64,000 nt of DNA, taken from Ensifer sesbaniae (GTDB taxonomy: Bacteria > Pseudomonadota > Alphaproteobacteria > Rhizobiales > Rhizobiaceae). Numbering within the stretch: the first letter of the stretch is position 1; the number at the start of each line of letters is the position of its first letter. Below the pieces are notes generated by a model that had not been told where the DNA came from, searched no databases, and saw only the letters and a list, made by a program, of their open reading frames with translations. This document shows positions 1 through 64,000 of the stretch, one piece after another. A program made the translations under genes and the position numbers. The DNA is taken from positions 2,921,137 to 2,985,136 of the forward strand of contig NZ_JABEKU010000001.1 of NCBI RefSeq assembly GCF_013283665.1, given 5' to 3'.

Positions 1-118
1 AGGCGACCTCGATTTCGCCCGCCTGCTTCGACGTGATGACACGCTCGGACTTGTAAAGCCCGGCCGTCTTCAGGCCCTCGAGTTCGGAACGAAGATGAGA
101 CAGAAAGGCTGAAGTCAT
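1..118 (-). CDS. kbl: Glycine C-acetyltransferase (2-amino-3-ketobutyrate CoA ligase), N-terminus only
   Basis: Only the first 39 codons lie in the window. The protein begins MTSAFLSHLRSELEGLK and continues with GLYKSERVITSKQAGEI, which matches the N-terminal helix and the 'aGLyKxERvIxSxQ' block of Kbl. The family is PLP-dependent and cleaves 2-amino-3-ketobutyrate with CoA to glycine and acetyl-CoA, the second step of threonine breakdown after threonine dehydrogenase. The catalytic lysine lies outside the window. No ribosome site better than a weak purine stretch is visible. The call is by similarity to remembered family sequences, so it is moderately sure. Confidence 0.7.
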   Translation of the reverse strand, partial: MTSAFLSHLRSELEGLKTAGLYKSERVITSKQAGEIEVA

Positions 119-373
119 GGCCGCTCTCGCTGTAAAATAACATCGCGTGCCTGACGAGTACCATGACAGCTTGTGACTTGCAGCAAAATCCCACGCTCTC
201 CGGGATCGAGCGCGAAAACGACAGGGCGTTTCACGGCAGCATGGCGAGGCGGACATATTGTGTCGCAAGCATTGAGGCAAGCGACGCTTTCTTTCGGGCC
301 GCGGCAGCCGTTGCCTGCTTCCCTCGCGCCGCCGACGCGGCGCGGAAGAATCTTGTGCGGCCCGCCTGCCCCC

Positions 374-2251
<1,878 letters not shown>

Positions 2252-2396
2252 CACGTCTCCTTCATGGGAATCACTGCCTGCAATCATCGCAGGATGCGAC
2301 CGCAATGCCATAGCCGTCAGGGCAAATGAAGAGAACGCTGCGATAATCCCGCGCTATCAGCAGGCATTCCAAGGTCGGGGATTGAGCCTTTGGCAG

Positions 2397-2426
2397 CTTG
2401 ACCTTGACGACGCACCGGTACTTTAG
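2397..2426 (+). promoter_or_regulatory. Possible sigma-70 type promoter of the glycosyltransferase-like gene
   Basis: Two tandem CTTGAC hexamers (2397 and 2403) precede CTTTAG at 2421, giving 18-nt spacing from the first copy. This is close to the rhizobial housekeeping consensus CTTGAC–N17–CTATAT. The SD and ATG follow within 30 nt. Inferred from sequence only. Confidence 0.3.
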
Positions 2427-2452
2427 TGGCTCGCAAAAATCAGGAAGTCATC

Positions 2453-3292
2453 ATGGCGAACATTTTAGCGGCGAGCGGCGGCGTCAAGCAGATCATCTGC
2501 ATCAACTGGGGTACGAAGTACGGCGCTCCGTTCATCAACCGGCTTTATGCCATGGTGGCGCGCAACATCACCCCGCCCTTCACCTTCACCTGTTTCACCG
2601 ACAGTTTCGAAGGGCTGCGCCCGGAAATTCTCTGCGAAGACCTGCCGCCGCTCAACATCGCGGACATGCCCACGAACACGCCGGGCATCTGGCAGAAGTC
2701 GCGGCTTTGGGGACCGAAGCTCGGCAATCTCAAGGGCCCGGTTCTCTTTCTCGACCTCGACCTCGTCATCGTCGGATCGCTCGATTCCTTCTTCGAGCTC
2801 GGCGAACCCGATGACGTGATTCTCGCCAGAAACCAGACGACACCCTTCGAGCGCCTCGGGCAGACCTCGCTGTTCCGCTTCCCGGTGGGAAAGCTCGTGC
2901 CGCTGCAGCAGAAATTTGGCGCCAATCCGCAGGCGATTGCCGACGAATACCGCTTCGAGCAGCGTTTCGTCACGCGCAATGCGCCCGGAGGCGTGAAGCT
3001 CTTCCCAAGGCGCTGGGTCCTGCATTTTAGGCAGGACTGCCATTGGACCTTCCCGCTCAACTATTTCTTCGCACCGCGCCTGCCTGCCGATGCGCGCGTG
3101 GTGCTTTTCCCGCGCAGCCTGCTGCCGCAACATGCGATCGATGGGCAATATGGCTACCGCGGCCGCGTCGACACGCCGCTTGGACATATTCGCCGCCTGT
3201 TCAACGGCGACCGCCGTGAGAAGAACCCGTTCCGCTACCTGCGCCACTATATCCACCCCGCTCCCTGGGTGGCCGAACATTGGCGCGAATAG
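2453..3292 (+). CDS. Glycosyltransferase-like protein with DxD motif
   Basis: A 279-aa cytoplasmic-looking protein of a rhizobial conserved family. The segment FLDLDLVIVGSLDSFF (about residues 100–115) resembles the nucleotide-sugar-binding DxD strand of GT-A fold transferases, here DLD. The N-terminal strand QIICINWGTKYGAPFINRLY also fits a GT-A Rossmann-like start. No signal peptide or membrane segment is seen. The ATG at 2453 follows AGGAAG with 6-nt spacing; the upstream in-frame start at 2426 has no SD. It stands alone, divergent from recQ. The sugar donor and acceptor cannot be read from sequence. Confidence 0.65.
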   Translation: MANILAASGGVKQIICINWGTKYGAPFINRLYAMVARNITPPFTFTCFTDSFEGLRPEILCEDLPPLNIADMPTNTPGIWQKSRLWGPKLGNLKGPVLFLDLDLVIVGSLDSFFELGEPDDVILARNQTTPFERLGQTSLFRFPVGKLVPLQQKFGANPQAIADEYRFEQRFVTRNAPGGVKLFPRRWVLHFRQDCHWTFPLNYFFAPRLPADARVVLFPRSLLPQHAIDGQYGYRGRVDTPLGHIRRLFNGDRREKNPFRYLRHYIHPAPWVAEHWRE

Positions 3293-3347
3293 TCGGCATT
3301 CCGTTAAGATCGGACCGGGTTTTGGCGGGGCGGCGCAGGTTTTTGGG

Positions 3348-5360
3348 TTAACGCGCCGCCGGCCCCTTCACGCGGCCGGAAAGCACCCCGAAACCCTCGA
3401 TGATCGCTTCCTGGTTCTCGAGCCGCGTCACTTCGAGCTGCACTTCCTGAAGCGTGCGCAGCAGTTGCGGCACCGCCTCGAGGTCGCCCTCCTCCGTCGC
3501 GTGCGCAAGCTCGCGCTCGAGTTCACGTCGCTGCCAGTGCAGCGCCTTGGACCGCTGGTGCAGCGCCAGGGCCTGCAGATAGCCTTCGCGGGCGTCCTCG
3601 GGTGCGGCCGCCGTCGTTGCGGTCCAGAGCCGCGCATAGCGGATCTGCTGGTCGATCGCGCCGATCAGCGGACCAAAGCCTTCCGCCTCCAATTGCTCGA
3701 TCAGGCCTTCGCGCGTCAGGCGCGGCCCGTGCGCGGCGGCGGCATTCAGCACCGCCGCCCAGCAGCGCTGCAGATCGCGGTGGTCGAACTCGATCGTCGA
3801 GATCTCGTCATACTCGTCGAACAGCAGTTGCGGGTGGTTGACGATGGTGAGTGCCAGCACGCTTTCGCGCAGCAGCGGCGCAATCTGCTGCCCGCTGACG
3901 AGCGAGGACCGCGCCAGCCGATCGGAAATCGCCGTGGGTCCGGCCGCATTCGGCCCTCTTGGCCCGCCGGCGCCGCGCGGCCCGCCGCCTTGCCGGCCGC
4001 CACGCTCGAAGGGACGCCGCTCGCCCCGCCCCGGTCCTGACGATTGCAGGAAGGCGTTCAGACGGTCCCGCATGTCCTGGCCATAGTGGCGGCGCACACT
4101 TTCGTCGGCGATGACGGCAGTCACCTGCTTCAATCGCGCTTCGAGCTCGGCGCGTTTTTCCGGCGTGTCGAAAGATCCGCCCTGGATCTCGCGGTGCCAG
4201 ACCATGTCGGCAAGCGACCGTGCATTGGCGAGCACCTTGTCGAAGGGCGCGCGGCCCTCGTGACGCACCAGATCGTCCGGGTCCTTACCGTCAGGCAGCA
4301 TGGCGAAGCGCACCGAGCGGCCGGGCTTCAGATGCGGCAGCGCCAGGTCGACGCCGCGGTTGGCGGCGCGGATGCCGGCGCCATCGCCGTCAAAGCAGAG
4401 CACCGGCTGCGACGTCATCTTCCAGAGCAGGTCGAGCTGGTTTTCGGTCAAGGCCGTGCCGAGCGGCGCGACCGCGTTCTCGACGCCCGCCTGATGCAGC
4501 GCGATCACGTCCATGTAGCCTTCGACGGCGATGATCGTTCCGGCGGCATCGTCAGGCCCGGCATCCCCCAGGCGCGAAGCGCCTTGCGCCGCGCGGCGGG
4601 CGCGGGCGAAATTGTAGAGCACATTGCCCTTGTGGAAGAGCTCGGTCTCGTTCGAGTTCAGGTATTTCGCCGGCGCATCCGGCGACATGGCGCGGCCGCC
4701 GAAGGCGATGACCTTCTCGCGGGACGACAGGATCGGAAACATGATGCGGTCGCGGAAACGATCGTAGGAAACAGGCACGTCGAGCCCATGCACCACGAGG
4801 CCGCAAGCCTCGATCTGCTCCTTGCCGACGCCCTTGCCGGCCAGAAATTCCTTGAGCGCATTGCGGCTGTCGGGCGCGTAGCCGAGACGGAAGGTCTCGA
4901 TCGTGCGGCCCGTCAACCCGCGCTCGCGCAGATAGGCGCGCGCCTTGGCGCCGTTGGCGGTCTGGAGTTGGTCCTCGAAAAACTGCGTCGCCAGTTCCAT
5001 GACGTCGAGAAGGCTGGTGCGCTCCTTCTCCCGCCGCTCGGCCTGCGGGTCGGGTTGCGGCATCGCAACGCCCGCCATGTCGGCGATCTGCTGCACGGCT
5101 TCCGGGAAGCTCAAGCCTTCGAGATCGGTGAGGAAGCGAAAATGATCACCGGAAACGCCGCAGCCGAAACAATGGTAGCGGCCCTTGCGGTCCTCGCAGT
5201 GGAAGCTCGGCGACTTCTCCCCGTGAAAAGGGCAGCAGGCCCAATAGTCCCCACGCGAAACATTGGTCTTGCGCCGGTCCCAGCTGACGCGCTTGGCGAT
5301 CACGTCCGAAATCGGCACGCGATCGCGTATCTCGTCAAGGAAGGACTGTGAAAAGCGCAT
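3348..5360 (-). CDS. dnaG: DNA primase DnaG
   Basis: Makes RNA primers for replication. The N-terminal CHC2 zinc finger is seen as CPFHGEKSPSFHC then YHCFGCG (about residues 40–65). The TOPRIM catalytic core follows, with EGYMDVIAL (about 280) and CFDGDGAGIRAA (about 325). A Gly/Arg-rich linker around residues 445–475 leads into the C-terminal helicase-binding region. The ATG at 5360 starts the canonical MRFSQSFLDEIRDRVPISD; the frame runs 27 codons further up without family similarity. 670 aa is normal for rhizobia. An AGAGG SD lies directly against a strong hairpin at 5369–5398. Confidence 0.96.
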   Translation of the reverse strand: MRFSQSFLDEIRDRVPISDVIAKRVSWDRRKTNVSRGDYWACCPFHGEKSPSFHCEDRKGRYHCFGCGVSGDHFRFLTDLEGLSFPEAVQQIADMAGVAMPQPDPQAERREKERTSLLDVMELATQFFEDQLQTANGAKARAYLRERGLTGRTIETFRLGYAPDSRNALKEFLAGKGVGKEQIEACGLVVHGLDVPVSYDRFRDRIMFPILSSREKVIAFGGRAMSPDAPAKYLNSNETELFHKGNVLYNFARARRAAQGASRLGDAGPDDAAGTIIAVEGYMDVIALHQAGVENAVAPLGTALTENQLDLLWKMTSQPVLCFDGDGAGIRAANRGVDLALPHLKPGRSVRFAMLPDGKDPDDLVRHEGRAPFDKVLANARSLADMVWHREIQGGSFDTPEKRAELEARLKQVTAVIADESVRRHYGQDMRDRLNAFLQSSGPGRGERRPFERGGRQGGGPRGAGGPRGPNAAGPTAISDRLARSSLVSGQQIAPLLRESVLALTIVNHPQLLFDEYDEISTIEFDHRDLQRCWAAVLNAAAAHGPRLTREGLIEQLEAEGFGPLIGAIDQQIRYARLWTATTAAAPEDAREGYLQALALHQRSKALHWQRRELERELAHATEEGDLEAVPQLLRTLQEVQLEVTRLENQEAIIEGFGVLSGRVKGPAAR

Positions 5361-5368
5361 CAATACCT

Positions 5369-5398
5369 CTGGATCGCAGCGAGCCTGGTGCGATCCAG
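5369..5398 (-). promoter_or_regulatory. Perfect 10-bp hairpin abutting the dnaG ribosome-binding site
   Basis: CTGGATCGCA (5369–5378) pairs perfectly with TGCGATCCAG (5389–5398) across a 10-nt loop. In the dnaG mRNA the hairpin ends in CCAG, which overlaps the SD sequence AGAGG 5–9 nt before the ATG. There is no T-run, so it is not a standard terminator. It could limit DnaG translation or bind a protein. Confidence 0.45.
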
Positions 5399-5590
5399 GT
5401 TCATCGCGATGGATTTGCGGAAGCGGACGGGTCGCAGACAAGGCATCCTACGCTCGCCCACGCGCGATCGCCCATATAAGCAGCATGACGCGAGGAAGCC
5501 ATCGCTTCCACCCGCCTTTCACGCAATTCACAGATCAAGCGATCGCCGACGACGGCGAGAAAGCGTGCCCGCCCCTTTCGAGACGGGCCT

Positions 5591-5695
5591 GCTGCATGTC
5601 TCCTTTAATCGTAGCCGGTTAAAGGACAAAGACATGCAGCCATTCAAAGTGCTCCAGCGACCTTTGCGCGTCTGATAAGACGCGCGGCGCCGTAG
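5591..5695 (+). repeat. RIME-like two-hairpin intergenic repeat, copy 1
   Basis: The first hairpin has arms GCTGCATGTC / GACATGCAGC (5591–5600 and 5631–5640). A spacer CATTCAAAGTGCTCCAGCG leads to the second hairpin with arms GCGCGTCT / AGACGCGC. The same plan recurs near 18.5, 21.0, 57.4 and 61.1 kb, with decayed copies at 53.7 and 56.9 kb. It lies between the yqeY stop and the region upstream of dnaG. The arrangement fits the Rhizobium-specific intergenic mosaic elements; the family name is from memory. Confidence 0.75.
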
Positions 5696-5697
5696 GA

Positions 5698-6147
5698 TTA
5701 CTTCAGCAGTTCCTTCACCAGGCCGGAAGCCTTGGCGAAGTCCATCTGGCCGGGATAGCGCTCCTTGAGCACGTTCATGCACTTGCCCATATCGCGCAGG
5801 CCCTGCGCGCCGGTTTCCTGGATGACGGCGGCGCAGAGCTCGCGAACCTTTTCTTCCGGCAACTGGGCCGGAAGGAACTGGTTGATGATGCCGATTTCCT
5901 GGCGCTCCTGCTCGGCAAGCTCCGGCCGGCCGCCTTCGTCGTAGATGCGGGCCGATTCCTCGCGCTGCTTGATCATCTTGGCGAGGATCTGCAGGATTTC
6001 GTCATTGCCGACAGGGTCCTTGCCCTGGCCGCGATTGGCGATGTCCCGATCCTTGATCGCCGCCTGGATCAGCCGCACGGTCGAGGTACGCCGTGCGTCC
6101 TTGGCTTTCAGGGCTTCCTTCAGTGCGTCAGCGAACTGGTCGCGCAT
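5698..6147 (-). CDS. GatB/YqeY domain protein
   Basis: A 149-aa stand-alone YqeY protein (MRDQFADALKEALKAKDARRTSTVRLI... ending SGLVKELLK). The fold is shared with the tail domain of GatB, which contacts tRNA in the amidotransferase, but the role of the free-standing form is poorly known. Of the two close ATGs (6153 and 6147), the second has GGAG with 7-nt spacing and the first only 1 nt, so I chose 6147. It lies next to dnaG in the same direction, as is common in Rhizobiales, and is divergent from carA. Confidence 0.85.
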   Translation of the reverse strand: MRDQFADALKEALKAKDARRTSTVRLIQAAIKDRDIANRGQGKDPVGNDEILQILAKMIKQREESARIYDEGGRPELAEQERQEIGIINQFLPAQLPEEKVRELCAAVIQETGAQGLRDMGKCMNVLKERYPGQMDFAKASGLVKELLK

Positions 6148-6312
6148 GTCCATACTCCATGTCGAAACCGGCCCGCGGTGCTCTGCCCGGAACCGGTTCG
6201 AAACCATCATTGTTGTCGTCGTCTTAAACCAGTGTGACAGGCGCAATCAAACGGAATACGCAACCGATTGAATTATAAGGAATTTTATTTCCTGACAATT
6301 CACAGCGGCCGG

Positions 6313-6341
6313 TTGACCCGGATGGTAGCTTTGGGTATTTT
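6313..6341 (+). promoter_or_regulatory. Predicted carA promoter
   Basis: TTGACC (6313–6318), exactly 17 nt, then TATTTT (6336–6341). This predicts a start near 6348 and a leader of about 128 nt before the carA ATG. No strong attenuator-like hairpin is obvious in that leader. Predicted from the consensus only. The rest of the 6148–6475 gap holds no gene. Confidence 0.5.
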
Positions 6342-6475
6342 CCCGCACCTGCACGACATCGGCATGAGAGCACTTTCCGCGGGGTTTCCGCGCGTCCATG
6401 CCTGAGCACATGAAAATGGCGATCGACTGCCGGGCTTTCAAGCCCCGCGCTTCACGCCGCAACGGGATAGGAACG

Positions 6476-7681
6476 ATGACCGCGACACCCGCATGGACCA
6501 CTGAAAAACCAACTGCGCTGCTCGTTCTGGCCGACGGCACCGTGATCGAAGGCAAGGGCATCGGCGCCACCGGCAAGGTGCAGGCGGAAGTCTGCTTCAA
6601 CACGGCACTCACCGGCTACCAGGAAATCCTGACGGACCCCTCCTATCTCGGCCAGATCGTCACCTTCACCTTCCCGCATATCGGCAACATCGGCGCCAAT
6701 GACGAGGATATCGAAGACCTGACGCCGGCAGCCCGCCACGGCGCGGTCGGCGTCATCTTCAAGGCCGACATCACCGAACCGTCCAACTACCGCGCCGCCA
6801 AGCACCTCGACGCCTGGCTGAAGGCGCGCGGCATTATCGGCCTCTGCGGCATCGACACCCGCGCGCTCACCGCCTGGATCCGCGAGAACGGCATGCCGAA
6901 CGCCGTCATCGCCCACGACCCCGCAGGCGTCTTCGACATCGAAACGCTGAAGGCCGAAGCCAAGGCCTGGAGCGGCCTCGAAGGCCTCGACCTCGCCAAG
7001 GTCGCGACCTCGGGTCAGTCCTCGCGCTGGGACGAGAAGCCCTGGGTCTGGAACGAAGGCTATTCGACGCTCGGCGAAACCGATGCGGCCTACCACATCG
7101 TCGCGCTCGACTACGGCGTGAAGCGCAACATCCTGCGCCTCTTTGCCGGCCTCAACGCCCGCGTCACCGTCATGCCGGCCTCGGCCAGCGCCGACGAAGT
7201 GCTGGCGCAGAAGCCCGACGGCATCTTCCTCTCCAACGGCCCGGGCGACCCGGCAGCAACCGGGGAATATGCCGTGCCCGTCATCAAGGACCTCCTGAAG
7301 ACCGATGTCCCGGTCTTCGGCATCTGCCTCGGACACCAGATGCTGGCACTCGCCCTCGGCGGCAAGACCGAAAAGATGCACCAGGGCCACCACGGCGCCA
7401 ACCACCCGGTCAAGGATCACACCACCGGCAAGGTCGAGATCGTCTCGATGAACCACGGCTTTGCGGTGGATTCGAAGTCTCTGCCGGATGGCGTTGAAGA
7501 GACTCACATTTCGCTCTTCGACGGCACCAATTGCGGCCTGCGCGTCGCGGGCAAGCCGGTCTTCTCCGTCCAGCATCACCCGGAAGCCTCGCCCGGTCCG
7601 CAGGACAGCCACTACCTCTTCCGCCGCTTCATGAACCTCGTACGCGAGAAGAAGGGCGAACCGGCACTCGCCGAGCGCTGA
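6476..7681 (+). CDS. carA: Carbamoyl-phosphate synthase small (glutaminase) subunit
   Basis: Hydrolyses glutamine and channels ammonia to CarB for carbamoyl phosphate, the precursor of arginine and pyrimidines. The N-terminal CPSase_sm domain (about residues 10–150) is followed by a class I glutamine amidotransferase domain with nucleophile Cys284 in GICLGHQML and the catalytic His in QHHPEASPGP. The start at 6476 has AGGA 4 nt upstream and gives 401 aa, the usual length; the upstream 26 codons are not conserved. carB is not adjacent. An intrinsic terminator follows at 7731. Confidence 0.96.
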   Translation: MTATPAWTTEKPTALLVLADGTVIEGKGIGATGKVQAEVCFNTALTGYQEILTDPSYLGQIVTFTFPHIGNIGANDEDIEDLTPAARHGAVGVIFKADITEPSNYRAAKHLDAWLKARGIIGLCGIDTRALTAWIRENGMPNAVIAHDPAGVFDIETLKAEAKAWSGLEGLDLAKVATSGQSSRWDEKPWVWNEGYSTLGETDAAYHIVALDYGVKRNILRLFAGLNARVTVMPASASADEVLAQKPDGIFLSNGPGDPAATGEYAVPVIKDLLKTDVPVFGICLGHQMLALALGGKTEKMHQGHHGANHPVKDHTTGKVEIVSMNHGFAVDSKSLPDGVEETHISLFDGTNCGLRVAGKPVFSVQHHPEASPGPQDSHYLFRRFMNLVREKKGEPALAER

Positions 7682-7730
7682 AGAAACCAACAAAAGCGGT
7701 AGGGCCGCGTCCCTGCCGCCACAGAATCAA

Positions 7731-7763
7731 GCCCCTCTTGGCACTTGCCGGGAGGGGTTTTTT
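7731..7763 (+). terminator. Intrinsic terminator of carA
   Basis: Stem CCCCTC (7732–7737) / GAGGGG (7752–7757) with a 14-nt loop, followed by six T. It lies 50 nt after the carA stop. Confidence 0.8.
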
Positions 7764-7816
7764 ATGTCCGACATATCTGCACGTACCGCAGAACCATTGC
7801 TGGAAGGGAGCAGGTC

Positions 7817-8455
7817 ATGGCCAATCCCGTTGTGTTCGGCGCCGACTACAGCGTCTATGTCAGAACCGTTCGCCTGACGCTCGAGGAAAAGGGCGTCGCC
7901 TATCGGCTGGTGCCCATCGACGTCTTTGCCGAGGGCGGTCCTCCACGCGACTATCTTGAACGGCAGCCGTTCGGCCGCATTCCCGCCTTCGAACATGACG
8001 GCTTCAGTCTCTATGAGACGGGCGCGATCATTCGCTACGTCGATGAGGCCTTCGAGGGGCCGGCGCTTCAGGCTACGGATTTGCGGCAAAGGGCTCGCGG
8101 CAACCAGATCATCAGCATGATGGACGCCTATGGCTACCCGGTCATGGTGTGGGGCATCTATGTTGAGCGGATATCGAAACCCGCTGAAGGCGGCCTGACC
8201 GACGAAGCGCGCATTGCAGAAAACCTCCCGAAGGCCGCCACCCTGCTCAAGGCGCTGAGCGACCTCATACGAGACGCACCTTGGCTTACGGGCGATCGGC
8301 TGACCTTGGCCGATCTGCACACGGCTTCGGTGTTCGCCTATTTCCTCCTGACCCCGGACGGCCAGACGCTCATCAAGGACTATCCCAATCTGGCGGACTG
8401 GTGGTCTCGAATGGCCGACCGGCGGAGCATGTTGACGACGAAACCCACGGCGTAA
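7817..8455 (+). CDS. Glutathione S-transferase family protein
   Basis: A 212-aa cytosolic GST-fold protein. The N-terminal thioredoxin-like domain starts NPVVFGADYSVYVRTVRLTLEEKG, has the cis-Pro segment QPFGRIPAFEHDG (about residues 50–62) and the YETGAIIRYVD helix that follows. The all-helical C-terminal domain contains WLTGDRLTLADLHTASVF, the usual N-capping box. The ATG at 7817 has GGAG upstream; the in-frame start at 7745 lies inside the carA terminator and is rejected. It converges on a LysR gene. Substrate unknown. Confidence 0.88.
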   Translation: MANPVVFGADYSVYVRTVRLTLEEKGVAYRLVPIDVFAEGGPPRDYLERQPFGRIPAFEHDGFSLYETGAIIRYVDEAFEGPALQATDLRQRARGNQIISMMDAYGYPVMVWGIYVERISKPAEGGLTDEARIAENLPKAATLLKALSDLIRDAPWLTGDRLTLADLHTASVFAYFLLTPDGQTLIKDYPNLADWWSRMADRRSMLTTKPTA

Positions 8456-8486
8456 CGGCTCCGTCAGTTGCTGCCCGCCCGGGCGA

Positions 8487-9374
8487 TCATTCGCCGAGCC
8501 GGTCGGCGATGAAATCGACAACGGCCCTGACCGAGGGCAGCTGGCCGCGCCGATGCGGCATCAGCAATGTCGTCGTCACCGTCCCGGCCTGCCAATCGGG
8601 CAGCACCCGCACGAGGCTGCCGTCGCCGATCTCGGCACGGCAGAGCTTGCGTGGCAGCGCCGTGATGCCGAGGCCTGAGAGCGTCGCCTCGAGCAGCACG
8701 CGGGATTCGTCCGCGACGAAGCGTTGTTCGGGCTTCACCGAGACGGCGGTGCCGTCCTCCCGCCGAAGCGTCCAGCCGTCGTTTGCGAGCGACGTGAGCA
8801 AGCCGTCATGGGCCTTGAGATCGTCGGGATCGGCAGGCATGCCCCGACGGGCGAGATAATCGGGCGCGGCGACCAGCCAGATGACATCCATTGCCACCCG
8901 TCGCTGGACGAGACCGGAGTCGGGCAAAGGCGCGAAATGGTCGCGCACCGCGATATCGAACCCCTCCTGGACGAGATCGACGAAGCGGTCGGTCGCGTGC
9001 AGCACCACCCGCATCTTGGGATAGGCCAGCGCGAGTTGTGGTAGGAGCTCCGCCAGCGTGATCTGTGCCGTCGGCACCGAGGCGGTGATACGCACCGTGC
9101 CGCTCGGCTCCGCAAGCCGTCCCTTGACCACCGCCTCCGCCGCTTCCGCTTCGATCAGCATCGCCGCAGCGTGCCGATAGAAATCCTCGCCGATCTCAGT
9201 CACGGTGAAACGCCTGGACGTGCGGTTGATGAGCCGTACGCCGAGCGTCTTTTCGAGTTCCGCGACGCGCTTGCTGAGCGTCGACTTCGGCACGTTGAGC
9301 ACGCGCGCCGCCGGCGCGAAGCCTTTGTGGTCGACGACATGGGCGAAAACGATGAAATCGTTGAGATTGCGCAT
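8487..9374 (-). CDS. LysR-family transcriptional regulator
   Basis: A 295-aa regulator: N-terminal winged helix (MRNLNDFIVFAHVVDHKGF ... PKSTLSKRVAELEKTLG, residues 1–60) and a LysR substrate-binding domain (about 90–292). The start at 9374 has GGAGG 9 nt upstream; in-frame starts further up lack an SD. It belongs to the CrgA/AaeR-like group by the RTSRRFTVTEIGEDFY segment. No divergent target gene is present: the next gene on that side is aatA in the same direction, and the convergent neighbour is the GST. Effector unknown. Confidence 0.9.
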   Translation of the reverse strand: MRNLNDFIVFAHVVDHKGFAPAARVLNVPKSTLSKRVAELEKTLGVRLINRTSRRFTVTEIGEDFYRHAAAMLIEAEAAEAVVKGRLAEPSGTVRITASVPTAQITLAELLPQLALAYPKMRVVLHATDRFVDLVQEGFDIAVRDHFAPLPDSGLVQRRVAMDVIWLVAAPDYLARRGMPADPDDLKAHDGLLTSLANDGWTLRREDGTAVSVKPEQRFVADESRVLLEATLSGLGITALPRKLCRAEIGDGSLVRVLPDWQAGTVTTTLLMPHRRGQLPSVRAVVDFIADRLGE

Positions 9375-9580
9375 CCTGGCTCGCCTCCTGTCCATAGGCG
9401 TGGACGATATATCCACGACGGCGCCAGATCTGCAACGTCGTCCACAGATCCTGCCGCGATCGTTAGGTCGGCCGGAATATCTTCAACAGAAGATCCACCA
9501 AGAAATGAATCTGTTTTCAGCGATTTAGCCGGCCGACTTGAATCGGATTGCGCGCGTCTTGAACCAAAGCACCAACGAGA

Positions 9581-9608
9581 AAGGGCCCGCCGGAGACGGC
9601 AGGCCCTC
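9581..9608 (-). terminator. Intrinsic terminator of aatA
   Basis: AGGGCC...GGCCCT with an inner GCCG/CGGC stem, 25 nt beyond the aatA stop. On the minus strand the stem is followed by a short T-rich tail (TTTCTC). Confidence 0.65.
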
Positions 9609-9632
9609 TGTCGATCGCTGCGTAATTGCGAC

Positions 9633-11297
<1,665 letters not shown>

Positions 11298-13652
11298 ATG
11301 TTTCTCGACGACGAAATCGCCTCATTGAACACCGGACGGAATGAAGCGCGCTGGGGCATGTATCTGGCGATCGCAGCGCTCGCCGCCTGCATCCTGATGC
11401 TCATCGGCCTGATGACCCAGGCTGCCGCGCAAACGCCAGACGCCAAACCCCAGCAGATGGCAGGCTATGTTCACCCCAACGATTTGGGCACCGGCGCCCT
11501 GCTCTTCCCGTCGAAGGAACCCGGTTATTTCGTCGAGGCGCCGCGGTTGGCGACGGACGTGACCATCGACGTCAACGGCCCGATCATGCGCACCCGCGTG
11601 ACCCAACGCTTCGAGAACCCCAGCAAGGGCTGGGTCGAAGGCACCTATGTCTTCCCGCTTCCCGAGGACTCGGCCGTCGATACGCTGAAGATGCAGATCG
11701 GCGACCGCTTCATCGAGGGCCAGATAAAGCCGCGTGAGGCCGCCAAGGAAATCTACGAGCAGGCCAAGGCCGAGGGCAAGAAGGCGGCACTACTGGAACA
11801 ACAGCGCCCGAACATCTTCACCAACCAGGTCGCTAATATCGGCCCCGGTGAAACGGTCATCGTGCAGATCGAGTATCAGAGCGCGGTCCGCCAATCGAAC
11901 GGGCTTTATTCCCTCCGCTTCCCGATGGTCGTGGCACCGCGCTACAACCCGCAGCCGATCGTTCAGACCGTCGATCTCGACAGCCGTACCGGTTATGCCG
12001 TCAGCGACCCGGTCCCCGATCGCGAAAAGATCGAGGCCCCGGTTCTCGACCCCAAGGAAAACGCCAAGGTCAACCCCGTCACGCTGACAGTCAATCTCAA
12101 GGCGGGCTTTCCGCTCGGCGAGGTGAAGTCCGCCTACCACGAGACCGATATCGCCAACCTCGACGATCTCAGCCGCCGCGTGACGTTGAAGGGCGACAGT
12201 GTTCCAGCCGACCGCGACTTCGAGCTCACCTGGAAGGCGATCGAGGGCAAGAGCCCCTATGCCGGCCTCTTCCGCGAGACGGTGGGTGACAAGACCTATC
12301 TGCTCTCCTTCGTGACGCCGCCGGCCGCCGCAGCCGACGCCGGCGCCAAGCCGGTCAAGCGCGAGATCGTTTTCGTCATCGACAACTCCGGCTCTATGGC
12401 CGGCCCCTCGATGGAGCAGGCCAAGGAGAGCCTGGCACTGGCAATCTCCAGGCTGAAGCCCGAGGACCGCTTCAACGTCATTCGCTTCGACGACACGATG
12501 ACCGTGCATTTCCCTGACCTCGTCGAGGCGACGCCGGACAAGCGCGAGGATGCGATCGCCTATGTCCGAGGCCTGACCGCCGACGGAGGGACGGAAATGC
12601 TGCCGGCACTCGAAGCGGCGCTGCGCAGCCAGGGTCCGGTCCAGGCCGGCGCCCTTCGCCAGGTCGTCTTCCTGACCGACGGCGCGATCGGCAACGAGAC
12701 GCAGCTCTTCGACGAGATCCAGAAGAACCGCGGCGACGCCCGTGTCTTTACCGTCGGCATCGGCTCGGCCCCGAACAGCCATTTCATGACCAAGGCCGCC
12801 GAATACGGCCGCGGCAGCTTCACGCTGATCGGCTCGGAGAGCCAGGTGGCCGAGCGCATGGCCGAGCTCTTCACCAAGCTCGAAAACCCTGCCATGACCG
12901 ACATTTCCGCCAGCTTCGAGGGCGCATCGGCAAGCGACATCACGCCGAACCCGATGCCCGATCTCTACCGCGGCGAGCCGGTGGTGCTGACGGCCGAACT
13001 CGACGGCGCCGCGCCTAAGGGCAAGCTGCAGATCCTCGGCAAGGCCGGCTACCAGCCCTGGCGGGTCGAGATGGACATCGCCAAGGCCTCGACCGGTCAG
13101 GGCATCGCCAAGCTCTGGGCGCGTCGCAAGATCGATGATCTCGAGGCAAGCGCCGCTTCGATTGCCGGCCCCGCCACGCTCGACAGGCGGATCGAGACCG
13201 TAGCACTCGCCCACCACCTCGTTTCGCGCGTCACCAGCCTCGTCGCGGTCGATGCGACGCCGTCGCGCCCGACCGGCGAGCCGCAGGCCGAAACGAAGCT
13301 GCCTCTCAACCTTCCGGCCGGCTGGGACTTCGGCAAGGTCTTTGGTGAGGAGCCTGCTGGGAGTACCCCCGGCAAGATCGACGAACGCGATGCCGCGGCC
13401 GAAAGCCGGACCAAGGTTGCCACGGCGACGGCAGACCGCATGCTGGCGGCACCGACGGCGCGTGCAGCGGGCCTGATCGCCGAGGCCAACAATCAGGTAA
13501 ACCTGCCGCAGACGGCAACGGAAGCGGACAAGCAGATCCTGATCGGCCTGATGCTGTTGGCTTTCGCCCTCCTCGCCGGCACGGCGTTCATCTTCTGGCG
13601 CGCGCCGATTGCCGCCGTCGTGCTTGCGGGAGTGCGCCGTCGTGGCCGCTGA
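11298..13652 (+). CDS. VIT and VWA domain surface protein, substrate of class GN sortase
   Basis: A 784-aa exported protein. In order: N-terminal hydrophobic signal/anchor (about residues 21–44), inter-alpha-trypsin VIT domain (about 70–205), von Willebrand A domain with MIDAS motif DNSGS beginning at Asp362, a long C-terminal region, sorting signal LPQTATEA from residue 736, a transmembrane segment (about 748–770) and a basic tail RRRGR. This tripartite C-terminus is the hallmark of the proteobacterial sortase-target family (TIGR03788-like). The sortase gene overlaps its stop codon. GGGGG 8 nt before the ATG supports the start. It probably binds a ligand or partner through the metal site at the cell envelope; the partner is unknown. 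Confidence 0.88.
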   Translation: MFLDDEIASLNTGRNEARWGMYLAIAALAACILMLIGLMTQAAAQTPDAKPQQMAGYVHPNDLGTGALLFPSKEPGYFVEAPRLATDVTIDVNGPIMRTRVTQRFENPSKGWVEGTYVFPLPEDSAVDTLKMQIGDRFIEGQIKPREAAKEIYEQAKAEGKKAALLEQQRPNIFTNQVANIGPGETVIVQIEYQSAVRQSNGLYSLRFPMVVAPRYNPQPIVQTVDLDSRTGYAVSDPVPDREKIEAPVLDPKENAKVNPVTLTVNLKAGFPLGEVKSAYHETDIANLDDLSRRVTLKGDSVPADRDFELTWKAIEGKSPYAGLFRETVGDKTYLLSFVTPPAAAADAGAKPVKREIVFVIDNSGSMAGPSMEQAKESLALAISRLKPEDRFNVIRFDDTMTVHFPDLVEATPDKREDAIAYVRGLTADGGTEMLPALEAALRSQGPVQAGALRQVVFLTDGAIGNETQLFDEIQKNRGDARVFTVGIGSAPNSHFMTKAAEYGRGSFTLIGSESQVAERMAELFTKLENPAMTDISASFEGASASDITPNPMPDLYRGEPVVLTAELDGAAPKGKLQILGKAGYQPWRVEMDIAKASTGQGIAKLWARRKIDDLEASAASIAGPATLDRRIETVALAHHLVSRVTSLVAVDATPSRPTGEPQAETKLPLNLPAGWDFGKVFGEEPAGSTPGKIDERDAAAESRTKVATATADRMLAAPTARAAGLIAEANNQVNLPQTATEADKQILIGLMLLAFALLAGTAFIFWRAPIAAVVLAGVRRRGR

Positions 13653-14310
13653 CAACCAAAAGCCCGAACCTCGCCCGGGCTTTCTCGCCCGCCTCTCGGC
13701 GGTCGAAACGATCGTGCTCGCGGTGATCGCCCTCATTGCCCTTGCCGGCGTGATGCTGATCGGCAAGGGCCTCTACATGAAGGCCAAGGCCGAAGTCTCC
13801 CAGGTGCTTCTTAAGCGCTCCTTCGAGGCGCAACTGCACGGCAACCCGGATGGCAAGCCCTGGCCTTGGGCCGACTTCCAGACGACGGCTGAAATCACCG
13901 CGCCACGACTCAACCGCTCGGCGATCGTGCTCGAAGGCGCCAGCGGCGAGGCGCTCGCCTTCGGCCCCGCCTGGCTGACGACGACGCCACTGCCCGGCGA
14001 CGAAGGCACCTCCGTCATCGCCGCCCACCGCGACACGCATTTCCGATGGCTGAAGGACGTCAACCCCGGCGATCTCCTGGTGCTGACACGCAAGGATGGC
14101 CGGCGCTTCCTGTTCCGGGCCGGCGAGAGCCGCGTCGCCCGCTGGGACGAAAGCGGCATCAACGCATCGGCCAGCGGCCACCATCTGGCGCTCGCCACCT
14201 GCTGGCCCTTCGATGCGGTCGAACAGGGGCCGATGCGCTACATCGTCAATGCCGCCCTCATCGGCGAACAACGGCCTGTGCCGCTGACGACGGGCTCGAT
14301 CTCGAAATAA
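13642..14310 (+). CDS. Class GN sortase
   Basis: A cysteine transpeptidase acting outside the inner membrane. The full triad is visible: His129 in AAHRDTHF, Cys187 in LATCWPF and Arg199 in GPMRYIV. An N-terminal transmembrane helix (VETIVLAVIALIALAGVMLI) anchors it. I chose GTG 13642, preceded by GGGAG at 9 nt and overlapping the substrate stop by 11 nt; 222 aa. The longer frame begins with TTG inside the substrate's tail. Tight coupling to a single LPxTx substrate is how this Gram-negative class is normally found. Confidence 0.9.
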   Translation: MAADNQKPEPRPGFLARLSAVETIVLAVIALIALAGVMLIGKGLYMKAKAEVSQVLLKRSFEAQLHGNPDGKPWPWADFQTTAEITAPRLNRSAIVLEGASGEALAFGPAWLTTTPLPGDEGTSVIAAHRDTHFRWLKDVNPGDLLVLTRKDGRRFLFRAGESRVARWDESGINASASGHHLALATCWPFDAVEQGPMRYIVNAALIGEQRPVPLTTGSISK

Positions 14311-14392
14311 ACCGCTTTTGATCGGATGTGACTTGAACCGCTTCGCCTCCCGCCCCAGCTTGCCTGTTGAACGAATCGGCCGGAGAAGCGGA

Positions 14393-15571
14393 ATGCGGCG
14401 AGCGGCGTCGAAACACTTGGGCAAGCGGCGGCGCATCCCGGCGCTCGCGGTGCTCGCCGCTCTCGCCACGATTGTCGCGCCTTCCGGCGCCCGCTCCCAG
14501 GAGGCGCGTGAATTCCCGAGCCAGCACGGCACCCTGCGGGTCGAAACCCTGGCGACCGGCCTCGAACACCCCTGGGCCGTCGAAGCGCTTCCCGGCGGCG
14601 GCCTGATCGTCAGCGAGCGTCCCGGCCGGCTGAGGATCCTGCGCGACGGCAAGCTGTCGAAACCCCTGAAGGGCGTGCCCGAGGTCGCCGAGCGTGGCCA
14701 GGGCGGCCTGCTCGACATCGCCCTCGACCCCGGTTTCGCAAAGAACAGGACGCTCTATCTGACCTTGGCCGCCAACGGCAAAGGCGGCTATGGCACCGCC
14801 GTCGTGCGGGCAAAACTGGCCGATGACGAGAGCGGTCTTGCCGACGTCAAGGAACTCTTCCGGATGAAGAAATTCACCCGCAAGGGACAGCATTTCGGTT
14901 CCCGTATCGCAATCGCAGCCGACGGCAGCCTGTTCTTCGGCATCGGCGACCGCGGTGAAGGCGATCGCGCCCAGGACCCGCGCGATCATGCCGGCGCCAT
15001 CCTGCACATCAATGCCGACGGCAGCATTCCCGGATCGAACCCCTATCGCGGCGGCACCGGGGGGCTGGCGGAGATCTGGTCGAAGGGCCACCGCAATCCC
15101 CAGGGCATCGCCTTCGACCCGAAGGACGGCACGCTGCTGACCGTCGAGCACGGCGCGCGCGGCGGCGACGAGATCAACAATCCGCAGGCCGGCCACAACT
15201 ACGGCTGGCCAATCATCACCTACGGCAAGGACTATTCCGGCGCCGAGATTGGCGAAGGCACCGCGAAGGAAGGCCTCGATCAGCCGCTCTTCTATTGGGA
15301 TCCCTCGATCGCCCCCGGCGCGCTTGCCGCCTATCGCGGCAAGATGTTTCCTGAGTGGGATGGTGACCTCTTGGTCGCCGCGCTGAAGTACCAGCTTCTC
15401 GCCCGCCTGGAGCGTGACGACAGCGGCGCCATCGGCTCCGAAGAGCGGTTGTTCGACGGAGAGTTCGGCCGCATCCGCGACGTCGTCGTCGCGCCGGACG
15501 GTGCATTGCTGATGGTGACCGACGAGGAGGACGGCGCCGTTCTGCGGGTCTCCAAGGGCGCGACGCAATAG
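14393..15571 (+). CDS. PQQ-dependent aldose/sorbosone-type sugar dehydrogenase
   Basis: A 392-aa secreted six-bladed beta-propeller of the GSDH family (soluble glucose dehydrogenase, YliI/Asd). Visible signatures: LEHPWAVEALPGGGLIVSER near residue 55, GLLDIALDPGF, SRIAIAADGSLFFGIGDRG, WSKGHRNPQGIAFDP and EHGARGGDEINNPQAGHNYGWP, which contribute to PQQ, calcium and active-site loops in this family. The N-terminus has a basic stretch and a hydrophobic segment, IPALAVLAALATIVAPSGARS, with cleavage expected after ARS. GGAG precedes the ATG at 14393. It lies 82 nt after the sortase, possibly co-transcribed but not obviously linked in function. The cofactor is inferred from the family. Confidence 0.87.
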   Translation: MRRAASKHLGKRRRIPALAVLAALATIVAPSGARSQEAREFPSQHGTLRVETLATGLEHPWAVEALPGGGLIVSERPGRLRILRDGKLSKPLKGVPEVAERGQGGLLDIALDPGFAKNRTLYLTLAANGKGGYGTAVVRAKLADDESGLADVKELFRMKKFTRKGQHFGSRIAIAADGSLFFGIGDRGEGDRAQDPRDHAGAILHINADGSIPGSNPYRGGTGGLAEIWSKGHRNPQGIAFDPKDGTLLTVEHGARGGDEINNPQAGHNYGWPIITYGKDYSGAEIGEGTAKEGLDQPLFYWDPSIAPGALAAYRGKMFPEWDGDLLVAALKYQLLARLERDDSGAIGSEERLFDGEFGRIRDVVVAPDGALLMVTDEEDGAVLRVSKGATQ

Positions 15572-15594
15572 AAATTCGGGCCTTCGCTCCCGCG

Positions 15595-16026
15595 TCACGA
15601 CAGCCGGTCGCGAAACTCCCTGCGGAACATGAACTTCAGCCCGGACCAGACGGCATCGACCGCGCAGATCTTCACGTCGACGAGACCGAGTGGCAGGAAG
15701 ACGTCGCGCAGCACATCCTCCGTCAAGGTCGTCGGCACCTTCGCCGCCTTCTTCGGCCAGGAAATCCAGAGCATGCCGTCAGGCCTCAGCCGGGCCGCAA
15801 CCTCCGGAGCCAGGTCATCCAATCGGGACCTCTGCGTCTCGAACACATGGATATAGTCGTAGCTGCACCCGGCAGCCCCACTGATCGAGCTTTCGCGGGT
15901 CGAAAAGCCGGAAAAGTCCGTGATTTCGCCGAGCCCGAGCGGAACACCAAGGAGCAGCGCCGCCTGCCCTGTTTTCAAGCCGAGCTTGCGGGCAAGCGGG
16001 GTGCCGGAATATCCGCTGTCAATCAT
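15595..16026 (-). CDS. DUF3052 family protein
   Basis: A 143-aa small cytosolic protein of the DUF3052 family: SGYSGTPLARKLGLK at the N-terminus, then a degenerate methyltransferase-like segment including DGMLWISWPKKAAKVPTTLTE (split here by description only) and VDVKICAVDAVWSGLKF near the C-terminus. No catalytic role is established. Of three close ATGs, the one at 16026 has GGAG at 6-nt spacing. It converges on the sugar dehydrogenase and diverges from the DMT exporter. Confidence 0.8.
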   Translation of the reverse strand: MIDSGYSGTPLARKLGLKTGQAALLLGVPLGLGEITDFSGFSTRESSISGAAGCSYDYIHVFETQRSRLDDLAPEVAARLRPDGMLWISWPKKAAKVPTTLTEDVLRDVFLPLGLVDVKICAVDAVWSGLKFMFRREFRDRLS

Positions 16027-16119
16027 CGCCATCTCCGAGCGCGCCATGAACGTCGACGATGAGCCTTGCCCGCCCAGAACGCAACTGCTAGACGGCGGCC
16101 TGTCCGAGGAGAGAACGAC

Positions 16120-17016
16120 ATGCCCCGCATTCAGGCCAATCTGCTGCTGTTGATATCAGGTGCGATCTGGGGCGCCGGCTTCGTCGCGCAGTCGACGGCC
16201 ATGGATGCGATCAGCCCGCTGTGGTTCATCACGCTTCGTTTTGCGATCGCGACAGTGGTTGCGATGCCCTTCGCCGTCATCGAAACGAGGCGCGCGGCCG
16301 AGCCGCTGCGGCTGAAGACCGTGCGCAATTTCATCTTCATCGGCCTCGCGCTTTTTGCCGGCGCAACGACCCAGCAGTTCGGCCTTCTCGACACCAGCGT
16401 CACCAATTCCGGCTTCCTGACCGGGCTCTATGTCGTCTTCGTCCCCGTGCTGACGGTCGTCTTCCTCCGCCGCAAGCCGCATTGGGTCATCTGGCCAGGC
16501 GCGCTGATGGCTCTCCTCGGCATCTTCCTTTTGAGCGGCGGCACCCTGTCGGCATTGACCGGCGGCGACTACCTGACGATCCTGTGCGCCCTTTGCTGGG
16601 CGGTGCAGTTGCTGCTCGTCGGCCTCTTCGCGCCCAGCAGCGGCCGGCCGATGTTGCTCTCGATGACGCAGTTCGCTGTCTGCGCGGTGCTCGGTTTCCT
16701 CTTCGCGATGAAGACGGGGCCGCTGAGCCTTGCGGCTGTGGAAGGCGCGCTCTTCGAAATCCTCTATGCCGGCATATTCTCCAGCGGCCTCGCCTTCATC
16801 CTGCAGGTGGTGGGCCAGCGCTACACCACGGCACCGCAGGCGGCCATCTTCCTTTCGAGCGAGGCGCTTTTTGCCGCCCTGTTCGGCGTTCTCCTGCTCG
16901 GCGAAGTCATCACCCCGATCGGCTATGCCGGCTGCGCCATCATCTTCGCAGCAATGCTTGCGGTCGAGATCATACCCGAACTGACCAGAAATCGCCGCGC
17001 GGAAGCCGCCGCCTGA
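16120..17016 (+). CDS. DMT superfamily EamA transporter
   Basis: A 298-aa inner-membrane protein with ten predicted hydrophobic segments in two EamA repeats, each starting with a typical SGAIWGAGFVAQ / LCALCWAVQLLLVG-like helix. The second repeat holds the family motif TAPQAAIFLSSEALFAALFG. Members export or import metabolites, often amino acids or purines; the substrate cannot be inferred. The ATG at 16120 follows GAGGAGAG; the longer frame start at 16066 has no SD. It is divergent from the DUF3052 gene. Confidence 0.9.
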   Translation: MPRIQANLLLLISGAIWGAGFVAQSTAMDAISPLWFITLRFAIATVVAMPFAVIETRRAAEPLRLKTVRNFIFIGLALFAGATTQQFGLLDTSVTNSGFLTGLYVVFVPVLTVVFLRRKPHWVIWPGALMALLGIFLLSGGTLSALTGGDYLTILCALCWAVQLLLVGLFAPSSGRPMLLSMTQFAVCAVLGFLFAMKTGPLSLAAVEGALFEILYAGIFSSGLAFILQVVGQRYTTAPQAAIFLSSEALFAALFGVLLLGEVITPIGYAGCAIIFAAMLAVEIIPELTRNRRAEAAA

Positions 17017-17575
17017 AACCGCACATTGTGGCCGCAACCGACACTGCGCCATGAACTATATCAGCGGCCGGCCCAACGTCGGGGCGATGCTTTACTTACT
17101 ATTGGTACCGGACCATCAGGTCGTTGCTTCGGCGGAGCGCGAGGCACGTCGCAATCGACCGGCCCAACTCAACACCTATAGATTTTCTGCAAGATTCTTG
17201 CGTAAATGCCGTACGACGCGAGAAGCATCAAATATATCAGAGAGTTGCGAATACCGGCCTGAGCCGGCGTTCAATGAGCCTCCTTGCGGCTGCATCCAAA
17301 ATCAGCAAAAACCCACTCAATTTTGCGGCACACATTTTCAAAAAGCTGTGATTTCAACAGCTTGCGATATATCTTGAAGGAGGGGCAACAACTGCGGAAA
17401 TGACCGAATCTTGAGCAATGACAAGACGCAATACCACGCCTGAAAAGTTTTGCTTGCCAATTCAAAATAAACCCATCACTCTTACTCTGTTCGGGCAATC
17501 TGCGAACACGGGAAGATCTTGAAATAAAAGCGGGCCGGAGACGCAAAACTCCGGGCGGCCAGACCGGGGAGACGC
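17017..17575. other. Gene-poor, comparatively AT-rich intergenic region
   Basis: A stretch of about 560 nt between the DMT transporter and the cold-shock locus. It is poorer in GC than its surroundings (for example 17170–17500) and its open frames lack ribosome sites, codon bias and recognisable similarity. It may hold regulatory DNA or an untranslated transcript for the cold-shock gene, but no promoter is clear. Confidence 0.5.
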
Positions 17576-17713
17576 ATGAAAATGCAACTTCTCCAATGGC
17601 TGGCTGCGGTAACAGGACCCTTTCCTCAGACGTCGAGAACTGCCTGCCAACGCCCAATCGGGCAAACTGCAATGCCGCCCGTCCGTCAAGCGGGTGGAGA
17701 GAAAAGGACCTGA
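17576..17713 (+). CDS. Possible 45-aa leader peptide upstream of the cold-shock gene
   Basis: ATG at 17576 preceded by GGGGAG with 4-nt spacing. The frame MKMQLLQWLAAVTGPFP... runs 45 codons and stops at 17711–17713, three bases before the cold-shock ATG. Such placement is typical of translational coupling. No similarity is recognised, and GC-rich cold-shock leaders can carry chance frames, so this is tentative. Confidence 0.35.
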   Translation: MKMQLLQWLAAVTGPFPQTSRTACQRPIGQTAMPPVRQAGGEKRT

Positions 17714-17716
17714 CGC

Positions 17717-17932
17717 ATGGCCGAAACTGGCACTGTAAAATTCTTCAACACCGACAAGGGCTTTGGTTTCATCAAGCCTGACAACGGTGGTGCAGATATC
17801 TTCGTACACATTTCCGCAGTCCAGGCTTCCGGCCTGAACGGTCTGACGGAAAACCAGAAGGTGAGCTTCGACACCGAACCGGATCGCCGCGGCAAGGGCC
17901 CGAAGGCGGTCAACCTGCAGATCGCCGGCTGA
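17717..17932 (+). CDS. CspA-family cold-shock protein
   Basis: A 71-aa single cold-shock (OB-fold) domain. RNP-1 is seen as KGFGFIKP (residues 15–22) and RNP-2 as DIFVHISA (about 30–37), the single-stranded nucleic-acid-binding motifs. It acts as an RNA chaperone. GGACC near the ATG gives only a modest SD, within the tail of the possible leader ORF. An intrinsic terminator follows directly. Rhizobia carry several paralogues, so a specific symbol is not given. Confidence 0.95.
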   Translation: MAETGTVKFFNTDKGFGFIKPDNGGADIFVHISAVQASGLNGLTENQKVSFDTEPDRRGKGPKAVNLQIAG

Positions 17933-17965
17933 CGCCGACATCTGCTGACAGATTCACAGTTGAGG

Positions 17966-17991
17966 CCCGGCAGACTTGCCGGGTTTTTTTT
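17966..17991 (+). terminator. Intrinsic terminator of the cold-shock gene
   Basis: CCCGGCA / TGCCGGG stem with a 4-nt loop followed by eight T. Confidence 0.9.
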
Positions 17992-18080
17992 GTTCAGGCT
18001 CGGTTCATGGTAGCGGCATTAACCTCCCCCTCATCATGAAATCCGGATTGATCCGGTCCATGCGATAGGATTTGAAGCCC

Positions 18081-18503
18081 ATGAACAAGTTCATCAAAGC
18101 AGCCGTTCTCTCGGTCGCCGCCGCCGCCATGGTCATCCCGACCTTCGGTGTTGCCCAAGCAACCCACCGGCATCACGACAACAGCGATGCGTGGGCGGCA
18201 GGCGCAGCGGGCCTCGTCGCCGGCACGCTGATCGGCGGCGCGATCGCCTCGCAGCCGCGCTCCTACGGCGGTTACGGCGACCGCGTCTATATCGATCCGG
18301 AACCCGAATATTACGAGCCGCGGCCGGTCTACCGCGCCCGCCCGGTCTATCGTGAGGTTTATCGTCCGGTCGCCGTCGAGACCTATGGCGTCGAGCCCTG
18401 GACGCCGGCATGGTACCGCTATTGCTCGCAGCGCTACCGCTCGTTCGATCCGGACAGCGGCACGTTCATCGGCTATGACGGCCGCAGCCATCTCTGCCGC
18501 TGA
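18081..18503 (+). CDS. BA14K-like secreted protein
   Basis: A 140-aa exported protein. An N-terminal signal peptide (FIKAAVLSVAAAAMVIPTFGVAQA) is followed by a His-rich patch, a Gly-rich hydrophobic segment (AAGLVAGTLIGGAIA, about 42–56), a Tyr/Pro/Arg-rich linker with repeated RPVY, and the C-terminal BA14K signature WYRYCSQRYRSFDPDSGTF...HLCR with two cysteines. The family is named for the Brucella abortus 14-kDa immunoreactive protein; its function in rhizobia is unclear. The ATG at 18081 is preceded by AGGA at a rather long distance. Confidence 0.87.
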   Translation: MNKFIKAAVLSVAAAAMVIPTFGVAQATHRHHDNSDAWAAGAAGLVAGTLIGGAIASQPRSYGGYGDRVYIDPEPEYYEPRPVYRARPVYREVYRPVAVETYGVEPWTPAWYRYCSQRYRSFDPDSGTFIGYDGRSHLCR

Positions 18504-18514
18504 GTGAGGTCAGC

Positions 18515-18619
18515 CTACAGCGCCGCGCGTCTTATGAGACGCGCAAAGGTCTCTGTAGGACTTTGATTTGCTGCATGTCTTCGTCCTTAAATCGAGTTCG
18601 ATTTAAGGAGACATGCAGT
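18515..18619 (-). repeat. RIME-like two-hairpin repeat, copy 2 (inverted)
   Basis: Reverse orientation of the 5.6 kb copy: CTACAGCGCCGCGCGTCT then AGACGCGC, then the GCTGCATGTC...GACATGCAG hairpin with an inner TTAAATCGAGTTCGATTTAA stem. Located between the BA14K gene and the shared terminator at 18628. Confidence 0.75.
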
Positions 18620-18627
18620 AGAACTTG

Positions 18628-18663
18628 AAAAGCACATGCCTCGCCCGAGGCATGTGCTTTTTT
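18628..18663. terminator. Bidirectional terminator between BA14K and MBL genes
   Basis: Perfect 16-bp stem AAAAGCACATGCCTCG / CGAGGCATGTGCTTTT with a 2-nt loop, T-run on the plus strand and A-run at the other end, so it can end both convergent genes. Confidence 0.88.
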
Positions 18664-18689
18664 CATGCCATGTAAACGCAAACGCGCTG

Positions 18690-19331
18690 TCAGAGCCCGC
18701 GCAGATAGGGGTTGGTGCGGCGTTCCTCGCCGATCTGGCCTCCGGGGCCATGGCCGCAGATGAAGCCGACATTGTCGCCGAGCGGCAGGATCTTGTTACG
18801 GATGGAATCGAGCAATTGCTGGTGATTGCCGCCCGGCAGGTCGGTGCGTCCGATCGAGCCATGGAACAGAACGTCGCCGACATGGACGAAATTCTGTGCC
18901 CGGTTGTAGTAGACGACATGGCCGGGTGCGTGGCCGGGGCAATGCAGGACCTCGAAGACATGATCGCCGAAGGAAACGGTATCGCCCTCTTCGAGCCAGC
19001 GATCCGGAATGACGTTCTGGACCTTCATCGCCAGTCCAAAACGCTCGGCCTGGCTCTCGAGCCGTTCGAGCAACGGCAGGTCGTCCTTGTGCGGGCCGAT
19101 GATTTCGAGCCCGAGCGCATCCTTCAATTCCTTGGCCCCGCCGGCGTGGTCGATGTGGCCATGGGTGATCCAGATCGCCTTCAGCGTAATGCCGTTCTCG
19201 CGAACCGTCTGCAGGATGATATCGACATCGCCACCTGGATCGACGACCACGCCCTCCTTGGTTTCGCTGTCGAACAGCACCGTGCAATTCTGCTCGAAAT
19301 GGGTAACTGGAATGATGCCCGCCTGTAACAT
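18690..19331 (-). CDS. MBL-fold metallohydrolase (glyoxalase II-like)
   Basis: A 213-aa cytosolic metallo-beta-lactamase-fold hydrolase. The metal motif THGHIDHAGG (His57, His59, Asp61, His62) is intact, with further ligands in CPGHAPGHVVYY (about 130) and the Asp of HVGDVLF. The closest families are the YcbL/GloB-type thioester hydrolases; the usual C-terminal glutathione-binding domain of GloB is missing, so YcbL-like is the better description. Start ATG at 19331. It is divergent from a small membrane-protein gene. Confidence 0.87.
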   Translation of the reverse strand: MLQAGIIPVTHFEQNCTVLFDSETKEGVVVDPGGDVDIILQTVRENGITLKAIWITHGHIDHAGGAKELKDALGLEIIGPHKDDLPLLERLESQAERFGLAMKVQNVIPDRWLEEGDTVSFGDHVFEVLHCPGHAPGHVVYYNRAQNFVHVGDVLFHGSIGRTDLPGGNHQQLLDSIRNKILPLGDNVGFICGHGPGGQIGEERRTNPYLRGL

Positions 19332-19398
19332 GCGCGTCTGCCTCTATAGGATCTGTTGTTCTTCCTATAACGGCAATTGGCGCCGGTGACAGCGCCAA

Positions 19399-19563
19399 TC
19401 AGCGCAGAATGGCGACTTGGCTGGTGGTGGCTTGCGGCGCCGGCCATTGCACGGTCGTCATCAGCAGCGCCGAAATTACCAGCTCCGCGGCAACGACGAT
19501 GCGCACGACAGGCTTCAGGCCGCGGGCCGTGACGTTGTTATGATCCTGTTGAATATCCTGCAT
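19399..19563 (-). CDS. Small single-span membrane protein (54 aa)
   Basis: A short gene with an excellent ribosome site (GGAGAGG about 8 nt before the ATG). It encodes 54 aa starting MQDIQQDHNNVTARGLKP with one hydrophobic segment VVRIVVAAELVISALLMTTV (residues 19–38) and a short polar tail. No family is recognised. It lies between the MBL gene (same strand) and the divergent SH3/DUF1236 gene. Confidence 0.6.
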   Translation of the reverse strand: MQDIQQDHNNVTARGLKPVVRIVVAAELVISALLMTTVQWPAPQATTSQVAILR

Positions 19564-19708
19564 TTTCGCCCCTCTCCTGCTGCCGGTTCTTCAGGCGCTC
19601 GGGCCGCGGCAGCCGTGAGAGAATGTCACGGCGTCACATTTCGTGACGTTCCCGGGGGAACATCCGCGCGCACGCGGGCGTTTCGCCCTCATCAAGAAGA
19701 GGAGAAAG

Positions 19709-20335
19709 ATGATGGTGAAGCTTACCCGCCCCCTGTTGCGAGCCGCTGCGGCCGCGGGTTTGGTGCTGACGGTCGGCATACCGGCCGCTTTCGCAGCCAT
19801 GACCGCCACCACAGTCACGGATCTCAACATCCGCACGGGTCCGGGCCCTCAATATCCGACGGTCGGCCTGGCGACCCGCGGTAGCACGGCGGTCATCGAC
19901 GGCTGCATCGAAGGCAGCAAATGGTGCCGCATCGATATCAATGGCGTACGCGGCTGGGTCTATGCGCGATATTTGACGACTGACTTCGGCGGTTCGACCG
20001 TCGTGGTGCAGGAACGTCGCGCCGACCTCGCAATTCCCGTCGTCACCTATGAGGCGCAGCCGAGAGATCCGGTGATCGTCAGCAGCGGCGATGCGTTGAT
20101 CGGCCCGGTCGAAGAGATCGATCCGATCGTGCCGCCGGCCACCGTGCGCACCTACATCGCGTCGAACCCTGGCGAAACCGTCTATCTCGATGGCGAAGTC
20201 GTGGTCGGTGCCGAGCTGCCGCAGACCGTCGCGGTCCGCCGCGTGCCAGACTATAACTACGACTATGTCAGCATCAACGGCCAGCCCGTGCTGGTCGAGC
20301 CGGCGACGCGGCGCATCGTCTACGTCTATCGATAA
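19709..20335 (+). CDS. Secreted SH3-domain protein with DUF1236
   Basis: A 208-aa exported protein: signal peptide (LLRAAAAAGLVLTVGIPAAFA), a bacterial SH3 domain (about residues 32–92; TDLNIRTGPGPQYPTVG and GWVYARYL are its conserved strands) and a C-terminal DUF1236 segment (YDYVSINGQPVLVEPATRRIV). SH3b domains usually bind cell-wall peptides. GAGGAG serves either of two adjacent ATGs (19709 or 19712). It stands alone and is probably envelope-associated. Confidence 0.85.
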   Translation: MMVKLTRPLLRAAAAAGLVLTVGIPAAFAAMTATTVTDLNIRTGPGPQYPTVGLATRGSTAVIDGCIEGSKWCRIDINGVRGWVYARYLTTDFGGSTVVVQERRADLAIPVVTYEAQPRDPVIVSSGDALIGPVEEIDPIVPPATVRTYIASNPGETVYLDGEVVVGAELPQTVAVRRVPDYNYDYVSINGQPVLVEPATRRIVYVYR

Positions 20336-20665
20336 CGGACCCCGCTACTCCGGCGATCAAGCGGTCGCCGGAGAATAACCCGTTTTCCGCCTCTTCTCCC
20401 ATCGTTCGACCCGCGCACGAATCACGCATTTCGTTCAGCGCAGACCGAGATCCGATCGTTCCCGATACCGGAACGTGCTTTCCTTCGTGTCACTGCGAAA
20501 CGCTGCTTCCGCCTGAAATCAAACCATTTCAATAGGTAAGGTTCCGGCCGTCCGGCGGCGATTTCGGTCAAATTGACAATAATCCAGATTCGGCTTCAAC
20601 CTATCGGTGCCGGATCATCGGCTTTTGGTGGCCCGTCTACGACGAGCCACGACACGGAGGGATCA
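20336..20665. other. Intergenic region without a gene
   Basis: A 330-nt gap. It contains an inverted repeat around 20456–20474 (CGTTCCCGATACCGGAACG) and a TTGACA hexamer at about 20573 without a clear -10 partner, probably part of the promoter for the hydrophobic protein downstream. Confidence 0.4.
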
Positions 20666-20932
20666 ATGGAAGCATTAATGCCTATCATTACCCAATTGAT
20701 CGCGGGGGCGGCCGGCGGCAACGCAGCCAGCGCAGTGTTGAAGCAGCAGGCATTCGGTATCGTCGCACGGACAATCGTCGGCGCGATCGGCGGCCTGGGC
20801 GGAGGGTTCCTCATTCAGATGCTCGGCGGCGAAGCCGCCGCGACCGGCCTTGCCATGCAGGTCATCGGCGGCCTGGTCGGCGGCGGCGTGCTGAGCGGCA
20901 TTGTCGGACAGTTCCTCGGCAAAACCGCCTGA
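20666..20932 (+). CDS. Small Gly/Ala-rich membrane protein
   Basis: 88 aa with a strong ribosome site (GGAGGG, 6 nt before the ATG). The sequence is almost entirely hydrophobic with glycine-zipper-like spacing (GAIGGLGGGFL, GGLVGGGVLSGIVG). This suggests two or three closely packed helices, as in small envelope proteins with glycine zippers. No family name is certain. It ends before a strong terminator. Confidence 0.7.
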   Translation: MEALMPIITQLIAGAAGGNAASAVLKQQAFGIVARTIVGAIGGLGGGFLIQMLGGEAAATGLAMQVIGGLVGGGVLSGIVGQFLGKTA

Positions 20933-20953
20933 CCCGATCATCCGTAGCAAGAC

Positions 20954-20978
20954 AAAAGGCGGCCCGGGGCCGCCTTTT
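20954..20978 (+). terminator. Intrinsic terminator
   Basis: AAAAGGCGGCC / GGCCGCCTTTT perfect 11-bp stem with a 3-nt loop, just after the small membrane-protein gene; it could also act on the opposite strand. Confidence 0.8.
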
Positions 20979-20998
20979 GTGCATCAGATCGCGGCTTC

Positions 20999-21103
20999 TG
21001 CTGCGCATGTCCTTTTACCTGGCCGGTTTAAGGACAATACACGCAGCCATTCAAAGTGCGACCGCGGCCAATGCGCGTCTTGAAAGACGCGCGGGCGCTG
21101 TAG
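20999..21103 (+). repeat. RIME-like two-hairpin repeat, copy 3
   Basis: TGCGCATGTCCTTTTACC...GGTTTAAGGACAATACACGCA, then CATTCAAAGTGCGACCGCG and the GCGCGTCTTGAAAGACGCGC hairpin, ending GCTGTAG. Plus orientation. The first hairpin has lost some pairing. It sits immediately after the terminator at 20978 and before the ilvE stop. Confidence 0.72.
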
Positions 21104-21111
21104 GGGCCGTG

Positions 21112-22002
21112 TTACTCGGCGGCCGCAGCGACCGGGTAGACCTCCTTCATGTAGTCGTTCATCAGCGTCTCGGAGATCGTCGCCGGCGTGAAGCGATAGG
21201 GGCCGATTTCGGAAACCGGCGTAACTTCGGCGGCGGAACCGGTCAGGAAACACTCGGTGAAACCGGACAGTTCCTCCGGCATGATCGCCCGCTCGACAAC
21301 CTCATAGCCGCGGCGCTTGGCGAGCTCGATGACCGTGCGGCGGGTGATGCCGTCGAGGAAGCAATCCGGTACCGGCGTATGGATGACGCCGTCCTTGACG
21401 AAGAAGATGTTGGCACCCGTCGCTTCGGCCACCCGGCCGCGATAGTCGAGCATCATCGCATCCGCATAACCCTTGGCCTCCGCCGCATGCTTGGAGATGG
21501 TGCAGATCATGTAGAGGCCGGCGGCCTTGGACTTCGCGGGCGCGGTCCGCGGATCAGGGCGGCGATACTCGGCGATGTCGAGCCGGATGCCTTTCAGCTT
21601 CTCCGCTGGATCGAAATAGCTGCCCCATTGCCAGATGGCGATGGCGACATTGATGCGGTTGTTCTGCGCCGAAACGCCCATGCTCTCGCTGCCGCGCCAG
21701 GCAATCGGCCGCACATAGGCTTCGGAGAAGCCCTGACGCTTCAGGAGCTCCACGCTCGCCTCATCCAGTTCTTCCACCGAATAGGGAATCTTGAAGCCGA
21801 GGATATCGGCCGACTTGTGAAGGCGCTGGTTGTGTTCCGTCAGCTTGAAGATGCGTCCGCCATAGGCGCGCTCGCCCTCGAAAACGGCGCTGGCATAGTG
21901 CAGGCCGTGGGTCAGCACGTGGATCTTGGCGTCCTTCCATGCGACGAATTCGCCGTTGAACCAGATCTCTCCGTCCAACTGATCAAATGGAACCGCTGCC
22001 AT
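21112..22002 (-). CDS. ilvE: Branched-chain amino acid aminotransferase
   Basis: A 296-aa class IV PLP aminotransferase, the last step of leucine, isoleucine and valine synthesis. Lys159 in APAKSKAAGLYM is the expected PLP lysine. Conserved fold-type IV segments are seen: HGLHYASAVFEGERAY (about 32–47), RGRVAEATGANIFFV, and FLDGITRRTVIELA near residue 215. The ATG at 22002 has GGAGG with 8-nt spacing. It is divergent from the MarR operon. Confidence 0.93.
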   Translation of the reverse strand: MAAVPFDQLDGEIWFNGEFVAWKDAKIHVLTHGLHYASAVFEGERAYGGRIFKLTEHNQRLHKSADILGFKIPYSVEELDEASVELLKRQGFSEAYVRPIAWRGSESMGVSAQNNRINVAIAIWQWGSYFDPAEKLKGIRLDIAEYRRPDPRTAPAKSKAAGLYMICTISKHAAEAKGYADAMMLDYRGRVAEATGANIFFVKDGVIHTPVPDCFLDGITRRTVIELAKRRGYEVVERAIMPEELSGFTECFLTGSAAEVTPVSEIGPYRFTPATISETLMNDYMKEVYPVAAAAE

Positions 22003-22195
22003 AGTGTCATCCTCCGGCGCATATGCGCCATTCTCTGTTGATTATCGTCCTGCTTTCAGTCTATCGGCAAACTGACTGAGGGAAAATTCAATTTCGTGAT
22101 TTTGGATTTGCGATCGGAACGGCGGGGCTTATCCTTTCAAGGTGTTGCCAACGCCAAATGTCTCGCTTACCGAGCGAGGACGCTAACGACGCGGT

Positions 22196-22226
22196 AAAAA
22201 TATGTCAATAAAGCTGACATATTTTT
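22196..22226. promoter_or_regulatory. Perfect 12-bp inverted repeat, candidate MarR operator
   Basis: AAAAATATGTCA (22196–22207), 7-nt spacer, TGACATATTTTT (22215–22226). It lies 45 nt upstream of the GTG of the marR-type gene, in the divergent gap to ilvE. The AT-rich arms and placement fit an autoregulatory MarR operator overlapping a promoter. It is not at the end of a gene, so a terminator is unlikely. Confidence 0.6.
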
Positions 22227-22271
22227 CCGAATGTTTCGCAAGTTGCAATCTGGCTGAAAGGAAATGACCGC

Positions 22272-22748
22272 GTGGCCGGCCAATCCAAAGAGAACACCCG
22301 GTATCTCAGCGATACCGCCGCCGATGATGACACGATCGATTTCGAGATCATCGAGTTGCTCTTCTTTGCCTATCGCGACTTCACCTCCGACCCGGATGCG
22401 ATCCTTGAAAAGAGCGGCTTCGGGCGGGCGCATCACCGGGTCGTGCACTTTGTCGACCGTGAGCCCGGCATGACCGTCGCCGACCTTCTCGACACGTTGA
22501 AGATCACCAAGCAGAGCCTCGCCCGCGTCCTCAAGCAATTGATCGACTCAGGCTACATCCGCCAGGAAACCGGGCCTGAAGACCGCCGCCAGCGCATGCT
22601 CTATACAACCGAGGAAGGCCAGGCGCTGGCGCGTGCTCTGGCCGAGCCACAGTCCCGCCGCATAGCGGATGCATTGGCAAGATCGGGTCCGGGCGCGCGG
22701 GAAACGGTCAAGCGCTTTCTCGCCGGGATGAAGAACGCCGCAGACTGA
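22272..22748 (+). CDS. MarR-family regulator (PetP-like)
   Basis: A 158-aa winged-helix regulator. The DNA-binding region spans about residues 52–110: LEKSGFGRAHHRVVHFV, MTVADLLDTLKITKQSLARVLKQLID and the wing QETGPEDRRQRMLYTTEEG. The gene starts with GTG (AGGA 10 nt upstream). It is followed at 55 nt by an OmpR-type response regulator and then a histidine kinase. The same MarR + PetR-like regulator pairing was described in Rhodobacter capsulatus as petP–petR, so the name is suggested only by context. Confidence 0.88.
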   Translation: MAGQSKENTRYLSDTAADDDTIDFEIIELLFFAYRDFTSDPDAILEKSGFGRAHHRVVHFVDREPGMTVADLLDTLKITKQSLARVLKQLIDSGYIRQETGPEDRRQRMLYTTEEGQALARALAEPQSRRIADALARSGPGARETVKRFLAGMKNAAD

Positions 22749-22803
22749 CACGAGGCTCGCCGCCGGCAGACGGCGCGGGAGCCTGGAATTTGGGAAGCGT
22801 GGA

Positions 22804-23505
22804 ATGACGACAAAAGCGACTGTCTCGGACGATGCGGCTCACCTTCTGGTCGTTGACGACGACCGGCGCATCCGCGATCTCCTCAACCGCTACCTGGTCG
22901 AACAGGGATTCCGGGTGACGACCGCGTCCGATGCGGACGAGGCGCGGCGCAAGCTCGTCGGCCTCGACTTCGATCTTCTGATCGTCGACGTGATGATGCC
23001 GGGCGAGAGCGGCATCTCGCTGACCCATAGCCTCCGGCAGATCAAGTCCGTGCCGATCCTGATGCTGACGGCCCTGGCGGAATCCAATTCCCGCATCGAA
23101 GGTCTCGAAGCCGGGGCCGACGACTATCTGTCGAAGCCCTTCGAACCGCGCGAACTGGTGCTGCGCATCAACAACATCCTGCGCCGCAACCAGCCGGCCC
23201 AAGCGCCCAAGGTCGACCAGGTGATCTTCGGCCCCTACACTTTTTCGGTGGTGCGCAAGGAACTCCGACGCGGCGCCGACCACATCCGCCTCACCGATCG
23301 CGAACAGGAGATCATGACGCTCTTCTCGCAGCGCGCCGGAGAGACCATCCCGCGCCACGAACTGATCGGCGACGATGCCGAGGTCGGCGAGCGCACGATC
23401 GACGTGCAGATCAACCGCCTCCGGCGCAAGATCGAGGACGATCCGTCCAATCCGGTCTGGCTGCAGACGGTGCGCGGCATCGGCTACCGGCTGAGCGTGG
23501 ACTGA
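22804..23505 (+). CDS. OmpR/PhoB-type response regulator (PetR-like)
   Basis: 233 aa. The receiver domain (residues 14–130) has acidic pocket DDD near 20, phosphoacceptor Asp62 in LLIVDVMMPG, Thr in LMLTALAE and Lys in LSKPFEPREL. The C-terminal winged-helix DNA-binding domain (about 140–232) has TDREQEIMTLFSQRAG and VQINRLRRKIEDDP...RGIGYRL. It is likely phosphorylated by the kinase encoded 32 nt downstream and co-transcribed with the MarR gene. Confidence 0.93.
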   Translation: MTTKATVSDDAAHLLVVDDDRRIRDLLNRYLVEQGFRVTTASDADEARRKLVGLDFDLLIVDVMMPGESGISLTHSLRQIKSVPILMLTALAESNSRIEGLEAGADDYLSKPFEPRELVLRINNILRRNQPAQAPKVDQVIFGPYTFSVVRKELRRGADHIRLTDREQEIMTLFSQRAGETIPRHELIGDDAEVGERTIDVQINRLRRKIEDDPSNPVWLQTVRGIGYRLSVD

Positions 23506-23537
23506 GATGGCAGCCCTTCCGATGAGCGCAGCGTCCC

Positions 23538-24920
23538 ATGGCAAGCTTTGACGGTATAGAGCGCGGGGCGGCGGGTTCCAGCGATAATGCCTGGCGGCGC
23601 TTCACGCGCTGGCTGCGCCGCCGCCTGCCGATGGGCCTCTATGCCCGTTCCCTGCTCATCGTCATCATCCCGATGGTGCTCCTGCAGTCTGTCGTCGCCT
23701 TCATCTTCATGGAGCGCCACTGGCAACTGGTGACACAGCGCCTGTCTGCCGCCGTGACCGGCGACATCGCCGCGATCGTCGATCTCATCGATACCTTCCC
23801 CGATGATCGCAACATTGCCGAGATCATCCGCATCGCCCGCGAGCAACTCGATCTCAGCATTTCCGTCGATCCGCCTGGCGAACTGCCTCCGCCACGGCCA
23901 AGCCCCTTCTTCGAAATCCTCGATCAGATCCTCGGCGAAGAAATCTCCAACCAGGTCCGCCGCCCCTTCTGGATCGATACGGTCGGCAACTCCAAGCTCG
24001 TCGAGATCCGCATCAAGCTCGACGACGGCCGCATTCTGCGTGTCTACGCCCGGCGCAACCAGGCCTATGCCTCGAACACCCACATCTTCCTCGTGTGGAT
24101 GGTGGCGGCATCGCTGGTGCTGCTGGCGATCGCGATCCTGTTCCTGCGTGGTCAGATCCGGCCCATCCTGGCGTTGGCCAAGGCCGCCGAAAGCTTCGGC
24201 AAGGGCCAGAAGATCGACGACTTCGCGCCGCGCGGCGCCGATGAGATCCGCCGCGCCGGCCTTGCCTTCATCCTGATGCGCGAGCGCATCGAACGCCAGA
24301 TCGAACAGCGCACCGCGATGCTGACCGGCGTCAGTCACGACCTCAGAACCATCCTCACCCGCTTCAAGCTGCAATTGGCCCTGGCCGGCAACAATCCGGA
24401 TCTCGAAAGCCTCAACCAGGATGTCGAGGACATGCAGAACATGCTTGAAGGCTACCTCGCCTTCGCCCGTGGCGAAGCGGAGGAGGACGTCGGCCAGTTG
24501 AAGCTCAGCGAGCTGATGACGCGGCTTGCCGCGGAAGCCGAATTGCTCGGCAAGACGCTGACCACCTCGATCGAGGGCGAGGATGAGGTTCGTGTCCGGC
24601 CGAACGCCTTCACCCGCCTCGTCGCCAATCTCGCCTCGAACGCCTATCGCTACGCCAACACCGTCAACGTCGACGCCCGCCACAGCGCCAAATGGGTCAC
24701 GATCACCGTCGACGACGACGGTCCAGGCATTCCCGAGCGATCGCGCGAAGACGTGTTCAAACCCTTCTTCCGCCTAGACGAGGCACGCAATCTCGACAGT
24801 TCCGGCACCGGCCTTGGCCTTGCGATCGCCCGCGACATCGCCCGCAGCCACGGCGGCAACGTCACGCTGGGCGACAGCCCGCTCGGCGGCCTCAGGGCAA
24901 CGGTGCGCGTACCGGCTTGA
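23538..24920 (+). CDS. EnvZ-like sensor histidine kinase
   Basis: A 460-aa inner-membrane kinase: first transmembrane segment about residues 38–58, a periplasmic domain of about 130 aa, a second near 184–206, then HAMP and DHp domains with phosphoacceptor His267 in GVSHDLRTILTRFK, and a HATPase domain with N-box NLASNAYRYAN, G1 DDDGPGIP and G2 GTGLGLAIA. The H-box has Ile where Pro is usual (HDLRTP). It pairs with the upstream response regulator. The stimulus is unknown. The start has no strong SD and may be coupled to the upstream stop. Confidence 0.92.
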   Translation: MASFDGIERGAAGSSDNAWRRFTRWLRRRLPMGLYARSLLIVIIPMVLLQSVVAFIFMERHWQLVTQRLSAAVTGDIAAIVDLIDTFPDDRNIAEIIRIAREQLDLSISVDPPGELPPPRPSPFFEILDQILGEEISNQVRRPFWIDTVGNSKLVEIRIKLDDGRILRVYARRNQAYASNTHIFLVWMVAASLVLLAIAILFLRGQIRPILALAKAAESFGKGQKIDDFAPRGADEIRRAGLAFILMRERIERQIEQRTAMLTGVSHDLRTILTRFKLQLALAGNNPDLESLNQDVEDMQNMLEGYLAFARGEAEEDVGQLKLSELMTRLAAEAELLGKTLTTSIEGEDEVRVRPNAFTRLVANLASNAYRYANTVNVDARHSAKWVTITVDDDGPGIPERSREDVFKPFFRLDEARNLDSSGTGLGLAIARDIARSHGGNVTLGDSPLGGLRATVRVPA

Positions 24921-25024
24921 CCGCCGTGAGGCGGCTTTCGCTCGGCAGCCTGTCGCGTCACCTCCCCCGCTGCAACCGATGGCCCAAACGCTATGCCGCC
25001 GCGCTGCTGTCAGACGCGTGAGAA

Positions 25025-25588
25025 CTACCGCTTGTAGATCGACGTCAGGCCGCGGCGTTCGTTGAAGCGGCGCCAGGCGTCGATGCGGCGCGGGTGGCGG
25101 GCGCGCATGACATCGAGCGGCGCCAGAAGCCGGCCCTCGCGGCCGAGGGCTTCGTCGAGGATCTCGATGATCCGTCGGTTCGGCCAGGGTTTGCGGGTGA
25201 TCGTCAGCAGCGCCCGGAAGGCTTCATCCTCGCGACCCGCGCCGAGTTGATGGGCAATCAGCCCATAGGCGAAGGCCGTGGAACGGCTGACGCCGGCGTG
25301 GCAATGCACAAGAATGCGGCTCGACGCATCCTCGGCGGCGGCGCGCATCGCCTCGAATACTTCCAGCACCAGATCCGGAAAATGGCGGGTGACGGTCGGG
25401 TTTTCCTGGTCGCGCATGCGCACGACCCGGTGGCTCGCATCGGCGATGACAGGCACATTGGCATCCGGCAGCTCCGGATCGAGCAGCGAAAGCACGTGGC
25501 TCGCGCGCCAATCGCGCGCGGCATCGGCTGCGCGCCAGAGGCAAGAAACCTTGACGCGCTCCGGAATAGCTTCGAATGCGATGTTCAT
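25025..25588 (-). CDS. Protein tyrosine / dual-specificity phosphatase-like protein
   Basis: 187 aa with the Cys-phosphatase signature HCHAGVSRS (CX5R: Cys96 to Arg102), preceded by an upstream Asp-containing loop (VRMRDQENPT) that may supply the general acid. It belongs to the rhizobial cytosolic tyrosine-phosphatase-like group. The preferred ATG is at 25588; a GTG at 25597 would overlap the stop of csaA. Either way translation is coupled to csaA. Substrate unknown. Confidence 0.82.
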   Translation of the reverse strand: MNIAFEAIPERVKVSCLWRAADAARDWRASHVLSLLDPELPDANVPVIADASHRVVRMRDQENPTVTRHFPDLVLEVFEAMRAAAEDASSRILVHCHAGVSRSTAFAYGLIAHQLGAGREDEAFRALLTITRKPWPNRRIIEILDEALGREGRLLAPLDVMRARHPRRIDAWRRFNERRGLTSIYKR

Positions 25589-25593
25589 GGGGA

Positions 25594-25935
25594 TCACATC
25601 AGTTTTTTGCCGTTGGGGATCGGCCGTTCGGCGGCAGCCAGCACGATCGCGCCGGCTTCGTCTTCAAAGCCCAGCGTCAGCACTTCGGAGCGCACGGGAC
25701 CGATCTGGCGCGGCGGAAAATTGACCACGCCCAGCACCTGCCGCCCGACGAGTTCTTCCGGACGATAATGCACCGTGATTTGGGCCGATGATCTTTTTAT
25801 GCCGATCTCCGGCCCGAAATCGATCTTCAGCTTGAAGGCCGGCTTGCGTGCTTCCGGAAACGGCTCGGCCTCGACGATCGTGCCCACACGAATATCGACG
25901 CGTTCGAAATCAGCAAATTCAATGGTTTCAGCCAT
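25594..25935 (-). CDS. csaA: CsaA-type tRNA-binding protein / chaperone
   Basis: 113 aa consisting of a single OB-fold tRNA-binding domain, like the C-terminal domain of MetRS and Trbp111. Typical segments are FERVDIRVGTIVEAEPFPEARKP (described in part: DIRVGTIVEAE), GIKRSSAQIT and VLGVVNFPPRQIGPV. Homologues are dimers that bind tRNA, and the Bacillus protein has chaperone activity. The gene overlaps or abuts the phosphatase gene downstream. Confidence 0.9.
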   Translation of the reverse strand: MAETIEFADFERVDIRVGTIVEAEPFPEARKPAFKLKIDFGPEIGIKRSSAQITVHYRPEELVGRQVLGVVNFPPRQIGPVRSEVLTLGFEDEAGAIVLAAAERPIPNGKKLM

Positions 25936-25971
25936 AACAATTCCTTTGTGAAAAGTTCTGTTCCGTCGGGC

Positions 25972-26931
25972 TTAAAGTATCGGGGGAGATTCCGGAAGCA
26001 GGCCGATTTCGGCGGATCCCCCGTGAAATCTTGCCTCTTGCCAAGGGCGGCGCGAGAACTGCTCGGCCAGGAAATCGACAAAGACGCGCACCCGCGGCGG
26101 CAGGAAGCGCCGGTGCGGATAGACCACGGTGATCGGTTCCGCCTCGGCGTGGTTGCAATCGGTCAGAAGCGGCACCAGCAAGCCCGCCCTGATGTCATCG
26201 CCGACGAGAATTTCCGAGAGCCGCACGATCCCGATGCCCGCGAGCGCAAGCCGCCTCAGCGCTTCCGTGCTGTTGGCCTCGACAGAACCACGAACACGGA
26301 TCGCATGCCGACTGCTGCCATCGTGGAACTCCCAGACATTGAGGCGACCGTGGGCGGTAATGGCAAGGCAGACGTGCCGTTGCAACTCGTCGGGGGTTTT
26401 GGGAACGCCATGCCTCTCGAGATAACCCGGCGCCGCGCAGATGACACGGCGGTTGGATGCCAGGCGCCGGGTCACCAATGTACTGTCGCTTTGCGCCGCA
26501 ACCCGTATTGCGACATCGGCATCGCCGTTCATGAGATCGACGATCGCATCGCTGAAATCGAGCTCGAGATCGATCTCGGGGTACCGCTCGATGAAATCAG
26601 GCAGCATCGGCACGATCAGGCGATGGCCAAAGGCACTCGGCAGGCTGACCCGCAGACGGCCGCGCGGCTCGGCACCCGGCTGGATCGCGAACTCCGCATC
26701 TTCGATGTCGCCGAGGATGCGACGGGCCGACTCCGCATAGGCACTGCCTTCGCTCGTCAGGCTGATGCTGCGCGTCGATCGCTGCAGCAGGCGCACGCCG
26801 AGGCGCGCCTCGAGCCGGCCGATGATCTTGCTGACCGCCGACGGCGTCATGTGCAGCCGGCGCGCAGCCGCCGAGAAATCGCCCTCCTCGACGACGGCGA
26901 GAAACACCGCCATGGCTTCCTGCCGATCCAT
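25972..26931 (-). CDS. LysR-family transcriptional regulator
   Basis: 319 aa: N-terminal winged helix (AMAVFLAVVEEGDFSAAARRLHMTPSAVSKIIGRLE by description, residues 6–40) and a substrate-binding domain of the CrgA/PA2551-like subgroup (SAFGHRLIVPMLPDF, DADVAIRVAAQSDSTL). It lies 37 nt upstream of csaA in the same direction, so possibly co-transcribed. On the other side is a short divergent frame at 27045. Effector unknown. Confidence 0.9.
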   Translation of the reverse strand: MDRQEAMAVFLAVVEEGDFSAAARRLHMTPSAVSKIIGRLEARLGVRLLQRSTRSISLTSEGSAYAESARRILGDIEDAEFAIQPGAEPRGRLRVSLPSAFGHRLIVPMLPDFIERYPEIDLELDFSDAIVDLMNGDADVAIRVAAQSDSTLVTRRLASNRRVICAAPGYLERHGVPKTPDELQRHVCLAITAHGRLNVWEFHDGSSRHAIRVRGSVEANSTEALRRLALAGIGIVRLSEILVGDDIRAGLLVPLLTDCNHAEAEPITVVYPHRRFLPPRVRVFVDFLAEQFSRRPWQEARFHGGSAEIGLLPESPPIL

Positions 26932-27044
26932 TGTATCTATTCCATTTCGTCACAGCTAAAGGGAATTTATCATGGATTATCGCGTCCAGCGATAGGCTGT
27001 AACTTGGAACCTGAACGCAGACGAGACGCTGAAGGGTGAAGGAA

Positions 27045-27233
27045 ATGGGCAAGCAGCGGAACGATGTACCGACGAGCTACCAGCTTCATGCGTGGGCGCG
27101 ACGTCAGCGCAGCGCCGCGATCGGCGACGCGTGCCGCCGGGCAATCGGCGCGATCTGGAGGATCCTGTTCGAGCGGCAGACACACCGGGAGCGTGGTGCT
27201 TGCGCAAGCGCGTCCCGCACGTGCACGCCTTAG
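27045..27233 (+). CDS. Small Arg-rich hypothetical protein
   Basis: A 62-aa frame starting MGKQRNDVPTSYQLHAWARRQR, with GAAGG upstream of the ATG and a short amphipathic segment RRAIGAIWRILFERQ resembling the small DUF1127-like proteins of rhizobia. Composition is strongly basic. It is divergent from the LysR gene. Support is limited to the ribosome site and the helix; it may not be real. Confidence 0.4.
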   Translation: MGKQRNDVPTSYQLHAWARRQRSAAIGDACRRAIGAIWRILFERQTHRERGACASASRTCTP

Positions 27234-27280
27234 CGGAAATCACGACACCGGTGCCGTCAAGACGCGGCGGCTTCGCTCGC

Positions 27281-28099
27281 TCAGCCTGCCAATTCCTCGG
27301 CCCGTTTGCGCGCAGCCGCGATCGCCTTGTCGAAAAGCGGCTGCATGCCATCGGCGGCCATCAGCACGGAGAGTGCCGCCGCCGTCGTGCCGCCGGGCGA
27401 GGTCACGTTCTGGCGCAGCCGTGCCGCTTCGTCGGGGGACTGGTGCAGGAGCTCGCCAGCGCCCGCGACGGTTTCCCGCGCAAGCCGCATGGCGAGGTCC
27501 GCCTCGAGGCCGGCCTTGCGGCCCGCCTCCGCCATGCACTCGACGAGGTAGAAGACATAGGCCGGGCCGCTGCCTGAAACGGCCGTCACCGCGTCGATCT
27601 CGGCTTCGGTCCTGACCCACTCGACGGGACCGCTCACCTTCAAGAGATCGTGAACCTGGGCGCGCTGCGCTTCGCTGACGCGCGCATTGGCAAATGCGCC
27701 GGTAACGCCGCGGCCGATCATCGCCGGCGTGTTCGGCATGGCGCGAACCGTGGCGGCAGCGGCGAGGTGTGTTTCGATGAAGGCGAGCGTCTTGCCGGCC
27801 GCGACCGAGACGATGACCGTATCCGGCCCGACGAGCGGCTTCAGCGGCGGCAGCACGGTTTCCATCACCTGCGGCTTGACCGCCAGGAAGATCACGCCCG
27901 CCTGGACGCCGGATGGCGCCGACGTCGCATGTGTTATGCCATTGTCGGCGATGAGCTTGGCCATGGCCGGCGGCGGGCCGGGATCGACGACAAGCACGTC
28001 GGCGCCTTTGACGCCACTCTTCAGCCAGCCGGAAAGCATGGCGCCGCCCATATTGCCGGCGCCGACGAGGACGATGGGACCGGAAGCGGCATTCGTCAT
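27281..28099 (-). CDS. proC: Pyrroline-5-carboxylate reductase
   Basis: The last step of proline synthesis, NAD(P)H-dependent. 272 aa: Rossmann start IVLVGAGNMGGAMLSGW (residues 9–25), the cofactor/substrate segment AVKPQVMETVLPPL, VRAMPNTPAMIGRG, and the C-terminal signature SGSGPAYVFYLVE...GLEADLAMRLARETVAGAG. The start at 28099 begins MTNAASGP. The open frame runs on upstream through ybjN but that part is a shadow. It overlaps or abuts the YbjN gene stop by 2 nt. Confidence 0.94.
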   Translation of the reverse strand: MTNAASGPIVLVGAGNMGGAMLSGWLKSGVKGADVLVVDPGPPPAMAKLIADNGITHATSAPSGVQAGVIFLAVKPQVMETVLPPLKPLVGPDTVIVSVAAGKTLAFIETHLAAAATVRAMPNTPAMIGRGVTGAFANARVSEAQRAQVHDLLKVSGPVEWVRTEAEIDAVTAVSGSGPAYVFYLVECMAEAGRKAGLEADLAMRLARETVAGAGELLHQSPDEAARLRQNVTSPGGTTAAALSVLMAADGMQPLFDKAIAAARKRAEELAG

Positions 28100-28101
28100 G
28101 A

Positions 28102-28602
28102 TCAGGCTTCTCCAACCGTTTCGAACAGGACCGCATCGACGGCGCGCTGCGCGTCCATGCCGGACCAGACGACGAATTGAAACGCCTGATAATAGGATTC
28201 GCAAGCGTCGAGTGCGCTCGAAAGCAGAACTTCGACCTGCTGGTTGGTGGGCTCGGCGCCGCCGGCAAGCAGCAGCGACTGGCGGAAGATCACCACTTCC
28301 TCCTGACGCCACAGGTCGAAGTGGCCCATCAGCACCTGTCCGTTGATATGGGAGAGCAGGCGGATGACTTCGTTGACCCGGCTTTCCGGAACCTTGATGT
28401 CGAAGGCGCAGGCGAGATGCAGAGCCTCGAATTCCTCCATCCAGGAGAAGGAAACGTGGTAGTCCGCCCACTTGCCTTCGACCGTCATGGCGATTTCGTC
28501 TTCGCCGGATCGCTCGAACGACCAGTCGTTGTTTGCAGCCACGAACTCGATCATATCGACCGGGTTGGATTGGCGCTCGACTTCCATTTCCAAAAGGCTC
28601 AT
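28102..28602 (-). CDS. YbjN domain-containing protein
   Basis: 166 aa of the YbjN (PF10722-type) family: DMIEFVAANNDWSFERSGEDE near the N-terminus, WADYHVSFSWMEEFEALHLAC, VNGQ-like HINGQVLMGHFDLW, and the C-terminal helix ACESYYQAFQFVVWSGM. The fold resembles type III secretion chaperones; in E. coli YbjN affects motility and stress responses, but the role in rhizobia is unknown. It is upstream of proC and tightly coupled. Confidence 0.87.
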   Translation of the reverse strand: MSLLEMEVERQSNPVDMIEFVAANNDWSFERSGEDEIAMTVEGKWADYHVSFSWMEEFEALHLACAFDIKVPESRVNEVIRLLSHINGQVLMGHFDLWRQEEVVIFRQSLLLAGGAEPTNQQVEVLLSSALDACESYYQAFQFVVWSGMDAQRAVDAVLFETVGEA

Positions 28603-29050
28603 GCATCACCCTGTATAGGTGTGGCGCAGACGTGCATCATCACGCTCACAAGACGCAACGCTGCAAACCCGACACCGATTACAAACACACTATGATTGCT
28701 GAACTCACATCCATCCTGGCTGACTTACCCTGCCCGGAGCTTGCGTGGTTCGTTTCGAATCATCATTTAAAATCAGTGTATAATGGCGGAGTCTGGCTGC
28801 CAGCCCCCGGGCCGAAAAATAGCCGGGATGAATCGCGTCCACGTTGTCATTTGGATGAAGCGCGAGAGCTTAACCGACTCTGCCATAAGGGTTTTTTGGC
28901 AGTGTCCACAGGTGGAAAACTTTTCAGGTTTTATTAACCAGCCTCAACGGCGTTTCAGACGATCCAGGACAAACGACAGCAAAACGCCCGCGAAACCAGT
29001 TCGCGGGCGAAGTAAAAACGCTGAAATACCGTTATTTCGGCGGAATCGCG
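28603..29050. other. Low-GC intergenic region with an orphan frame
   Basis: A 448-nt gap. Between about 28680 and 28960 the sequence is clearly poorer in GC than its neighbours, with TATAAT at 28779. A frame 28692–28937 (81 codons, MIAELTSILADLPCPELAWF...) is open but has no ribosome site. A transcript hairpin-like segment (TGCCATAAGGG TTTTTTGGCA) sits near 28880–28905. Nothing is identified with confidence. Confidence 0.45.
28977..29010 (-). terminator. Intrinsic terminator of ubiK
   Basis: On the minus strand, CGCCCGCGAA / TTCGCGGGCG forms a perfect 10-bp stem (28985–28994 with 29000–29009), followed by TTTTGC, 40 nt after the ubiK stop. Confidence 0.75.
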
Positions 29051-29311
29051 TTACTTGCCGGTCTCGGCGAGACGCGCTTCCAAAGCCTCGATGCGGGCGA
29101 GCAGCGCATCGTTTTCCTCGCGCGCCTTGATCGCCATTTCCTTGACCATCTCGAACTCCTCGCGCTTGACCACGTCGAGCGAGTTCAGCGCCCGTTCGGC
29201 CTGTGCGCGGAAGGCGGTCTCGACTTCGCGGCGCACGCCCTGGGCGGCACCTGCGGCATCGGTCATTATCTTGGCAAAGTCATCCAGAATGCGGTTGGCG
29301 CCTGTGCTCAT
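29051..29311 (-). CDS. ubiK: UbiK-type ubiquinone biosynthesis accessory factor
   Basis: 86 aa. An N-terminal amphipathic region (ANRILDDFAKIMTDAAGAAQ) is followed by a long C-terminal coiled coil (VVKREEFEMVKEMAIKARE...ALEARLAETGK), the standard layout of the YqiC/BMFP family. In enterobacteria the trimeric protein binds lipid and the UbiJ complex and is needed for aerobic ubiquinone synthesis. The ATG at 29311 has GGAG at 9 nt; an upstream in-frame start at 29359 lacks one. It is divergent from lgt. Confidence 0.85.
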   Translation of the reverse strand: MSTGANRILDDFAKIMTDAAGAAQGVRREVETAFRAQAERALNSLDVVKREEFEMVKEMAIKAREENDALLARIEALEARLAETGK

Positions 29312-29524
29312 CGTCGCGATCTCCATTTCAGCCATCGCCTCGCATTGCGATGCGGTCATGCATTTCAGGTAGGGTCAGCGGCGAGCGGATGCAAGGAAAA
29401 TCACATGCCATCACGCCGCCGTGTCCAAGGCGCGCGCACAGGCGCCTTGACCCGGCGGAAATCGCTCGCCATGTTCCGCCAAACAATCGGCCCCTGCCCG
29501 AGAAAATAGATACGAGAGCATATC

Positions 29525-30364
29525 TTGGAAACTTTAGCGGCCCGCCTCGCCATCCTGCCCTTCCCCGAAATCGACCCCGTCATCTTCCAGATCGGGCCTC
29601 TCGCCGTCCATTGGTACGGGCTCGCCTATGTCGCGGGCATCCTGATCGGCTGGTTCTATGCGCGCCGCCTCGCGATGAATACTGCGCTCTGGCGCAACGA
29701 GACCCCCGCCATCACGCTGCAGCAACTCGACGACTTCCTGCTCTGGGCCGCCGGCGGCATCGTTCTCGGCGGCCGCATCGGCTACATCCTCTTCTACGAT
29801 CTCGGCTCCGTGCTCGGCAATCCGATCCGCGCCATCGAAATCTGGAACGGCGGCATGTCGTTCCATGGCGGTTTCCTCGGCACCACGCTCGCCATGATCA
29901 TCTTCGCGCGGCGCAACGGCATCGGTCTCTGGAGCCTGTTCGATATCGTCGCTGCCGTCGTCCCGATCGGCCTGTTCTTCGGTCGCATTGCCAACTTCAT
30001 CAACGGCGAGCTCTGGGGCCGGCTGTCGTCGATGCCCTGGGCAATCGTCTTTCCGACCGGCGGGCCCTTTGCCCGCCACCCGAGCCAGCTTTACGAAGCG
30101 GCGCTCGAAGGCCTCATGCTGCTCTGCGTGCTCGCCTGGTTCGTCTACCGCCGCCAGGCGTTGAAATCGCCGGGCCTTGTCACCGGCATCTTCGTGCTTG
30201 GCTACGCCTCGAGCCGCATTTTCGTCGAATTCTTCCGCGAACCGGACGCCCAGATCGGCTATCTTGTCGGCGGCTGGCTGACGATGGGCATGGTGCTGTC
30301 GCTGCCGATGGCACTCGCCGGCATCTGGGCGATCGCCCGGGCGCGCCGCGCGGCCGCAGCCTAA
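29525..30364 (+). CDS. lgt: Prolipoprotein diacylglyceryl transferase
   Basis: Transfers diacylglycerol from phosphatidylglycerol to the lipobox cysteine of prolipoproteins in the inner membrane. 279 aa with several membrane helices. The signature [14 protein letters not shown] (about residues 157–170) and the His/Tyr segment [17 protein letters not shown] are intact; [14 protein letters not shown] is also conserved. The gene starts with TTG at 29525, giving [18 protein letters not shown] as in related species. It is 63 nt upstream of the methyltransferase gene. Confidence 0.95.
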
Positions 30365-30427
30365 GCGCGGAAAGAGGAGGAACGGTGCGTGCGGCTTTCC
30401 TGCCGCACCCGTCAACTGGGCGAACGC

Positions 30428-31531
30428 ATGACGACACCACTCGCGGACAAGATCAAGGCGCTGATCAAGGCTCACGGGCCGATCAGCGTCACCGATTATT
30501 TCTCGCTTTGCCTGGCGGATCCGGAGCACGGCTATTACCGGGTGCACGAGCCTTTCGGCAGGGAGGGCGATTTCACCACGGCGCCGGAAATCAGCCAGCT
30601 CTTCGGCGAGATGATCGGCATCTTCCTCGTCCACGCCTGGCAGCAGCACGGCAAGCCCGAAGGTGCCGTCATCGCCGAGATCGGCCCCGGCCGCGGCACG
30701 ATGATGGCCGACATGCTGCGCGTCGTGCGTCGCATCGCACCGGAGCTCTATGCATCGGCCGGCGTGCATCTCGTCGAAACCAGCGAGCGCCTGCGCAAGA
30801 TCCAGTCCGAAACCCTTGCCGCCCACCGCAACAAGGTCGAATGGCACGCAAGCTTCGAGACTTTGCCCGAAGGCTTCCTGCTGCTCGCCGCCAACGAGCT
30901 GTTCGATGCCATCCCGATCCGGCAATTCGTGCGCACCGCACAAGGGTTCCGCGAGCGCATGGTCGGCCTCGACGCCAACGACGAACTGACCTTTGCCGCC
31001 GGCGTCGCTGGCATCGATCCGAGCCTCCTGCCGACGCCGGCACAAGGGGTCGCCGAAGGCACGATCTTCGAGATCGCCCCTGCCCGCGACGCCGTCATGT
31101 CCGCCCTTTGCGAGCGGCTGAAGATCAGCGGCGGCACCGCCGTGATCATCGATTACGGCCATCTCGCCACCGGCTATGGCGATACGCTGCAGGCCGTTCG
31201 CAATCACGAGTATGATCCGCCACTCGCCAATCCGGGGCGGGCCGATCTCACCAGCCATGTCGATTTCGAGCAGCTGGCCCGCCGCGCCAAGACCGACGAC
31301 GTGCAGATCAACGGCCTTGCGCACCAGGGCGATTTCCTCGTGGGGCTCGGTCTTCTCGATCGTGCCGCGGCACTTGGCCGCGACAAGGACGCTGCGACGC
31401 AAGAGAGCATCCGCCAGGACGTGGAAAGGCTCGCCGGCGCCGGTGCCGGCAAGATGGGCGAACTCTTCAAGGTTCTCGCCGTCAGCAGCCCGCCGGTGCC
31501 CCTGTCACCCTTCCGCAAACCGAAGGCCTGA
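30428..31531 (+). CDS. SAM-dependent methyltransferase, MidA/NDUFAF7 family
   Basis: 367 aa. SAM-binding motif I is VIAEIGPGRGTMMADML (about 80–96); other family blocks are PEHGYYRVHEPFGREGDFTTAPEIS (in part), LLLAANELFDAIPIRQF and VIIDYGHLATGYGDTLQAV. The mitochondrial homologue NDUFAF7 methylates an arginine of a complex I subunit during assembly. The ATG at 30428 was chosen over an upstream frame start. In many Rhizobiales pgeF follows directly; here a TRAP operon lies between. Confidence 0.9.
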   Translation: MTTPLADKIKALIKAHGPISVTDYFSLCLADPEHGYYRVHEPFGREGDFTTAPEISQLFGEMIGIFLVHAWQQHGKPEGAVIAEIGPGRGTMMADMLRVVRRIAPELYASAGVHLVETSERLRKIQSETLAAHRNKVEWHASFETLPEGFLLLAANELFDAIPIRQFVRTAQGFRERMVGLDANDELTFAAGVAGIDPSLLPTPAQGVAEGTIFEIAPARDAVMSALCERLKISGGTAVIIDYGHLATGYGDTLQAVRNHEYDPPLANPGRADLTSHVDFEQLARRAKTDDVQINGLAHQGDFLVGLGLLDRAAALGRDKDAATQESIRQDVERLAGAGAGKMGELFKVLAVSSPPVPLSPFRKPKA

Positions 31532-31559
31532 CGCAGCAGTCCGATGAACGGTCGACTCG

Positions 31560-33305
31560 TCAGCTGCCGTAGAGATAGTTGGGCAGCCAGAGGGTTATCC
31601 CGGGCCAGAGATACATGATGACCATGCAGAGCACGACGATCAGCATGTAGGGCATCATGCCGGCGAAGATCTGGTTGATCGTCACATGCGGTGGCGAGAC
31701 CCCCTTCAGGTAGAAGGCGGACATTGCGACCGGGGGCGACAGGAATGCCGCCTGCAGGTTGACGAAGACGAGAACGCCCCAGAGCACCGGATCGATGTCG
31801 AAGTGCTTGAGCAGCGGCAGAAAAATCGGCACGAAGATGATGATGATCTCGGTCCATTCGAGTGGCCAGCCGAGCAGGAAGATGATCGCCTGCGAAAGCA
31901 CCATGAACTGCACCGGCGTCAGATCGAGCGACAGCACCCATTGCTCGATCAGCGCCTGGCCGCCAAGTATGGCGAAGACGGCGGAAAACAAGGCCGAGCC
32001 CACGAAGAGCCAGCACACCATGGCCGTGGTCTTCGCCGTCAGGAACACCGCCTCCTTGGTGCGCTTCCAGTTGAGCGTGCGGGCCTGGAAGGCGAGCAGG
32101 AAAGCCCCCGCAGCACCGACGGCCGCAGATTCGGTCGCCGTGGTGATCCCGAACAGGATGACGCCGAGCACGACGATGGTGAGGATGCCGAGCGGCATGA
32201 CGGAAGAGATCAAGAGCTTCACCACCTGCAGCCGTTCCGCGTCCATGTTGCGGTAGTAGCGGATGAGCACGACCGCAGCGCTTGCGGCAATCAGCCAGAA
32301 GGACACGTAGAAGGCAGTCGTCGGCCCGTTGATCAAGGCCGGCCCGGCATCCGCCGCCGGCGCGCCGAGCTGTTCCAGACCCTCCGGCGCCGCCTCTTCC
32401 GCCGATGCCTGCGGATGGATGACGACATACCACCACACGAGCGCCATGGAGAGAGCCGTCAGTGTGAGCGGTACCAGGGCAGCGCCGAAATTCTTGACGA
32501 GCGCCCAGTAGCTGAGGGATCCCTCCTCGGTTTCGAGCGCGAGCGCCCTTGTCGGCGAGACCAAAGCGCGGGAAAGCCCCGCCAGCATGTTGTGCGAATA
32601 CGCCGCCTGCAGGCCGCGCATCCATGCCCTGACCGGCACCTTGTTCTGTTCCGCGGGCAGCGGCGGAGCGATCTTCGGGCTGATGAGCGCCCAGCCGAGA
32701 ATATAGGCGAGGTAGAGCAGCGCGAGGAAAAAGCCGGGGAACATGGCAGCGGCATAGAGTTTCACCACGGATTGTCCGGCAACTGCCGCATAAACGATGA
32801 TCATCACCGAGGGCGGGATGAGAATGCCGAGTGTGCCGCCTGCGGTGATCACGCCGGAGGCGAGCTTTACGTCGTAGCCGGCGCGCAACATCGGATTGAA
32901 CGCAATCACCCCCATCAGCACGACGACTGCACCGACAAGACCGCTGGCGATACCCCAGAAGGTGCAGACGATGAGAGTAGCGACCGCGAGCGACGCCGGC
33001 ACCCGCTTGAACGCGAGCTGGATGCTGTAAAACATCTTGTCGACCAGTGCCCCGCGCTCCATCACATAGCCCATGAGCACGAACAACGGGATCGAGATCA
33101 GAACGTCATTGGTCATCGCCCCATAGGTGCGCTGCACCATCAGGTCGAAGACGCGATTGTCGATCCAGTGCTCGGCCGGATTGTAGAAGGCGTAGAAGCC
33201 GAAGAGCATGCCGAGCCCCATGAGCGTAAACGCCGTGGGAAACCCCATCATGATGACCACCACGATGAGCATCAGCATCGTCAGTCCGAGGAGTGGATCG
33301 CTCAC
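31560..33305 (-). CDS. TRAP transporter large permease (DctM type)
   Basis: 581 aa, with many hydrophobic segments of the DctM fold: LTMLMLIVVVIMMGFPTAFTL at the start, GVITAGGTLGILIPPSVMII (about 153–172) and GWPLEWTEIIIIFVPIFLP near the C-terminus. A hydrophilic/hydrophobic insertion in the middle makes it longer than the usual 430 aa, as in the large-permease subgroup of about 600 aa. It overlaps the small permease gene by 4 nt (ATGA). It uses a sodium or proton gradient to drive uptake of a solute delivered by the DctP protein. Confidence 0.93.
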   Translation of the reverse strand: MSDPLLGLTMLMLIVVVIMMGFPTAFTLMGLGMLFGFYAFYNPAEHWIDNRVFDLMVQRTYGAMTNDVLISIPLFVLMGYVMERGALVDKMFYSIQLAFKRVPASLAVATLIVCTFWGIASGLVGAVVVLMGVIAFNPMLRAGYDVKLASGVITAGGTLGILIPPSVMIIVYAAVAGQSVVKLYAAAMFPGFFLALLYLAYILGWALISPKIAPPLPAEQNKVPVRAWMRGLQAAYSHNMLAGLSRALVSPTRALALETEEGSLSYWALVKNFGAALVPLTLTALSMALVWWYVVIHPQASAEEAAPEGLEQLGAPAADAGPALINGPTTAFYVSFWLIAASAAVVLIRYYRNMDAERLQVVKLLISSVMPLGILTIVVLGVILFGITTATESAAVGAAGAFLLAFQARTLNWKRTKEAVFLTAKTTAMVCWLFVGSALFSAVFAILGGQALIEQWVLSLDLTPVQFMVLSQAIIFLLGWPLEWTEIIIIFVPIFLPLLKHFDIDPVLWGVLVFVNLQAAFLSPPVAMSAFYLKGVSPPHVTINQIFAGMMPYMLIVVLCMVIMYLWPGITLWLPNYLYGS

Positions 33306-33970
33306 GTTTCGCTCCCTCCCCCCAAGCCCCGTTGCCGCGCCGCCCTATCGATCTCCTGCGCACGTTCGATCGCCGCCTCGCGCGTTTCCGTGTCCACGTG
33401 CTCGCTGTGCTCGAGTTGCTCGGCAACGACGTCGAGCTCCTCCACATCCCTAAGCCGGCTCGGCCATTCGCCGGTCCGCAGGCAAACGATGCAGCGCATG
33501 ATCTCGGCCAGTCCCTGAAGCAGGACGAGACCGCCTGCAACCGGAATGACGGTCTTGAAATAATAGATCGGCGGCCCCTCGGCCGTCACGGTGGAATGCT
33601 CGCCGATCCGCCAGGAAAGCGCTGCGTAATCGTAGCCGGCGTAAACGAGCGCGGTGACGCCGGGCAGGAAGAAGAGGATGTAGAGGACCAGATCAAGGGC
33701 GGCCTGCGTGCGCGGCCGCATGGAACTGTAGAGGAAGTCGCCGCGCACATGGGCATTCTGCGCCAGGGCGTATGCTCCGGCGAGCATGAACAGAGTGCCG
33801 TAGAACATGTTGCTGGCGTCGAATATCCAGGCCGTCGGCATGTTCAGGACGTAGCGTTTGACGACCTCGACGCAGACCAGCGTCATCAGCCCGATAATCA
33901 GCCAGGCTGCAGCTTTGCCGATCCACACGCTGATCGCATCGACCCTGAGCAGAAAATGCTGAACGTTCAC
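33302..33970 (-). CDS. TRAP transporter small permease (DctQ type)
   Basis: 222 aa from GTG 33970 (an upstream GTG at 34021 is possible). Four hydrophobic segments are seen: VWIGKAAAWLIIGLMTLVCV, MFYGTLFMLAGAYAL, LVLYILFFLPGVTALVY and VIPVAGGLVLLQGL. Conserved elements are RYVLNMPTAWIFDASNM and NAHVRGDFLY. A charged C-terminal tail of about 60 aa (AEQLEHSEHVDTETREA...) is longer than usual. Middle gene of the three-gene operon. Confidence 0.9.
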   Translation of the reverse strand: MNVQHFLLRVDAISVWIGKAAAWLIIGLMTLVCVEVVKRYVLNMPTAWIFDASNMFYGTLFMLAGAYALAQNAHVRGDFLYSSMRPRTQAALDLVLYILFFLPGVTALVYAGYDYAALSWRIGEHSTVTAEGPPIYYFKTVIPVAGGLVLLQGLAEIMRCIVCLRTGEWPSRLRDVEELDVVAEQLEHSEHVDTETREAAIERAQEIDRAARQRGLGGGSET

Positions 33971-34144
33971 GCATGCCCCCGCTGCAAGAGGGACGTTACA
34001 ACGGCGCGCCTCAGAACGCACAGACTTCGCTGTAACGCGTTGATTTATCGAATAACGTGATCCTTCGACTGTCTCCGAAATGCGAATTGGGATCTGGCGT
34101 CATCCGCCGGAAATCCCGACTGATTGACGCGAAGCGACCGTGCC

Positions 34145-35287
34145 TCAGAGATCTTTCGCCACGCCCTCCTGTCCGAAGTAGTGATCGAATGCCAGCCGCC
34201 GGCCAACGACGGTGTCCTGTTCCCAGCGCGTGGCCCGCTCAGCAAAGGCGATCTGAGATTCGAGGATCTCCTTGAACAGCGGGTTTTCCGCTGCCTTCTT
34301 CTTCACCACCTCGTCGTAGACCTCCATCTGCTTCTTGAGAATAGCCTCCGGGGTCTTGTAGAACTTGACCTTGTCGACCGTCTGCATCTCCAAATAGTCC
34401 CTGGAATAGCGATCGATCGCCTTCCAGGACATGTCCGCGGACGCCGCCTCGACGGCGTTGGTGATAACCGCCTTCATCTGCTCAGGCAAACCATCGTATC
34501 TCTGCTTGTTGAACAGAACTTCGAACTGCTCGGCATTCTGGTGGTAGCTCTGCAACATGCAGATCTTGGATACATCCGGGAAACCGAGCACCCGGTCAGA
34601 CGAGGCGTTGTTGAACTCGGCCGCGTCGATCAGGCCGCGGTCGAGTGCCGCAACGATTTCGCCGCCCGGCAGCGCATTGACCGCCGCGCCGAGCCCGGTA
34701 AAGACGTCGATCGAGATGCCCACGGTACGGAACTTCAGGCCCTGGAGATCCTCAGGCTTTGCGACCGGCTTCTTGAACCAGCCGAGCGGCTGCGTCGGCA
34801 TCGGCCCGTAGAGCAACGAGACGACGTTGGCACCAATCGATTCATAGAGCTTTGCCAGCAGTTCTTTGCCGCCACCGTATTTGTGCCAGGCGAGCAGCAT
34901 GTTGGCATCCATCGCGAAGCCCGGCCCGGAACCCCATAGCGCCAACGCCGCCTGCTTGCCGTAATGGTAGACCACGACACCGTGGCCGCCGTCGAGCGTT
35001 CCTTGCGATACGGCGTCGAGCAGCCCGAAGGCCGGCACCACGGCGCCGGCGGGCAGCACCTCTATCTTCAAGTCGCCACCGGTCATATCATTGACCTTCT
35101 TGGCGAAATCGAGCGCAAATTCGTGAAAGATGTCCTTGGAGGGCCAGGTGCTTTGCCAACGCATGCTGATCGGCCCCTGCGCCCTGACAACCTTCGGCGC
35201 GGCGACCATTGCAACCCCGGCCATTGCGGCTCCACCCAGGAACTTGCGACGCGACGTTCGACCCTCGATCTGGGTTCTTCGTTTCAT
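34145..35287 (-). CDS. TRAP transporter solute-binding protein (DctP/TakP-like)
   Basis: 380 aa, periplasmic. A twin-arginine signal (TSRRKFLGGAAMAGVAMVAA) exports it. The family fold is seen in ISMRWQSTWPSKDIFHEFALDF (in part), LKIEVLPAGAVVPAFGLLDAV, LKFRTVGISIDVFTGLGAAV with the conserved Arg that binds the ligand carboxylate, and DAAEFNNASSDRVLGF. Overall it resembles the keto-acid-binding TakP group. First gene of the operon; the ATG has GGAGGAG 6 nt upstream. A palindrome at 35314–35343 overlaps its promoter area. Confidence 0.92.
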   Translation of the reverse strand: MKRRTQIEGRTSRRKFLGGAAMAGVAMVAAPKVVRAQGPISMRWQSTWPSKDIFHEFALDFAKKVNDMTGGDLKIEVLPAGAVVPAFGLLDAVSQGTLDGGHGVVVYHYGKQAALALWGSGPGFAMDANMLLAWHKYGGGKELLAKLYESIGANVVSLLYGPMPTQPLGWFKKPVAKPEDLQGLKFRTVGISIDVFTGLGAAVNALPGGEIVAALDRGLIDAAEFNNASSDRVLGFPDVSKICMLQSYHQNAEQFEVLFNKQRYDGLPEQMKAVITNAVEAASADMSWKAIDRYSRDYLEMQTVDKVKFYKTPEAILKKQMEVYDEVVKKKAAENPLFKEILESQIAFAERATRWEQDTVVGRRLAFDHYFGQEGVAKDL

Positions 35288-35313
35288 CTTCTCCTCCCGG
35301 AAGCTCAGCTATT

Positions 35314-35343
35314 CCGTTATATTAGACAATACTCCCATAACGG
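35314..35343. promoter_or_regulatory. Inverted repeat upstream of the TRAP operon
   Basis: CCGTTAT (35314–35320), 16 nt, ATAACGG (35337–35343): perfect 7-bp arms centred about 41 nt before the dctP-type ATG. Between the arms lies TAATAT on the minus strand, which could be the -10 element. This fits an operator for an unlinked regulator. Confidence 0.45.
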
Positions 35344-35657
35344 GTCCCACGCAAAGATTGCAGGCGCCATCGCTCGAAAACCTGCAGGCAGGAGCCATAT
35401 CCAAACTTCCTGGTTGTCCGCTTTGCCTCGCGCCGGCGCGGGCATTGGGAAGGCGCTCTCGTCAACGCGTATCGCGCCGTGGCTGGGCCCCAACCGCACT
35501 TCAAGATCGTAGGCCGTCGGCATCCCCCGTCGTTCGGGAATTGACAGCCCAGCCATCGCGGGTCAACATCGCGCCGGCAAATCAGCCGCCAGTCGCCGGG
35601 CCGGAGCGCGCCCCCAAACCCATTGAATTTATTCATAAAGCAAAGGCACATATACCG
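35344..35657. other. Intergenic region upstream of pgeF
   Basis: About 310 nt between the TRAP operon operator and pgeF. Frames cross it but none has a ribosome site or family similarity. It presumably holds the pgeF promoter now that the gene is separated from lgt. Confidence 0.4.
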
Positions 35658-36452
35658 ATGCAGCATGACGCCGCGCTTTCTCCCGTGCAAAGCTCGCTGT
35701 TTAGCGAGAAGGTCGGGCCGGCAATCGCCCACGGTTATTTCACCCGCCAGGGCGGCGTTTCCGAAGGGCTTTATCGCGGCCTGAATGTCGGTCTCGGCTC
35801 GAAGGACGAAAGAGCTCACGTCAACGAGAACCGCAGCCGCGTCGCCCGCTGGTTCGGCGCGCCGCTGGAGCGGCTGGCGACCGTGCACCAGGTCCATTCT
35901 CCAGACGCCGTCATCATTGACGGAAGCTATGACGGCGCGCGGCCCGACGCCGACGCGCTGGTGACGGCGACACCGGGCATCGTGCTCGGCGTTCTGACCG
36001 CCGATTGCGGCCCCATTCTTTTTGCCGATGCTGAAGCCAATGTCATCGGCGCGGCCCATGCCGGCTGGAAAGGTGCGCTCGGCGGCGTGCTCGAAAGCAC
36101 GATCGACGCGATGGTGACGCTCGGCGCCCGGCGCGATCGCATCGTCGCCTGCCTCGGCCCGTCGATCAGCCGCCGCAACTACGAGGTCGGCGCCGAATTC
36201 GTCGAGCGCTTCGTCTCGTCGAACGAGAGCTACGCATCCTATTTCAGGCCGTCCGACCGCGACGGCCACGCAATGTTCGATCTGCCAGGCCTCACGATCC
36301 GCCGGTTGACCGAAGCGGGCGTTACCGCCGAAAATCTCGATATTTGCACCTATGCCGACGAGGAGCGTTTTTTCTCCTACCGTCGGACGACCCACAGGCA
36401 GGAGCCGGACTACGGCCGACAGATTTCCGCCATTTGCATACGGGGGACCTGA
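35658..36452 (+). CDS. pgeF: PgeF/YfiH-type (laccase-domain) protein
   Basis: 264 aa. Zinc-binding residues are in TVHQVHSPDAV (His), LTADCGPILFAD (Cys) and GAAHAGWKGALGGV (His). E. coli YfiH removes L-Ser wrongly placed in peptidoglycan precursors, and homologues (e.g. FAMIN) act on purine nucleosides, so older 'polyphenol oxidase' names are misleading. The ATG at 35658 begins MQHDAALSPVQSSLF; the frame extends far upstream but without similarity. The stop is 1 nt before the M24-like gene, so the two are coupled. Confidence 0.9.
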   Translation: MQHDAALSPVQSSLFSEKVGPAIAHGYFTRQGGVSEGLYRGLNVGLGSKDERAHVNENRSRVARWFGAPLERLATVHQVHSPDAVIIDGSYDGARPDADALVTATPGIVLGVLTADCGPILFADAEANVIGAAHAGWKGALGGVLESTIDAMVTLGARRDRIVACLGPSISRRNYEVGAEFVERFVSSNESYASYFRPSDRDGHAMFDLPGLTIRRLTEAGVTAENLDICTYADEERFFSYRRTTHRQEPDYGRQISAICIRGT

Positions 36453-36453
36453 C

Positions 36454-37605
36454 ATGGCGCTTCATTTTGCCCAGGAAGAATATGCAAGCCGTCTCGAGCG
36501 GCTGACGGAGAAGATGCGCGAGGAGAAGCTCGATGCGATGCTGCTCTTCGCCCAGGAGAGCATGTACTGGCTGACGGGCTACGATACCTTCGGCTACTGC
36601 TTCTTCCAGACGCTGGTCGTGAAGAAGGACGGCTCGATGGTCCTGCTGACGCGTTCGGCCGACCTGCGCCAGGCACGCCACACCTCCAACATCGAGCGCA
36701 TCGAGATCTGGGTGGACCGGGCAAATGCCGATCCGACCCTGGACCTCAAGAACCTTTTGAGTGAGCTCGACCTGCTCGGCTGCCGCATCGGCGTCGAATA
36801 TGACACGCACGGCATGACCGGCCGCGTCGCCCGCCTGCTCGACCGCCAGCTCCAGACCTTCGGCGAACTGATCGACGCCTCGCTCCTCGTCAGCCGTCTG
36901 CGCCTCATCAAGAGCGACGCCGAGATCGCCTATGTCGAGAAGGCGGCAAGCCTCGCCGATGATGCGCTCGATGCCGCGCTGCCGCTGATCCGTGCCGGCG
37001 GCAACGAGGCGGACATCCTCGCGGCGATGCAGGGCAAGATCCTCGCGGGCGGCGGTGACTATCCGGCCAACGAGTTCATCATCGGCTCCGGCGCCGACGC
37101 GCTGCTCTGCCGCTACAAGTCCGGGCGTCGCGTGCTCGACAGCCAGGACCAGCTCACGCTCGAATGGGCCGGCGTCAGCGCCCACTATCATGCCGCGATG
37201 ATGCGCACCGTCGTCATCGGCGAGCCGACCAACCGTCACCGCGAACTCTACAGCGCCTGCCGCGAAACCATCCAGGCGATCGAGATGGTGCTTCGTCCCG
37301 GTAACACGTTCGGCACCGTCTTCGACATGCATGCCAAGATCATGGACGAGCGCGGCCTTGCCCGCCACCGGCTGAATGCCTGCGGCTATTCGCTCGGCGC
37401 CCGCTTCTCGCCCTCCTGGATGGAGCACCAGATGTTCCATGTCGGCAACCCGCAGGAGATCGAGCCGAACATGTCGCTGTTCGTGCACATGATCATCATG
37501 GATTCCGACAGCGGCACCGCCATGACCCTCGGCCAGACCTACCTCACCACCACGGATACGCCACGCGCCTTGTCGCGATACGGCCTGGACTTCATTTCTG
37601 CTTAG
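36454..37605 (+). CDS. M24-fold (creatinase/Xaa-Pro peptidase-like) protein lacking canonical metal ligands
   Basis: 383 aa: N-terminal creatinase domain (residues 10–150; ESMYWLTGYDTFGY, ADLRQARHTSN) and a pita-bread C-terminal domain (160–380). The canonical Asp-Asp-His-Glu-Glu metal set is not seen: the first region is TLEWAGVSAHYHAAMMRT instead of D..G..Y..D..RT, and the last is NMSLFVHMIIMD instead of GMxxTxEPG. The His of AHYHA is placed like the catalytic His of metal-free creatinase. It is therefore better called a creatinase-like hydrolase than proline dipeptidase. Coupled to pgeF. Confidence 0.85.
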   Translation: MALHFAQEEYASRLERLTEKMREEKLDAMLLFAQESMYWLTGYDTFGYCFFQTLVVKKDGSMVLLTRSADLRQARHTSNIERIEIWVDRANADPTLDLKNLLSELDLLGCRIGVEYDTHGMTGRVARLLDRQLQTFGELIDASLLVSRLRLIKSDAEIAYVEKAASLADDALDAALPLIRAGGNEADILAAMQGKILAGGGDYPANEFIIGSGADALLCRYKSGRRVLDSQDQLTLEWAGVSAHYHAAMMRTVVIGEPTNRHRELYSACRETIQAIEMVLRPGNTFGTVFDMHAKIMDERGLARHRLNACGYSLGARFSPSWMEHQMFHVGNPQEIEPNMSLFVHMIIMDSDSGTAMTLGQTYLTTTDTPRALSRYGLDFISA

Positions 37606-37689
37606 GGAAATCCGCCTAGAATTGCTTTGAACTGGCAGACGACAGGAGACCATTTCAGGAAACTGCCGCGAAGAAACGGACGGTTGACC

Positions 37690-38499
37690 ATGCGAAAGCT
37701 CTCGACGCCCCTTTTCAGCCTCGGCCTTCTCACCGCCTTGGCCGGCTGCAACAGCACCGACATGCTGACGCCGCAGGTCGACGTCGGTGGCGGGACCTTC
37801 CGCTCGCCGCCGGTGACGCAATCCGACCTCGACTCCATGTCGAACCAGACCGCCGTCGCGCCGGTGCAGCGGGCGCCCGTCAGCCAGGCCACGGCCTTCA
37901 CCACGGAGCCGGCCCCATCAAGCACGCCGACGGCCTACGCCACCGGCGACGCGACCTATACCGATCCGGCCGGCACACTCGAAGGCCAGGCAAACAGGCT
38001 CGCTGCCGGTTCCGCGCCGGTGCAGAGCTTGGCTCAAGCGCAGCCGACGCCGGTGCAGCAGACGGCAGCCGCGGCAGAGACCATTCAGAACCAGCCGAGC
38101 GTCGCTTCGCTGCCGAAGGCAAGCGCGGCGGCCAGCGGATCGATCCGTTTCCTGCCGATCATCGGCGCGCCGGTTCAGGCTATCACGCCGCTTTCCAAAC
38201 AGCTCGGCGCCGAGGCACGCGCACATGGCCTGACGATCAAGAGTTCGACCGACGCCAGCAGCGAACATATCCTCAAGGGCTACTTCTCGACCCTGAAGGA
38301 CGGCGACAAGACCACCGTCGTCTATGTCTGGGACGTGCTCGACGGCAGCGGCAACCGCCTGCACCGCATCCAGGGACAGGAATCGGTTCCCGGCGGCGGC
38401 GCCGACCTGTGGAGCGGAGTACCGGCGACAACCATGCAGGGGATCGCGACAAAAACCATCAACGCCTACCTCGAATGGCGGCAATCCCAGGCCGGTTGA
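37690..38499 (+). CDS. Rhizobial lipoprotein of unknown function
   Basis: 269 aa. Lipobox LTALAGC gives lipidation at Cys20. A low-complexity Thr/Ala/Pro/Gln-rich linker (about residues 40–145) is followed by a conserved globular C-terminal domain (IRFLPIIGAPVQAITPLSKQL...VVYVWDVLDGSGNRLHRI...TKTINAYLEW). The ATG at 37690 has a modest upstream SD. It sits between the M24-like gene and prs. Confidence 0.8.
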   Translation: MRKLSTPLFSLGLLTALAGCNSTDMLTPQVDVGGGTFRSPPVTQSDLDSMSNQTAVAPVQRAPVSQATAFTTEPAPSSTPTAYATGDATYTDPAGTLEGQANRLAAGSAPVQSLAQAQPTPVQQTAAAAETIQNQPSVASLPKASAAASGSIRFLPIIGAPVQAITPLSKQLGAEARAHGLTIKSSTDASSEHILKGYFSTLKDGDKTTVVYVWDVLDGSGNRLHRIQGQESVPGGGADLWSGVPATTMQGIATKTINAYLEWRQSQAG

Positions 38500-38706
38500 C
38501 ACAAAGTTTTTAGAATATTGGCCTTCGCGGCGCAGCATTCCCCTTGCATTCAAGTTCAGTCTCGCTAAAAAGCGGCCGATCAGCTCTGAACGGCGGCCAT
38601 CCGCAAAGAATGTCCGCGATTGGAATGGCTCTCGGAATCTGCGCGGAACACACCGCTCCCGGAAAAGTGCCGGGCGGTGACCGCGCCAGCTCAAGGCGGT
38701 CCGTCA

Positions 38707-39639
38707 ATGAAGGTTTTCGCAGGCAATTCGAACCGGCTCCTGGCCGAAGCGATCTGCAACTATCTCAACCTGCCCCTCGGCAAGGCGACAGTACGCCGTT
38801 TCGCCGATCAGGAAATCTTCGTCGAGATCGGCGAAAACGTGCGCGGCGAGGATGTGTTCATCATCCAGTCGACCTCCTTCCCCACCAACGATCACCTGAT
38901 GGAACTGCTCATCATGATCGACGCGGTGCGCCGCTCCTCCGCCCGCCGCATCACCGCAGTGCTTCCCTATTTCGGCTATGCCCGCCAGGACCGCAAACCC
39001 GGTCCGCGCACGCCGATCTCCGCCAAGCTCGTCGCCAACCTGATCACCGAAGCCGGCGCCGACCGCGTGCTGACGCTCGATCTTCATGCCGGGCAGATCC
39101 AGGGCTTCTTCGATATCCCGACCGATAACCTCTATGCGATCCCGATCCTGGCGCGTGACGTCAAGGAAAACTACGACCTCAAGAACGTCATGGTCGTTTC
39201 GCCCGACGTCGGCGGCGTCGTTCGCGCCCGCGCGCTCGCCAAGCGTCTCGACTGTCTGCTGGCAATCGTCGACAAGCGCCGCGACCGTCCGGGTGAATCG
39301 GAAGTCATGAACGTCATCGGCGACGTGAGGGGCAAGGACTGCCTGCTGATCGACGACATCGTCGATTCCGGCGGCACGCTCTGCAACGCGGCCGAAGCGC
39401 TGCTGAAGAACGGCGCGACCAGCGTCACCGCCTACATCACCCACGGCGTCCTCTCCGGCGGCGCGGTTGCCCGCGTCAGTTCGTCGATGCTGAAGGAACT
39501 CGTCATCACCGACTCGATCCAGCCGACCACGGCCGTCCAGTCCGCTCACAATATCCGCGTGATCACGACGGCGGGCCTGCTCGGCGAAGCCATCAGCCGC
39601 ACCAGCCAGGAAGAGTCGGTATCGAGCCTCTTCGACTGA
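38707..39639 (+). CDS. prs: Ribose-phosphate pyrophosphokinase
   Basis: Makes PRPP from ribose 5-phosphate and ATP, feeding purine, pyrimidine, histidine and NAD synthesis. 310 aa. The ATP/flexible-loop region [20 protein letters not shown], the divalent-cation site [12 protein letters not shown] (about 130–141) and the PRPP signature [15 protein letters not shown] (about 214–228) are intact. The ATG at 38707 starts [11 protein letters not shown] strong terminator follows. Confidence 0.96.
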
Positions 39640-39664
39640 GGCGTTTCCAACTCGGCAATTCATG

Positions 39665-39695
39665 AACGCCGGCGCGCCAGAGCGCCGGCGTTTTT
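39665..39695 (+). terminator. Intrinsic terminator of prs
   Basis: ACGCCGGCGC / GCGCCGGCGT stem with 6-nt loop and five T, 25 nt after the stop; may also serve the convergent aldo/keto reductase gene. Confidence 0.88.
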
Positions 39696-39711
39696 CGTTG
39701 CGGAGACGCCG

Positions 39712-40740
39712 CTATTTCCCGAGAGCCTGCGCCACCGGCTGGTCGACGAGATTGTCGATGAACCAGTTGGGATAAACCGGCGACGCCACGGTCTCGGCAT
39801 CGAGCGCCGAGATTTCCGCCTGCGTCAGGACGAGATCCGCCGCGCCGAGATTGTCCTCGAGCTGATGCGGCTTGGAGGCGCCGAGCAGCACGCTCGTCAC
39901 CGCCTTCTTCGCCAGCAGCCAGGCGATCGCCACCTGCGCTACGCTGGCCCCATGGTGATCGGCAATCCCGCGCATGCGCTCCACCAGCTTGAATCCCTGT
40001 TCCTTGTCGAAGGGCAGGATGTCGAAACCGGAATAGCGGTTGTCCGGATCGCCCAGATTCTCGCGGGTGTATTTGCCAGAGAGGAAGCCCGATGCGAGCG
40101 GGCTCCAGACCGTCAGTCCCAGCCTGTAACGCTGCATCATCGGGATGACGTCGCGCTCCACGTCGCGGCCGAGCAGCGAATAATGCATCTGGCCATGGGT
40201 GAAGGGCGCCAGCCCGTTGGCCTTCTGAATCTCCATTGCCGCCGCCACCTTCCAGGCCGACCAGTTGGAAAAACCGATGTAGCGCACCTTGCCGGAACGC
40301 ACGACCGCGTCGAGCGCGGAAAGCGTCTCCTCGAGCGGCGTGTGCGGATCCTCCTTGTGGACGATGTAGGTATCGACCCAGTCGGTGCCGAGGCGCTTGA
40401 GGCTCTGGTCCACCGACCAGAGGATATGGCGGCGCGAGAGGCCCGCCTGGGTGAGCGGCGCCCCGCTGCGGAAGCCGACCTTCGTGGCGATCACCACCTC
40501 GTCGCGACGGGACTTGAGCGCCTCGCCGAGGATCCGCTCCGATTGCCCGGAGGCATAGGCGTCGGCCGTGTCGAAGAAATTGATGCCCGCGTCCAGCGCC
40601 TGCCCGACCAGGGCATCGGCCGCTTCCGCATCGGTCTTATAGACGGCACCGAGGCTGCGGTCGCCGGCGGTAAAGGTCATGGCGCCGAAGGCAAGGCGCG
40701 AGACCACGAGACCGGTATTTCCAAGCGTCGTATATTGCAT
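39712..40740 (-). CDS. Aldo/keto reductase
   Basis: 342-aa NADPH-dependent reductase. The catalytic set is visible: Asp and Tyr in FFDTADAYASGQSE (about 49–62), Lys in VIATKVGF and His in YIVHKEDPHTP. The C-terminal cofactor segment SVLLGASKPHQLEDNL is present. Of two ATGs, 40740 has GGAG at 6 nt. It is divergent from a LysR gene that probably controls it. Substrate unknown. Confidence 0.9.
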   Translation of the reverse strand: MQYTTLGNTGLVVSRLAFGAMTFTAGDRSLGAVYKTDAEAADALVGQALDAGINFFDTADAYASGQSERILGEALKSRRDEVVIATKVGFRSGAPLTQAGLSRRHILWSVDQSLKRLGTDWVDTYIVHKEDPHTPLEETLSALDAVVRSGKVRYIGFSNWSAWKVAAAMEIQKANGLAPFTHGQMHYSLLGRDVERDVIPMMQRYRLGLTVWSPLASGFLSGKYTRENLGDPDNRYSGFDILPFDKEQGFKLVERMRGIADHHGASVAQVAIAWLLAKKAVTSVLLGASKPHQLEDNLGAADLVLTQAEISALDAETVASPVYPNWFIDNLVDQPVAQALGK

Positions 40741-40834
40741 GTCGTTCTCCATCCTCTCCAGAGACCGGTTTAGGTTGCAGAGAACATGTCAAAGTTGATT
40801 TTTGCGAAAAACAGGCTTTATCTTTAAAGCTCTG

Positions 40835-40847
40835 GAAGAAAATCTTC
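40835..40847. promoter_or_regulatory. Small palindrome in the AKR/LysR divergent promoter
   Basis: GAAGA–AAA–TCTTC, 12 nt before the LysR ATG. It could be part of a LysR site used for autoregulation; the region is AT-rich, so chance is possible. Confidence 0.3.
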
Positions 40848-40858
40848 ATAATCGGCTA

Positions 40859-41764
40859 ATGGCGGACGACCCCTTCAACGGATTGCGGGAGTTTCTGGCG
40901 GTCGCGGAGCACAACAGCTTCACGGCGGCAGCGGCGATGCTCGGCGTCACGCCCAATGCCGTCAGTCAGACGATCAGGGCGCTGGAAACCCGTCTCGGCC
41001 TGCAGCTCTTCGTCCGCACCACGCGGCGCGTCGCCTTGACCGAGGCCGGCAGCGCATTTCTGAAGCGCGTGCGTCCTGCGGCTTTAGAGATTGCCGATGC
41101 CTATGAGCTGCTCGGCGACTTTCGCGACCGACCCATGGGCAACCTGCGGCTGACCGTGCCGCGCATGGCGATCCCATTGGTGCTGACACCGCTGCTGCCG
41201 CGCTTCCGGCAGGCCCATCCCGATATCTCCTTGGAAATCGCGATCGACGATGCTGCAGTCGACATCACCGAGCGCGGCTTCGATGCCGGTATCCGCATCG
41301 GCGAGGCGGTCGAGAAAGATATGATTGCCGTCCGGCTGACGCCCGACATCACCTGGGCCGTGGTCGGCTCGCCGTCGTACTTCATCAAGCGCGGCCGGCC
41401 GCAGACGCCCGAAGAGCTGACGCGCCACGAGGCGATCCGCTATCGCTATCCGGCGTCCGGCACGATCTACCGCTGGGAGTTCGAGCGGGAAGGACGCGAC
41501 TTCTCCGTCGACGTACCCGGCGGGCTGACCGTCAATGACTCCCAGATGCTCGTGGAGATGGCGGAAGCCGGCATCGGGCTCGCTTACCTGCCGGACCTTT
41601 CCGTGCACGACGCCGTCGCAAGCGGGCGCCTCGAACGGGTGCTCGAGGCCCATCTGCCGACGTCGCCCGGCCTCTTCATCTATTTCCCGGCGAAGGCCCA
41701 GACCCAGCCCAAGTTGCGGGCGTTTCTCGATCTGGCGGCAAGGATCGCGCGGGAGCGGAGATAG
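40859..41764 (+). CDS. LysR-family transcriptional regulator
   Basis: 301 aa: winged helix (LREFLAVAEHNSFTAAAAMLG...NAVSQTIRALETRLGLQLF, residues 8–52) and a LysR substrate domain. The ATG at 40859 gives a normal N-terminus but has a weak ribosome site; a TTG at 40802 is an alternative. It is divergently arranged with the aldo/keto reductase gene over about 118 nt, the classic layout for a LysR activator and its target. Confidence 0.9.
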   Translation: MADDPFNGLREFLAVAEHNSFTAAAAMLGVTPNAVSQTIRALETRLGLQLFVRTTRRVALTEAGSAFLKRVRPAALEIADAYELLGDFRDRPMGNLRLTVPRMAIPLVLTPLLPRFRQAHPDISLEIAIDDAAVDITERGFDAGIRIGEAVEKDMIAVRLTPDITWAVVGSPSYFIKRGRPQTPEELTRHEAIRYRYPASGTIYRWEFEREGRDFSVDVPGGLTVNDSQMLVEMAEAGIGLAYLPDLSVHDAVASGRLERVLEAHLPTSPGLFIYFPAKAQTQPKLRAFLDLAARIARERR

Positions 41765-41770
41765 ATCATC

Positions 41771-42169
41771 TCAGCGCCCACGAAAGACGACGGCGCAGGC
41801 TTCTCCACCGCCGAACAACCGCGACCGCGTCAGGAACCGCTTCTCCCGTCCGTTGTCGAGCGAGAACATGCCGCCCCTGCCCGGCACCACGTCGATGATC
41901 AGTTGCGTGTGCTTCCAGACCTCGAACTGGCTGGCGCTGATATAGACGGGTACGCCGCCGATTTCGCCGAGCTTCACGTCATTGTCGCCGACGATGTAAT
42001 CATCGGCCGGATAACACATGGGTGACGAGCCGTCGCAGCAACCGCCGGACTGGTGAAACAGGATATCGGGGTGGTCGCGCCGGATCTCGGCGATGAGATC
42101 GAGGGCCGCATCCGTCGCAAGCACGCGCGGTTCGTTGATCTCCGTCGTTCCCGTCATTTCGATGGACAT
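41771..42169 (-). CDS. DUF779 protein, aldehyde dehydrogenase partner
   Basis: 132 aa of the DUF779 family, typically found beside acetaldehyde-type aldehyde dehydrogenases. Conserved Cys-rich segment HQSGGCCDGSSPMCYP (about residues 39–54) suggests metal or redox chemistry. The ATG at 42169 follows GGAGG at 6 nt. It lies downstream of the ALDH gene with a 154-nt gap, probably in one transcript. Biochemical function unknown. Confidence 0.85.
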   Translation of the reverse strand: MSIEMTGTTEINEPRVLATDAALDLIAEIRRDHPDILFHQSGGCCDGSSPMCYPADDYIVGDNDVKLGEIGGVPVYISASQFEVWKHTQLIIDVVPGRGGMFSLDNGREKRFLTRSRLFGGGEACAVVFRGR

Positions 42170-42323
42170 GGCGAGCCTCCCTGATCGAACGCATCCTGCA
42201 TTGGTCGGCTGAGGCGCGGGTGGAGAGCACACCTCAGCCGCCGCTCGAGCTGGAGGAAGGGTGGAGACGACCCTCCGTCCCGCTCGCGTTGCCTTCCCCG
42301 GCGGCGGGAAAGGCGGGTTGCGA

Positions 42324-43832
42324 TCAGAAGAAGCCGAGCGCCTTCGGGCTGTAGCTTACCAGCATGTTCTTGGTCTGCTGGTAGTGATCGAGCATCATCT
42401 TGTGCGTCTCGCGGCCGATGCCGGACTGCTTGTAGCCGCCGAAGGCCGCATGGGCCGGATAGGCGTGGTAGCAATTGGTCCAGACGCGACCGGCCTGGAT
42501 CTCGCGACCGAAGCGGTAGCAACGGTTGGCATCGCGGCTCCAGACGCCGGCACCGAGGCCGTAGAGCGTGTCGTTGGCGATCTCCAGCGCTTCGGCTTCG
42601 GTCTTGAAGGTGGTGACCGAGACAACCGGCCCGAAGATTTCCTCCTGGAAGATGCGCATCTTGTTGTGCCCGCGGAAGACGGTCGGCTTGACGTAGAAGC
42701 CTTCTGACAGCTCGCCTTCGAGCACGTTGCGGCCGCCACCGGTCAGCACTTCGGCACCTTCCTGCTTGCCGATATCGATATAGGAGAGGATCTTTTCGAG
42801 CTGTTCGCTCGACGCCTGCGCGCCGATCATCGTGGCGCTGTCGAGTGGGTTGCCCTGGCGGATCGCCTCGACGCGCTTCACCGCCCGTTCCATGAAGCGA
42901 TCGTAGATGCTCTCCTGCACCAGCGCGCGGCTCGGGCAGGTGCAGACTTCGCCCTGGTTCAGCGCGAACATGGCAAAGCCTTCGAGCGCCTTGTCGAAAT
43001 AGTCGTCATCCTCGGCGAGCACGTCGGCGAAGAAGATGTTCGGCGACTTGCCGCCGAGTTCCAGCGTCACCGGAATGAGGTTCTGGCTGGCATATTGCAT
43101 GATCAGCCGGCCGGTCGTCGTCTCGCCGGTAAAGGCGATCTTGGCGATGCGCGGGCTGGTGGCGAGCGGCTTGCCGGCTTCGAGGCCGAAGCCGTTGACG
43201 ATGTTGAGCACGCCCGCCGGCAGAAGATCGCCGATCAGCTCCGCCCAGACGAGGATCGAGGCCGGCGTCTGCTCGGCCGGCTTCAACACGACGCAGTTGC
43301 CGGCGGCGAGCGCCGGTGCCAACTTCCACGCGGCCATCAGGATTGGGAAGTTCCAGGGGATGATCTGGCCGACGACGCCGAGCGGCTCATGGAAGTGATA
43401 GGCGACCGTATCGTGGTCGATCTCGCCGATCGAACCTTCCTGGGCGCGGATGCAGGCGGCGAAATAGCGGAAGTGGTCGATGGCGAGCGGAATGTCGGCT
43501 GCCATGGTCTCGCGGATCGGCTTGCCGTTGTCGAAGGTTTCGGCGCGCGCCAGGAGTTCGAGATTGTCCTCCATGCGGCCGGCGATCTTCATCAGGATGT
43601 TGGAACGCTCGGCAGCCGAGGTCCGGCCCCATTTCTCGCGAACCGCGTGGGCGGCGTCGAGCGCCAGCTCGATGTCGGCGGCATCCGAGCGCGCCACCTG
43701 GCAAAGCACGCCGCCCGTCACCGGCGTCGTGTTGTCGAAGTAGCGGCCGGCCACCGGCTCGCGCCATTCGCCGCCGATGAAGTTGCCGTATTTCTGCTTG
43801 AACGGGCTTTCGACGATCTTCTGATGCAACAT
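42324..43832 (-). CDS. NAD-dependent aldehyde dehydrogenase
   Basis: 502 aa, AldA/AcoD/ExaC-like. Key parts: [23 protein letters not shown] (in part; about 150–170), general base Glu in [11 protein letters not shown] (about 262), and nucleophile Cys in [12 protein letters not shown] (about 300). It oxidises aldehydes, in this subgroup acetaldehyde and related compounds from alcohol or acetoin breakdown. Of two ATGs, 43832 has GGAGGA with 6 nt. It is flanked by DUF779 and by a GAF–Fis regulator in the same direction. Confidence 0.92.
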
Positions 43833-43928
43833 GGTCATTCCTCCCTGAAACCAGCAACAGAGCTGTAAGAGGAAGGTGAGACCGAACGCGCGTCTTCGAT
43901 AGGCCGGCGAAATCACTGGCGAGACGAT

Positions 43929-43948
43929 CTGTTTCAGAATTGAGACAG
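43929..43948. promoter_or_regulatory. Candidate operator of the ALDH promoter
   Basis: CTGTTTC–AGAATT–GAGACAG, a 20-bp inverted repeat with one mismatch, centred about 106 nt upstream of the ALDH ATG. This is the usual distance for an enhancer-type site bound by AcoR-like activators, and an AcoR-like gene lies next to it. No convincing GG–N10–GC sigma-54 promoter was found. Confidence 0.5.
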
Positions 43949-44028
43949 CTTGGCTCCATCGAGCGTGCTGCAATGCAGCAAGCAGGGAAACGGCGACGGT
44001 CAGAAGCTGCCCCTCATCCCCCTGCCGG

Positions 44029-44156
44029 TACCTTCTCCCCGTGATCACGGGGAGAAGGTACAATTTGCGCGCTCCCCATTCCCCAAGCACCCGGGCCACC
44101 ATGAGCACAACGACCGCTATAGGGCTCGTCCCTTCTCCCCGCCTGCGGGGAGAAGG
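44029..44156. repeat. Paired REP-like palindromes
   Basis: A perfect 32-nt palindrome, TACCTTCTCCCCGTGA / its complement (44029–44060), and a second hairpin CCTTCTCCCCGC–CT–GCGGGGAGAAGG (44131–44156). They are flanked outside by CCCTCATCC and GGATGAAGGG. This CTTCTCCCC repeat class is common between rhizobial genes. It lies 3' of the GAF–Fis gene and 5' of the ALDH gene and could act as a transcript end or mRNA-stability element. Confidence 0.75.
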
Positions 44157-44193
44157 TTAGGATGAAGGGCAGCCTCCAGATAGCGTAGGAAGA

Positions 44194-45150
44194 TCAATTC
44201 ACCGATAGCCGCTTCATCTTGCGGTAAAGCGTGGCGCGGCTGATGCCGAGCAGCTCGGCCGCCATGGAAACGTTGCCGTTGGCACGCGAAAGCACGCGGC
44301 GAAGGGCGGCGCGCTCCGCGTCGGGAAGTTCGGCGGCATCGCCCGATGTGTCCTCCCTCAGCAGGTCGGAGGCTGGAACCCCGGCGGCAATGCGTTTGTC
44401 GTCGAGATCGAGCCATTGCCGCGCCGCACGGGTGGCGCCGAGCACGAGGTCATCGCGGCCGACGGCGAGAAGCGCTGGCCCGGCGCGATCGACCGGCACC
44501 AGCACGATGCGCGCACCGGCAAAGGCACGACGGAAGAGTCCAGCCTCGATGCGCGCGGCGGCATCGCGAACCGCCTGCGACAGGATCGACATGGTGATCT
44601 CGGAGGCATCGTCGCGGCAGGTGGAAATGTCGATGGCCGCGGCCAGCCGGCCGCGGTGGTCGCGGATCGGCGCGGTGGCGCAGCTCAAGCCGATATTGCG
44701 GCTGAGGAAATGCTGGTCGCGCTGGATGACGACGGCGCGCTCGTCGGCGATCGCCGTGCCGATGCCGTTGGTGCCGACGCTCGCCTCGCTCCACACGGTT
44801 CCCGACCAGAGCCCGACGCCGCGAAAATCCGCGTCGTCGCCGACCGCACCGCGTCGTTCGAGCGCCACGCCATCGTTGTCGGTGAGGAGCAGGCAGCAGC
44901 CGGCCTTGCCGACGGTCGCAAACAACCGGTCGAGCTCGATGCCGGCCTCGGCCAGCAATTCACCCGAACGTTCGCGGACCGAGAGAAACTCGCTGTCCAA
45001 CAGCCGAAGCGGCGTACGCGCTTCCTCCGGTGCAAGCTTGTGCAGGGTCATGCAGCGGCGCCAGGAGGCGGCCACCGGCGAACTCGCCGCGGCCGAAGGC
45101 TGGTGCGCGACCCGATAGACAAGTTCCGAATGATCCCTGACGACAGGCAT
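44194..45150 (-). CDS. AcoR-like GAF–Fis regulator without AAA+ domain
   Basis: 318 aa: N-terminal region SSPVAASWRRCMTLHKL, a GAF-like domain (about 65–200; VGTNGIGTAIADERAVVIQRDQHF in part) and a C-terminal Fis-type HTH (about 275–315; LSRANGNVSMAAELLGISRATLYRKMK). The central sigma-54-interacting AAA+ domain of true AcoR (GAFTGA, Walker A) is absent. It probably activates the adjacent ALDH gene when an aldehyde or acetoin-like ligand binds the GAF part. It is divergent from BenE. Confidence 0.88.
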   Translation of the reverse strand: MPVVRDHSELVYRVAHQPSAAASSPVAASWRRCMTLHKLAPEEARTPLRLLDSEFLSVRERSGELLAEAGIELDRLFATVGKAGCCLLLTDNDGVALERRGAVGDDADFRGVGLWSGTVWSEASVGTNGIGTAIADERAVVIQRDQHFLSRNIGLSCATAPIRDHRGRLAAAIDISTCRDDASEITMSILSQAVRDAAARIEAGLFRRAFAGARIVLVPVDRAGPALLAVGRDDLVLGATRAARQWLDLDDKRIAAGVPASDLLREDTSGDAAELPDAERAALRRVLSRANGNVSMAAELLGISRATLYRKMKRLSVN

Positions 45151-45400
45151 CGCCTTCCTCCCTGAAAGCGTCGACCGGCGAAGACGGATGCCGCCGATCT
45201 CCCAAACGGCGCACCTGCCTGCGCAACACTATAGCCAACGATCTCCGCAAAGGTCCAGCCAGACGAAGGTTCGAGGACTGGAGCACCCGTCAGCGAGATT
45301 GATCGGTGTATCACGCCGCCGATATCGACAGCCGGCCCGAATGTGGTAGGCGAAAGGATCAAATCGCTACGACTAGAACCCACAACAGCCGGTTGCCGCC

Positions 45401-46582
45401 ATGTTTCGTGACTTCTCGCTCCAGAGCCTTTTCATGGGCCTGCTGATCGCCTTCGTCGGCTTCGCCAGTTCCTTCGCCGTCGTGCTGCATGGGCTGACCG
45501 GCGTCGGCGCCAGCGAAGCACAGGCCGCCTCCGGGCTGATGGCGCTGTCGATCTCCATGGGCGTCTGCGCGATCGTCATCAGCGCCGTCACGCGGCTGCC
45601 GGTCAGCATCGCCTGGTCGACGCCGGGTGCCGCCCTGCTCGCGAGCGCCGGTGTCGTCGAGGGCGGCTTCAATGCTGCCGTCGGCGCTTTTCTCGTCTGC
45701 GGATTGCTCGTCATCATCGCTGGCCTCTGGAAGCCGCTCGGCCGCCTGGTTTCCACCATCCCTGCCCCGCTCGCCAACGCCATGCTTGCCGGCGTGCTGC
45801 TCAGCCTCTGCTTCGCGCCGGTCAAGGCGATTGACTTCAATCCGCTTCTCGGCTTGCCGATCCTGATTGCCTGGGCAGTCGTCGGCAGCGTCAACAAGCT
45901 CTACGCCGTTCCGGCCGCACTCGTCGCCTTCGTGCTCGTCATCGCCTTTGGCGTCGAGATCCCAGAAGGAGCCCTATCCTCCCTGTCTTCGGCGCTGGTG
46001 CCGACGGTCGAATTCGTGACCCCACAGTTCAACATCGCGGCCATGGTCAGCATTGCCCTGCCGCTCTTCATCGTCACAATGGCCTCGCAGAACATCCCCG
46101 GCATCGCGGTGCTGAAGGTCAACGACTATCACCCGGCTCCCGGACCGCTGTTTGCGACGACCGGTGTCTTCTCCGTGCTGAGCGCACCCTTTGGCGGTCA
46201 TGCGGTCAATCTTGCGGCGATCACGGCTGCCATGTGCGCCGGCAGCGATTCCCATCCCGATCGCGGCAGGCGCTACTGGTCGGCGATCAATGCCGGCGCC
46301 TTCTACATTCTCTTCGGCCTGCTTGCCGGCGTCGTCACCACCTTCGTCAGCCTGGCGCCCTCCATCCTGATCGAGGCGGTCGCCGGCCTCGCCCTCGTCG
46401 GGGCCTTCGCCAGTTCCGCCATGGCCGCCTTCACCGAGGCGAAGACCCGCGAGGCGGCGGCCATCACCTTCCTGGTCACCGCCTCCGGCGTCAGTTTCGG
46501 CGGCATTTCCGGCGCCTTCTGGGGGCTGATCGCCGGCGGGCTGATGCTGGCGCTGGCGCGCCTCACCCGCAAAAAGGCTTGA
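45401..46582 (+). CDS. BenE-family benzoate/H+ symporter-like transporter
   Basis: 393 aa, about 12 hydrophobic segments. BenE signatures: MGLLIAFVGFASSFAVVLHGL, ALSISMGVCAIVISAVTRLPVSIAWSTPGAALLA (in part), PAPLANAMLAGVLLSLCFAPVKA and FGGHAVNLAAITAAMCAGSDSHPD, the last conserved across the family. The name comes from Acinetobacter BenE, but the substrate of family members is mostly untested and no benzoate-degradation genes are near. Divergent from the GAF–Fis gene. Confidence 0.88.
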   Translation: MFRDFSLQSLFMGLLIAFVGFASSFAVVLHGLTGVGASEAQAASGLMALSISMGVCAIVISAVTRLPVSIAWSTPGAALLASAGVVEGGFNAAVGAFLVCGLLVIIAGLWKPLGRLVSTIPAPLANAMLAGVLLSLCFAPVKAIDFNPLLGLPILIAWAVVGSVNKLYAVPAALVAFVLVIAFGVEIPEGALSSLSSALVPTVEFVTPQFNIAAMVSIALPLFIVTMASQNIPGIAVLKVNDYHPAPGPLFATTGVFSVLSAPFGGHAVNLAAITAAMCAGSDSHPDRGRRYWSAINAGAFYILFGLLAGVVTTFVSLAPSILIEAVAGLALVGAFASSAMAAFTEAKTREAAAITFLVTASGVSFGGISGAFWGLIAGGLMLALARLTRKKA

Positions 46583-46595
46583 CCCCGCGGCAAAG

Positions 46596-46624
46596 CTTGC
46601 ATTTGCGGGCGATCTCGTCTATGC
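46596..46624 (+). promoter_or_regulatory. Predicted rplY promoter
   Basis: CTTGCA (46596–46601), 17 nt, CTATGC (46619–46624), close to the rhizobial consensus CTTGAC–N17–CTATAT. Start predicted near 46631, leaving a leader of about 107 nt. Confidence 0.55.
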
Positions 46625-46684
46625 ACCGCGCGTCCGCGTAGACACCCTTGGAGGCAACGCGGATGAAGCCCATGCGGCTTCGGT

Positions 46685-46704
46685 TCATCCGGCATGCCGG
46701 ATGA
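46685..46704 (+). promoter_or_regulatory. Perfect 20-nt palindrome in the rplY leader
   Basis: TCATCCGGCA / TGCCGGATGA, about 34 nt before the rplY ATG and inside the predicted leader. No T-run follows. It may be an RNA hairpin for feedback control or a DNA-binding site. Confidence 0.4.
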
Positions 46705-46737
46705 GCTCTCCAGATTTAGACATAGAAAGGTCTACCC

Positions 46738-47346
46738 ATGAGCCACGCAACTTACGAGCTCAAGGCCGAGACGCGCGAACGGGTTGGTAAGGGGTCCTCC
46801 CGTGAACTTCGCCGCAACGGTCTTATTCCGGCTGTCATCTACGGTGACAAGCAGGCCCCCCTTTCCATCGCACTCTCCACCAAGGAAGTGACGATGAAGA
46901 TCCACGCCGGCGGTTTCATGACCACCGTCGCAACGATCGACGTCAACGGTGAAAAGATCCGCGTCCTGCCGAAGGACTACCAGCTGGATCCGGTCCGCGA
47001 CTTCACCATGCATGTCGACTTCCTGCGCGTCTCCAAGGACAGCCAGGTTACCGTCGAAGTTCCGGTTCACTTCGTGAACGAAGAAAAGTCCCCGGGCCTG
47101 AAGGCTGGCGGCGTTCTGAACATCGTTCGCCACGAAGTCGAGCTCAACGTTTCGGCTGACGACATTCCGGAATTCCTGACCGTCGATCTCTCCGGCCTCA
47201 AGGTCGGCGACGCCATTCACATCTCCAACATCAAGCTGCCGAAGGGCGCGACCCCGGTTATCGCCGACCGCGACTTCACCGTTGCAACGCTTGTTGCTCC
47301 GGCTGGTGGCGTGAAGGAAGAAGCCGAAGGCGAAGCAGAAGCCTGA
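46738..47346 (+). CDS. rplY: Large ribosomal subunit protein bL25 (Ctc/TL5 type)
   Basis: 202 aa, the long form: an N-terminal 5S rRNA-binding beta-barrel ([34 protein letters not shown]) and a C-terminal TL5/CTC domain ([42 protein letters not shown] in part). It ends in an acidic tail EEAEGEAEA. In rhizobia the next genes are usually pth and ychF; here two accessory genes come first. An intrinsic terminator follows. Confidence 0.95.
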
Positions 47347-47396
47347 TCGGCTTCCGGGTGACTGGCGAAAGGCCAGTCCCGCCGCACTTCATCGAG

Positions 47397-47428
47397 AGCC
47401 CGTCCCATTCGTTTGGGGCGGGCTTTTT
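47397..47428 (+). terminator. Intrinsic terminator of rplY
   Basis: AGCCCGTCCC / GGGGCGGGCT stem (one G·U) with an 8-nt loop and five T, about 50 nt after the stop. Confidence 0.88.
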
Positions 47429-47607
47429 GCTTTGGTTCACAGGCCGCTCGCCACACGGCGCCGCCATCGCATCCCATCATTTATCACGAAACGATTTCAG
47501 CAACATTTAAGGTTTTGATGATGTCCTTCTGGCGGGGAAACTGGGGCTCAGACTGAAGAGAATCCGAATATGAGATGCGTGGCAGCACCTTCTGAGGCGT
47601 GCATCCG

Positions 47608-49992
47608 ATGATGCACTCCGTGGAGAACCGATTTATTGCGATTGTCTGTGGCGCAATGCTCGTTTTCATTGCCCCGCTGCTCGTTCTCTTCCTGAGCATT
47701 TCCGGCGACCGCATTGCACGCGAGCGGATTCACAACATAGAACTATTGATGGCCGCAAGCGCCGAGGCGCTGGGCAAGCCGATCTGGGATTTCGACAGCG
47801 ACGGCATCAAGCACATTGCTCGCTCGCTGATAAACGGCACCGATATCCTCTCCGTCACCGTGCGCGACCAAACCGGCTCGATCCTCGCCCAGATGCCGCT
47901 TGGCGGCGCCGTGCCCGGCACCAAGGACCGGATCCTCGGCCTGCCCATTTCCTATCAGTCCATGGATGGAATGAAGGAGGTCGGCCGCATCGAAGTGAGA
48001 GTACCGACGCCCGGCCTTCTGTCGCAGTTCAGCAAGGATGAACTGGCGATCCTCGCCATCCTGCTCTTCGCCGTCGCGATCGTCTTCGCCGCCGCACTCG
48101 TCGGCAATCGCTTCACGGTGATGCGCCCGCTGATGCGCCTGACCGCAGCGATCGAGGCGACGCGCCGGCTCGGATCACGCCACCGCGTCGACTGGACCTC
48201 CGATGACGAAATGGGCGCGCTTGCCGCCAACTTCAACGAGATGCAGGACCGGCTCGAGCGCGAGGAGACGGAACTGAAAAACGCACACGAACGCGTGACC
48301 GACATCTACAACCTGACGCCGGCCATGCTGTTTTCGCTCGACGTCGACGGGCGCCTGCTCGCCGTCAGCGACTATTGGCTGCTGGCGACCGGTTACGATC
48401 GCGACGACGTCATCGGCCGCGACTTCGTCGACTTCATCGACCAGCACTGGCACGAGACCTATCGCACTCACGCCAAGACGATCGCGGTCGGCGATCATGA
48501 GATCCGCGAGGTCACTGTCCCGTTCCGCAAGGCGAACGACGAGCTGATGACGGTACTGATCCAGGAAACGAAGGCGACCGGAGAAGGCAGCCTGTCGCTC
48601 TCGGTCATGACCGATGTCACCGCGCTGAAGCAGGCGGAAAGCCGCAACCACACCCAGGCGATCACCGATCACCTCACCGGCCTGCTCAACCGCCAGGGGT
48701 TCGAGGCAGCACTCGACGACGCGATCCGCCAGGCCGACGATTGCGCCATGCAACTCGGCTGCCTGTTCATCGATCTCGACCGCTTCAAGTGGATCAACGA
48801 CAATTTCGGTCACGCAGCCGGCGACGACGTGCTGCGGCACACGGTCGAGCTCATCCATGACGCGCTGCGCCCCGGCGACATCATGGCCCGTCTCGGCGGC
48901 GACGAATTCGCCATCCTGATTTCCGACAGGGACGCCGCAACGCTCGCGAGCGAGATCGGCGAGCGCATCGTTTCGACGCTCCGCGAGCCGATGCCGATTG
49001 CCGGCAACGAACTCCTCGTCAGCGCCAGCGTCGGCATCTCGGTCTACCCGGCCCATGCGGAAAACGCTTCCGACCTGCTGCTCAAGGCGGACATGGCGAT
49101 GTATGCGCGCAAGCACGATGGCAAGAACGGCCTGAAGCTGTTCGATTCCAGCATGCTCGACGCCTCCCGCGAACGCCATGAGATCGAACAGTGCATCGAA
49201 GCCGGGCTGAAGGACGACCACTTCGAGGCCTGGCTGCAGCCGATCGTCAGCCTTGCCGACGGGCAGATCGCCGGCTTCGAGGCACTGATGCGCCTCAACC
49301 ACCCGGAAAAGGGCCTGATGCCGCCGGGCAAGATCATCGGCATCGCCGAGGAAACCGGCACGATCGCGCGCATCGGCGATCGCATCCTCGAGAAAGCAAT
49401 CCGCAATTTGGCAGCGATCTCCGAGCTGGACGGCACGCAGGATACCTATCTGGCCGTCAACTTCTCGCCGTTGCAATTCGAGCTGACGCTGCCGCACAAG
49501 CTCGCCGCCCTGCTGCTGAAGCACCATATTTCGCCGAGCCGGATCGTCGTCGAGATCACCGAAGCCGTGCTCATGCTCGACAATCCGGAAGTGCATGCGG
49601 TGCTGAAGCAGCTCAACGAATTCGGCTGCCGCATCGCGCTCGACGATTTCGGCACCGGCTATTCGTCGCTGAGCTACCTCAACCGTTTCCCGGTCGATAT
49701 CGTCAAGGTCGACCAGTCCTTCACCCGTTCTCTGAGCTCAGGCACCGCCGACATCCGGCGCAAGAGCCGCATGCTGATCAAGGGCATCCGCACCATCTCG
49801 CACCAGATGGGTTGCACCGTCGTCGCCGAGGGCATCGAGACGAAGGAGCAATGGCAGCTCCTGCGCAAGCTGGGTGTCGATTGCGGCCAGGGCTATCTCT
49901 TCAGCCGGCCGATGCCGATCGAAAGCATGTTGAACATGCTGGAAAGCGACTCGGAAGCAAAGGCGGCGACGGCCGCAGGCAAGCGGGCATGA
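47608..49992 (+). CDS. Membrane GGDEF–EAL cyclic-di-GMP protein with PAS domain
   Basis: 794 aa: transmembrane helix (about 12–34), periplasmic domain (35–145), second helix (about 150–170), HAMP (about 175–225), PAS (230–345), GGDEF domain with intact GGDEF at 430–434 and an intact I-site RxxD exactly five residues upstream, then EAL domain with EAL at 558–560, DDFGTGYSS and EGIET. Both cyclase and phosphodiesterase motifs look active. Start ATG 47608 is a choice among several weak ones. It is followed by a periplasmic binding protein gene that may feed its sensor domain. Confidence 0.92.
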   Translation: MMHSVENRFIAIVCGAMLVFIAPLLVLFLSISGDRIARERIHNIELLMAASAEALGKPIWDFDSDGIKHIARSLINGTDILSVTVRDQTGSILAQMPLGGAVPGTKDRILGLPISYQSMDGMKEVGRIEVRVPTPGLLSQFSKDELAILAILLFAVAIVFAAALVGNRFTVMRPLMRLTAAIEATRRLGSRHRVDWTSDDEMGALAANFNEMQDRLEREETELKNAHERVTDIYNLTPAMLFSLDVDGRLLAVSDYWLLATGYDRDDVIGRDFVDFIDQHWHETYRTHAKTIAVGDHEIREVTVPFRKANDELMTVLIQETKATGEGSLSLSVMTDVTALKQAESRNHTQAITDHLTGLLNRQGFEAALDDAIRQADDCAMQLGCLFIDLDRFKWINDNFGHAAGDDVLRHTVELIHDALRPGDIMARLGGDEFAILISDRDAATLASEIGERIVSTLREPMPIAGNELLVSASVGISVYPAHAENASDLLLKADMAMYARKHDGKNGLKLFDSSMLDASRERHEIEQCIEAGLKDDHFEAWLQPIVSLADGQIAGFEALMRLNHPEKGLMPPGKIIGIAEETGTIARIGDRILEKAIRNLAAISELDGTQDTYLAVNFSPLQFELTLPHKLAALLLKHHISPSRIVVEITEAVLMLDNPEVHAVLKQLNEFGCRIALDDFGTGYSSLSYLNRFPVDIVKVDQSFTRSLSSGTADIRRKSRMLIKGIRTISHQMGCTVVAEGIETKEQWQLLRKLGVDCGQGYLFSRPMPIESMLNMLESDSEAKAATAAGKRA

Positions 49993-50084
49993 TGTTCGCC
50001 GCCAGCGGCCACGATCCCGATGGAGGTTCGGGACGCGGACATATTCCGCGGACATCGCAACAGGCGGCAAAAGGAGGAAGGCAC

Positions 50085-50819
50085 GTGAAGGCGCTGATCC
50101 CATTATTTTTTCTCGGTCTCTTCACGACCGCGCAGGCGCAGACGATCAGGTTCGTCACCGAGGAGTACCCGCCTTACAATTTTTCGACCGAGAACGGTCC
50201 GAGCGGCGCCGCCGTCGACCAGGTCAAGCTGATCATGGAGCGGCTGAAACAGCCTTACACGATCCAGGTCCTGCCCTGGGCGCGAGCCTTCATGCTGGCC
50301 GAAACCGATCCCGCCTATTGCGTTTTCACCACCGGCCACGACGCCGAACGCGACAGGAGGTTCCAATGGGTCGAGCCGCTGCTCGTCGATCACATGGTGA
50401 TGGTTCGCCATACCGGCTCCGATATAGCGCCGAGTTCGCTGGAAGCGGCGCGTCAATACATCGTCGGCACGCAGCGCGAAGACTTCTCCGCAACCTATCT
50501 CAGGGATCACGGCTTTCCGAAGATCGACTATGCCGCCAACCTCGATTCCAGCCTGAAGAAGCTGATCGCCGGACGCGTCGACCTGCTGATGACGTCGGAA
50601 AAGACCTTCGAGATCATGCGCGCCGAGGGCAAACCGGTCGAAGCGGCGCTCGTGCTCGAGGGCAAGCTCTATGGCATCGCCTGCAACCGCGACGTATCGC
50701 GCGTAACCGTCGCCGCGATGCAGCGCGAACTCGATCGGTTGGTCGGCAACGGCACCCAGGACGAGATCTTCAAGCACTACGGCCTGACGCCGAATGCCAG
50801 CCTGCATGCCGAGAAATAA
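50085..50819 (+). CDS. Periplasmic solute-binding (SBP_bac_3-like) protein
   Basis: 244 aa, exported by an N-terminal signal peptide (VKALIPLFFLGLFTTAQAQ). Family 3 binding-protein segments: IRFVTEEYPPYNFSTENG at the mature N-terminus, VDQVKLIMERLKQPYTIQVLPWARAF and KLIAGRVDLLMTSEKTFEIM. The gene starts with GTG 50085 behind a near-perfect AAGGAGG; the open frame before it is a shadow of the EAL gene. No ABC permease is near, which suggests a sensory role with the GGDEF–EAL receptor rather than transport. Confidence 0.85.
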   Translation: MKALIPLFFLGLFTTAQAQTIRFVTEEYPPYNFSTENGPSGAAVDQVKLIMERLKQPYTIQVLPWARAFMLAETDPAYCVFTTGHDAERDRRFQWVEPLLVDHMVMVRHTGSDIAPSSLEAARQYIVGTQREDFSATYLRDHGFPKIDYAANLDSSLKKLIAGRVDLLMTSEKTFEIMRAEGKPVEAALVLEGKLYGIACNRDVSRVTVAAMQRELDRLVGNGTQDEIFKHYGLTPNASLHAEK

Positions 50820-50886
50820 GCGTTGACTTCCCCCTGGCACGATGATTTTGGATGGCCCCACCCCGAAATCATCGACGCGTGACGAG

Positions 50887-51606
50887 ATGCTGATCATCGC
50901 AGGGCTTGGCAATCCAGGTTCGAAATACTCCGCCAACCGGCACAATATCGGCTTCATGGCGGTCGACGTCATCCACCGCCGGCACGGCTTTTCCTCCTGG
51001 TCGAAGAAGTTCAAGGCCGAGATCGCCGAAGGCGAGATCGCCGGCGAGCGCGTGCTCTTGATGAAACCGCAGACCTTCATGAACCTCTCCGGCGAGGCGG
51101 TCGGCGAGGCCATGCGCTTCTACAAGTTGCAGCCGAAGGACATCACCGTCATCTATGACGAGCTCGACCTGCCCGCCGCCAAGGCGCGGCTCAAGGTGGG
51201 CGGCGGCCATGGCGGCCACAACGGCATCAAGTCGATCGACGCTCATTGCGGCAAGGACTATCGTCGCCTGCGCCTCGGCATCGGCCATCCCGGAGTCAAG
51301 GACCTGGTGCACGCCCATGTGCTCGGCGATTTCGCCAAGGCCGACCAAGCCTGGCTGGTGCCGCTGCTCGACGCCATAGCCGACAATGCCGACATGCTGG
51401 TGCGCGGCGAGGATTCCCAGCTTCTGAACAAGATCGCGCTCGCGACCGGCGGCAAGCCGGAGGCAGACGAGCCCGAAACCCCGAAGAAGCAGGGCGCGCA
51501 ATCGCACATCCATCAGGCCCGCAATTCAGCCCAGCCGAAGAAGCTGCCGGCGACCGGCCCGATGGCCGACATGCTGAAGAAGATGTTCGGCTCGAAGGGC
51601 GACTGA
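50887..51606 (+). CDS. pth: Peptidyl-tRNA hydrolase
   Basis: Recycles tRNA from stalled peptidyl-tRNA. 239 aa; the catalytic His is in [14 protein letters not shown] (about residue 20), with [40 protein letters not shown] (in part) and RLRLGIGHP. The C-terminus has an extra basic, Pro/Lys-rich tail of about 40 aa, normal for rhizobia. The ATG at 50887 starts [14 protein letters not shown]. It is followed by accessory genes before ychF. Confidence 0.95.
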
Positions 51607-51717
51607 GCTCGCCTCTTCCCGCTTGCACCGGAAGCATGATCCCGCGCGGATCCGCCTCCGCGGCCCCCACCGAGACGGCTTGGTTCGGTTCGACCACGGC
51701 GGGGCCGACATCCTCAT

Positions 51718-52347
51718 CTAGGCTGCCCTGTGGGCTGCGAGGAAGATCCGCACCGCCTCCTCCGCATGCGCTTTCAAAGCCTCGGGCGCTGGAATGGCGC
51801 CATCGCCGAGCAGCATGGCGTCGTTCACCGGTCCACCCATGACGAGCCAGTTGAAGAACCCGCCGGCGGCCTCAGCGTCCTTCACCCGGATGTCGCCCTT
51901 TTCGCCATAGCGCTTGAAGGCGGCCGCAAGCCGCCTGATCGAACGCATCGGCCCGCGCTCGTGCAGTGCTTCGCCGAGCTGTGGAAAGCGCTCGACCTCG
52001 GCGATCACTAGGCGCCGCACCTGCATCAGCCGCGGCGTCATCACGATCGTCAGCAACTGGGTGGCATAGTCGAGCAGGAACTCCTCGATCGGCTCATCGC
52101 CGTCAGGGTCGGCGACCTGTTCCTGAAACGCGTCGCCTGCGCCACCGGTCATGCTGCGCACGACTTCCAGGAACAGCGCCTCCTTGCTCTGGAAATGGGA
52201 ATAGACCGTCTGCTTCGACACGTCAGCGGTCGCCGCGATCTCATCCATGTTGGTGCCGAGAAAGCCGCGCTTCAGGAAGAGATCGCTCGCCGCCGCCACG
52301 ATCGCCCTGCGGGTGCGCTCCATGCGCGTCTTTGCACCGTTGCTCAA
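51718..52347 (-). CDS. TetR-family regulator
   Basis: 209 aa from TTG 52347 (purine-rich AAGGGCAGG just upstream); an ATG at 52323 is possible. HTH region about residues 10–56: RRAIVAAASDLFLKRGFLGTNMDEIAATADVSKQTVYSHFQSKE (in part). The C-terminal ligand domain is of the AcrR/TetR_C_33-like type (PRLMQVRRLVIAEVERFPQLG). It is divergent from a GFA-family gene with a perfect 15-bp palindrome between, so it probably represses that operon and itself. Confidence 0.9.
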   Translation of the reverse strand: MSNGAKTRMERTRRAIVAAASDLFLKRGFLGTNMDEIAATADVSKQTVYSHFQSKEALFLEVVRSMTGGAGDAFQEQVADPDGDEPIEEFLLDYATQLLTIVMTPRLMQVRRLVIAEVERFPQLGEALHERGPMRSIRRLAAAFKRYGEKGDIRVKDAEAAGGFFNWLVMGGPVNDAMLLGDGAIPAPEALKAHAEEAVRIFLAAHRAA

Positions 52348-52409
52348 ACCTGCCCTTCCCCCTGCCTTACATCGCCAAATCACTTGCCACGCAGGATAGG
52401 CCAGTCGGA

Positions 52410-52436
52410 TTGACAAATCAAACTGGACGGTCCAGT
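52410..52436. promoter_or_regulatory. TTGACA box and 15-bp TetR operator
   Basis: TTGACA at 52410–52415 is followed by the perfect palindrome ACTGGAC–G–GTCCAGT (52422–52436), placed where a repressor would block the -35/-10 region of the GFA operon. Palindromes of this form (AnTGGACnGTCCAnT) are common for AcrR-like TetR proteins controlling their neighbours. Confidence 0.65.
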
Positions 52437-52467
52437 CTAGTTAGCGAAATGGGACCGGAGGAGAACC

Positions 52468-53028
52468 ATGGTCAAGCCGCAAGCAAGAAATCGCATTGCC
52501 GCCTGCCGCTGCGGGCTGGTTGCCTTTGAAGCCGTCGGCGAGCCGATCGTCGGCGCCGCCTGCTACTGCACCAGTTGCCGCACCGCCGGCGAGCGCTTCG
52601 AGGCCCTGCCCGAAGCGTCGCCGGTGCTGGAAGCCGATGGCTCGACGCGCTTCGCGCTCTACCGGAAGGACAGGATCCGCTGTCTCAGGGGCAGCGAGCT
52701 TTTGCGCGAGCATCGGTTGACGCCCGCGGCTCCGACGCGCAGGGTCATTGCGAGCTGCTGCAACGCCGCCATGTTCCTCGAATTCAAAGGCGGCCACTGG
52801 CTGAGCGTCTACAACCAGCGTTTCGCCCCGGGTGACCAGCCGCCGCTGGAAATGCGAACCATGACGAAAGATCGCAAGGCGGGCATCGAATTCGCCGACA
52901 CGTTGCCGAGCTACAAGACCCATTCGGGCCGGTTCATGTGGCGGCTGCTGAAGGCCTGGGCAGCAATGGGCTTCAAGGCGCCGGCGATCGACTATGTGAA
53001 AGGCGAGGCCAATGGCATCCGGGACTGA
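52468..53028 (+). CDS. GFA/CENP-V-fold zinc protein
   Basis: 186 aa. Zinc-binding cysteines are visible as ACRCG (about 13–16) and CYCTSC (about 32–37) plus CC near residue 96, the pattern of the glutathione-dependent formaldehyde-activating (Gfa) fold. Whether it binds glutathione or formaldehyde is unproven; most family members are uncharacterised. GGAGGAG lies 5 nt before the ATG. It is the first gene of a TetR-controlled operon and overlaps the next gene by 17 nt. Confidence 0.85.
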   Translation: MVKPQARNRIAACRCGLVAFEAVGEPIVGAACYCTSCRTAGERFEALPEASPVLEADGSTRFALYRKDRIRCLRGSELLREHRLTPAAPTRRVIASCCNAAMFLEFKGGHWLSVYNQRFAPGDQPPLEMRTMTKDRKAGIEFADTLPSYKTHSGRFMWRLLKAWAAMGFKAPAIDYVKGEANGIRD

Positions 53029-53314
53029 GAAGATCGAGATCGAAAACATCGCCTCGCCCGGCCACAAATACCGCGTCGACCGGGTAAAATACGAGGCAAT
53101 GCGGGAAGCCCTGCTCACGGTGCTGCCACCGGCCGCGCCGGGGCTGACCGTCGCGGAAGCGAAGGATCGGCTCTTGCCGCTGTTGCCGCAGGACCTTTTC
53201 CCCGGGGGTGCAAAGGCCGGCTGGTGGCTGAAGGCGGCTCAACTCGACCTCGAAGCCAAGGGCACGATCGAGCGAGAAGCGACCAAGCCGCTTCGTCTGC
53301 ACAAGAAGGCATAA
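53012..53314 (+). CDS. Small conserved hypothetical protein (DUF6958-like)
   Basis: 100 aa, soluble and basic at the C-terminus (ATKPLRLHKKA). Conserved look: SPGHKYRVDRVKYEAMREALL near the N-terminus and GGAKAGWWLKAAQLDLEAKGTIERE near the end, compatible with a small winged-helix-like fold. It starts inside the GFA gene (17-nt overlap), so translation is coupled. The function is unknown. Confidence 0.75.
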   Translation: MASGTEKIEIENIASPGHKYRVDRVKYEAMREALLTVLPPAAPGLTVAEAKDRLLPLLPQDLFPGGAKAGWWLKAAQLDLEAKGTIEREATKPLRLHKKA

Positions 53315-53353
53315 GGCAAGCCGGCAGCAGTCGGGCATCCGCAGCACCGGCCG

Positions 53354-53665
53354 CTATTCCTCGGGCTCTGTGGTGAAGAGCAAAGGAAAACCCGCTTCCT
53401 TGGCAAGGTCGGTCGCCGCCTTGGCCTTGGTTTCCGCAATGTCGCGCACACAGACGACGACCACCGAAGTGCCCATCTTGTGCGCCGTCATCATCACGCG
53501 ATAACCGGCCTCCTCGCTCATATGGAACACGGCCTTGAGCACGCCGACGACGAACTCGCGCGGCGTGTAATCGTCATTGAGCAGCATGACCTTGTAAAGC
53601 TTCGGCCGTTCGAGCTTCGGCTTCACCTTCACTTTGACTTTTCTGGCAACTTCGTTGTCACTCAT
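53354..53665 (-). CDS. clpS: ClpS2-type adaptor protein
   Basis: 103 aa. Core KLYKVMLLNDDYTPREFVVGVLKAVFHM (described in part) with the DD and the N-degron pocket region, followed by AHKMGTSVVVVCVRDIAETKA. ClpS delivers N-end rule substrates to ClpAP. The basic repeat VKVKVKPKLERP at the N-terminus and the pocket sequence MTAHKMG differ from the standard ClpS1 (which has HVHQHG), matching the second alphaproteobacterial paralogue. clpA is not adjacent. Start ATG 53665; a longer frame to 53740 is rejected because it runs into a repeat. Confidence 0.9.
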   Translation of the reverse strand: MSDNEVARKVKVKVKPKLERPKLYKVMLLNDDYTPREFVVGVLKAVFHMSEEAGYRVMMTAHKMGTSVVVVCVRDIAETKAKAATDLAKEAGFPLLFTTEPEE

Positions 53666-53710
53666 CGGAACCACCCCGTTGATGACAGAAAGAACGGCAC
53701 GACCGCTACC

Positions 53711-53808
53711 GCATGGTTCCTTAAATCGAAATGGATTCAAGGACAGATCCGTGCAGCAGATCTCTGTGTTACGGCGGCCTCTCTAAGATCGCGCGCCGCA
53801 CGACGCGC
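53711..53808 (+). repeat. Decayed RIME-like repeat, copy 4
   Basis: GCATGGTTCCTTAAATCG...ATTCAAGGACAGATCCGTGCAG followed by a GCGCGCCGCACGACGCGC-like second hairpin. It keeps the order of the other copies but with many mismatches. Located upstream of clpS. Confidence 0.5.
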
Positions 53809-53865
53809 ACTATCCTATGGGCAGGCGCGCCGATCAAGCAAAAGCCGGGCTTCAGTCACGGCCTG

Positions 53866-54432
53866 TCAGTGGCCGGGCCGGTGGCCGACGAACATCGTCG
53901 CTGCCTCGTCGTAGGAGCGGGCTCGCTCCAGCGCCGCCTCTGGCGTCTGCTTGCGCGCAAGAAGCGCATGATAGAAGCAATGGACGAAGAGCGGCGCATC
54001 GGCCCCTTCGGGCGAGCCATCGGGAGCGACATAGAGCGCTGCCCCTCCCTTCTCGACCATGGCATCGGCGAAAGCCTTGCCGCCGGTTTCGCAGCAGGTG
54101 CTGAGAACGATCTTGCCATCGAGCCTGGCATGCTCGGCGACCACCGAGGGCGGCAGGCTGCCCTCGACCAGCATCGAGGTATCGATATCCGCGATGTAGT
54201 CGCCGAAGACGAAACCGTTTTCGTCACCGTGGCCGCAGATGATCAGATGCTGGTGGACGAGTTCACCGCCAGCGATAAGGGTCAGGAAATCTTCAGGCGT
54301 TCCCGGCAGATGCAGCGTGACGACGGCGCCAAGGCTCTCCAGCATGGAGCGGATCAACAGGGCCTCCAGCGTGTCGCCGATATCGACGACGGCCACCGGC
54401 ACGCGCGGGAACATGAACTTCTGGTCGATCAA
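53866..54432 (-). CDS. Small caspase-like-fold protein of unknown function
   Basis: 188 aa from TTG 54432 (GGGGAG at 6 nt). Pattern of clan CD cysteine peptidases: strand plus His in HLIICGHGDENG (about residues 64–75) and strand plus Cys in KIVLSTCCETGG (about 107–118), spaced as in caspases, CHAT and C13 peptidases. The N-terminus is Rossmann-like (VAVVDIGDTLEALLIRSML). No signal peptide. Homologues exist in rhizobia as 'hypothetical'. Peptidase activity is an inference from the motif, not established. Confidence 0.65.
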   Translation of the reverse strand: MIDQKFMFPRVPVAVVDIGDTLEALLIRSMLESLGAVVTLHLPGTPEDFLTLIAGGELVHQHLIICGHGDENGFVFGDYIADIDTSMLVEGSLPPSVVAEHARLDGKIVLSTCCETGGKAFADAMVEKGGAALYVAPDGSPEGADAPLFVHCFYHALLARKQTPEAALERARSYDEAATMFVGHRPGH

Positions 54433-54625
54433 TGCGGGCTCCCCGGAATTTTTTCGCTGCCTCGACAGGGCCGGTGGAATTCTAAGACGCATATGCGGCC
54501 CAAAGGTCGCGCGTTCAACGGCGCAATCCCCTTATTTACCGTGAACGGGGCGTGCGCCCTTGACCAGGAGGCGCCCTTCCCGCATAGCCACGCCAACGGA
54601 ATTCTTAAGATACGGACGAGACCCC

Positions 54626-55729
54626 ATGGGCTTCAAATGCGGTATTGTCGGACTGCCGAACGTCGGCAAGTCCACCCTCTTCAACGCGCTCACCAAGACG
54701 GCGGCCGCGCAAGCTGCCAACTATCCCTTCTGCACCATCGAGCCGAACACCGGCGAAGTGGCAGTGCCGGATCCGCGCATGCGCAAGCTGGCCGAAACTG
54801 CCAAGTCGAAGGAAATCATCCCGACGCGCATCTCCTTCGTCGACATCGCCGGCCTGGTGCGCGGCGCGTCCAAGGGCGAAGGCCTCGGCAACCAGTTCCT
54901 CGCCAACATTCGCGAAGTGGACGCCGTCGTTCACGTGCTCCGCTGCTTCGAGGATGACGACATCACCCACGTCGAAGGCCGCATCCACCCGGTCGCCGAC
55001 GCCGAGACGATCGAGACCGAGCTGATGCTGGCCGACCTCGATAGCCTGGAGCGCCGTACGGAGCAGACCCGCAAGCGCGCCGTCGGCAAGGACAAGGAGT
55101 CGATGGCCCAGCTTCCGATCATGGAGGCTTCGCTGAAGCTGCTGCGCGAAGGCAAGCCGGTCCGCACCCTGCTTTCGAGGCTCGACGCCGAAGAACTGCG
55201 CATCCTGCAGGGGCTGAACCTCCTGACCGCGCATCCGGTTCTCTATGTCTGCAACGTCGCCGAAGGTGACGCCGCCGACGGCAACGAGCACACCCGTGCC
55301 GTCGCCGAAATGGCGAAGGCCCAGGGCGCCGAGTCCGTCGTGATTTCGGCTGCCATCGAGTCGGAAGTGGCGCAGCTGCCGGATGAAGAGGCCAAGGAAT
55401 TCCTCGCCGCGCTCGGCCTGGAAGAAGCCGGTCTCGACCGCCTGATCCGCGCCGGCTACAAGCTGCTCGACCTCATCACCTATTTCACCGTCGGCCCCAA
55501 GGAAACCCGGGCCTGGACGATCCAGCGCGGCACCAAGGCGCCGCAGGCCGCCGGCGTCATCCACTCGGATTTCGAACGCGGCTTCATTCGCGCCAACACC
55601 ATCGCCTATGACGATTACATCGCGCTCGGCGGCGAAACCGGTGCCAAGGAAGCCGGCAAGGCGCGCGACGAAGGCAAGGAATACGTCGTCCAGGACGGCG
55701 ACGTCATCCACTTCCGCTTCAACACGTAA
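54626..55729 (+). CDS. ychF: Redox-regulated ATPase YchF (Obg family)
   Basis: 367 aa. G1 loop [14 protein letters not shown] (8–21), switch regions with [20 protein letters not shown], and the altered G4 motif NVAE that makes YchF prefer ATP. A coiled-coil domain (about 130–200) and a TGS domain at the C-terminus ([25 protein letters not shown] in part) follow. It associates with ribosomes and the proteasome in other organisms and is a negative regulator of the oxidative stress response. Usually adjacent to pth in rhizobia. Confidence 0.95.
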
Positions 55730-55999
55730 GTGTTGCGGCGGTCTTGCGCGACACGCACAGGATCAAAGGCCCGGCGCGATGCAAAGAGTGCAGCGCGCGA
55801 CGAACTCGGCACTACGGCGCGACATGCAACCGCGCCGCAATCGTTTCCGGCAGCAGGTCCATGACCAAGCGGCGCAGTCGCTGCCGGAGGATGCCGACGA
55901 CGTTGAGGCCGGCATCCAGCCGTCCCGCTCAAATCGATTCCGCTCCGCGAAATTATGCAGTAGGTAAGGCGGCAACAAATCAGACGGGGCCACTCAGGC

Positions 56000-56452
56000 A
56001 TGCTGTATTTCGAGGATTTTTCCGAAGGGCGGCGCTTCGACTACAAACCGGTCGAGATGAAGCCGGCGGAGATGATCGCCTTCGCCAGCGAGTTCGACCA
56101 GCAGCCGATGCATCTCGACGAGGAAGCAGGAAAGCGCAGCATCCTTGGCGGTCTTGCAGCTTCCGGCTGGCACACCAGCGCCGTCGGCATGCGTATGATG
56201 CTCGACGCCTTCATGGGCAACTCGACGTCGCAGGGCTCACCCGGCATCGACTTCATGGACTGGAGGAAACCGGTTATCGCTGGAGACGTCCTCACCGGTT
56301 TCAGCCTCGTGCTCGAGGCGCGGCGCTCGCGGTCGAAGCCCGATCTCGGCATCGTCAAGTTCCGCAACGAAATCACCAACCAGGCGGGTGAGCCCGTGGC
56401 GATCTCCGAATGCACGGTTCTCTTTCGCGCCCGCGAGAAGGGCCAGGCCTGA
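56000..56452 (+). CDS. MaoC-like hot-dog dehydratase, first copy
   Basis: 150 aa. Hot-dog fold with the hydratase 2 motif SEFDQQPMHLDEEAG (about residues 30–44, with the catalytic Asp/His) and GGLAASGWHTSAVGMRM. It adds or removes water on short enoyl-CoA or related thioesters. The second copy starts 4 nt inside its stop (ATGA), so the pair is made together and may form a heterodimer. The family has this tandem next to ychF in other rhizobia. Confidence 0.9.
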   Translation: MLYFEDFSEGRRFDYKPVEMKPAEMIAFASEFDQQPMHLDEEAGKRSILGGLAASGWHTSAVGMRMMLDAFMGNSTSQGSPGIDFMDWRKPVIAGDVLTGFSLVLEARRSRSKPDLGIVKFRNEITNQAGEPVAISECTVLFRAREKGQA

Positions 56453-56922
56453 TGACGACGATGGAAGAATTTTACGCCGCCAGGGCAAAAACTGCCATCG
56501 GCAACCTGACTTTCACGGCCGAGGACATCGTCCGCTTCGCTCGCGACTTCGACCCGCAGCCTTTCCATCTCGATGAAGAAGCGGCGCGGCATTCGCTGTT
56601 CGGCGGGCTCTGCGCATCGGGCTGGCATACCTCAGCCGGATGGATGCAATGCTTTGTCCGGTTCTGGAAAGACGAGCAGCGCCGGCTTGCCGCCGAGGGG
56701 CTGCGCGCACCGAACCTCGGCCCCTCACCCGGCTTCCGCGACCTCAAGTGGCTGAAGCCGGTCTATGCCGGAGACACCGTCACCTATTTCGTGACCTTCC
56801 TCGCAAGCCGCTCGCTCAACTCGAAACCCGGCTGGCGGATCAACACGATCCTGTGCGAGGGCGACAACCAGCATGGCGAGGCGGTGATCCGCTTCGAGAG
56901 CAAGGTGATCGAGTTCGTCTGA
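56452..56922 (+). CDS. MaoC-like hot-dog dehydratase, second copy
   Basis: 156 aa from the ATG at 56452, overlapping the first copy's TGA. It keeps the motif RDFDPQPFHLDEEAAR and GGLCASGWHTSAGWMQ, so both copies appear catalytically complete. A unique insertion AAEGLRAPNLGPSPGFRD lies in the middle. Two active subunits are unlike heterodimers in which one partner loses the dyad. Substrate unknown. Confidence 0.9.
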   Translation: MTTMEEFYAARAKTAIGNLTFTAEDIVRFARDFDPQPFHLDEEAARHSLFGGLCASGWHTSAGWMQCFVRFWKDEQRRLAAEGLRAPNLGPSPGFRDLKWLKPVYAGDTVTYFVTFLASRSLNSKPGWRINTILCEGDNQHGEAVIRFESKVIEFV

Positions 56923-56936
56923 CGCGGCGGCCCGCC

Positions 56937-56992
56937 TGCAGCGCCATGCTTCTCTTAAGAGGCGCCAAGATCGCTGCAGCACCTTGAACTGT
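56937..56992 (-). repeat. RIME-like fragment, copy 5 (decayed)
   Basis: CTGCAGCGCCATGCTTCTCTTAAGAGGCGC then AAGATCGCTGCAGCACCTTGAACTG matches only the GCGCGTC-hairpin half of the repeat, reverse orientation, with several changes. Confidence 0.4.
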
Positions 56993-57115
56993 CGCGCCTC
57001 CATAAATTCGCCGCTGACCAGAGGTAGACTCTCCGTTCGCAACTGAGGTCGCGCGCCGTCGGCCGCGTCTCCGGCGGTCCGAGGGTGATGAACCGCTCGT
57101 AGCGGAGGAGCAGCC

Positions 57116-57328
57116 ATGGAAAAAACCCATGTCCGCGAACTGGCGGACGAATATATGCGTCTCGGCGGTCACCGTCGTGTCGTCATAGACGACAACCAGA
57201 CATCGGTCAGAAGCTGGGAAGAAGAGCCGCCGGAAGCCGAACGCTTCTGGCAGAAGGAAGTGGAAACACTGCCACCGGCAACACAGCGTGAAGTGCAGCT
57301 GATGTTGCGGACGATCAATCGGTTCTAG
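57116..57328 (+). CDS. Small conserved rhizobial protein
   Basis: 70 aa, acidic and soluble (MEKTHVRELADEYMRLGG...ERFWQKEVETLPPATQREVQLMLRTINRF), with a strong CGGAGGAG ribosome site. Predicted mostly helical. No family is recognised with confidence. Monocistronic, between the MaoC pair and a repeat. Confidence 0.65.
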   Translation: MEKTHVRELADEYMRLGGHRRVVIDDNQTSVRSWEEEPPEAERFWQKEVETLPPATQREVQLMLRTINRF

Positions 57329-57363
57329 CGCGGAGACGAGAAAGAGGTGCAGCTCTCGCCCGC

Positions 57364-57459
57364 TCTACGGCGCCGCGCGTCTCGTCACACGCGCGAAGGT
57401 CGCCGATTTGCTGCCTCTCTTCGTCCCCAAATCGAGGTCGATCCAAGGCGACATGCAGG
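57364..57459 (-). repeat. RIME-like two-hairpin repeat, copy 6 (inverted)
   Basis: CTACGGCGCCGCGCGTCTCG then CACGCGCGAAGGTCGCC, then GCTGCCTCTCTTCG...AAATCGAGGTCGATCC...GGCGACATGCAG. Inverted orientation with moderate divergence. It ends 14 nt from the apt stop. Confidence 0.68.
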
Positions 57460-57473
57460 AATCGCTGGACTGA

Positions 57474-58019
57474 TCAGTGGCCTTCGAATTCGGTCAGCGT
57501 CCGGACATTGACGCCGAGCGCTTCGAGCTTCTTGCGGCCGCCGAGTTCGGGCAGATCGATTACGAAACAGGCCGCTACGATTTCGGCGCCCATCTGCTTC
57601 AGAAGCTTGGTAGCGGCTTCCGCCGTGCCGCCGGTAGCGATCAGGTCGTCGACGAGGATCACCTTTTCACCCGGTCGGATCGCATCCTTGTGCATCTCCA
57701 TCTCGTCGACGCCGTATTCCAGGCTGTAGGCGATGCGCACGGTGTCGTGCGGCAGTTTGCCCTTCTTGCGGATCGGCACGAAACCCGACGAAAGCTGGTG
57801 TGCAATGGCGCCACCGAGAATGAAACCGCGCGCCTCGATGCCGGCGATCTTTTCGATCTTCGTACCGGCGTAGGGATGCACCAGCTCGTCGATCGCGCGG
57901 CGAAAGGCGCGTGGATTACCGAGCAGCGTGGTGATATCGCGAAACATCACGCCCGGCTTCGGATAATCTGGAATGTTCCGGATGGCGGAGATCAGTTCCG
58001 ATTGAACGGTGGTGGTCAT
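57474..58019 (-). CDS. apt: Adenine phosphoribosyltransferase
   Basis: Salvages adenine with PRPP to AMP. 181 aa; the substrate segments [41 protein letters not shown] (in part) and the PRPP signature [17 protein letters not shown] (about residues 120–136) are intact. The ATG at 58019 gives [22 protein letters not shown]; a TTG at 58025 is not needed. Single gene. Confidence 0.95.
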
Positions 58020-58214
58020 GGGCAAATGGGCCTTTGCGTCTCTTGTTACCGCAAACCCATAACACCATCAGCACGCTTGTCGATAATGCTTTCTTCTCGC
58101 GCGCCCGGCTGGAACAATTTGGCCGCCTCGGGGGTTGATGCTACTCTATTTTGCGCGGTCGCCCGGCTGGCGCACCGCGCTCTCGCATCAAACTCACACA
58201 AGGAAGGAAGCACC

Positions 58215-58400
58215 ATGCGCCTGTTTGAATGCGGTTCACTCGTCCCGGGTTGCGAATGGCACACGCGCGCCGACAACGATGCCGAAATCGTGCGCCGCGT
58301 CGTGGAGCACATGCGCGAAACGCACGGCGAGACGATCATCCGCGAAAACATGATCGAAAACATCAAGGCCCGGATCACCGACGAATCCAAGGCGGCCTAG
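58215..58400 (+). CDS. DUF1059 family protein
   Basis: 61 aa, beginning MRLFECGSLVPGCEWHTRADNDAEIVRRVVEHMRE, typical of DUF1059, with two conserved cysteines (CG and GCEW) that could bind metal. AGGAAGG at 6 nt supports the start. Family members occur widely in proteobacteria; no function is assigned. Confidence 0.85.
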   Translation: MRLFECGSLVPGCEWHTRADNDAEIVRRVVEHMRETHGETIIRENMIENIKARITDESKAA

Positions 58401-58451
58401 CCGTCCTCTAGGCGGGGCAAACCGTCCTCAAGGCGGCGTAAGCCAGTCAGA

Positions 58452-59711
58452 TCAGTCTAGCCGCACCATGGCTTCGAGCCGGGCGACGAGGTTTGCCCGG
58501 TCGAGAGTGAAGTTGCGCTCGATCCAGAGGTTTTCGAGTTCGCCGAGGATTTCCCCCACTTTTGGGCCGGCCGGCACGCCGGCCTTCAGCACGTCACCGC
58601 CATTCAATGGAAAGCTCGGCCGCTTCCAGGCTTCGGCACGCGCCAGCAGCCGGCGCAGCGCCGCGGTTTCGGACAACAGCGCCGGGTCGCCTTCCGACTT
58701 GCGCCGCGCGGTTGCCAACGCCAGCCGCAGTCTTACGACAATCCCCTCGGCGCCATGACGATAGAGCAGCCGGTCGAGCGCCGTATCGGAGGTCGTCGCC
58801 GGGACCGCCGGCGCCTTGGCCCAGCGGCCGAAATAGGCGGCCTCGACCTTCGACAGACGCAGACGCTCCGCCATCGCCTCCAGCCGCTCCTCGTCCGGCG
58901 GCACGATTGCGGCCAGGCGCAGGAGCGGGCTCGGTGTCCAGCCAAAGGCCCGCTCGGCGGCAACGATGTCCGGGATCGCGTCGATGCCCCATTTCTCCGT
59001 TTCCGGCAGAATCTCGGTCAGCACGCCGGCCTGGCGCATCCAGAGCAGCGCGCGGCCGGGATCGGCGGCGGAAAGCAATTTCTTCGTTTCGGCCCAGACC
59101 CGTTCGGCCGAAAGCGTTGCAAGCTTCGAACGCGCTCTCGCACAGGCGCGCAAGCCATCGGCATCCGGCCGGCCGCTGCCGTAATGGGCGAAGAACCGGA
59201 AGAAACGCAGGATGCGCAGGTAATCCTCGGCGACCCGCTCGGAAGCATCGCCGATGAAACGTACCGTGCCCGTCTTGATATCCGCCAGCCCACCGACGTC
59301 ATCGAACACCTCGCCGCGATCGTTCGCATAGAGTGCGTTGATGGTGAAATCCCGCCGCTCCGCGTCCGCCTTCCAGTCGGTGCCGAAGGCGACTTCCGCG
59401 CGGCGCCCATCGGTCGCAACGTCGCGGCGGAGCGTCGTGACTTCAAAGGGCGTTCCGTCGATGACGAGCGTCACCGTGCCATGATCGATGCCGGTCGGCA
59501 CCACCTTGATGCCTGCCGCCTTCGCCCGCTCGGACACGTCTTCCGGACTCCAGGTGGTCGCCATGTCGATGTCGCCGGCCGGCAGGCCCATCAGACTGTT
59601 GCGCACGGCGCCGCCGACGACCCGGACCTCGCCGCCCTCGACGTTCAGGACCTCGAAGACGCGGCGGAGAGAGGGCGATGAGAACCAGCCTTCGCCGGCA
59701 ACGGAAGTCAT
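58452..59711 (-). CDS. cca: CCA tRNA nucleotidyltransferase / poly(A) polymerase family protein
   Basis: 419 aa. Nucleotidyltransferase motif GGAVRNSLMGLPAGDIDMATT (about 33–53, with the DxD pair), RRDVATDGRRAEVAFG and the RRDFTINALYAND segment (about 117–129), followed by the RNA-binding helical region (DYLRILRFFRFFAHYGSG). It adds CCA to tRNA 3' ends. The start overlaps the upstream NUDIX gene by 4 nt (ATGA). Last of a DUF1285–NUDIX–cca operon. Confidence 0.93.
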   Translation of the reverse strand: MTSVAGEGWFSSPSLRRVFEVLNVEGGEVRVVGGAVRNSLMGLPAGDIDMATTWSPEDVSERAKAAGIKVVPTGIDHGTVTLVIDGTPFEVTTLRRDVATDGRRAEVAFGTDWKADAERRDFTINALYANDRGEVFDDVGGLADIKTGTVRFIGDASERVAEDYLRILRFFRFFAHYGSGRPDADGLRACARARSKLATLSAERVWAETKKLLSAADPGRALLWMRQAGVLTEILPETEKWGIDAIPDIVAAERAFGWTPSPLLRLAAIVPPDEERLEAMAERLRLSKVEAAYFGRWAKAPAVPATTSDTALDRLLYRHGAEGIVVRLRLALATARRKSEGDPALLSETAALRRLLARAEAWKRPSFPLNGGDVLKAGVPAGPKVGEILGELENLWIERNFTLDRANLVARLEAMVRLD

Positions 59712-60340
59712 GCGTAAAGCCTTTCATAGAGCATGCGGAGAATGCCGGCGGTGATACCCCAGATGTTGTAGTCGCCATAGGGCATTCGGTAGAAATGCCG
59801 TTCCTCGCCCTGCCAATGCCCGCGCCCGCGGGCGTGATTGCTCGGGTTCATCAGGAAGGACAGCGGCACCTCGAAGACGCTTTCGACTTCGTCCGGATTG
59901 GCTGTCAGTTCGAAGCCGGGTTTCACCACCGCCAGCACCGGGGTAATGCGAAACCCGGACATCGCCATGTAATGCGGCAGCCGGCCGATGGTTTCGACGA
60001 AGCGCGGATCGAGACCGATCTCCTCCTGCGCTTCGCGCAGCGCCGCCACCTCGACGGACCGGTCCTCGGGATCGACAGCGCCGCCGGGGAAAGCCACCTG
60101 GCCGGAATGCTTGCGAAGGCTGGTGGTACGCTGGGTCAGGATGACGCTCGCATCGTCGCCATCGTCGACAACCGGCACGAGGACGGCGGCGTCCTTCAGA
60201 TGCAGCGTCTCCAGATAAGGCACCATGCCGGGATTGAGCAGGAAGTCGCCATGGTCGCGCCAGGCGGTTTCCACCGGCCCGCCCATCTGGGTCAGCGCGC
60301 GTCGACGGAACTCGTCAGCGGAGAAGAGACGCCGGTTCAT
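59708..60340 (-). CDS. NUDIX hydrolase, CoA pyrophosphatase type
   Basis: 210 aa. The Nudix box is complete: GGAVDPEDRSVEVAALREAQEEIG (about residues 87–110, described with key residues Gly, Arg, Glu-Glu), and the NudL/YeaB-specific flanking segment LTQRTTSLRKHSGQVAFPGG is present. Family members cleave CoA to 4'-phosphopantetheine and 3',5'-ADP. It overlaps the DUF1285 gene by 4 nt upstream and cca by 4 nt downstream. Confidence 0.9.
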   Translation of the reverse strand: MNRRLFSADEFRRRALTQMGGPVETAWRDHGDFLLNPGMVPYLETLHLKDAAVLVPVVDDGDDASVILTQRTTSLRKHSGQVAFPGGAVDPEDRSVEVAALREAQEEIGLDPRFVETIGRLPHYMAMSGFRITPVLAVVKPGFELTANPDEVESVFEVPLSFLMNPSNHARGRGHWQGEERHFYRMPYGDYNIWGITAGILRMLYERLYA

Positions 60341-60960
60341 CGGGAAAGCGCTTCCAGCTCGGCCGCCGGCATGATCGGGAAGACGGCGCCGGCGGAGCGC
60401 ACGCAGAACATCTCGGCGCCGTCGACTTCAAGCGTCTCGCCGAGTTCGACGATGTCATACATCACCGGCCGGGAGACCAGCGCCTCCAGGCGCCCGCGCA
60501 CATGCAGATATGGCTTCAACTCCCGGTTCTCGCCGTGGATGACGAAGCGCAGCGGATGCTCCGGCCCGGCTTCGACCACGTCGCCGACATTGGTGCGGAA
60601 GGTCAGAACTTGGCCCGCCTCTCCATGCGTGACGCTCATCTCGACAGCGACGAAGGGGGCATCGACGATGCGGATGCCGACCTTTTCCACAGGTGTCACG
60701 AGATAGGTGCGCCCGTCCTCGTCCTTGCGCAGAACGGTGGAGAACAGTCTGACCAGGGGCTGCCGGCCGATCGGCGTGCCCAGATAGAACCAGGTGCCGT
60801 CGGCGCGAATCTCCATGTCGATGTCGCCGCAGAACGGCGGATTCCAACGATCCACCGGCGGCAGGCCGCGCGCCTTTTCGCCGGTCTGCCCGGCGGCACG
60901 CGCAATCAGTGCCGCCAGTCCGGCGGCATCGCCGGTTTGCTGAATTTCGGCTTCTGCCAT
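60337..60960 (-). CDS. DUF1285 protein
   Basis: 207 aa. Conserved family segments: PPVDRWNPPFCGDIDMEIRADGTWFYLGTPIGR (in part; about 35–66), LVRLFSTVLRKDEDGRTYLVTPVEKVGI and HPLRFVIHGENRELKPYLHVRG. Structures in the family show a compact beta-rich fold of unknown activity. It is the first gene of the DUF1285–NUDIX–cca operon, an association seen in many alphaproteobacteria. It is divergent from the MoxR operon across a repeat. Confidence 0.87.
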   Translation of the reverse strand: MAEAEIQQTGDAAGLAALIARAAGQTGEKARGLPPVDRWNPPFCGDIDMEIRADGTWFYLGTPIGRQPLVRLFSTVLRKDEDGRTYLVTPVEKVGIRIVDAPFVAVEMSVTHGEAGQVLTFRTNVGDVVEAGPEHPLRFVIHGENRELKPYLHVRGRLEALVSRPVMYDIVELGETLEVDGAEMFCVRSAGAVFPIMPAAELEALSR

Positions 60961-61086
60961 TGTTCCGTCCCGTTTGACCCCGATTTTTGCATCGAGACCT
61001 TTGATATCTCACGAGATAGTGCGTCGGCGCCGACTTGTCAGCCGTCCGGCAGGGTCTAAATTGGAATTTGGCAACTGAAATCCCGG

Positions 61087-61194
61087 CTGCTGCATAATTC
61101 CGTAAATCGGAATCGATTTAAGGACAAAATTATGCAGCAGCTCAAAATGTTACAGCGACCTTTGCGCGTCTTATAAAGACGCGCGGCGCTGTAG
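61087..61194 (+). repeat. RIME-like two-hairpin repeat, copy 7
   Basis: CTGCTGCATAATT (61087–61099) pairs perfectly with AATTATGCAGCAG (61128–61140), with an inner AAATCGGAATCGATTTAA stem, then CTCAAAATGTTACAGCG and the GCGCGTCTTATAAAGACGCGC hairpin, ending GCTGTAG. This copy has ATAATT where others have ATGTC, with a compensating change on both arms. Confidence 0.75.
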
Positions 61195-61233
61195 GCGATT
61201 CGGTTTAACAACGGGCGACCGGGGAGTACGACC

Positions 61234-62247
61234 ATGACTGTGATGAAAGGCGCGGCCGACGCGATCGACGAGAAGGCGATTGTCGCCGCAGCCGAAAGCG
61301 CACTCGGAGAAATCGCCCGGGTGCGTGCGGAAGTCGGCAAGGTCATCTTCGGCCAGGAAAGCGTCGTCGAGCAGACCCTGCTCGCCGTTCTCTCCGGCGG
61401 CCATGCCCTGCTCGTCGGCGTTCCCGGTCTTGCCAAGACGAAGCTCGTCGCCACGCTCGGCACGGTGCTCGGCCTTGATTCCAGCCGCGTGCAGTTCACG
61501 CCCGACCTGATGCCTTCCGACATCCTCGGCTCCGAAGTGATGGACCAGGATGCGGCCGGCCATCGCTCGTTCCGCTTCATTCCCGGCCCGATCTTCACGC
61601 AGTTGCTGATGGCCGACGAGATCAACCGCGCCTCGCCGCGGACGCAATCGGCACTGCTGCAGGCAATGCAGGAGTACCACATCACCGTTGCAGGCGCGCG
61701 CAAGGACCTGCCCCAGCCCTTCCACGTGCTCGCCACCCAGAACCCCCTGGAGCAGGAAGGTACCTATCCCCTGCCCGAGGCGCAGCTCGACCGCTTCCTG
61801 ATGCAGGTGGACGTCGGCTATCCGGAGCTTTCCGCCGAGCGGCAGATCCTGCTCGAGACCACCGGCGTCGGCGAAGCGGCCGCCCACCCGGTCATCGACG
61901 CCGCGCGGCTTCAGCAGATCCAGGGCCTCATCCGTCAGATGCCGGTCGGCGAAAAGGTGGTCGATGCGATCCTGTCGCTGGTGCGCTCTGCCCGTCCGGG
62001 CAACGGCAACGCCGCGACCGACAAGAACGTCGCCTGGGGTCCCGGCCCGCGCGCCGGCCAGGCGCTGATGCTCTGCGCCCGCGCTCGCGCGCTCTATGAC
62101 GGCCGCCTGGCGCCGTCGATCGACGACATCCTGGCGCTCGCCGAACCCGTGCTTCAGCACCGCATGGCGCTGACCTTCGCTGCCCGCGCCGAAGGCATGA
62201 CCGTGCGCGACGTCATCGCCGACCTGGTGAAACAGGCCAGGGGCTAA
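61234..62247 (+). CDS. MoxR-family AAA+ ATPase
   Basis: 337 aa. Walker A GVPGLAKT (62–69), Walker B/sensor region LLMADEINRASPRTQSALLQAMQE (in part; about 124–140), ATQNPLEQEGTYPLPEAQLDRF, and the C-terminal lid. MoxR proteins act as chaperone-like ATPases that help assemble or metallate partner proteins carrying VWA domains. It is followed 3 nt later by a DUF58 gene and then a BatA-like gene, the usual trio. The ATG has GGGGAG upstream. Confidence 0.94.
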   Translation: MTVMKGAADAIDEKAIVAAAESALGEIARVRAEVGKVIFGQESVVEQTLLAVLSGGHALLVGVPGLAKTKLVATLGTVLGLDSSRVQFTPDLMPSDILGSEVMDQDAAGHRSFRFIPGPIFTQLLMADEINRASPRTQSALLQAMQEYHITVAGARKDLPQPFHVLATQNPLEQEGTYPLPEAQLDRFLMQVDVGYPELSAERQILLETTGVGEAAAHPVIDAARLQQIQGLIRQMPVGEKVVDAILSLVRSARPGNGNAATDKNVAWGPGPRAGQALMLCARARALYDGRLAPSIDDILALAEPVLQHRMALTFAARAEGMTVRDVIADLVKQARG

Positions 62248-62250
62248 GGC

Positions 62251-63171
62251 ATGGCCACCGTCGGGCACATAGTCTCGCGTACTCCCGCTGGTGAAGTGCT
62301 TTCGCGCGCCCAACAGCGCGCCATGCTCGTTCCCGATTGCCTGGTCGAAGCGCGGCGGATCGCCAATACGGTGATTTCCGGCTGGCATGGCCGGCGCAAG
62401 CGCGGCATCGGCGAGAACTTCTGGCAGTTCCGGCCCTATAGCGACGGCGAGAGCATGTCGCGCATCGACTGGCGCCGCTCGGCCCGCGACGATCACACCT
62501 ATGTCCGCGACCGCGAATGGGAGGCCGCGCATACCATATGGCTGTGGGCGGATCTTTCCCCGTCGATGATGTACAAGTCGAATCTCGGCGCCGTCTCCAA
62601 GGAAAGCCGCGCGCTCGTGCTGATGCTGGCGCTCGCGGAAATCCTCGCGCGCTCCGGCGAACGCATCGGTTGCCCCGGCATCATGGAACCGATCTCGGCG
62701 CGCAACGCCGCCGAACGGCTGGCGACCGCGATCATGCTGAGCCCGCTGGCCGAAGGCCTCCCCGATACCGGGATGATCCGCAACGCCAGCGATCTCGTGC
62801 TGATCGGCGATTTTCTCGATCCGGCGGAAAAGATCATGGATCGCCTCGGCCCGCTGGCACGGCGCGGGCTGCGCGGCCATGTGGTCGAGATCGCCGACCC
62901 GGCCGAAGAGGTATTCCCCTATAGCGGCCGCACCGAATTCACCGACCCGGAGACCGGCGAGAAACTGACGGCTGGCCGTGCCGAAGCGCTGCGCGAGGAT
63001 TATCAGCGCGCCTATGTCAGCCGCCGCGACGGCCTGGGCGCGACGCTCCGCCATCTCGGCTGGACCTTCATCCCGCACAGAACCGACCGGCCCGCATCGG
63101 AGGCGCTCGTCGCCGTGCACACCTACCTCTCCGGCATGCCGGGACGCGCGACACATGGGGGCCAGCTATGA
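62251..63171 (+). CDS. DUF58 domain protein
   Basis: 306 aa. Signature GIGENFWQFRPYSDGESMSRIDWRRSARDDHTYVRDREWE (described in part; about residues 50–90), then the VWA-like region HTIWLWADLSPSMMYKS with a degenerate MIDAS (DLSPSM). Usual partner of MoxR ATPases. It overlaps the next gene by 4 nt (ATGA), so translation is coupled. Confidence 0.92.
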   Translation: MATVGHIVSRTPAGEVLSRAQQRAMLVPDCLVEARRIANTVISGWHGRRKRGIGENFWQFRPYSDGESMSRIDWRRSARDDHTYVRDREWEAAHTIWLWADLSPSMMYKSNLGAVSKESRALVLMLALAEILARSGERIGCPGIMEPISARNAAERLATAIMLSPLAEGLPDTGMIRNASDLVLIGDFLDPAEKIMDRLGPLARRGLRGHVVEIADPAEEVFPYSGRTEFTDPETGEKLTAGRAEALREDYQRAYVSRRDGLGATLRHLGWTFIPHRTDRPASEALVAVHTYLSGMPGRATHGGQL

Positions 63172-64000
63172 GCGGCTTGCCCTTCCTGTTCACCAACCCC
63201 GCCATCCTCGCCGCCCTAGTCGCCCTACCCGTCATATGGTGGCTGCTGCGCATGACGCCGCCAAGGCCCGCGGCCGAAGTCTTCCCGCCGCTGCGCATCC
63301 TGGCCTCCGTGATGAAGCGCGAGGAAACCCCGGCGCAAAGCCCCTGGTGGCTGACGCTGCTGCGCATGCTGATGGCCGCCGCGGTGATCCTGGCGATCGC
63401 CGACCCGGTGTTCAACCCGCGACAGAACACGCTTTCCTCCGCTGGTCCGCTCGCCCTCGTCATCGACAACAGCTGGGCGACGGTCTCCGATTGGGATCGG
63501 CGGGTCGAGACCGCCAATGCGCTCATCGACGATGCGGAAGCGAAGGATCTGCCGGTTTCGATCGTCTTCACGACCGACCGGCAGCACGACGCGACTCCGG
63601 CCTCGGCCACCACTGCGCGCGATCGTCTCGCCGCGGCGCAGCCGCAACCGCTGCCGGCCATGCGCGACCCCGCGCTCGCTGCCATGAAAGCCGCCCTTTC
63701 GAGCTCGCCGCCTGGCACGCTTGCCTTCCTCAGTGACGGGATCGAGACCGGGGACGGCCAGACGATGCGGCAAGTGGCGGAGATCGGCGCGGCCAACGTT
63801 CGCCGGATCGAAGGCAATGCGGAAAGCGCCATCGCGCTGACGTCCACGACCAACGAAAACGAAGGCATGCGGGTCACGGCATCGCGGCTGCCGCTTGGCG
63901 AGCCACGGGCCTATTACGTCTTTGCCCGTGACGCGCGCGGCACCGCCATTGCCGAAGGCGAACTCCGCTTCGGTGCAGGCGCCACGACGGCGAACGCTCT
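63168..64000 (+). CDS. BatA/DUF4159-type membrane VWA protein, N-terminal part
   Basis: Partial: the frame runs off the window at 64000 after about 277 codons. The N-terminus has the BatA-type helix LPFLFTNPAILAALVALPVIWWLLRM and a second helix LLRMLMAAAVILAIADPVF, followed by a VWA-like domain with DNSWATVSDWD (MIDAS changed to DNSWA). It is the third gene of the MoxR–DUF58–BatA operon, probably anchored in the inner membrane and handled by the MoxR ATPase. Downstream genes are unseen. Confidence 0.88.
   Translation, partial: MSGLPFLFTNPAILAALVALPVIWWLLRMTPPRPAAEVFPPLRILASVMKREETPAQSPWWLTLLRMLMAAAVILAIADPVFNPRQNTLSSAGPLALVIDNSWATVSDWDRRVETANALIDDAEAKDLPVSIVFTTDRQHDATPASATTARDRLAAAQPQPLPAMRDPALAAMKAALSSSPPGTLAFLSDGIETGDGQTMRQVAEIGAANVRRIEGNAESAIALTSTTNENEGMRVTASRLPLGEPRAYYVFARDARGTAIAEGELRFGAGATTANA

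Follow-up and report, generated by a model that had tools for sequence, protein, structure and literature searches.

Related systems

Five components make up the marine proteobacterial dedicated sortase system, PDSORT: a TIGR03784 sortase, its TIGR03788 target, the kinase PdsS (TIGR03785), the regulator PdsR (TIGR03787) and the OmpA-like protein PdsO (TIGR03789). The gene pair described here comes from Ensifer sesbaniae, a relative of legume symbionts that lives in soil, and lies in a stretch of 64,000 nucleotides of contig NZ_JABEKU010000001.1, hereafter the window. It resembles PDSORT in combining the same sortase and target families in adjacent genes and, judging by its sequence, is a member of this known family of putative function (TIGR03784/TIGR03788). 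The literature passages that we searched contained no biochemistry for any class GN sortase, and the rhizobial pair bears on the question of what sortases do in two-membrane bacteria.

A further comparison concerns animal proteins. Inter-alpha-inhibitor heavy chains are covalently transferred onto a polysaccharide in animals by an attachment chemistry that differs from that of sortases, and are not known to carry a sorting signal. The heavy chain ITIH1 (PDB 6FPY/6FPZ) has 17% identity to the substrate from the window.

Papers are cited by PMC number and for the passages concerned. The class D sortases compared were B. anthracis SrtC (with BasI/BasH) and C. perfringens SrtD5. SrtC, assigned to class D (PMC3208642), cuts LPNTA at the T-A bond and uses m-Dpm as the anchoring site (PMC3297441). 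It has two substrates, whereas the window sortase has one and falls under the class D family cut-offs; moreover, the window host is a diderm with a thin wall and an outer membrane. Proteins bound to the stem peptide are also described in diderms, namely Lpp, OutB and alphaproteobacterial beta-barrels (PMC12274547; PMC11527210). The likeness here is a covalent protein-peptidoglycan tie in proteobacteria, but the linking is done by L,D-transpeptidases and not by a sortase.

In S. meliloti, an earlier study reported in PMC3687685 found ChvI bound to the upstream DNA of three of the 19 tested, SMc01580 among them. SMc01580 is induced by acid (PMC2651895; PMC10659215), is listed in a table as down-regulated five days after inoculation (PMC6637203) and is termed a 'hypothetical' protein in three of the papers, PMC2651895 among them. 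Of the papers found, PMC6637203 alone was seen to call it a sortase target, with no ChvI link in the section concerned, and its table gives 80% identity with the E. adhaerens OV14 sortase target, on which we base the putative orthology of SMc01580 and the window substrate. None of the passages searched connected the role of SMc01580 as a ChvI target with the sortase family.

The substrate and its sortase

The pair and the parts of its products are located in the window as follows.

11298..13652, + strand: sortase substrate with VIT and VWA domains, marine proteobacterial sortase target family, 784 aa (TIGR03788, Pfam, AF2)
11298..11432, + strand: N-terminal export signal, residues 1-45 (sequence; helix 16-43 in the AF2 model)
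11553..11876, + strand: VIT domain, residues 86-193 (PF08487, E 1.3e-36)
12363..12818, + strand: VWA domain, residues 356-507 (PF13768), with MIDAS residues D362-S364-S366, T432 and D461
13284..13502, + strand: low-confidence stretch that separates the folded part from the sorting signal, residues 663-735 (AF2 pLDDT)
13503..13649, + strand: sorting signal, residues 736-784, consisting of LPQTATEA (13503-13526), a hydrophobic helix and an RRRGR tail
13642..14310, + strand: class GN sortase with an N-terminal membrane helix, 222 aa, GTG start (TIGR03784, AF2, conservation)

According to the initial annotation, the pair consists of a class GN sortase that is complete and of a single substrate dedicated to it, and the analysis confirmed that this gene pair is real, as first described, while its first functional reading was partly supported. 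Both frames are open, from the substrate ATG at 11298 and the sortase GTG at 13642, with no frameshift in the sortase. The 11-nt overlap claimed for them is present at 13642-13652 with the GTG start; an alternative start, TTG at 13609, would give a sortase of 233 aa. Both products exceed the cut-offs of their family models (862.1 against 551.65 bits for TIGR03788 and 197.2 against 158.25 bits for TIGR03784), as do the Pfam VIT, VWA and Sortase matches. Both the VIT domain and the metal-binding motif of the annotation were borne out, the former by its Pfam score and the latter by MIDAS residues that are invariant across 47 aligned substrates.

The export signal has a short charged part, a hydrophobic helix and then AAA followed by Gln, where cleavage probably occurs. 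The AF2 model of the substrate has an overall pLDDT of 75.7, which falls below 50 over residues 663-740, and residues 663-735 may form a flexible linker. In the structure comparison, the substrate showed the whole VIT-VWA fold of inter-alpha-inhibitor heavy chains; the VWA domain of the LapA adhesin was also among its matches.

The catalytic triad of the annotation is encoded at 14026-14028 (His129), 14200-14202 (Cys187) and 14236-14238 (Arg199). All 43 sortases compared share H129 and C187, and 42 of them have R199, the remaining sequence (L105) being truncated by a contig end. The AF2 model of the sortase (pLDDT 91.9) has a membrane helix at residues 20-65. Sortases top both of its fold-match lists, with classes A, C, D, E and F tied, and transpeptidase activity is predicted. 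The next-best sortase models are of class D, one labelled 'LPxTATN-specific', but the class D family cut-offs are missed (79 against 140 bits and 76.2 against 165 bits).

LPQTATEA at residues 736-743, followed by the helix and the RRRGR tail, was seen by eye as annotated. The general LPXTG_anchor model scores the substrate slightly under its cut-off (13.4 against 15.9 bits). LPQTATEA occurs in 16/16 genus loci and LPxTAT in 76 of the 79 named loci having a substrate; the LPxTATN signal model matched 6 of 47 substrates, and in the class sample there are substrates with no clean LPxT motif (L112, L115-L118). Our signal alignment A5 contains 38 rows picked from 122 substrate-bearing loci, omitting L112, L115-L118, L093, L097, L102 and others. 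The sortase gives the only Pfam Sortase match in its genome, where the sorting-signal search likewise returned a single match at E <= 0.1; at this threshold, it gave no sign of additional substrates in the genome. Across 35 genomes, the same search recovered the known substrate in 34 (it was missed in G120) and gave two further matches at E < 0.01, in G296 and G226; all the others had E >= 0.013 and started beyond the LPxT part of the model.

Conservation and neighbourhood

One neighbour of the pair, outside the system itself, was used in the comparison of loci.

9633..10988, - strand: divergent aminotransferase gene upstream of the pair, which we take to be aatA

The suggestion that the pair might be a variable insertion is not supported in this genus, since the pair is present in 16/16 genus genomes with steady synteny and the same aminotransferase neighbour in 15/15 genus loci. 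Among the genes compared, the aminotransferase is the next gene in 36 of the 80 named loci, which together with the genus loci makes 47 distinct loci, and three loci titled Rhizobium (L178, L192, L196) fall in the lineage that lacks it. In 79 of the 80 named loci, the substrate gene lies immediately upstream of the sortase gene on the same strand; the exception, L190, is truncated by a contig end. Substrate and sortase distances are correlated (r = 0.94 over 105 pairs, a value reached in 0/2000 permutations, with relatedness not removed).

The upstream region and its regulators

Two elements precede the substrate gene.

11183..11196, + strand: ChvI-type box GCC-N8-GCC, 115 bp ahead of the substrate ATG (consensus from PMC9731502)
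11200..11206, + strand: conserved ACAACTG downstream of the box (locus comparison)

The consensus is that of S. meliloti ChvI, taken second-hand from the discussion in PMC9731502. The main box count covered 50 of the 96 examined loci, namely those with a recognisable substrate N-terminus. Among 46 distinct loci, 32 have an exact box, the chance expectation being 2.6-2.9% per window of equal size, and 14 an inexact one (one mismatch in 10, two in 4); ACAA[AC]TG follows in 42 of the 46. At the matching distance, an exact box occurs in 21 of 36 aminotransferase-linked named loci versus 5 of 43 unlinked ones (L190, which has no substrate, stands outside this comparison). Because just 5/43 named loci without the aminotransferase neighbour have an exact box there, the ChvI link is restricted to one lineage. 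No common box was found in the 5 of 19 Bradyrhizobium loci that could be anchored. A rough scan noted recurring GCC-N8-GCC strings farther upstream in some Bradyrhizobium loci. The promoter scan found no sigma-70-like promoter, terminators were at chance level, the z-score for a structured leader RNA was 0.33, and there were no Rfam matches within the window.

The control region looks as if it bears the mark of ChvI, a master switch of acid stress and symbiosis, a link that lay out of view of the initial annotation and gives the pair a physiological setting. As in the ExoS-ChvI regulon, the ChvI binding motif is found, at -115 of the window substrate; the published ChvI binding and response are those of S. 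meliloti. We infer that the pair is probably under ChvI control, as in S. meliloti. A link to SMc01580/SMc01581 would give meaning to a well-studied ChvI target still called 'hypothetical', and would move the sortase question into a workable model, for which reporter fusions, an inducing pH of 6 and regulator mutants are already in existence (PMC10659215).

L240, L241 and L245 each have all five PDSORT components in one cluster (the L245 regulator by position only). In contrast, PdsS was above cut-off in none of the 35 alphaproteobacterial genomes examined, that of the window included, and PdsO in 0/35 versus 6/7 genomes outside the class. The best PdsR match of the window genome, at 224.4 bits under a cut-off of 335.7, is ChvI. 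In the regulator tree, PdsR and ChvI were grouped with support of 100/99.8; the other regulators are the next-best TIGR03787 matches, a biased sample, and the 14 ChvI rows beyond that of the window genome were labelled as best matches and not by neighbourhood. E. coli CreB as the sister of PdsR was disfavoured, though not rejected (log-likelihood lower by 13.2, p-AU 0.07). PdsS and ChvG aligned over the kinase half only (profile 348-695). For the rhizobial gene pair, control seems to be taken over by the global ChvGI system, which is related to PdsRS.

One may speculate that the sortase modules of Gram-negatives represent an ancient output branch of a single two-component lineage for envelope stress, served by a private PdsRS, often beside the sortase, in marine-type bacteria and by the global ChvGI in rhizobia. 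In rhizobia, a heavy-chain-like VIT/VWA protein would then be covalently attached to the envelope in response to acid, wall stress or host peptides. We hold this scenario to be possible though doubtful. If true, bacteria would have an equivalent of heavy-chain transfer, and the diderm wall would be reinforced in a new way during symbiosis.

A possible mechanism and its alternatives

The cleavage, acceptor and function of the pair are here proposed to be as follows, and we give the scenario an even chance of being right: the two genes would form an envelope-stress sortase module that has a single substrate and ties this VIT/VWA protein to peptidoglycan. ChvG (ExoS) and ChvI would switch on the operon via the box at 11183 when the cell meets acid or envelope stress. 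The substrate would be exported and then retained in the inner membrane through its C-terminal helix, where Cys187 of the sortase would cleave LPQT|A and hand the new C-terminal Thr to an amine. The heavy-chain-like protein would thereby be tethered to the thin wall by its flexible linker, with the metal site free for a partner. As to the acceptor, about which the initial annotation rightly asked, the most likely candidate would be a meso-diaminopimelate side chain, either of lipid II or of peptidoglycan. Since class D models miss their cut-offs, the argument for this acceptor is one of analogy, in which the LPxTA signal is read as a pointer to class D and to diaminopimelate. This same analogy speaks against joining of the substrate to a non-peptidoglycan acceptor, such as a polysaccharide of the surface or the periplasm, LPS or a lipid amine, which we consider unlikely. 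With its inter-alpha-inhibitor heavy-chain fold, the substrate may serve to decorate a glycan of the envelope whose synthesis ChvI controls, but a common fold proves no function.

Sortases can hydrolyse where a nucleophile is absent. The sortase might then be a protease that cuts LPQT|A and passes the acyl group to water, so that under stress the substrate would be freed as a soluble protein, periplasmic or secreted, and the literature passages searched named no class GN acceptor; yet all the His-Cys-Arg residues of sortases are conserved (43, 43 and 42 of 43), presumably more than simple proteolysis needs, and this renders the reading quite improbable. Adhesion at the envelope, as the annotation suggested, may or may not take place: the VWA metal site is intact, but nothing observed places the substrate outside the outer membrane. 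That the protein is an outer-surface adhesin, in keeping with that metal site and the LapA match, seems to us very improbable: the C-terminal helix and the sortase would place it at the inner membrane first, and the neighbour genes compared, part of which were identified, by names read by sight, suggest no outer-membrane export partner. Finally, no phenotype of the pair was found in the passages searched, as might befit a relic or an inactive pair retained by chance, but such an origin is hardly credible given conserved catalytic residues, presence in 16/16 genomes, a conserved promoter region and coordinated divergence. The peptidoglycan-tethering module is our preferred reading.

Matches on plasmids

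A plasmid search returned 35 records, every one below 60% identity. Thirteen of them were on replicons of Rhizobium, Phyllobacterium, Novosphingobium and Methylobacterium, and 22 on plasmids of Bacillus, Priestia and Planococcus.

Sortase, substrate and gene neighbourhood

Our results are most simply explained by a sortase module that one stress-sensing regulator lineage governs; this lineage is private in marine-type systems and global in rhizobia. The output of such a module would be a VIT/VWA protein covalently fixed to the envelope. Within this account, the strongest support is for the control step. The features concerned are as follows:

11183-11196, ChvI-type box GCC-N8-GCC within TGCCATAATTTAGCC, 115 bp upstream of the substrate ATG (S. 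meliloti consensus)
11298-13652, + strand, sortase substrate gene, 784 aa (TIGR03788; Pfam VIT and VWA)
13642-14310, + strand, class GN sortase gene, 222 aa (TIGR03784; Pfam Sortase)

Both frames, sharing 11 nt on the + strand, were found as the initial annotation had described them, and its His129/Cys187/Arg199 numbering is correct, given the GTG start of the sortase. The HMM check that it had proposed placed both proteins over the NCBIfam cut-offs: 862.1 bits (cut-off 551.65) for TIGR03788, 'marine proteobacterial sortase target protein', and 197.2 bits (cut-off 158.25) for TIGR03784, 'class GN sortase'. Pfam is in accord (VIT, VWA, Sortase). Family membership of the pair is ordinary, and public models already name both proteins. 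Of 43 sortases drawn from the genus and the class at large, all conserve H129 and C187 and 42 conserve R199, the remaining sequence ending at a contig end. The idea of one dedicated substrate also held, with a single Pfam Sortase match and a single sorting-signal match at E <= 0.1 in the genome.

The pair is constant inside the genus and scattered beyond it, since the sortase is present in all 16 genus genomes examined, as against 32/247 genomes of the family sample (17/109 genera; 31 above cut-off) and 30/289 of the class sample (24 above cut-off). The target model scored above cut-off in 27 of these 289. A divergent aminotransferase gene precedes the pair in 15/15 genus loci, and the same gene does so in 36 of the 80 named loci (the best 80 of 589, a biased sample; L119-L153 and L157), titled Ensifer, Pararhizobium, Rhizobium or Rhizobiales. 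Four contigs being common to the two sets, the aminotransferase-linked loci number 47 distinct ones, mostly with one and the same dehydrogenase on the other side of the pair. Thus, in this genus the pair is a fixed chromosomal resident. The earlier suggestion of a variable insertion has to be abandoned for this genus: across its genomes, the interval shows a steady neighbourhood in which the pair is always present.

Among the same best 80 of 589 named loci, the substrate lies immediately upstream on the same strand in 79, and at L190 the contig end was reached before any substrate. The 44 named loci besides the 36 aminotransferase-linked ones lack this setting, with the exception of L198 (a Maricaulis assembly), where an aminotransferase 62% identical to the window's stands upstream of the pair and perhaps reflects an ancient linkage. 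The 44 include L178, L192 and L196 (titled Rhizobium tropici or R. lusitanum), whose pair is more distant; a sortase of this kind is located on a 2.08-Mb replicon of R. tropici CIAT 899. These three loci represent a second, replicon-borne lineage within the same family. Three genomes (G217, G356 and G706) gave two class GN sortase matches apiece, one being a contig-end fragment in G217 and one scoring just 84 bits in G706. The substrate C-termini of L159 (titled Bacillus subtilis SK6B4) and L184 (Frankia sp. RB7) are nearly as in Pseudochrobactrum and Bradyrhizobium, and these two assemblies are probably contaminated or mislabelled.

Relation to five-gene systems and ChvG/ChvI

In genomes of other classes, these sortase and target families are accompanied by a dedicated kinase (PdsS, TIGR03785), a regulator (PdsR, TIGR03787) and an OmpA-like protein (PdsO, TIGR03789), together forming the five-gene PDSORT system. 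In one 398-genome sample, searched twice, the dedicated kinase was found at E <= 1e-60 in 18/18 sortase-matching genomes outside the class (12 above cut-off, 6 below it at 430-519 bits) and in 0/19 alphaproteobacterial ones; nine genomes carry it without a sortase. The two-gene, putatively ChvI-wired form is distinguished from the five-gene system by three tested features, with no PdsS, PdsR or PdsO above cut-off.

Six PDSORT-type loci outside the class, presumably from marine gammaproteobacteria, were examined. In L240, L241 and L245, sortase, target, PdsO, regulator and kinase are all clustered, the L245 regulator being assigned from position alone. At L242 and L243, which have PdsO, regulator and kinase, no sortase was matched within 17 kb, and L244 has a regulator and a kinase but neither PdsO nor sortase. 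A sortase lies elsewhere in the L242 genome (G829, C1:3445242), and none was found in that of L243 (G855). The signalling part may act on more than the sortase.

What comes nearest to PdsR and PdsS in 22/23 alphaproteobacterial sortase genomes is a single regulator-kinase pair of neighbouring genes; G140 had none at the thresholds applied. In the window's genome, the best PdsR-like regulator scores 224 bits with TIGR03787, against 136 for the next. This regulator-kinase pair is identified as ChvI/ChvG, because it lies between pckA and hprK, EIIA-man and SAH hydrolase genes and because ChvG is the best model for the kinase (496 bits, below the cut-off of 740 of this Caulobacter model). Among NCBIfam models, ChvI itself matches that of the marine sortase regulator best (224.9 bits), CreB coming second (205.5). 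In a tree of 40 regulators, a branch supported at 100/99.6 set PdsR and ChvI together apart from the others, and its support was 100/99.8 once E. coli CreB, BaeR, CpxR and ArcA were added. A tree joining PdsR with CreB was 13 log units worse (p-AU 0.07), i.e., disfavoured, short of formal rejection. PdsS-type and ChvG-type kinases could be aligned over the catalytic half only.

The upstream box

The discussion in PMC9731502 gives the S. meliloti ChvI consensus as N-GCC-N8-GCC. An exact box stands at -115 or -113 in 15/16 genus loci. For a wider count, we took 96 loci (the window, 15 genus, and the best 80 of 589 named); the substrate N-terminus was recognisable in 50, and removal of the duplicates L119, L120, L121 and L131 left 46 distinct loci. 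Between -125 and -100, 32 of them have an exact box, 10 have one mismatch and 4 have two; ACAA[AC]TG follows in the 42 with an exact or one-mismatch box. An exact box occurs by chance in 2.9% of such flanking stretches (841/29,225) and 2.6% in neighbouring upstream DNA (112/4,324), although the box loci are akin to each other and the trials not independent. The box is a feature of one lineage, which includes the window's genome, because among the named loci (best 80 of 589) it was exact at matching distance in 5/43 without the aminotransferase versus 21/36 with it. This control narrows the box to one lineage and leaves the case for the window's genome unaffected.

A second conserved block, ATTTATTCARAARAAWCAGCG (window 11141-11161), occurs in 16/16 genus loci and is perhaps a further regulator site. 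Between box and gene, window 11200-11244 forms a long stretch almost invariant in the 16 genus loci; it gave no unusual RNA structure on folding (z 0.33) and no Rfam match.

Sinorhizobium meliloti counterparts

The substrate's counterpart SMc01580, labelled a hypothetical protein in PMC2651895 and in two further papers (on a phosphatidylcholine-less mutant and on Clr), is reported as 80% identical to the E. adhaerens OV14 sortase target (PMC6637203). E. adhaerens substrates among our loci are 85-92% identical to the window's. An earlier study, as retold in PMC3687685, found ChvI bound to DNA upstream of SMc01580, one of 3 bound out of 19 tested. After an acid shift, its induction climbs to 18 minutes and then persists (PMC2651895), and pH 6 raises it, less so without JspA or LppA (PMC10659215). 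It is also listed as raised (1.25) in a phosphatidylcholine-less mutant and among the genes induced in a Clr study. According to PMC12486126, SMc01581 (presumably the sortase, judging from its gene number) is an already recognised direct target of the regulator, and the plant peptide NCR247 induces it. Straightforward induction in plants is disfavoured, since a table in PMC6637203 shows lowered SMc01580 in S. meliloti at 5 days, with the E. adhaerens counterpart listed as up. The value of the finding is that these S. meliloti counterparts bring a neglected question within reach of testing in a model symbiont.

Sorting signal and acceptor

LPQTATEA is identical in 16/16 genus loci, and LPxTAT occurs in 76/79 named substrates (best 80 of 589 loci), the three others reading LPQTST, LPQSAT and LPQGAT. 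Remoter members of the class sample shift to LPxGAT/LPxGST, a few having no clean motif. The closest other sortase models are of class D, one being 'LPxTATN-specific', with the window's sortase below both cut-offs; the LPxTATN signal model is also matched by 6/47 substrates. SrtC of B. anthracis, assigned to class D (PMC3208642), is reported to cleave LPNTA between T and A and to attach its substrate to the m-Dpm in peptidoglycan (PMC3297441). Mainly because of this likeness to class D signals and models and the SrtC joining reaction, we favour peptidoglycan, by analogy, as the more likely acceptor. Judging from Agrobacterium (PMC11527210), rhizobial peptidoglycan would carry the same amine as that of B. 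anthracis. Weak second sorting-signal matches were seen at G226:C4:17511-17606 (E 0.006) and G296:C119:21235-21321 (E 0.002), and these are possible second substrates in the two genomes.
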